Origin: Acidobacteriaceae bacterium
GTDB taxonomy: Bacteria; Acidobacteriota; Terriglobia; Terriglobales; Acidobacteriaceae
Assembly (NCBI GenBank): GCA_009781125.1
Contig: WQYS01000029.1
Coordinates: forward strand, 1-13,721
Direction of reading: 5' to 3'
Length of the DNA stretch: 13,721 nucleotides
Below are positions 1 through 13,721 of the stretch, piece by piece. Made by a program: the position numbers and the translations under genes. Numbering within the stretch: position 1 is the stretch's first letter; each line of letters begins with the position of its first letter. The notes beneath the pieces are model-generated. The model was not told the DNA's origin. It saw only the letters and a program-made list of their open reading frames with translations, and searched no databases.

Positions 1-245
1 ACCGCTCGCCACGCCTGGCACAAATCCACTCTGCCAGGTGGCCCCGCGTGAAGATCGCCGGGTGGAGCGCCTAGCGCAACATCGTCGAGCGAATTGTCGT
101 TCAGGCAATGGCTGAAGACGCACCTCACTCGCAGCAGACGGAACCTCTCCGTCTGCCCTGCGATTAAGTATAGTCCTGCTTTTTGTTCTCGCTCAAACCC
201 GCCGTTTTTTGAACGACATGGACTGCAACCGATTATGATGCATTC
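1..245. other. Left-edge non-coding stretch with two small hairpins
   Basis: No gene could be supported here. All three plus frames close within about 115 bases of the edge, and the short tails they give resemble no family I recognise. A gene ending at base 51 (last residues LPGGPA) remains possible. Two perfect stems are visible: CCTGGCA at 14-20 with TGCCAGG at 32-38, and GCAGACGGA at 134-142 with TCCGTCTGC at 148-156 around a 5-base loop. A T-run lies at 180-184, some 24 bases after the second stem, too far for a standard intrinsic terminator. It could be the 3' end of an upstream transcript or a small RNA. I cannot tell which. Confidence 0.3.
209..239 (+). promoter_or_regulatory. Possible promoter of yraN giving a leaderless mRNA
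   Basis: TATGAT at 234-239 matches the -10 consensus at five of six positions and ends six bases before the yraN ATG at 246, so transcription would be expected to start at about the ATG itself. TTGAAC at 209-214 is a possible -35, but its 19-base spacing is long. No Shine-Dalgarno sequence precedes the ATG, which fits a leaderless transcript. This is an inference from motif position only. Confidence 0.35.
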
Positions 246-707
246 ATGAGATGGACCCATCTGCAAGCAGGTGTTCTGAGGCGGCTCGACTGGCTGTCTG
301 CGCGGCTGGGACGCGGCCAGCGCGACGCCGCTCACCTGCGGACAGGACTTCGCGGTGAGCGCGAAGCCCTGTTTCATCTGCGCGGTCTCGGATACACCGT
401 CGTGGCGCGGCGATGGAAGACTCCCAGGCTGCGCGGAGACATCGACCTCGTCGCCTGGGACGGCGGCTGGCTCTGCTTCGTCGAGGTGAAGACGCGCGGC
501 TCGCGCGGCATCGTAAGCGCCGAAGCCGCTATCGACGAGGACAAGCAGATCATGCTGCGCAGGATGGCACGGGCCTATCTGCGCGGCTTTCCCGGGCAGG
601 CGCGCGACAGAATTCCGGTGCGGTTCGACGTGGTTTCGGTCTACCTGCTGCCCTCGGGAAGCGAGTTTGAGGTGAACAGAGGCGCATTTCCATGGGCTGA
701 GTCATAG
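246..707 (+). CDS. yraN: YraN/UPF0102 family putative nuclease-fold protein
   Basis: This 153-residue protein has the hallmarks of the UPF0102 (YraN) family, which has the restriction-endonuclease-like PD-(D/E)xK fold. The core is GDIDLVAWDG at residues 64-73, with D65 and D67, followed by FVEVKTR at 78-84, with E80 and K82. An upstream glutamate sits in RGERE at 36-40. The N-terminal ~35 residues are basic and longer than in many homologues. The family is near-universal in bacteria, and its substrate and cellular role are not firmly established; involvement in DNA processing or recombination is a guess from the fold. ATG 246 is the only in-frame start near the conserved region and lacks a Shine-Dalgarno sequence, but a -10-like TATGAT lies six bases upstream. 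Identification is secure; function is not. Confidence 0.9.
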   Translation: MRWTHLQAGVLRRLDWLSARLGRGQRDAAHLRTGLRGEREALFHLRGLGYTVVARRWKTPRLRGDIDLVAWDGGWLCFVEVKTRGSRGIVSAEAAIDEDKQIMLRRMARAYLRGFPGQARDRIPVRFDVVSVYLLPSGSEFEVNRGAFPWAES

Positions 708-710
708 TGT

Positions 711-728
711 GCGCTCCGGGATGACAAG
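711..728 (+). repeat. Degenerate half-copy of the dispersed palindrome seen at 7285-7323
   Basis: The 18 bases here match 7304-7321 at 16 positions; the shared core is CGCTCCGG followed by ATGACAAG. A short GTCAT at 701-705, overlapping the yraN stop, can still pair with ATGAC at 721-725. This looks like a decayed copy of the same palindromic repeat lying in the yraN downstream spacer. Confidence 0.45.
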
Positions 729-784
729 CAAAAGATGGTGTTTAATGTTGATGAGCGACATTCTGAAACCACGCGGGAGGAACC

Positions 785-1273
785 ATGACTCTGCTGAATG
801 CTCCGGAGTATAACGAGCGCAAGGAACGGCGAAAGGTAGGATTGCTCATCGGAGCCGGTGTCCTGATCGTGCTGGCGATCCTTGTCGGTATGGGCGGATT
901 CATCAAGGGTCATGGCTGGTTCTTCAGCAATCTGCCGGTCGAGCGCCGCGTGGACAAGTTCTTCCAGGCGCTGGAGTCGAAGGACTTCGAGCGCGCCTAC
1001 GCCATCTATTGGAACGACAAGAACTGGAAACAGCATCCGCAGAAGTATGACTACTCGCTCGCGCGCTTTACCGAGGACTGGACTGCGGAGAGTCCGGCGG
1101 GCGGGCCGATCCGGTCACACCGCGTCGATGTCTCCAAGACTGCCGGTGACGGAACCTTCGGCAGCACCATCATCATCGGGGTCACAGTGAACGGCGACAA
1201 GCGGCTCTTCATGGGTTACGTGAGGAAGGACGGCACTCTGTTTTATCCCTCGACCTATCAAATTCAGTACTGA
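785..1273 (+). CDS. Single-pass membrane protein of unknown function
   Basis: This 162-residue protein is not recognised as a named family. It starts at ATG 785 behind a strong Shine-Dalgarno sequence (GGGAGGAA at 775-782). Residues 1-18 are charged and presumably cytosolic. A hydrophobic helix spans about 19-40 (LLIGAGVLIVLAILVGMGGF). The remaining ~120 residues should lie outside the membrane. That part opens with VERRVDKFFQALESKDFERA, a helix pattern often seen at the start of small NTF2-like or DUF4878-like domains, and ends in alternating hydrophobic strands (STIIIGVTVNG, RLFMGYV). The NTF2-like reading is tentative. The stop is 12 bases before the start of the M24 peptidase remnant, so the two were probably once co-transcribed. 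Confidence 0.75.
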   Translation: MTLLNAPEYNERKERRKVGLLIGAGVLIVLAILVGMGGFIKGHGWFFSNLPVERRVDKFFQALESKDFERAYAIYWNDKNWKQHPQKYDYSLARFTEDWTAESPAGGPIRSHRVDVSKTAGDGTFGSTIIIGVTVNGDKRLFMGYVRKDGTLFYPSTYQIQY

Positions 1274-1285
1274 GATGAAGACGCC

Positions 1286-1566
1286 ATGAATTTTGCCGCA
1301 ATTCAGGCTGCATTGGTTGAGAACCGGCTTGATAGCTGGCTCTTCTGCGACCACCACAACCGCGACCCGCTTGTCTATCGCATCTTCAGTCTCGTTGGTA
1401 GACACGACACCGGCTGATACTGCCTCACACCTGCTTTTCCGTTGAGCCGGAACTCTACTTTTCCGGTGAATTCAGCGTCCGCAACGAGATCAACATGATG
1501 GCCTATCTGGGAAGGGCCGAGGTTACAGGCCCGTGTCAAACGGAACTTCTGCGCATTGAGGTGTGA
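1286..1566 (+). pseudogene. Remnant of an M24-family Xaa-Pro peptidase gene with a large internal deletion
   Basis: Two ends of one gene survive. The ATG at 1286 opens a 43-codon frame containing DSWLFCDHHNRDP and LVYRIFSL, the typical N-terminus of acidobacterial M24 aminopeptidase P/Xaa-Pro dipeptidases (usual form DGWLFYDHHxRDPIAYRVLGL). It stops at 1415-1417. A one-base frame change near 1409-1412 then leads into RLILPHTCFSVEPELYF and a tail ending TGPCQTELLRIEV, stop at 1564-1566. That matches the conserved C-terminal strand of the same family (LPxTCFSxEPGIY). Everything between is missing, including the metal-binding Asp/His/Glu residues, so roughly 280 of about 380 residues (family length from memory) are lost. 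The product cannot be an enzyme. The usual Gly after SVEP is also changed to Glu. It lies just upstream of the AT-rich accessory gene, suggesting one rearrangement event or a decayed insertion site. Confidence 0.8.
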
Positions 1567-1636
1567 GTCTCTTGGTGATACCCTCACTTCATCCATGTGG
1601 AGCTATTGAGACTGATTCGGAAACTTGAGGTGTCTA

Positions 1637-2836
1637 ATGTCGAAGCGTCTAAAGGTGTACTTAGCGGGTCCCATGACCGGCTGCAATTCTGACCAACAGG
1701 TAAAATGGCGAAAAGAAGTTAAACACGCACTCCAAAAGGCTGGATTCGCAACACTTGATCCAACGGCGGATACCGCTCGAAAAGGAGTGTTAGCCGTCGC
1801 AGTGGACATAGAAGAAGCAGACATCGTTATAGCAAATATGTGGAAGGAATCCATTGGCACCGTTGTCGGAATAGTCAAGGCTCAAAAACTTGGTATCCCT
1901 GTAGTTTTGATCGATCGCAATTGCTTAAATAGTCCAGTACTTAAAGAACTTGTTGACTATGTTGTTAGAGATGAAATAGCGGCGGTCAACTATGTGGCAA
2001 ACGAATTAAGTAAAACATTCCAACAAACAATCATTGTTCAGAAGAAACAACGTTCTGGTGGCACCAAAGAAGAAGAGTTTAGTCCATCCAAACTACAGAA
2101 ATCGTTGGAGATATCATGTTCTCGCGTTGGAATTGATGATCCTGTTTTTAGCACCAAACTTTTTCACTGCGTAAAGCGGAATGTACTTAAAAGTGCAACT
2201 GCACAAAAAATTCAGAGCGAAATGATTCGATCGATAATTTTCCAGGAACTCATGAGCCTTACTACATCGGAAGTCTCTGGTTTGCATCAATCTGATCAAG
2301 AAAGAATTAAACAAAATGCAGCAAAAATGAAGCTGTTATGGGAGGATTACGAATTTAACAAGGAGCTTCGCGACGAGGAGAGTGCTCAGGAAAAGATGTA
2401 TCTCGATGAGATTAACTCGTTAAGTTATGAGAATGCAGAACTTCGCTTGAAGCTTCAACTATTATGTTCGAGAAACGGAAACGTCCCAATTGCAGATGAG
2501 TCTCTAGGTGTTAACTTAGCGACTTGTCTTCAGTCACTTCTGGAAAATCAGCGGGCACTCTGTATCCGGCATACATCAATGGGTAGCTTTCAAAGCGCCT
2601 TTGAGCGACTTGGCTTGTCAACCGGTGATTTTGAGCGCTTCTTTGTTGAGGAAACAAAGGACGGAGCGCAGTCCAATCTCAATAAATACCTAAAAGATTC
2701 TCTTGCCAAATACAGCTTTGTTTTATATGCATGGAATGGGCTCCGTCATTGCAGCGATCCTGCTCTTGTGTCGTCACCAAACCTGATTCGAGGATCCGGA
2801 GCGAGTCATGTCATCAGCAGATTCCTTGCCAATTGA
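1637..2836 (+). CDS. Nucleoside deoxyribosyltransferase-like / probable ATP-cone / unknown C-terminal module fusion protein
   Basis: A 399-residue multidomain protein, much richer in A+T than its neighbours (hand count: 32% G+C at 1921-1980, 47% at 2341-2400, against 63% at 3181-3240 in coaX). Residues 5-95 read as a nucleoside 2-deoxyribosyltransferase/SLOG-like Rossmann domain: KVYLAGPM, then D57 and D62 in DIEEADIVIAN, then ESIGTVVGIVKAQKLGIPVV. The position usually held by the nucleophilic Glu (SGTxxEIG) is Gly78, so hydrolysis is doubtful and ligand binding more likely. Residues ~131-210 resemble an ATP-cone (IIVQKK, EEFSPSKLQKSLEISCSRVG, then helices to ~208), the dATP/ATP-sensing module of NrdR and ribonucleotide reductases. 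Residues ~218-278 form a charged, probably coiled-coil stretch. Residues ~290-399 are unrecognised and contain NGLRHCSDP at 367-375. I chose ATG 1637 over the in-frame TTG at 1625 because GAGG (1627-1630) lies six bases before it. No partner gene is adjacent. A nucleotide-responsive defence role is inference. Confidence 0.7.
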   Translation: MSKRLKVYLAGPMTGCNSDQQVKWRKEVKHALQKAGFATLDPTADTARKGVLAVAVDIEEADIVIANMWKESIGTVVGIVKAQKLGIPVVLIDRNCLNSPVLKELVDYVVRDEIAAVNYVANELSKTFQQTIIVQKKQRSGGTKEEEFSPSKLQKSLEISCSRVGIDDPVFSTKLFHCVKRNVLKSATAQKIQSEMIRSIIFQELMSLTTSEVSGLHQSDQERIKQNAAKMKLLWEDYEFNKELRDEESAQEKMYLDEINSLSYENAELRLKLQLLCSRNGNVPIADESLGVNLATCLQSLLENQRALCIRHTSMGSFQSAFERLGLSTGDFERFFVEETKDGAQSNLNKYLKDSLAKYSFVLYAWNGLRHCSDPALVSSPNLIRGSGASHVISRFLAN

Positions 2837-2858
2837 GCACTCATTTTTCCTTTATCCA

Positions 2859-3644
2859 TCATGGTCTATTGCGCTCGTAGAGTAGGCGCAACCCGTTGAG
2901 CGTAAGCATCTCATCGACCTTGGCGATGTACTTCGAGCCTCCCGCGATCAGCTTTGCCAGCCCACCCGTGGCTACCGTTTTCGTCTCCGGCCCCAGCTCG
3001 GCGATCATGTGTTCGAGGATTCCGTCCACCAGCCCGATGTAGCCGTAGTACAGGCCGATCTGCATGTGATCGACCGTGTTGGTGCCGATCACCCTCGCCG
3101 GCCTGCGGATATCCACCCTGGGCAGCCGCGCGGCCCGCGCGAACAGGGCGTTGGCTGAGATCTCCAACCCCGGCGCGATGGCTCCGCCCAGAAACTCGCC
3201 CTGCTTCGAGACCACATCAAAGGTCGTCGCCGTGCCCATGTCCACGACAATCGCCGGGCCTCCGTACTGCGCGAGCGCGGCCACGCAGTTGACGATCCGG
3301 TCCGCGCCCACGTCGGTTGGATTATCGACACGCATCGTCAATCCGGTCTTTGTGCCCGGCTCAATGAACATGGGCCTGGTGGCGAGGTACGTCTCCGAGG
3401 CGCGCCGCAGCATGTAGTTGAGCGGCGGCACGACCGAGGCAATGGCCACCGCCGTCACTGCATTCAGCTTCAGCCCGCGCAGCGCGAACAGGTTGTTCAG
3501 CATGATGCCGAACTCGTCGGCGGTCTCCTCGCGCGGCGTGGTGATGCGCCAGCTTGCAACGGCCTCGGGCGCCGGGTCCGTGCTGCCGAGTTGGTACAGA
3601 CCAAGCACGGCGTTCGTGTTGCCGATATCAATTGCCAGTAACAT
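2859..3644 (-). CDS. coaX: Type III pantothenate kinase
   Basis: This 261-residue protein catalyses ATP-dependent phosphorylation of pantothenate, the first step of CoA synthesis; the type III enzyme belongs to the ASKHA fold and needs a monovalent cation. Visible motifs are DIGNT at residues 6-10 (phosphate-binding, D6), GADR at 113-116 carrying the catalytic-base Asp115, VVDMGTATT at 133-141, and GGAIAPGLEIS shortly after. Length is normal for the family. A GTG at 3650 is in frame, but it overlaps the GAGG Shine-Dalgarno at 3650-3653, which is correctly spaced (5 bases) for the ATG at 3644, so I place the start at 3644. It is the last gene of a nadC-birA-coaX run, 20 bases after birA. Its stop is 22 bases from the end of the converging accessory gene, with no clear terminator between. 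Confidence 0.95.
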   Translation of the reverse strand: MLLAIDIGNTNAVLGLYQLGSTDPAPEAVASWRITTPREETADEFGIMLNNLFALRGLKLNAVTAVAIASVVPPLNYMLRRASETYLATRPMFIEPGTKTGLTMRVDNPTDVGADRIVNCVAALAQYGGPAIVVDMGTATTFDVVSKQGEFLGGAIAPGLEISANALFARAARLPRVDIRRPARVIGTNTVDHMQIGLYYGYIGLVDGILEHMIAELGPETKTVATGGLAKLIAGGSKYIAKVDEMLTLNGLRLLYERNRP

Positions 3645-3664
3645 CGCCACCTCGTTTCAAAAAG

Positions 3665-4486
3665 CTACAGCTCACGCACGCCGCCTGAAAGCACTGTCCG
3701 TCTTGCGCCATCGTCAGCGTCAACCAGCAGGAAGCCGCGTTCGTCCAGCCCTGCCGTCACGCCAGTAAATCCACCGCACTCATCTACGCTGACACGCTTG
3801 CCCTTCACCCAGCTTGAACCGGCGGCGAACCGCTCGAACAGCCGCTGCCCGCTATAGGTCTCATGCCAGTCGCGGACAAGCTGCTCGATCTCCAAGTCTA
3901 GTTGCCGCAACAAAGCAACCAGCAGTGCCTCGCGCCGGATATTGTTACCAGTGCTGTTACATTCCAACTTCAGCGAAGTTGCCAGCGAGACAATCTCCGC
4001 CGGAAACCCGGTCTGACTGATGTTAATACCTATGCCGATTACAGCGTAGCGCAGCATGGCAGGTCTTTCGGCTTCAGCCGGAGAGACGGCAGTCTCAACC
4101 AGGATGCCCCCGCACTTGCGGCTGTGAATGAGGAGATCATTTGGCCAGCGGATATCAGCATCGAGAGCCGTAACCTCGCGGATAGCAGCTTTTGTTGCCA
4201 GTCCGGTCGCAAGCGAGATCCATAGCGCAGTGGTAATCGGCAACGCGGGCGTAATCAGCACGCTTGCGTAGAGTCCCTCGCCGACAGAGGAGTGCCATCC
4301 ATGTCCGCCGCGTCCGCGTCCGGCGGTTTGCTCGTCGGCGACCCACACGCCGACTCGCGCCCCGGCCTGGGCCGCTTCCATCGCCGTCAGGTTCGTCGAA
4401 CTGACAGAAGCAAAGTGCGCGACGCGCCCCGCGAACTGCGTGTTGACGATTCCTGCTTCAACGGCTTCTCTGTCAAAGATGTTCAC
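3665..4486 (-). CDS. birA: Biotin--[acetyl-CoA-carboxylase] ligase
   Basis: This 273-residue enzyme activates biotin as biotinyl-AMP and transfers it to the biotin carboxyl carrier protein. Signature elements occur in order: SSTN at 29-32, ADEQTAGRGRGGHGW at 50-64 (the biotinyl-AMP loop, usually GRGRRGRxW, here with Gly-Gly-His), WPNDLL at 114-119, KCGGILVE at 124-131 with the catalytic-site Lys124, and GIGINI at 151-156. The C-terminal ~50 residues match the small SH3-like BirA C domain. There is no N-terminal winged helix, so it is the ligase-only class and should not act as the biotin-operon repressor. The start is a GTG at 4486, 18 bases after the nadC stop, with only a weak ribosome binding site, consistent with translation following on from nadC. 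Confidence 0.94.
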   Translation of the reverse strand: MNIFDREAVEAGIVNTQFAGRVAHFASVSSTNLTAMEAAQAGARVGVWVADEQTAGRGRGGHGWHSSVGEGLYASVLITPALPITTALWISLATGLATKAAIREVTALDADIRWPNDLLIHSRKCGGILVETAVSPAEAERPAMLRYAVIGIGINISQTGFPAEIVSLATSLKLECNSTGNNIRREALLVALLRQLDLEIEQLVRDWHETYSGQRLFERFAAGSSWVKGKRVSVDECGGFTGVTAGLDERGFLLVDADDGARRTVLSGGVREL

Positions 4487-4504
4487 GCGCAGGCTCGCAA
4501 GAGT

Positions 4505-5389
4505 TCAGGAGATATCGGCGGTGATGCGCATGTTGAGGTTGGCCGCCGGGGCCGAGTGCGTCAGCGCGCCGATGGAGATATAGTCCACGCCCGCCAGCGC
4601 GTAGTCGCGCACGTTCTTGAGGGTGATTCCGCCGGAGGCCTCAATGGGAGCCTCTGGCAACGCCGCGCGAATCTGCTTGACGGCCCTCTTCGCCTGCGCC
4701 GGAGTCATGTTGTCGAGCAGAATCGATTCCGCTCCGCCTTGAATGGCCTGTTCGAGCTCCGCCTCGGAGCGCACCTCGACCTGAACCAGGAGCCTGGACC
4801 GGCGGCCTTCAATGGCCTTTTCGAGCACCGCCGGAAGCCCACCGCCCAGCGTGATGTGGTTGTTCTTAATCAGGATGCCGTCGCCGAGATCGAACCTGTG
4901 ATTGGTGCCGCCGCCGCAACTCACGGCATACTTATCGAGCGCGCGCAGGCCGGGAATGGTCTTGCGCGTGTCGAGAATCTTCGCTTTTGTTCCCTTCACC
5001 GCGACCACGAACTCGCGGGTCATGGTTGCGACGCCGCACATGCGCTGCATCAGATTCAGAATCACGCGCTCACAGGACAGGATGGCGCAGGCCTTGTGGC
5101 GTATGACGGCCAACGGCTGGCCGGTCTTGACCTTCACGCCGTCGAAGATTTCAGGATGGCTCACCACCTCGAAGCGGCCCAGCGGAACCGGACTCATCCT
5201 GGCGAAGATGTCCAGAAACACCGGGATCGAGCCCAGTCCGGCGACGACGCAGTTCTGTCGCGCCATGACGGTTCCGGTGGCGCGCATCCTGGGGTCGATG
5301 GTGAGCGCCGTGGTGATGTCGCGCGCGGCGTTGTCCTCCACGAGCGCGGCTTCCAGCACGGCCCGTATACGCTTGCTCTTCCAGTCCAT
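4505..5389 (-). CDS. nadC: Nicotinate-nucleotide pyrophosphorylase (carboxylating)
   Basis: This 294-residue quinolinate phosphoribosyltransferase makes nicotinate mononucleotide from quinolinate and PRPP, with loss of CO2, in de novo NAD synthesis. It shows the family core: VEDNAARDITT near 17-27, SCERVILNLMQRMCGVAT at 105-122, LDTRKTIPGLRALDKYAV at 139-156, GGGTNHRFDLGDGILIKNNH at 159-178, and the phosphate-binding ASGGITLKNV near the C-terminus. The known quinolinate and PRPP ligands (Arg108 region, Arg142, Lys143, His164, Arg165, Lys175) are all present. Length is standard. It heads the nadC-birA-coaX cofactor run. The ATG lacks a good Shine-Dalgarno sequence but has a -10-like TAAGAT six bases upstream. 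nadA and nadB are not in the window. Confidence 0.96.
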   Translation of the reverse strand: MDWKSKRIRAVLEAALVEDNAARDITTALTIDPRMRATGTVMARQNCVVAGLGSIPVFLDIFARMSPVPLGRFEVVSHPEIFDGVKVKTGQPLAVIRHKACAILSCERVILNLMQRMCGVATMTREFVVAVKGTKAKILDTRKTIPGLRALDKYAVSCGGGTNHRFDLGDGILIKNNHITLGGGLPAVLEKAIEGRRSRLLVQVEVRSEAELEQAIQGGAESILLDNMTPAQAKRAVKQIRAALPEAPIEASGGITLKNVRDYALAGVDYISIGALTHSAPAANLNMRITADIS

Positions 5390-5395
5390 AGAATC

Positions 5396-5401
5396 ATCTT
5401 A
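5396..5401 (-). promoter_or_regulatory. -10-like hexamer directly before nadC
   Basis: On the minus strand TAAGAT ends six bases before the nadC ATG, the same spacing as TATGAT before yraN. No Shine-Dalgarno sequence is visible between. No convincing -35 lies 16-18 bases upstream, so a leaderless start is only a suggestion. Confidence 0.25.
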
Positions 5402-5435
5402 ACTTACCCGCCGCCGTATCCTGCCTCAAATATGC

Positions 5436-5458
5436 GGAGGCGCGCCGGAGCCGCCTCC
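5436..5458. repeat. Small GC-rich hairpin between divergent genes
   Basis: GGAGGCG at 5436-5442 pairs with CGCCTCC at 5452-5458 around a 9-base loop, inside the 104-base spacer between nadC (minus) and the retropepsin-like gene (plus). Its left arm sits in a 15-base direct repeat, TGCGGAGGCGCGCCG at 5433-5447 and 5533-5547, the second copy lying inside the signal-peptide coding region. It could be an operator or leader structure; the sequence alone does not say. Confidence 0.3.
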
Positions 5459-5493
5459 AACAGGAGGCCCGCCTGCTGATAGGCTAGTTTGCA

Positions 5494-6495
5494 GTGAGAT
5501 ATCTTGTCCTTGTTGCGTTGTTCTTCTGTCTGTGCGGAGGCGCGCCGCTGTCCGCGCAGGATCGCTCGTCTCTGGAGATTCCGATACGATACGTCGACAG
5601 CCACGTCTACCTTGATCTGACCAGCGATCAGGCCGGTGAGCTTCACCTCTTTCTGGATACCGGAACCGACAGGTCTGTCGTCTCCGACGTGGCCGGCCAG
5701 AAGCTCGGGGTCGCGCCTCTGCCGCCGCGTTCGATCAGCCGGATTCGCTGCCTGTGGCATCGCTGCATCTCCTTTGAAGGCTATGGTTCCAAGCCTAAAA
5801 CGATGGAATTCAAGCGAGCTTCCATCCGGCTTCGCAGCGGCGGCAGCGAGGTCTACAACGGAAAGATCAACGTGATGAACATGAAGTTATTCTTTCCGTT
5901 TTCGGGCACGAGAATAGACGGCATGTTCGGGTGGGACATCTTCGAGAGGTGGTGCGTACGCCTCGATTACCAGCGCCGGACGATGACGATCACCGATCCG
6001 GGCCGATGTCCTTCTCTCGTCGGCGCCAATGCGGTTGCCCTGGATAGCAGATGGTCTCATCGCGGCGCCGTTGTTCTTACGAATATCGACTTCACCAATG
6101 GCCGCCGCGCCAAAGCCATGTTGAGACTCGACACGGGAAACAATAACTTCATCTTTCTCCGTCCGAAGTTCAGACAGGTTGCGGGCCTGGATCCGATCTC
6201 GCCGAGCAGCAATATACAGATGGGGCGGGGCGTCAACGGAGACTATCAATCCGACGTGGTGCAGCCAAAGCGGATTACCCTGACCGGAGCCGCCGGAAAT
6301 TCTTCGTTTACAAACAGCAGCATCGTGATCGGACGGCCCGGATCGATCTCCGGCGCGAACGCCTTTTTGCGGCTTGTGCGGCGGCTCGGACTGCAACGCG
6401 CCGCCGATGGCGAGATCGGAAACGGACTGCTGGAGAAGATGATCGTCACCTACGATCCGCTTAATCACAAAATCTACTTCGAGCCTCGGAATTGA
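5494..6495 (+). CDS. Exported two-repeat retropepsin-like aspartic protease homologue
   Basis: This 333-residue protein begins with a signal peptide (hydrophobic residues 3-19, likely cleavage after PLSA near 21), so it should act in or beyond the periplasm. Two copies of a retropepsin-like half are visible. Copy 1 has LHLFLDTGTDRSVVS at 50-64 and DGMFGWDIF at 142-150. Copy 2 has MLRLDTGNNNFIFL at 209-222 and EIGNGLLEKMIVTYD at 307-321. Each therefore carries the Asp-Thr-Gly catalytic triplet plus the hydrophobic-hydrophobic-Gly element that follows it in aspartic proteases, so one chain could form the whole bilobal active site. Family knowledge supports peptidase activity; the substrate is unknown. 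The start is a GTG at 5494; an in-frame stop at 5485-5487 excludes anything further upstream, and the ribosome binding site is weak. The last 35 bases overlap the converging XRE regulator gene. Confidence 0.8.
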   Translation: MRYLVLVALFFCLCGGAPLSAQDRSSLEIPIRYVDSHVYLDLTSDQAGELHLFLDTGTDRSVVSDVAGQKLGVAPLPPRSISRIRCLWHRCISFEGYGSKPKTMEFKRASIRLRSGGSEVYNGKINVMNMKLFFPFSGTRIDGMFGWDIFERWCVRLDYQRRTMTITDPGRCPSLVGANAVALDSRWSHRGAVVLTNIDFTNGRRAKAMLRLDTGNNNFIFLRPKFRQVAGLDPISPSSNIQMGRGVNGDYQSDVVQPKRITLTGAAGNSSFTNSSIVIGRPGSISGANAFLRLVRRLGLQRAADGEIGNGLLEKMIVTYDPLNHKIYFEPRN

Positions 6496-6718
6496 ATCCG
6501 AGCGGGTCTGCGGAATTTCCATCCCTGTCGCTATCGTCGAAGATGTCTTCGATCTTCAACTCGAAGACTCTGGCAATGGAGAACGCCAGCGGCAGGCTGG
6601 GATCGTACTTGCCGGTCTCAACGGCGTTGACCGTCTGCCGCGACACATGCAAATGCTGGGCCAGCTCCGCCTGCGACCAGATCCGCTCCGCTCTGAGCTC
6701 ACGCAGCCGGTTCTTCAC
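6461..6718 (-). CDS. XRE-family helix-turn-helix transcriptional regulator
   Basis: An 85-residue Cro/cI-type DNA-binding protein. The helix-turn-helix covers about residues 14-40 (WSQAELAQHL, then VSRQTVNAVETGKYDPSLPL), followed by FSIARVFELKIEDIF, the standard end of the fold. A polar tail of ~20 residues follows. It belongs to the very short regulators that begin (M/V)KNRLRELRAER and usually travel with a small membrane protein. I place the start at GTG 6718 because conserved homology begins exactly there, GAGG lies five bases upstream, and the GTG shares GTGA with the stop of the upstream membrane-protein gene: a classic translational-coupling overlap. A longer reading from 6784 would lie inside that gene and adds only unconserved residues. 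Its 3' end overlaps the converging protease-like gene by 35 bases. Confidence 0.9.
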   Translation of the reverse strand: MKNRLRELRAERIWSQAELAQHLHVSRQTVNAVETGKYDPSLPLAFSIARVFELKIEDIFDDSDRDGNSADPLGFNSEARSRFCD

Positions 6719-7140
6719 TTGTACCTCGCATACGACACAAACATCCCGGCAGTCCATAAGGCTGACATTACCGGCCACACCCATATCCCGCTCAGCCGTG
6801 GCAACCCGACAGCTTCCATCAAACCGTAAGCCGTCGTCAGCATCAAAGTGCCAATTACGGTATAGACAAAGCTGTCTACATATATCTTCTGCTGCATCTC
6901 GTCCATACTGCGGAAATAGTGCAGATTAGCCGACACCATGAGCGGCACCGTCAGTACAGGCAGCACAGCAATCACGTATCTCCATGGCGCGGCAGGATGA
7001 CCAAATTTTATCCACAACATCGCTGCCACAACCGAGAGCACGTAAACAGCAATCGCTACTGATACTTCACGTATTAGCCTGCGCACTGGCGGTCCCCAAT
7101 AGCCTTTCCAACAGCTTTCACGTGTACCAACATCTTTCAT
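6715..7140 (-). CDS. Four-helix membrane protein coupled to the XRE regulator
   Basis: This 141-residue protein has four likely transmembrane helices at about 25-45, 54-73, 92-112 and 118-137. Between helices 2 and 3 is a polar loop, RSMDEMQQKIYVDSF, that I recognise as the conserved feature of small membrane proteins found beside short XRE regulators; no biochemical function is known to me. A longer reading from ATG 7158 is in frame. The GGAGG at 7145-7149 sits four bases before ATG 7140 and decides for the shorter form. The stop TGA overlaps the regulator's GTG. The first gene of a two-gene unit, it may sense a membrane signal and modulate its partner, but that is speculation. Confidence 0.8.
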   Translation of the reverse strand: MKDVGTRESCWKGYWGPPVRRLIREVSVAIAVYVLSVVAAMLWIKFGHPAAPWRYVIAVLPVLTVPLMVSANLHYFRSMDEMQQKIYVDSFVYTVIGTLMLTTAYGLMEAVGLPRLSGIWVWPVMSALWTAGMFVSYARYK

Positions 7141-7165
7141 GTTTCCTCCGTACAACATCCTGATA

Positions 7166-7207
7166 TGTAAAGTATGCTTGATATGGGCTGCGTGTCAAGT
7201 ATGTTTG
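7166..7207 (-). promoter_or_regulatory. Pair of 15-bp direct repeats, probable operator of the XRE regulator
   Basis: Two copies of CAARCATACTTKACA (minus strand) occupy 7193-7207 and 7166-7180, identical at 13 of 15 positions and offset by 27 bp. The upstream copy contains part of the -35 and the downstream copy contains the -10, so a bound protein would block RNA polymerase. The obvious candidate is the XRE protein of the same operon acting on its own promoter. Binding is inferred from position and repetition only. Confidence 0.5.
7171..7198 (-). promoter_or_regulatory. Sigma-70-type promoter of the membrane protein-XRE operon
   Basis: Read on the minus strand, a perfect -35 TTGACA (7193-7198) is followed after 16 bases by CATACT (7171-7176), four of six matches to the -10 consensus. 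It lies about 30 bases upstream of the membrane-protein ATG at 7140, leaving room for the GGAGG ribosome binding site. This is one of the best promoter matches in the window. Confidence 0.6.
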
Positions 7208-7284
7208 TCATATTTATTTTTGTTCTTTGGATGGGAGTACAAAGGCCTGTTCACACAAACCTCTCCCTTTGTCGTCCCCCCTTT

Positions 7285-7323
7285 CCCTTGTCATTCCGTC
7301 GCTTCGCTCCGGAATGACAAGGG
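7285..7323. repeat. Perfect 14-bp palindrome, dispersed-repeat type
   Basis: CCCTTGTCATTCCG at 7285-7298 pairs perfectly with CGGAATGACAAGGG at 7310-7323 around an 11-base loop. The GTCATTCCG/CGGAATGAC core is of a kind dispersed in many bacterial genomes, and a decayed half-copy sits at 711-728. It lies 34 bases beyond the CoA-transferase B stop, so it could also stabilise or end that transcript, though no T-run follows on either strand. Confidence 0.6.
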
Positions 7324-7356
7324 TATGAGGTGCATGTCAAGCAGTGTTGACACACA

Positions 7357-8031
7357 CTAAGCTGCCATCAGCTTCAGTTCGGGCGAGACGATCAGTCTTG
7401 CCTCGGTGCGCCTTTGCACTTCGTCCGCTTCGAGGCCCTCGGCGATCTCGACCAGCACCAGGCCTTCGGGGGTGACGCGAATCCAGCCCAACTCGGTTAC
7501 GATGTCGTGAACCACCCTGACGCCGGTGAGCGGCAACGTGCATCGCTTCAGAATGCGCGATTCGCCGTCTTTGGTCTGGTGCTCCATGGCGACGATGACC
7601 CGCCGCGCGCCCGCGACCAGGTCCATGGCTCCGCCCATGCCCTTGACCATCCTGCCGGGAATCGTCCAGTTGGCCAGGCTTCCCTGCTCGTCGACCTGCA
7701 TAGCGCCGAGCACGCTCATATCCATGTGTCCGCCGCGAATCATGGCGAACGACTGGTCGCTCGCGAAGTACGAGCAGCCAGGCATCTCCGATACCACCTG
7801 CTTGCCTGCGTTGACGAGGTCGGGGTCGGCCAGCTCGTCGGGCGGAGGCGGACCGACGCCGAGCATCCCGTTCTCTGACTGGAAGATCACATCCATTCCA
7901 GCAGGCAGAAACGCCGTAATCATCGTCGGCAGCCCGATGCCGAGATTGACATAGAAACCGTCGTGCAGCTCGCGCGCGATTCGCCGGGCGATAAGTTCTT
8001 TCCCGCTTACCCGCAATTCATGCGTTCTCAT
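7357..8031 (-). CDS. scoB: 3-oxoacid CoA-transferase subunit B
   Basis: This 224-residue beta subunit of a family I CoA-transferase moves CoA between succinyl-CoA (or another donor) and a 3-oxoacid such as acetoacetate. The N-terminus has YVNLGIGLPT at 27-36 and the catalytic Glu53 in SENGMLGVG (52-60). Further on are PGCSYFASDQSFAMIRGGH and GAMDLV, both typical. The frame stays open upstream to 8112, but that extension lies in a dispersed repeat. GGGAGG at 8038-8043 lies six bases before ATG 8031, so the start is 8031. It pairs with subunit A at 8245-8949, from which it is separated by 213 bases occupied mainly by a structured repeat; such subunits are normally almost contiguous. Exact substrate cannot be read from sequence. 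Confidence 0.93.
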   Translation of the reverse strand: MRTHELRVSGKELIARRIARELHDGFYVNLGIGLPTMITAFLPAGMDVIFQSENGMLGVGPPPPDELADPDLVNAGKQVVSEMPGCSYFASDQSFAMIRGGHMDMSVLGAMQVDEQGSLANWTIPGRMVKGMGGAMDLVAGARRVIVAMEHQTKDGESRILKRCTLPLTGVRVVHDIVTELGWIRVTPEGLVLVEIAEGLEADEVQRRTEARLIVSPELKLMAA

Positions 8032-8054
8032 GCCGCGCCTCCCTTTGTGGCTAG

Positions 8055-8250
8055 CCATAACCTCTCGGGTGCCCCATCCTTCGTCCGCCAGAGCCGTTAC
8101 AGGGCATCCCATGTCTTCCTGGCGGACGAAGGGTGGGAAAGTATGAAGCTCAATCAGGCATGCTTCCCGGCCAGCACAGTGGCGAGTTGAACGATATGCA
8201 TTCCCACCCTTCGCAAAGACGCGAAGGATGGGGCACCCGAACGGTTATGG
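8055..8250. repeat. Structured dispersed repeat, copy A, between the CoA-transferase subunits
   Basis: Outer arms at 8055-8083 and 8222-8250 are inverted copies matching at 27 of 29 positions and include GGGTGCCCC/GGGGCACCC. Nested inside are a perfect 14-bp stem (CCTTCGTCCGCCAG at 8078-8091 with 8119-8132) and an 11-of-12 stem (CCCACCCTTCGC at 8203-8214 with 8221-8232). GGGTGGGA at 8131-8138 can also pair with TCCCACCC at 8202-8209, so alternative folds exist. The right arm covers the last codon and stop of subunit A. There is no coding content. It shares termini with the elements at 8991-9034 and 12294-12411. Confidence 0.75.
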
Positions 8251-8949
8251 CCGATTATGCATTTTTAGGTACTCCGCTTCGATCGGTTTACGGTAGCTCT
8301 CACCCACGACCACGCGGTCTACATAGATTCCTGGCGTCACGATTTGATCCGGGTCCAGCTCGCCGGGCTCGGCCAGCTCTTCTACCTCGGCGATGGTGAT
8401 CTTTGCTGCCGTCGCCATGGCCGGATTGAAGTTTCGCGCCGTCTTGCGATAGACGAGGTTTCCCAGCCGGTCGGCCCGCCACGCCTTCACCAGCGCGAAG
8501 TCCGCGCTGAGAGCCGTCTCCAGCACGTATGTGCGGTTGCCGAACTGGCGGGTTTCTTTGCCCTCGGCCACAACCGTGCCCACTCCTGCCGGACTGTAGA
8601 AGGCCGGAATCCCCGCTCCGGCTGCGCGAATCCGTTCGGCCAGTGTTCCCTGCGGGATTAGGTTGAGTCTCAGTTCGCCGCCGAGCACCTTCTGTTCGAG
8701 CAGGCGGTTTTCGCCCACATAGGAGCCGGTGTGCGAGGCGATCAGGCCGGCTTCGAGCATCAGCCCCATGCCGAATCCGTCCACGCCCATGTTGTTGGAG
8801 ATGGTGTGCAGGCCGGTGACTCCGCGCCGCACCAGCGCTGCGATCAGGTTCTCCGGAATGCCGCACAGCCCGAAGCCGCCCAGCATCACCGTCGATCCGC
8901 TTGCGATATCCGCCATGGCGGCGTCCGCCGACTGCATGATCTTGTTCAT
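8245..8949 (-). CDS. scoA: 3-oxoacid CoA-transferase subunit A
   Basis: This 234-residue alpha subunit is the partner of subunit B. Its recognisable elements are the glycine-rich GGFGLCGIPENLI at residues 24-36, HTISNNMGVDGFG shortly after, GTLAERIRAAGAGIPAF mid-protein (the oxyanion/CoA-binding region), and FGNRTYVLE, all characteristic of ScoA/AtoD-type subunits. The start ATG 8949 fits the family N-terminus but lacks a clear Shine-Dalgarno sequence. The last residues (EYLKMHNRP) do not resemble the usual end of the family. The final codon and stop lie in an arm of the repeat at 8055-8250, so the C-terminus may have been rewritten when that element arrived. The 5' spacer carries a second repeat copy 41 bases upstream of the ATG. 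Confidence 0.93.
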   Translation of the reverse strand: MNKIMQSADAAMADIASGSTVMLGGFGLCGIPENLIAALVRRGVTGLHTISNNMGVDGFGMGLMLEAGLIASHTGSYVGENRLLEQKVLGGELRLNLIPQGTLAERIRAAGAGIPAFYSPAGVGTVVAEGKETRQFGNRTYVLETALSADFALVKAWRADRLGNLVYRKTARNFNPAMATAAKITIAEVEELAEPGELDPDQIVTPGIYVDRVVVGESYRKPIEAEYLKMHNRP

Positions 8950-8990
8950 CTGCGCCCATGACTAAGATGCCGTAGGGCTCAAACGCGGAA

Positions 8991-9034
8991 CCCCACCCAT
9001 GCCGCGATAAGACCGCATCATGAGTGGGGCACCC
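8991..9034. repeat. Structured dispersed repeat, copy B
   Basis: CCCCACCCATG at 8991-9001 pairs with CATGAGTGGGG at 9019-9029 at 10 of 11 positions, and the element ends in GGGGCACCC (9026-9034). Its internal sequence ATGCCGCGATAAGACCGC is close to the second half of copy C (ATGCCACGATAAAAGTCGCC). It fills most of the spacer between subunit A of the CoA-transferase and galM, which are both on the minus strand. Confidence 0.65.
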
Positions 9035-9070
9035 AAATTACTCAAACCATCCGGATTTACAACTGCAGCG

Positions 9071-10159
9071 CTACTTATCTGTGGTGAAGGTAAACGTCGT
9101 GGTGCTCTGCCGGGTCTCGCCGGGCCGCAGCATAGTCGACGGGAACGACGGCTGGTTCGGCGAGTTGGGGTAGTGCTGCGTCTCCAGGGCCAGGCCAGCG
9201 TTCTTCTCCGGCAGGTAGTAGCCGGTGTAGAACTGCATGCCGGGTTCGGTGGTCGTCACCGTCAGCACGCGCCCGGTGCGGGGATCGCGGACGATGGCCG
9301 CCACCTTCTCCTCGCCGTTCTTTCCGCGCAGAACATAGTTATGGACGTATGCTCCCACCTTGTCCTCGCCGTTCTCTCCGTGCAGAACGTAGTTATGGTC
9401 GTAGCCGCTGCCGAGCTTCAACTGATCGAAGTCGTCGCCGATGCGCTTGCCGACCGCCGTCGCCTGGCGAAAGTCCATCGGAGTGCCTTCGACCGGAGCC
9501 TGCTCTCCGGTGGGGATCAGCCCCTCGCCTATGGGCGTGTACTTGTCGGCCAGGATCGTCACCTCTTCGTCGAGGATGGTTCCCGAGCCCGCGCCGCCAA
9601 GATTGAAGTAGGCATGGTTGGTCAGGTTGACCACCGTCGGCTTGTCCGTGGTTGAGGTGTAGTCGATGCGCAGAGCACTGCCGCTGAGCGTGTAGCGCAC
9701 CTGCACTGTCAGCGTGCCCGGATAGCCCTGATCGCCGTCCTTGCTGACCAGCGACATCTCAACGCCGCCCGGAACCTCGCGCGCCGTCCACACCAGGTGG
9801 CTGAAGCCAATGATGCCGCCATGCAGCGAGTTCTCGCCGTCATTCTTTGGGAGCTGGAAGGTCTCGCCGTCGATGGAAAACTGTGCCTTTGCGATGCGGT
9901 TGGCGTAGCGTCCGGCAATGGCGCCGAGGTAGCAGGTCTCCTCCAGGTATTCAGCCAGCGAGCTGCATCCCAGCACCACGTTGTCCACTTTGCCGTTGCG
10001 GTCAGCCGTCCGGATGGAGACGATCCTCGCACCGTAGGTCGTAATGCGAGCCTCGACGGCATCGCTCTTCAGGGTGTAGATTTCAACCGGCGTGCCGTCG
10101 GGCATCTTGCCGTAGGGCGCTTTACTTACCGAACAATTTGCTGCTGCTTCTGTTGTCAT
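9071..10159 (-). CDS. galM: Aldose 1-epimerase (mutarotase)
   Basis: This 362-residue enzyme interconverts alpha and beta anomers of aldoses such as galactose and glucose. The active-site set is complete: NRIA at 87-90, His113 in NSLHGG, His182 in NLTNHAYFNL (catalytic acid), Asp254 in SGYDHNYVL, and Glu326 in LALETQ (catalytic base), followed by HYPNSPNQPSFP. No signal peptide is seen, so it should be cytosolic. Residues 255-272 and 273-290 are an in-frame tandem duplication (HNYVLHGENGEDKVGAYV, then HNYVLRGKNGEEKVAAIV), placed right after Asp254. Removing one copy gives the usual family spacing. Start ATG 10159 has a poor ribosome binding site. No other galactose genes are adjacent; the divergent neighbour is an exported SGNH esterase. 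Confidence 0.95.
   Translation of the reverse strand: MTTEAAANCSVSKAPYGKMPDGTPVEIYTLKSDAVEARITTYGARIVSIRTADRNGKVDNVVLGCSSLAEYLEETCYLGAIAGRYANRIAKAQFSIDGETFQLPKNDGENSLHGGIIGFSHLVWTAREVPGGVEMSLVSKDGDQGYPGTLTVQVRYTLSGSALRIDYTSTTDKPTVVNLTNHAYFNLGGAGSGTILDEEVTILADKYTPIGEGLIPTGEQAPVEGTPMDFRQATAVGKRIGDDFDQLKLGSGYDHNYVLHGENGEDKVGAYVHNYVLRGKNGEEKVAAIVRDPRTGRVLTVTTTEPGMQFYTGYYLPEKNAGLALETQHYPNSPNQPSFPSTMLRPGETRQSTTTFTFTTDK
9290..9397 (-). repeat. 54-bp tandem duplication inside galM
   Basis: Bases 9344-9397 and 9290-9343 are consecutive 54-base units agreeing at 45 positions by hand count, keeping frame and coding 18 residues each. The substitutions are spread out, and 12 of 18 residues remain identical, so the duplication is not brand new. 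Confidence 0.85.
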
Positions 10160-10316
10160 GGATAGCAGGATAACCCTATTGCCGCCTCAGCGTCATCCCT
10201 TTCTTTCCTCTGCGCAGTTCTGACTGGACAGAATTTCACTTACGCAGAATTTTCCCGGATCGCCGCCGCCGTCACGCTACCATAACAGCATCACTTCGAT
10301 TCACGCGAGGGAGCCA
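10160..10316. promoter_or_regulatory. Divergent spacer between galM and the SGNH esterase
   Basis: This 157-base spacer must hold the promoters of both divergent genes. CAGAATTT occurs twice (10229-10236 and 10245-10252), 16 bases apart, and TTCTG at 10218-10222 is inverted as CAGAA at 10229-10233. These may be a regulator site, but no convincing -35/-10 pair could be assigned. A clear GAGGGAG ribosome binding site precedes the plus-strand gene. Confidence 0.3.
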
Positions 10317-11549
10317 ATGAATCTCCGCAGCAGAACACTGGGTCTATTGTTGCTGGCCTGTGCCTTTCTCCCGATGGCCTCGGCCTCAGCCGCTCTCAAC
10401 AGCCACTGGGTCGGCACCTGGGCTGCTGCTCCGGTCGGCGTCAAGAACGCCGACGGAAAGTTTGGAGCTGCCGACACCACCTTTCGCCAGATTGTTCACC
10501 TCTCGCTGGGCGGCTCGACCGCGCGCATCATCCTCACGAACGAGCTGGGCCTCGATCCGCTGACCATCGGCGCGGCTACGGCGGCGCTCAGCACTGGCGG
10601 CAGCAGCATCGATCCGGCCACCGCAGCCGCAATCACCTTCAGCGGACACCCTTCGATCACCCTTCCGCCGGGAGCGCGCGTGATCAGCGACCCCATCAGC
10701 CTGAAGCTGCCCGCCTCTGCCGATCTCGCCGTCAGCCTCTTCGTTCCGGCGCAGCCGATGCGCCAGGTCACGCGGCATACCTTCGCCATCCAGACCAGCT
10801 ACCAGGCCCCGGGCAACGCCGTCGGTGAAAAGACGCTCGCCAACGCCGAGGCCATTGCCTCATGGCTGTTTCTCAGGGGAGTAGACGTGCTCGCCGACGG
10901 CAAGGCCGCCGCCATCGCCGCCTTCGGCGACAGTATCACCGACGGGGCCAACAGCACGCAGAACGCCAACGCCCGCTGGCCCGACGAGCTGGCGCGCCGC
11001 CTGCAAGCCGGCAAGAAGACGGCTCATCTCGGCGTCATCAACGAAGCCATTGGTGGCAATCGCATCCTGCGCGACGGCTTTTATGACGACTATGGAGCCA
11101 ACGCGCTGGCGCGGTTCAACCGCGACGTGCTGGCGCAAGCCGGCGTGAGATACGTCATCCTGCTGGAAGGCATTAACGACATCGGCCTGTCCAAATCGGC
11201 AACGGACCCGCGCGACAAGGTGACCGCCGACGAGCTGATCGCGGCCATCACTCAGCTTGCCATCTGCGCGCACACCCATGGCATCAGGATTTACGGAGCT
11301 ACTCTGATTCCGTACGCTGGCGCGGAATATGCTTCGCCGTCAGGCGAGCAGATGCGCCAGGCCATCAATCAATGGATTCGCACCACCAGCGTGCTGGACG
11401 GCTTCATCGACTTCGACAAGGCCACCCGCGACCCGGCCCGCCCGGAGGCGCTCTCTCCGGCAAACGATAGCGGCGACCATCTCCACCCCAGCGACGCAGG
11501 CTATAAGGCGATGGGCGACGCCATCGACCTCAACCTCTTCACCAGGTAA
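10317..11549 (+). CDS. Exported SGNH/GDSL-family hydrolase (XynE-like esterase)
   Basis: A 410-residue secreted esterase. A signal peptide covers about residues 1-26 (RSRTLGLLLLACAFLPMASASA). Residues ~28-190 form a beta-rich N-terminal region typical of the XynE-like branch (HWVGTWAAAP, TARIILTNELG, GVDVLADG). The SGNH catalytic domain follows with all four blocks: Ser206 in AFGDSITDG, Gly247-Asn248 in NEAIGGNRI, Asn287 in LLEGINDIG, and Asp387/His390 in GDHLHPSDAGY. Relatives remove acetyl or other acyl groups from plant polysaccharides; the precise substrate is inferred only from family resemblance. The start ATG 10317 has a strong GAGGGAG three bases upstream. It is divergent from galM and 59 bases ahead of trpF, and fits an organism that feeds on plant polymers. 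Confidence 0.9.
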   Translation: MNLRSRTLGLLLLACAFLPMASASAALNSHWVGTWAAAPVGVKNADGKFGAADTTFRQIVHLSLGGSTARIILTNELGLDPLTIGAATAALSTGGSSIDPATAAAITFSGHPSITLPPGARVISDPISLKLPASADLAVSLFVPAQPMRQVTRHTFAIQTSYQAPGNAVGEKTLANAEAIASWLFLRGVDVLADGKAAAIAAFGDSITDGANSTQNANARWPDELARRLQAGKKTAHLGVINEAIGGNRILRDGFYDDYGANALARFNRDVLAQAGVRYVILLEGINDIGLSKSATDPRDKVTADELIAAITQLAICAHTHGIRIYGATLIPYAGAEYASPSGEQMRQAINQWIRTTSVLDGFIDFDKATRDPARPEALSPANDSGDHLHPSDAGYKAMGDAIDLNLFTR

Positions 11550-11608
11550 GAGGCACTCAACTCTACGGCAGCGATCAAAATGCTCTAACATTTAGCCTGG
11601 ACCGTTCT

Positions 11609-12283
11609 ATGTGGATCAAGATCTGCGCCAACACCACGCTTGAGGACGCTCAGTTAGCGGCGAACCTGGGCGCCGATGCCGTGGGCTTCGTCTTTGCTCC
11701 CAGTCCGCGCCGCGTAACTGCGGAGCAGGCAGCCCGCATCACGCCCCATCTGCCCGGCTCCATCGAGCGCGTTGGAGTCTTCCTTGGCCACAGCGAAGAT
11801 GAGATCGTCCAGACCGTTGAACAAGTGGGGCTGACGGCAGTGCAACTCCATGGAGGTTACGCGGATGCGGCAAGTCTTCCCGAACGGTTGCGGTCTCGCC
11901 TGGGCGCGGGCGTGCGGTTGATTCAGGCCATTCACTGGGTGATGGAACCAGGCCGCAACACTGCCGCCGCAGTGAGCGAGCAGCTTCACGGTATCGCAGA
12001 GGTGGGCATCATCGATTGCGTGCTGGTGGATTCACGAGTTGGCGCCGTGCCCGGCGGAACCGGAGTCTCCTTCGACTGGGAGGCGGCACGCAAAGTCTTC
12101 TCCGCCGATTACGGCAAGCTGAAGCTGATCGTTGCCGGAGGTCTCCGTCCGGAGAACGTAGCCGAGGCAATCCGGACGCTCTCGCCCTGGGGTATCGATG
12201 CCGCCAGCGGAGTCGAGGCCGCACCGGGGCGCAAGAGTCCGGAGAAGCTCTCCGCGTTTCTCAGAAACGCGCGGCAGGTGTAG
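11609..12283 (+). CDS. trpF: Phosphoribosylanthranilate isomerase
   Basis: This 224-residue (beta/alpha)8 enzyme of tryptophan synthesis converts N-(5-phosphoribosyl)anthranilate to CdRP. Catalytic Cys6 is in WIKICANTT and catalytic Asp141 in VLVDS. Phosphate-binding residues are seen in GGTG (149-152), IVAGGLRPENV (174-184) and DAASGVE (198-204). Usual relatives read KICG at the first site and DVSSGVE at the last, so CAN and DAAS are mild departures. The start ATG 11609 has no strong Shine-Dalgarno sequence. No other trp gene is in the window, so it appears detached from a trp operon, sitting between an esterase and a repeat element. Confidence 0.95.
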   Translation: MWIKICANTTLEDAQLAANLGADAVGFVFAPSPRRVTAEQAARITPHLPGSIERVGVFLGHSEDEIVQTVEQVGLTAVQLHGGYADAASLPERLRSRLGAGVRLIQAIHWVMEPGRNTAAAVSEQLHGIAEVGIIDCVLVDSRVGAVPGGTGVSFDWEAARKVFSADYGKLKLIVAGGLRPENVAEAIRTLSPWGIDAASGVEAAPGRKSPEKLSAFLRNARQV

Positions 12284-12293
12284 TTCAAGTTTT

Positions 12294-12411
12294 GGGTGCC
12301 CCACTCATGCGCGGCATCATCGCGCATGAGTGGGATCGAACTAATCCATACCTGCGCCGATCCCACTCATGCCACGATAAAAGTCGCCGCGGCGACCATG
12401 AATAGGCACCC
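12294..12411. repeat. Structured dispersed repeat, copy C
   Basis: The element opens with GGGTGCCCC (12294-12302) and closes with GGCACCC (12405-12411). Its first half is a perfect 14-bp stem, CCCACTCATGCGCG at 12300-12313 with 12321-12334, around a 7-base loop. Its second half resembles copy B (TCCCACTCATGCCACGATAA against CCCCACCCATGCCGCGATAA). It fills the spacer between the converging trpF and E2 genes and could act there as a two-way terminator, although no T-run is present. Confidence 0.75.
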
Positions 12412-12433
12412 AGATTAGCAACTGAGGCAGCCG

Positions 12434-13721
12434 TCATCCGATCTCTTCGGACCAGTTCTCCAGATAGGCCTTGAAGTCGGCCATGAACTTGCCAGCGTCG
12501 GCTCCATCGACGATACGGTGATCGAAGGCCAGCGAGAAGTGCTCCATCGAGCGGATGGCGATGGAATCATTGCCGTCCTTGTCGGTGATGACCGCAGCCT
12601 CTTTGTTCAACCCGCCGATGCCGAGGATGGCGCTCTGCGGCTGATTGATAATCGGCAGCCCGAACAGGTCGCCGAAGACGCCCGAGTTGGTCAGCGTAAA
12701 CGTGCCTCCCGATACCTCGTCGGGGGAGAGCTTCTTGGCGCGGGCGCGCTCGGCCACGTCGGCGATGGCGCGAGCCGTGCCCAGAAAATTCTTCTCCTCG
12801 GCCTGCTTGATGACCGGAACGATCAGTCCCCAGTCCAGCGCCACGGCGATGCCGATGTTGATGTTCCTGTTGTAGCGGATCGAGCTGCCCTCAACCACGG
12901 CGTTCACAATCGGATACTTGCACAGCGTGACGATGGCCGCGCGCGTGATAAACGGCATGTAGGTCAGTTTGACGCCGTTGCGCTGCTCGTACTTCGACTT
13001 CTCGCGCTCGCGCAGGCGCACGATGCGCGTCATATCGACCTTGATGACGGTGTAGACATGTGGGCTGATGCGCTTGGACTCGACCATGCGCTCGGCGATG
13101 ATGGAGCGCATCTTGGTCATGGGCACAACCTCGCCGGGCAGCGGCGCGGCCACAGCAGCCGGAGCCGCAGCGGGCGCGGCCTTTGCGCCTCCCAGGTAGC
13201 CGAGGATGTCGTCCCGCGTGATGCGGCCTGCTGATCCTGTGCCTCGCACCTTGCTGAGATCGACGTTATTTTCCTTGGCAATCTTGCGAACCAGTGGCGA
13301 TGTGCGCGCCTGCAAAACAGAGGCAGCGGCCGGAGTTGCCGGAACCGTCGGAGCCGCAGCAGGTGCTGGCGCAGCAGCCGGAGCAGCCACGACCTTCGCA
13401 GCCGTGCCAGATGTTCCGCTTGTTCCGCCGATGATCGCAACCACCGAATTGACCGTAACTGTCTGGCCCTCAGAAACTTTGATCTCCGTAAGAACACCGG
13501 CGGCAGGCGAGGGAATTTCAGCATCAACCTTGTCAGTCGATATCTCGAAGATCGGCTCGTCGCGCTGAACCGAGTCGCCAACTTTCTTCAGCCACTTGGT
13601 CAGCGTGCCTTCGGTGATGGACTCGCCCATCTGCGGCATCAGCACCTCGATGCCCATTCCCGCAGCGAGCCGCGCTTCCGGCTTCGCGTCCGCCGCAGGA
13701 GCCGCCTCGGCTTTCGCCGCT
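12434..13721 (-). CDS. Dihydrolipoamide acyltransferase (E2) of a 2-oxoacid dehydrogenase complex, 5' end beyond window
   Basis: The E2 core transfers acyl groups from lipoyl-lysine to CoA. From ATG 13657 the order is: lipoyl domain (VLMPQMGESITEGT at 5-18, lipoyl Lys43 in STDKVDAEIPSP), an Ala/Pro-rich linker (about 80-112), an E3-binding domain (TSPLVRKIAKENNVDLSKV, then GTGSAGRITRDDIL), and the catalytic domain ending in DHRIVDG with His380 and Asp384. The frame does not begin at 13657: it stays open for 21 more codons to the window edge, reading an Ala/Pro/Glu-rich linker (AAKAEAAPAADAKPEA). This implies another lipoyl domain upstream, so the gene is partial, with 428 residues visible. 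It could serve the pyruvate, 2-oxoglutarate or branched-chain complex. The MPQMGESITEG lipoyl and MTKMRSIIAERM motifs do not settle which, so no symbol is given. Confidence 0.92.
   Translation of the reverse strand, partial: AAKAEAAPAADAKPEARLAAGMGIEVLMPQMGESITEGTLTKWLKKVGDSVQRDEPIFEISTDKVDAEIPSPAAGVLTEIKVSEGQTVTVNSVVAIIGGTSGTSGTAAKVVAAPAAAPAPAAAPTVPATPAAASVLQARTSPLVRKIAKENNVDLSKVRGTGSAGRITRDDILGYLGGAKAAPAAAPAAVAAPLPGEVVPMTKMRSIIAERMVESKRISPHVYTVIKVDMTRIVRLREREKSKYEQRNGVKLTYMPFITRAAIVTLCKYPIVNAVVEGSSIRYNRNINIGIAVALDWGLIVPVIKQAEEKNFLGTARAIADVAERARAKKLSPDEVSGGTFTLTNSGVFGDLFGLPIINQPQSAILGIGGLNKEAAVITDKDGNDSIAIRSMEHFSLAFDHRIVDGADAGKFMADFKAYLENWSEEIG

Follow-up and report, generated by a model that had tools for sequence, protein, structure and literature searches.

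In a 13,721-nucleotide stretch of DNA from an Acidobacteriaceae bacterium, referred to here as the window, we found that a stand-alone, AT-rich gene encodes a protein of 399 amino acids combining an NDT fold, an ATP-cone, a long helix and a C-terminal module. We put at about one half the probability that this protein is a conflict-type nucleotide sensor that is encoded by a single gene and has exchangeable output parts. This reading is based on a conserved core, unrelated tail types, a scattered distribution and the presence of defence-candidate neighbours at some loci; nucleotide binding, oligomerisation, an effector end and a defence role are its putative elements. Conserved sensor parts joined to unrelated tails are the build of many bacterial self-defence proteins. 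The features of the gene and of the region upstream of it are as follows.

1637–2836, + strand: whole gene (399 amino acids), NDT fold, ATP-cone, long helix and C-terminal module
1627–1632, + strand: Shine-Dalgarno-like GAGGTG located 5' of the ATG, read from the sequence
1640–2026, + strand: NDT-fold domain, residues 2–130
1832–1861, + strand: ANMWKESIGT motif, residues 66–75, with S72, G74 and T75 conserved in all 118 rows
2033–2266, + strand: ATP-cone, residues 133–210, with E146 and F148 at the positions of NrdR E56 and F58
2288–2473, + strand: long helix of 62 residues (218–279) in the AlphaFold secondary structure, probably a coiled coil
2504–2833, + strand: C-terminal module, residues 290–399, alpha/beta, with GKQSNLN and LRH motifs in relatives; more distant relatives carry other modules in its place
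1286–1566, + strand: probably what is left of another gene, split into two pieces that lie in two frames, outside the protein and without a Pfam match

The three-block architecture proposed in the original prediction, with an NDT-like block, an ATP-cone-like block and an unrecognised C-terminal module, was thus confirmed in the 399-residue open reading frame. Family searches with one sequence yielded 14 proteins, the alignment of those 14 yielded 110, and the C-terminal region of P0004 alone yielded 25, giving a family of 135 protein identifiers that includes the window's own. An ATP-cone profile matched 101 of 104 aligned members, PF05014 and PF15891 each matched 83, and DUF4406 matched 73 (E ≤ 0.01), in agreement with the earlier assignment of the first two blocks. 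The SLOG profile PF18306 matched 14 of the 104 members (best value, 2e-4), and the window protein matched no SLOG profile at E ≤ 10. Ten of 113 proteins were dropped from the alignment A2, one being P0001, the window's own protein, and the others being short or frameshifted. The ANMWKESIGT motif was nearly invariant, with W69 conserved in 117 and E71 in 115 of 118 rows in addition to the three residues listed above. For the C-terminal domain of the window protein, no confident relative was found. Its assignment by eye to DUF2325, from strand order and consensus, was not adopted: Pfam gave no support in either the window protein or P0089, and a search of 25 genomes for PF10087 at 1e-5 was negative.

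The earlier statement that no described system joins an NDT domain to an ATP-cone also held: no such fusion was apparent from the title or the start of the abstract among the literature matches listed, with subscription papers mostly outside the scope of the search. Literature naming an ATP-cone together with a deoxyribosyltransferase concerned only ribonucleotide reductases, that naming an ATP-cone together with a defense system concerned only crAss-like phages, and nothing was found for an ATP-cone together with SLOG. The accessible part of a paper on HEPN domains refers to NDT domains fused to AbiJ-NTD1 and contains no mention of the ATP-cone (PMC3710099).

As a reference for the NDT alignment, we used a PF05014 protein (3.6e-27) that is encoded at 8830–9312 of locus L193, beside a family member. 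In the MAFFT alignment with this one reference protein, the Glu of its NDT motif, which on the basis of that motif would be the counterpart of the NDT nucleophile, aligned with G78 of the window protein, and the preceding Asp aligned with S72. According to the title of one study, Glu98 is reportedly the nucleophile of NDT. Position 78 was occupied by G in 105 of the 118 rows, by E in 8, by D in 3, and by S and Q in 1 each. Given that the nucleophile position is Gly, the window protein is unlikely to carry out ordinary NDT chemistry, and we therefore kept it out of the NDT enzymes even though the NDT fold is present; altered chemistry may proceed through E71. Rows with Glu at position 78 may be active, and a subgroup with tail type c1 (P0064, P0069, P0079, P0081, P0084, P0087, P0096 and P0113) that carries Glu at the nucleophile position is possibly catalytic and lends itself to comparison with the majority that carry Gly. 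Relative to the NDT/DNPH1/MilB fold (PF05014, PF15891 and DUF4406; "DrHyd" in the TIR-DrHyd-SLOG clade), the window protein thus differs in having Gly for the nucleophile Glu and Ser for the preceding Asp, as well as in being fused with an ATP-cone and with a tail that varies. The effector of Retron-Eco1 is NDT-like, and the window protein, itself presumably a conflict protein, likewise has a domain of this kind. The proposal that the NDT block is an effector of that type was not supported in that form, however, with the nucleophile being lost and no reverse transcriptase being recognised by eye in the list of open reading frames of the window.

The strongest rival to the sensor-effector reading reverses its polarity: the NDT/DrHyd-type domain would be an enzyme that cleaves NAD+ or a nucleotide by means of an altered active site, for example via E71, the ATP-cone would be its allosteric switch, and the tails would recognise triggers. 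Such an arrangement would fit with the NDT motif being among the most conserved parts of the protein, as well as with the general knowledge that the recognition part is the variable one in many immune proteins. One study describes the DrHyd domains of conflict systems as NADases or as producers of signals, and places TIR, DrHyd and SLOG domains in a single clade whose members serve immunity as enzymes or nucleotide sensors (PMC9503650). Given that this clade includes sensors or enzymes, both polarities are allowed. The predominance of G at the usual nucleophile position, together with the alignment of the preceding Asp of the neighbouring NDT with the invariant S72, argues against this reversal, and we consider the reversed polarity unlikely.

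The ATP-cone part of the family profile matched the NrdR structure 7p37 (1.1e-5) as well as ribonucleotide reductase subunits, and the match of the window protein alone to the ATP-cone (PF03477) was below the curated cut-off. In NrdR, the amino group of adenine is bonded by E56 and guanine would collide with F58, so that the two residues make the site specific for adenine (PMC9110341). These residues aligned with E146 and F148 of the window protein, the former position being E in 83 of 118 rows and V in 18, and the latter being F in all 118. The ATP-cone of the window protein, which would be expected to bind adenine nucleotides, thus resembles that of NrdR and ribonucleotide reductase (RNR) in its profile match and in its adenine-contacting Glu and Phe, whereas it differs in being flanked by an NDT fold and an exchangeable tail, without a zinc ribbon or RNR. 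No zinc-ribbon family was present among the Pfam matches of the window protein at E ≤ 10, and its NH2-terminus is the NDT fold.

The similarity to NrdR, which is among the best structural relatives of the ATP-cone profile, and the designation of members by some sources as "transcriptional regulator NrdR family protein" would be consistent with a NrdR-like regulator of nucleotide metabolism whose C-terminal modules bind DNA or partner proteins. The absence of the NrdR zinc ribbon from a protein that begins with an NDT fold, and a scattered distribution unlike that of a core regulator, both argue against this possibility. In addition, 7 of 13 carrier genomes contain a weak ATP-cone match elsewhere, in a frame of 148–199 amino acids that fits, and is probably, NrdR itself. 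We consider such a regulator improbable.

Comparison of the tails past W235 revealed three main types, c0 (51 rows), c1 (38 rows) and c2 (11 rows), as well as one pair and singletons; c2 is the type of the window, which is counted twice among its 11 rows. The hhalign probabilities between types were 2.4% for c2/c1, 0.2% for c2/c0 and 0.1% for c1/c0, and the three types are therefore without detectable relation. Further alignments comprised 24 of 32 window-type rows (A4), 13 of 38 c1 tails together with one neighbour protein (A8), and 15 of 51 c0 tails (A9). The c0 profile matched no structures by sequence. The c1 tail had appeared RelE/ParE-like by eye, but its profile matched no toxin structure, the best match (0.041) being a designed repeat protein.

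A tree of the core (residues 1–212, 118 rows) was built by a quick method, with 46 of its 115 inner branches being weak, and omits the ten proteins dropped from A2 as well as eight window-type proteins from the P0004 C-terminal search. The tail labels required eight changes on this tree, compared with a minimum possible of six, and its supported branches alone forced one change for c0, three for c1 and two for c2. Type c2 was nested within c1, and P0008, with a c1 tail and a long branch, was nested within c2. On the far side of the tree, c0 accounted for 51 of 55 rows, with the rare tails of P0085, P0088, P0108 and P0089 located within. The tails were therefore replaced several times, yet most of the family has retained its tail. 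Rare further tails on the common core were those of P0085, P0088, P0108, P0089 and P0071, some of which appeared HEPN-like by eye (R....H); Pfam gave no more than sub-threshold hints for these tails. Assignment of P0085 and P0088 to HEPN was not adopted, with Pfam giving only sub-threshold matches to HEPN_Swt1 (0.059 and 0.11).

The proposed link to defence was borne out in part. PADLOC contains two defence-candidate families, HEC-07 and NsnC, with matches in the family; the best model of HEC-07 matched 27 of 104 members (1.8e-19) and that of NsnC matched 17 (E ≤ 0.01). The C-terminal part of these families resembles the helix and tail of some c1 relatives, whereas the window's own tail is of another type. 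The window protein had no PADLOC match, HEC-07 included, at E ≤ 10. Among ten relatives scanned singly, HEC-07 matches were obtained for three, all c1, with the matches spanning the helix and tail and partly beginning at residue 173, whereas P0011 and P0017 (c1), P0014, P0024, P0037 and P0070 (c0), and P0089 matched nothing.

Two window-type copies had genome context. In a Terriglobia metagenome-assembled genome (L001), the window-type gene ends ~140 bases before a HEC-07 gene on the same strand, which encodes a protein of 566 amino acids (4979–6676, 2.1e-35) and is followed by genes for a UvrD helicase and a PD-(D/E)XK nuclease. The C-terminal domain of this HEC-07 protein aligns with c1 tails; the protein had no Pfam match at 0.001, and no NDT domain or ATP-cone was therefore seen in it. 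The window-type copy itself (3358–4840) gave two separate matches, with the NDT part out of frame or interrupted and an open frame from MWRES, and looks broken in its NDT part. The other copy (L194) encodes P0002, the nearest relative; the upstream gene is gyrB-like by eye, and a small gene between the two had no Pfam match.

Beside c0 or c1 members, PADLOC detected PDC-M33A (1.1e-99) and PDC-M33B (1e-39) at L009, HEC-01A (4e-41) at L005 and STK_OB (7e-71) at L196, and a SoFic match is probably the Fic protein adjoining the L191 member. Five of ten neighbour proteins scanned singly against PADLOC had no match. With selected neighbour genes scanned in this manner, defence candidates were shown at 4 of 19 loci and are probable at one more, but L192, L194 and other loci, as well as the window's own flanks, have surroundings that look like housekeeping genes by eye. 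The neighbour set consisted of the nearest called genes (seven at most) that lay within 6 kb and encoded no more than 900 amino acids (124 at the 19 loci), and the control set of 130 neighbours of the conserved gene p162 in 20 related genomes; genes were called with an in-house caller, and some false open reading frames are included. The family neighbours matched 161 PADLOC families at 1e-8 compared with 4 for the controls, a contrast that is inflated because one helicase accounts for 33 families and one ATPase for 29, because DpdF and other generic helicase models rank among the most frequent of the matches listed, and because the control is a single conserved neighbourhood. No recurring partner gene was seen in the neighbourhoods examined, and the family protein therefore probably acts alone.

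The distribution of the family is scattered. Matches were present in 8 of 399 genomes of the class of L001 (at 1e-10, one of them being a 35-residue fragment), in 1 of 40 genomes of its order (window-type alignment), and, at 1e-20, in 3 of 256, 7 of 259, 2 of 261 and 2 of 154 genomes of four other groups, with these counts including seed genomes and the larger searches, which score few candidates per genome, possibly missing some. At positions 785–2859 of the window, a yraN-p162 block meets a coaX-birA-nadC block, with the gene at the junction. In 20 relatives with p162, which lies upstream of the gene in the window, coaX was not within the fetched 19-kb stretch; it was located elsewhere in 15 of them, next to birA in 15 of 15 and nadC in 14 of 15. 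Given that p162 and coaX stand apart in relatives, the window joins two blocks, and the junction may also reflect a chimeric metagenome contig. The gene of the nearest relative is ~300 kb from the p162 homologue of its own genome. The G+C content of family genes elsewhere was mostly near that of their surroundings (16 compared; clearest exception L194, 0.480 versus 0.582), and low G+C is thus not a family trait. Horizontal acquisition of the window gene, as put forward originally, fits with its low G+C, the scattered distribution, the synteny breakpoint and a site different from that of the nearest relative. A by-eye idea that the remnant upstream of the gene encoded an M24 peptidase found no Pfam match, and tblastn gave no match for the remnant in 20 p162 regions or 15 coaX regions. 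Elsewhere in the window (6461–7158), a gene for a small XRE-type helix-turn-helix protein (Pfam HTH_3) adjoins that for a likely membrane protein of 147 amino acids, with a G+C content (0.51–0.57) below that of most window genes; these genes are a possible second acquired pair. Phage or plasmid cargo was not supported as a source of the window gene: the protein had no match in 50,697 phage records, and one plasmid record matched over residues 5–122 only. In IMG/VR, neither the window protein alone nor the window-type tail had a match; the family alignment found 127 relatives, and the 80 of 127 listed all end by query residue 161, suggesting that the relatives among the matches listed are essentially the NDT part only.

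A nucleoside salvage enzyme or hydrolase under ATP/dATP control without a conflict role, to which the NDT fold with ATP-cone and the PF05014 gene adjoining the L193 member would be suited, is very improbable given the loss of the usual nucleophile in most rows, the unrelated tail types and the rare, scattered occurrence of the gene.

In the sensor-effector reading, the ATP-cone would sense adenine nucleotides, distinguishing ATP from dATP as do the ATP-cones of NrdR and ribonucleotide reductases, and the NDT-fold domain without its usual nucleophile would provide another pocket for a nucleotide ligand. Through the 62-residue helix, the state of both pockets would be linked to oligomerisation, and the exchangeable C-terminal module would provide an output that probably harms the cell or phage, so that a phage disturbing the nucleotide pool would switch the protein on. 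To our knowledge, the ATP-cone has so far been known from ribonucleotide reductases and NrdR. We tentatively suggest, at less than even odds, that the family represents a new immune class in which an ATP-cone and a ligand-binding NDT pseudo-enzyme form a one-gene (d)NTP-pool alarm with cassette-like effector tails, one of them common to HEC-07/NsnC.

How bacteria notice phage-induced changes in nucleotide pools is an open question. If the sensor-effector reading is correct, one protein in which two distinct nucleotide pockets are combined with an exchangeable output would be a direct sensor of such a change, the ATP-cone would be added to the known components of immune sensors, and the ANMWKESIGT core would serve as bait for new effector domains among its attachments.
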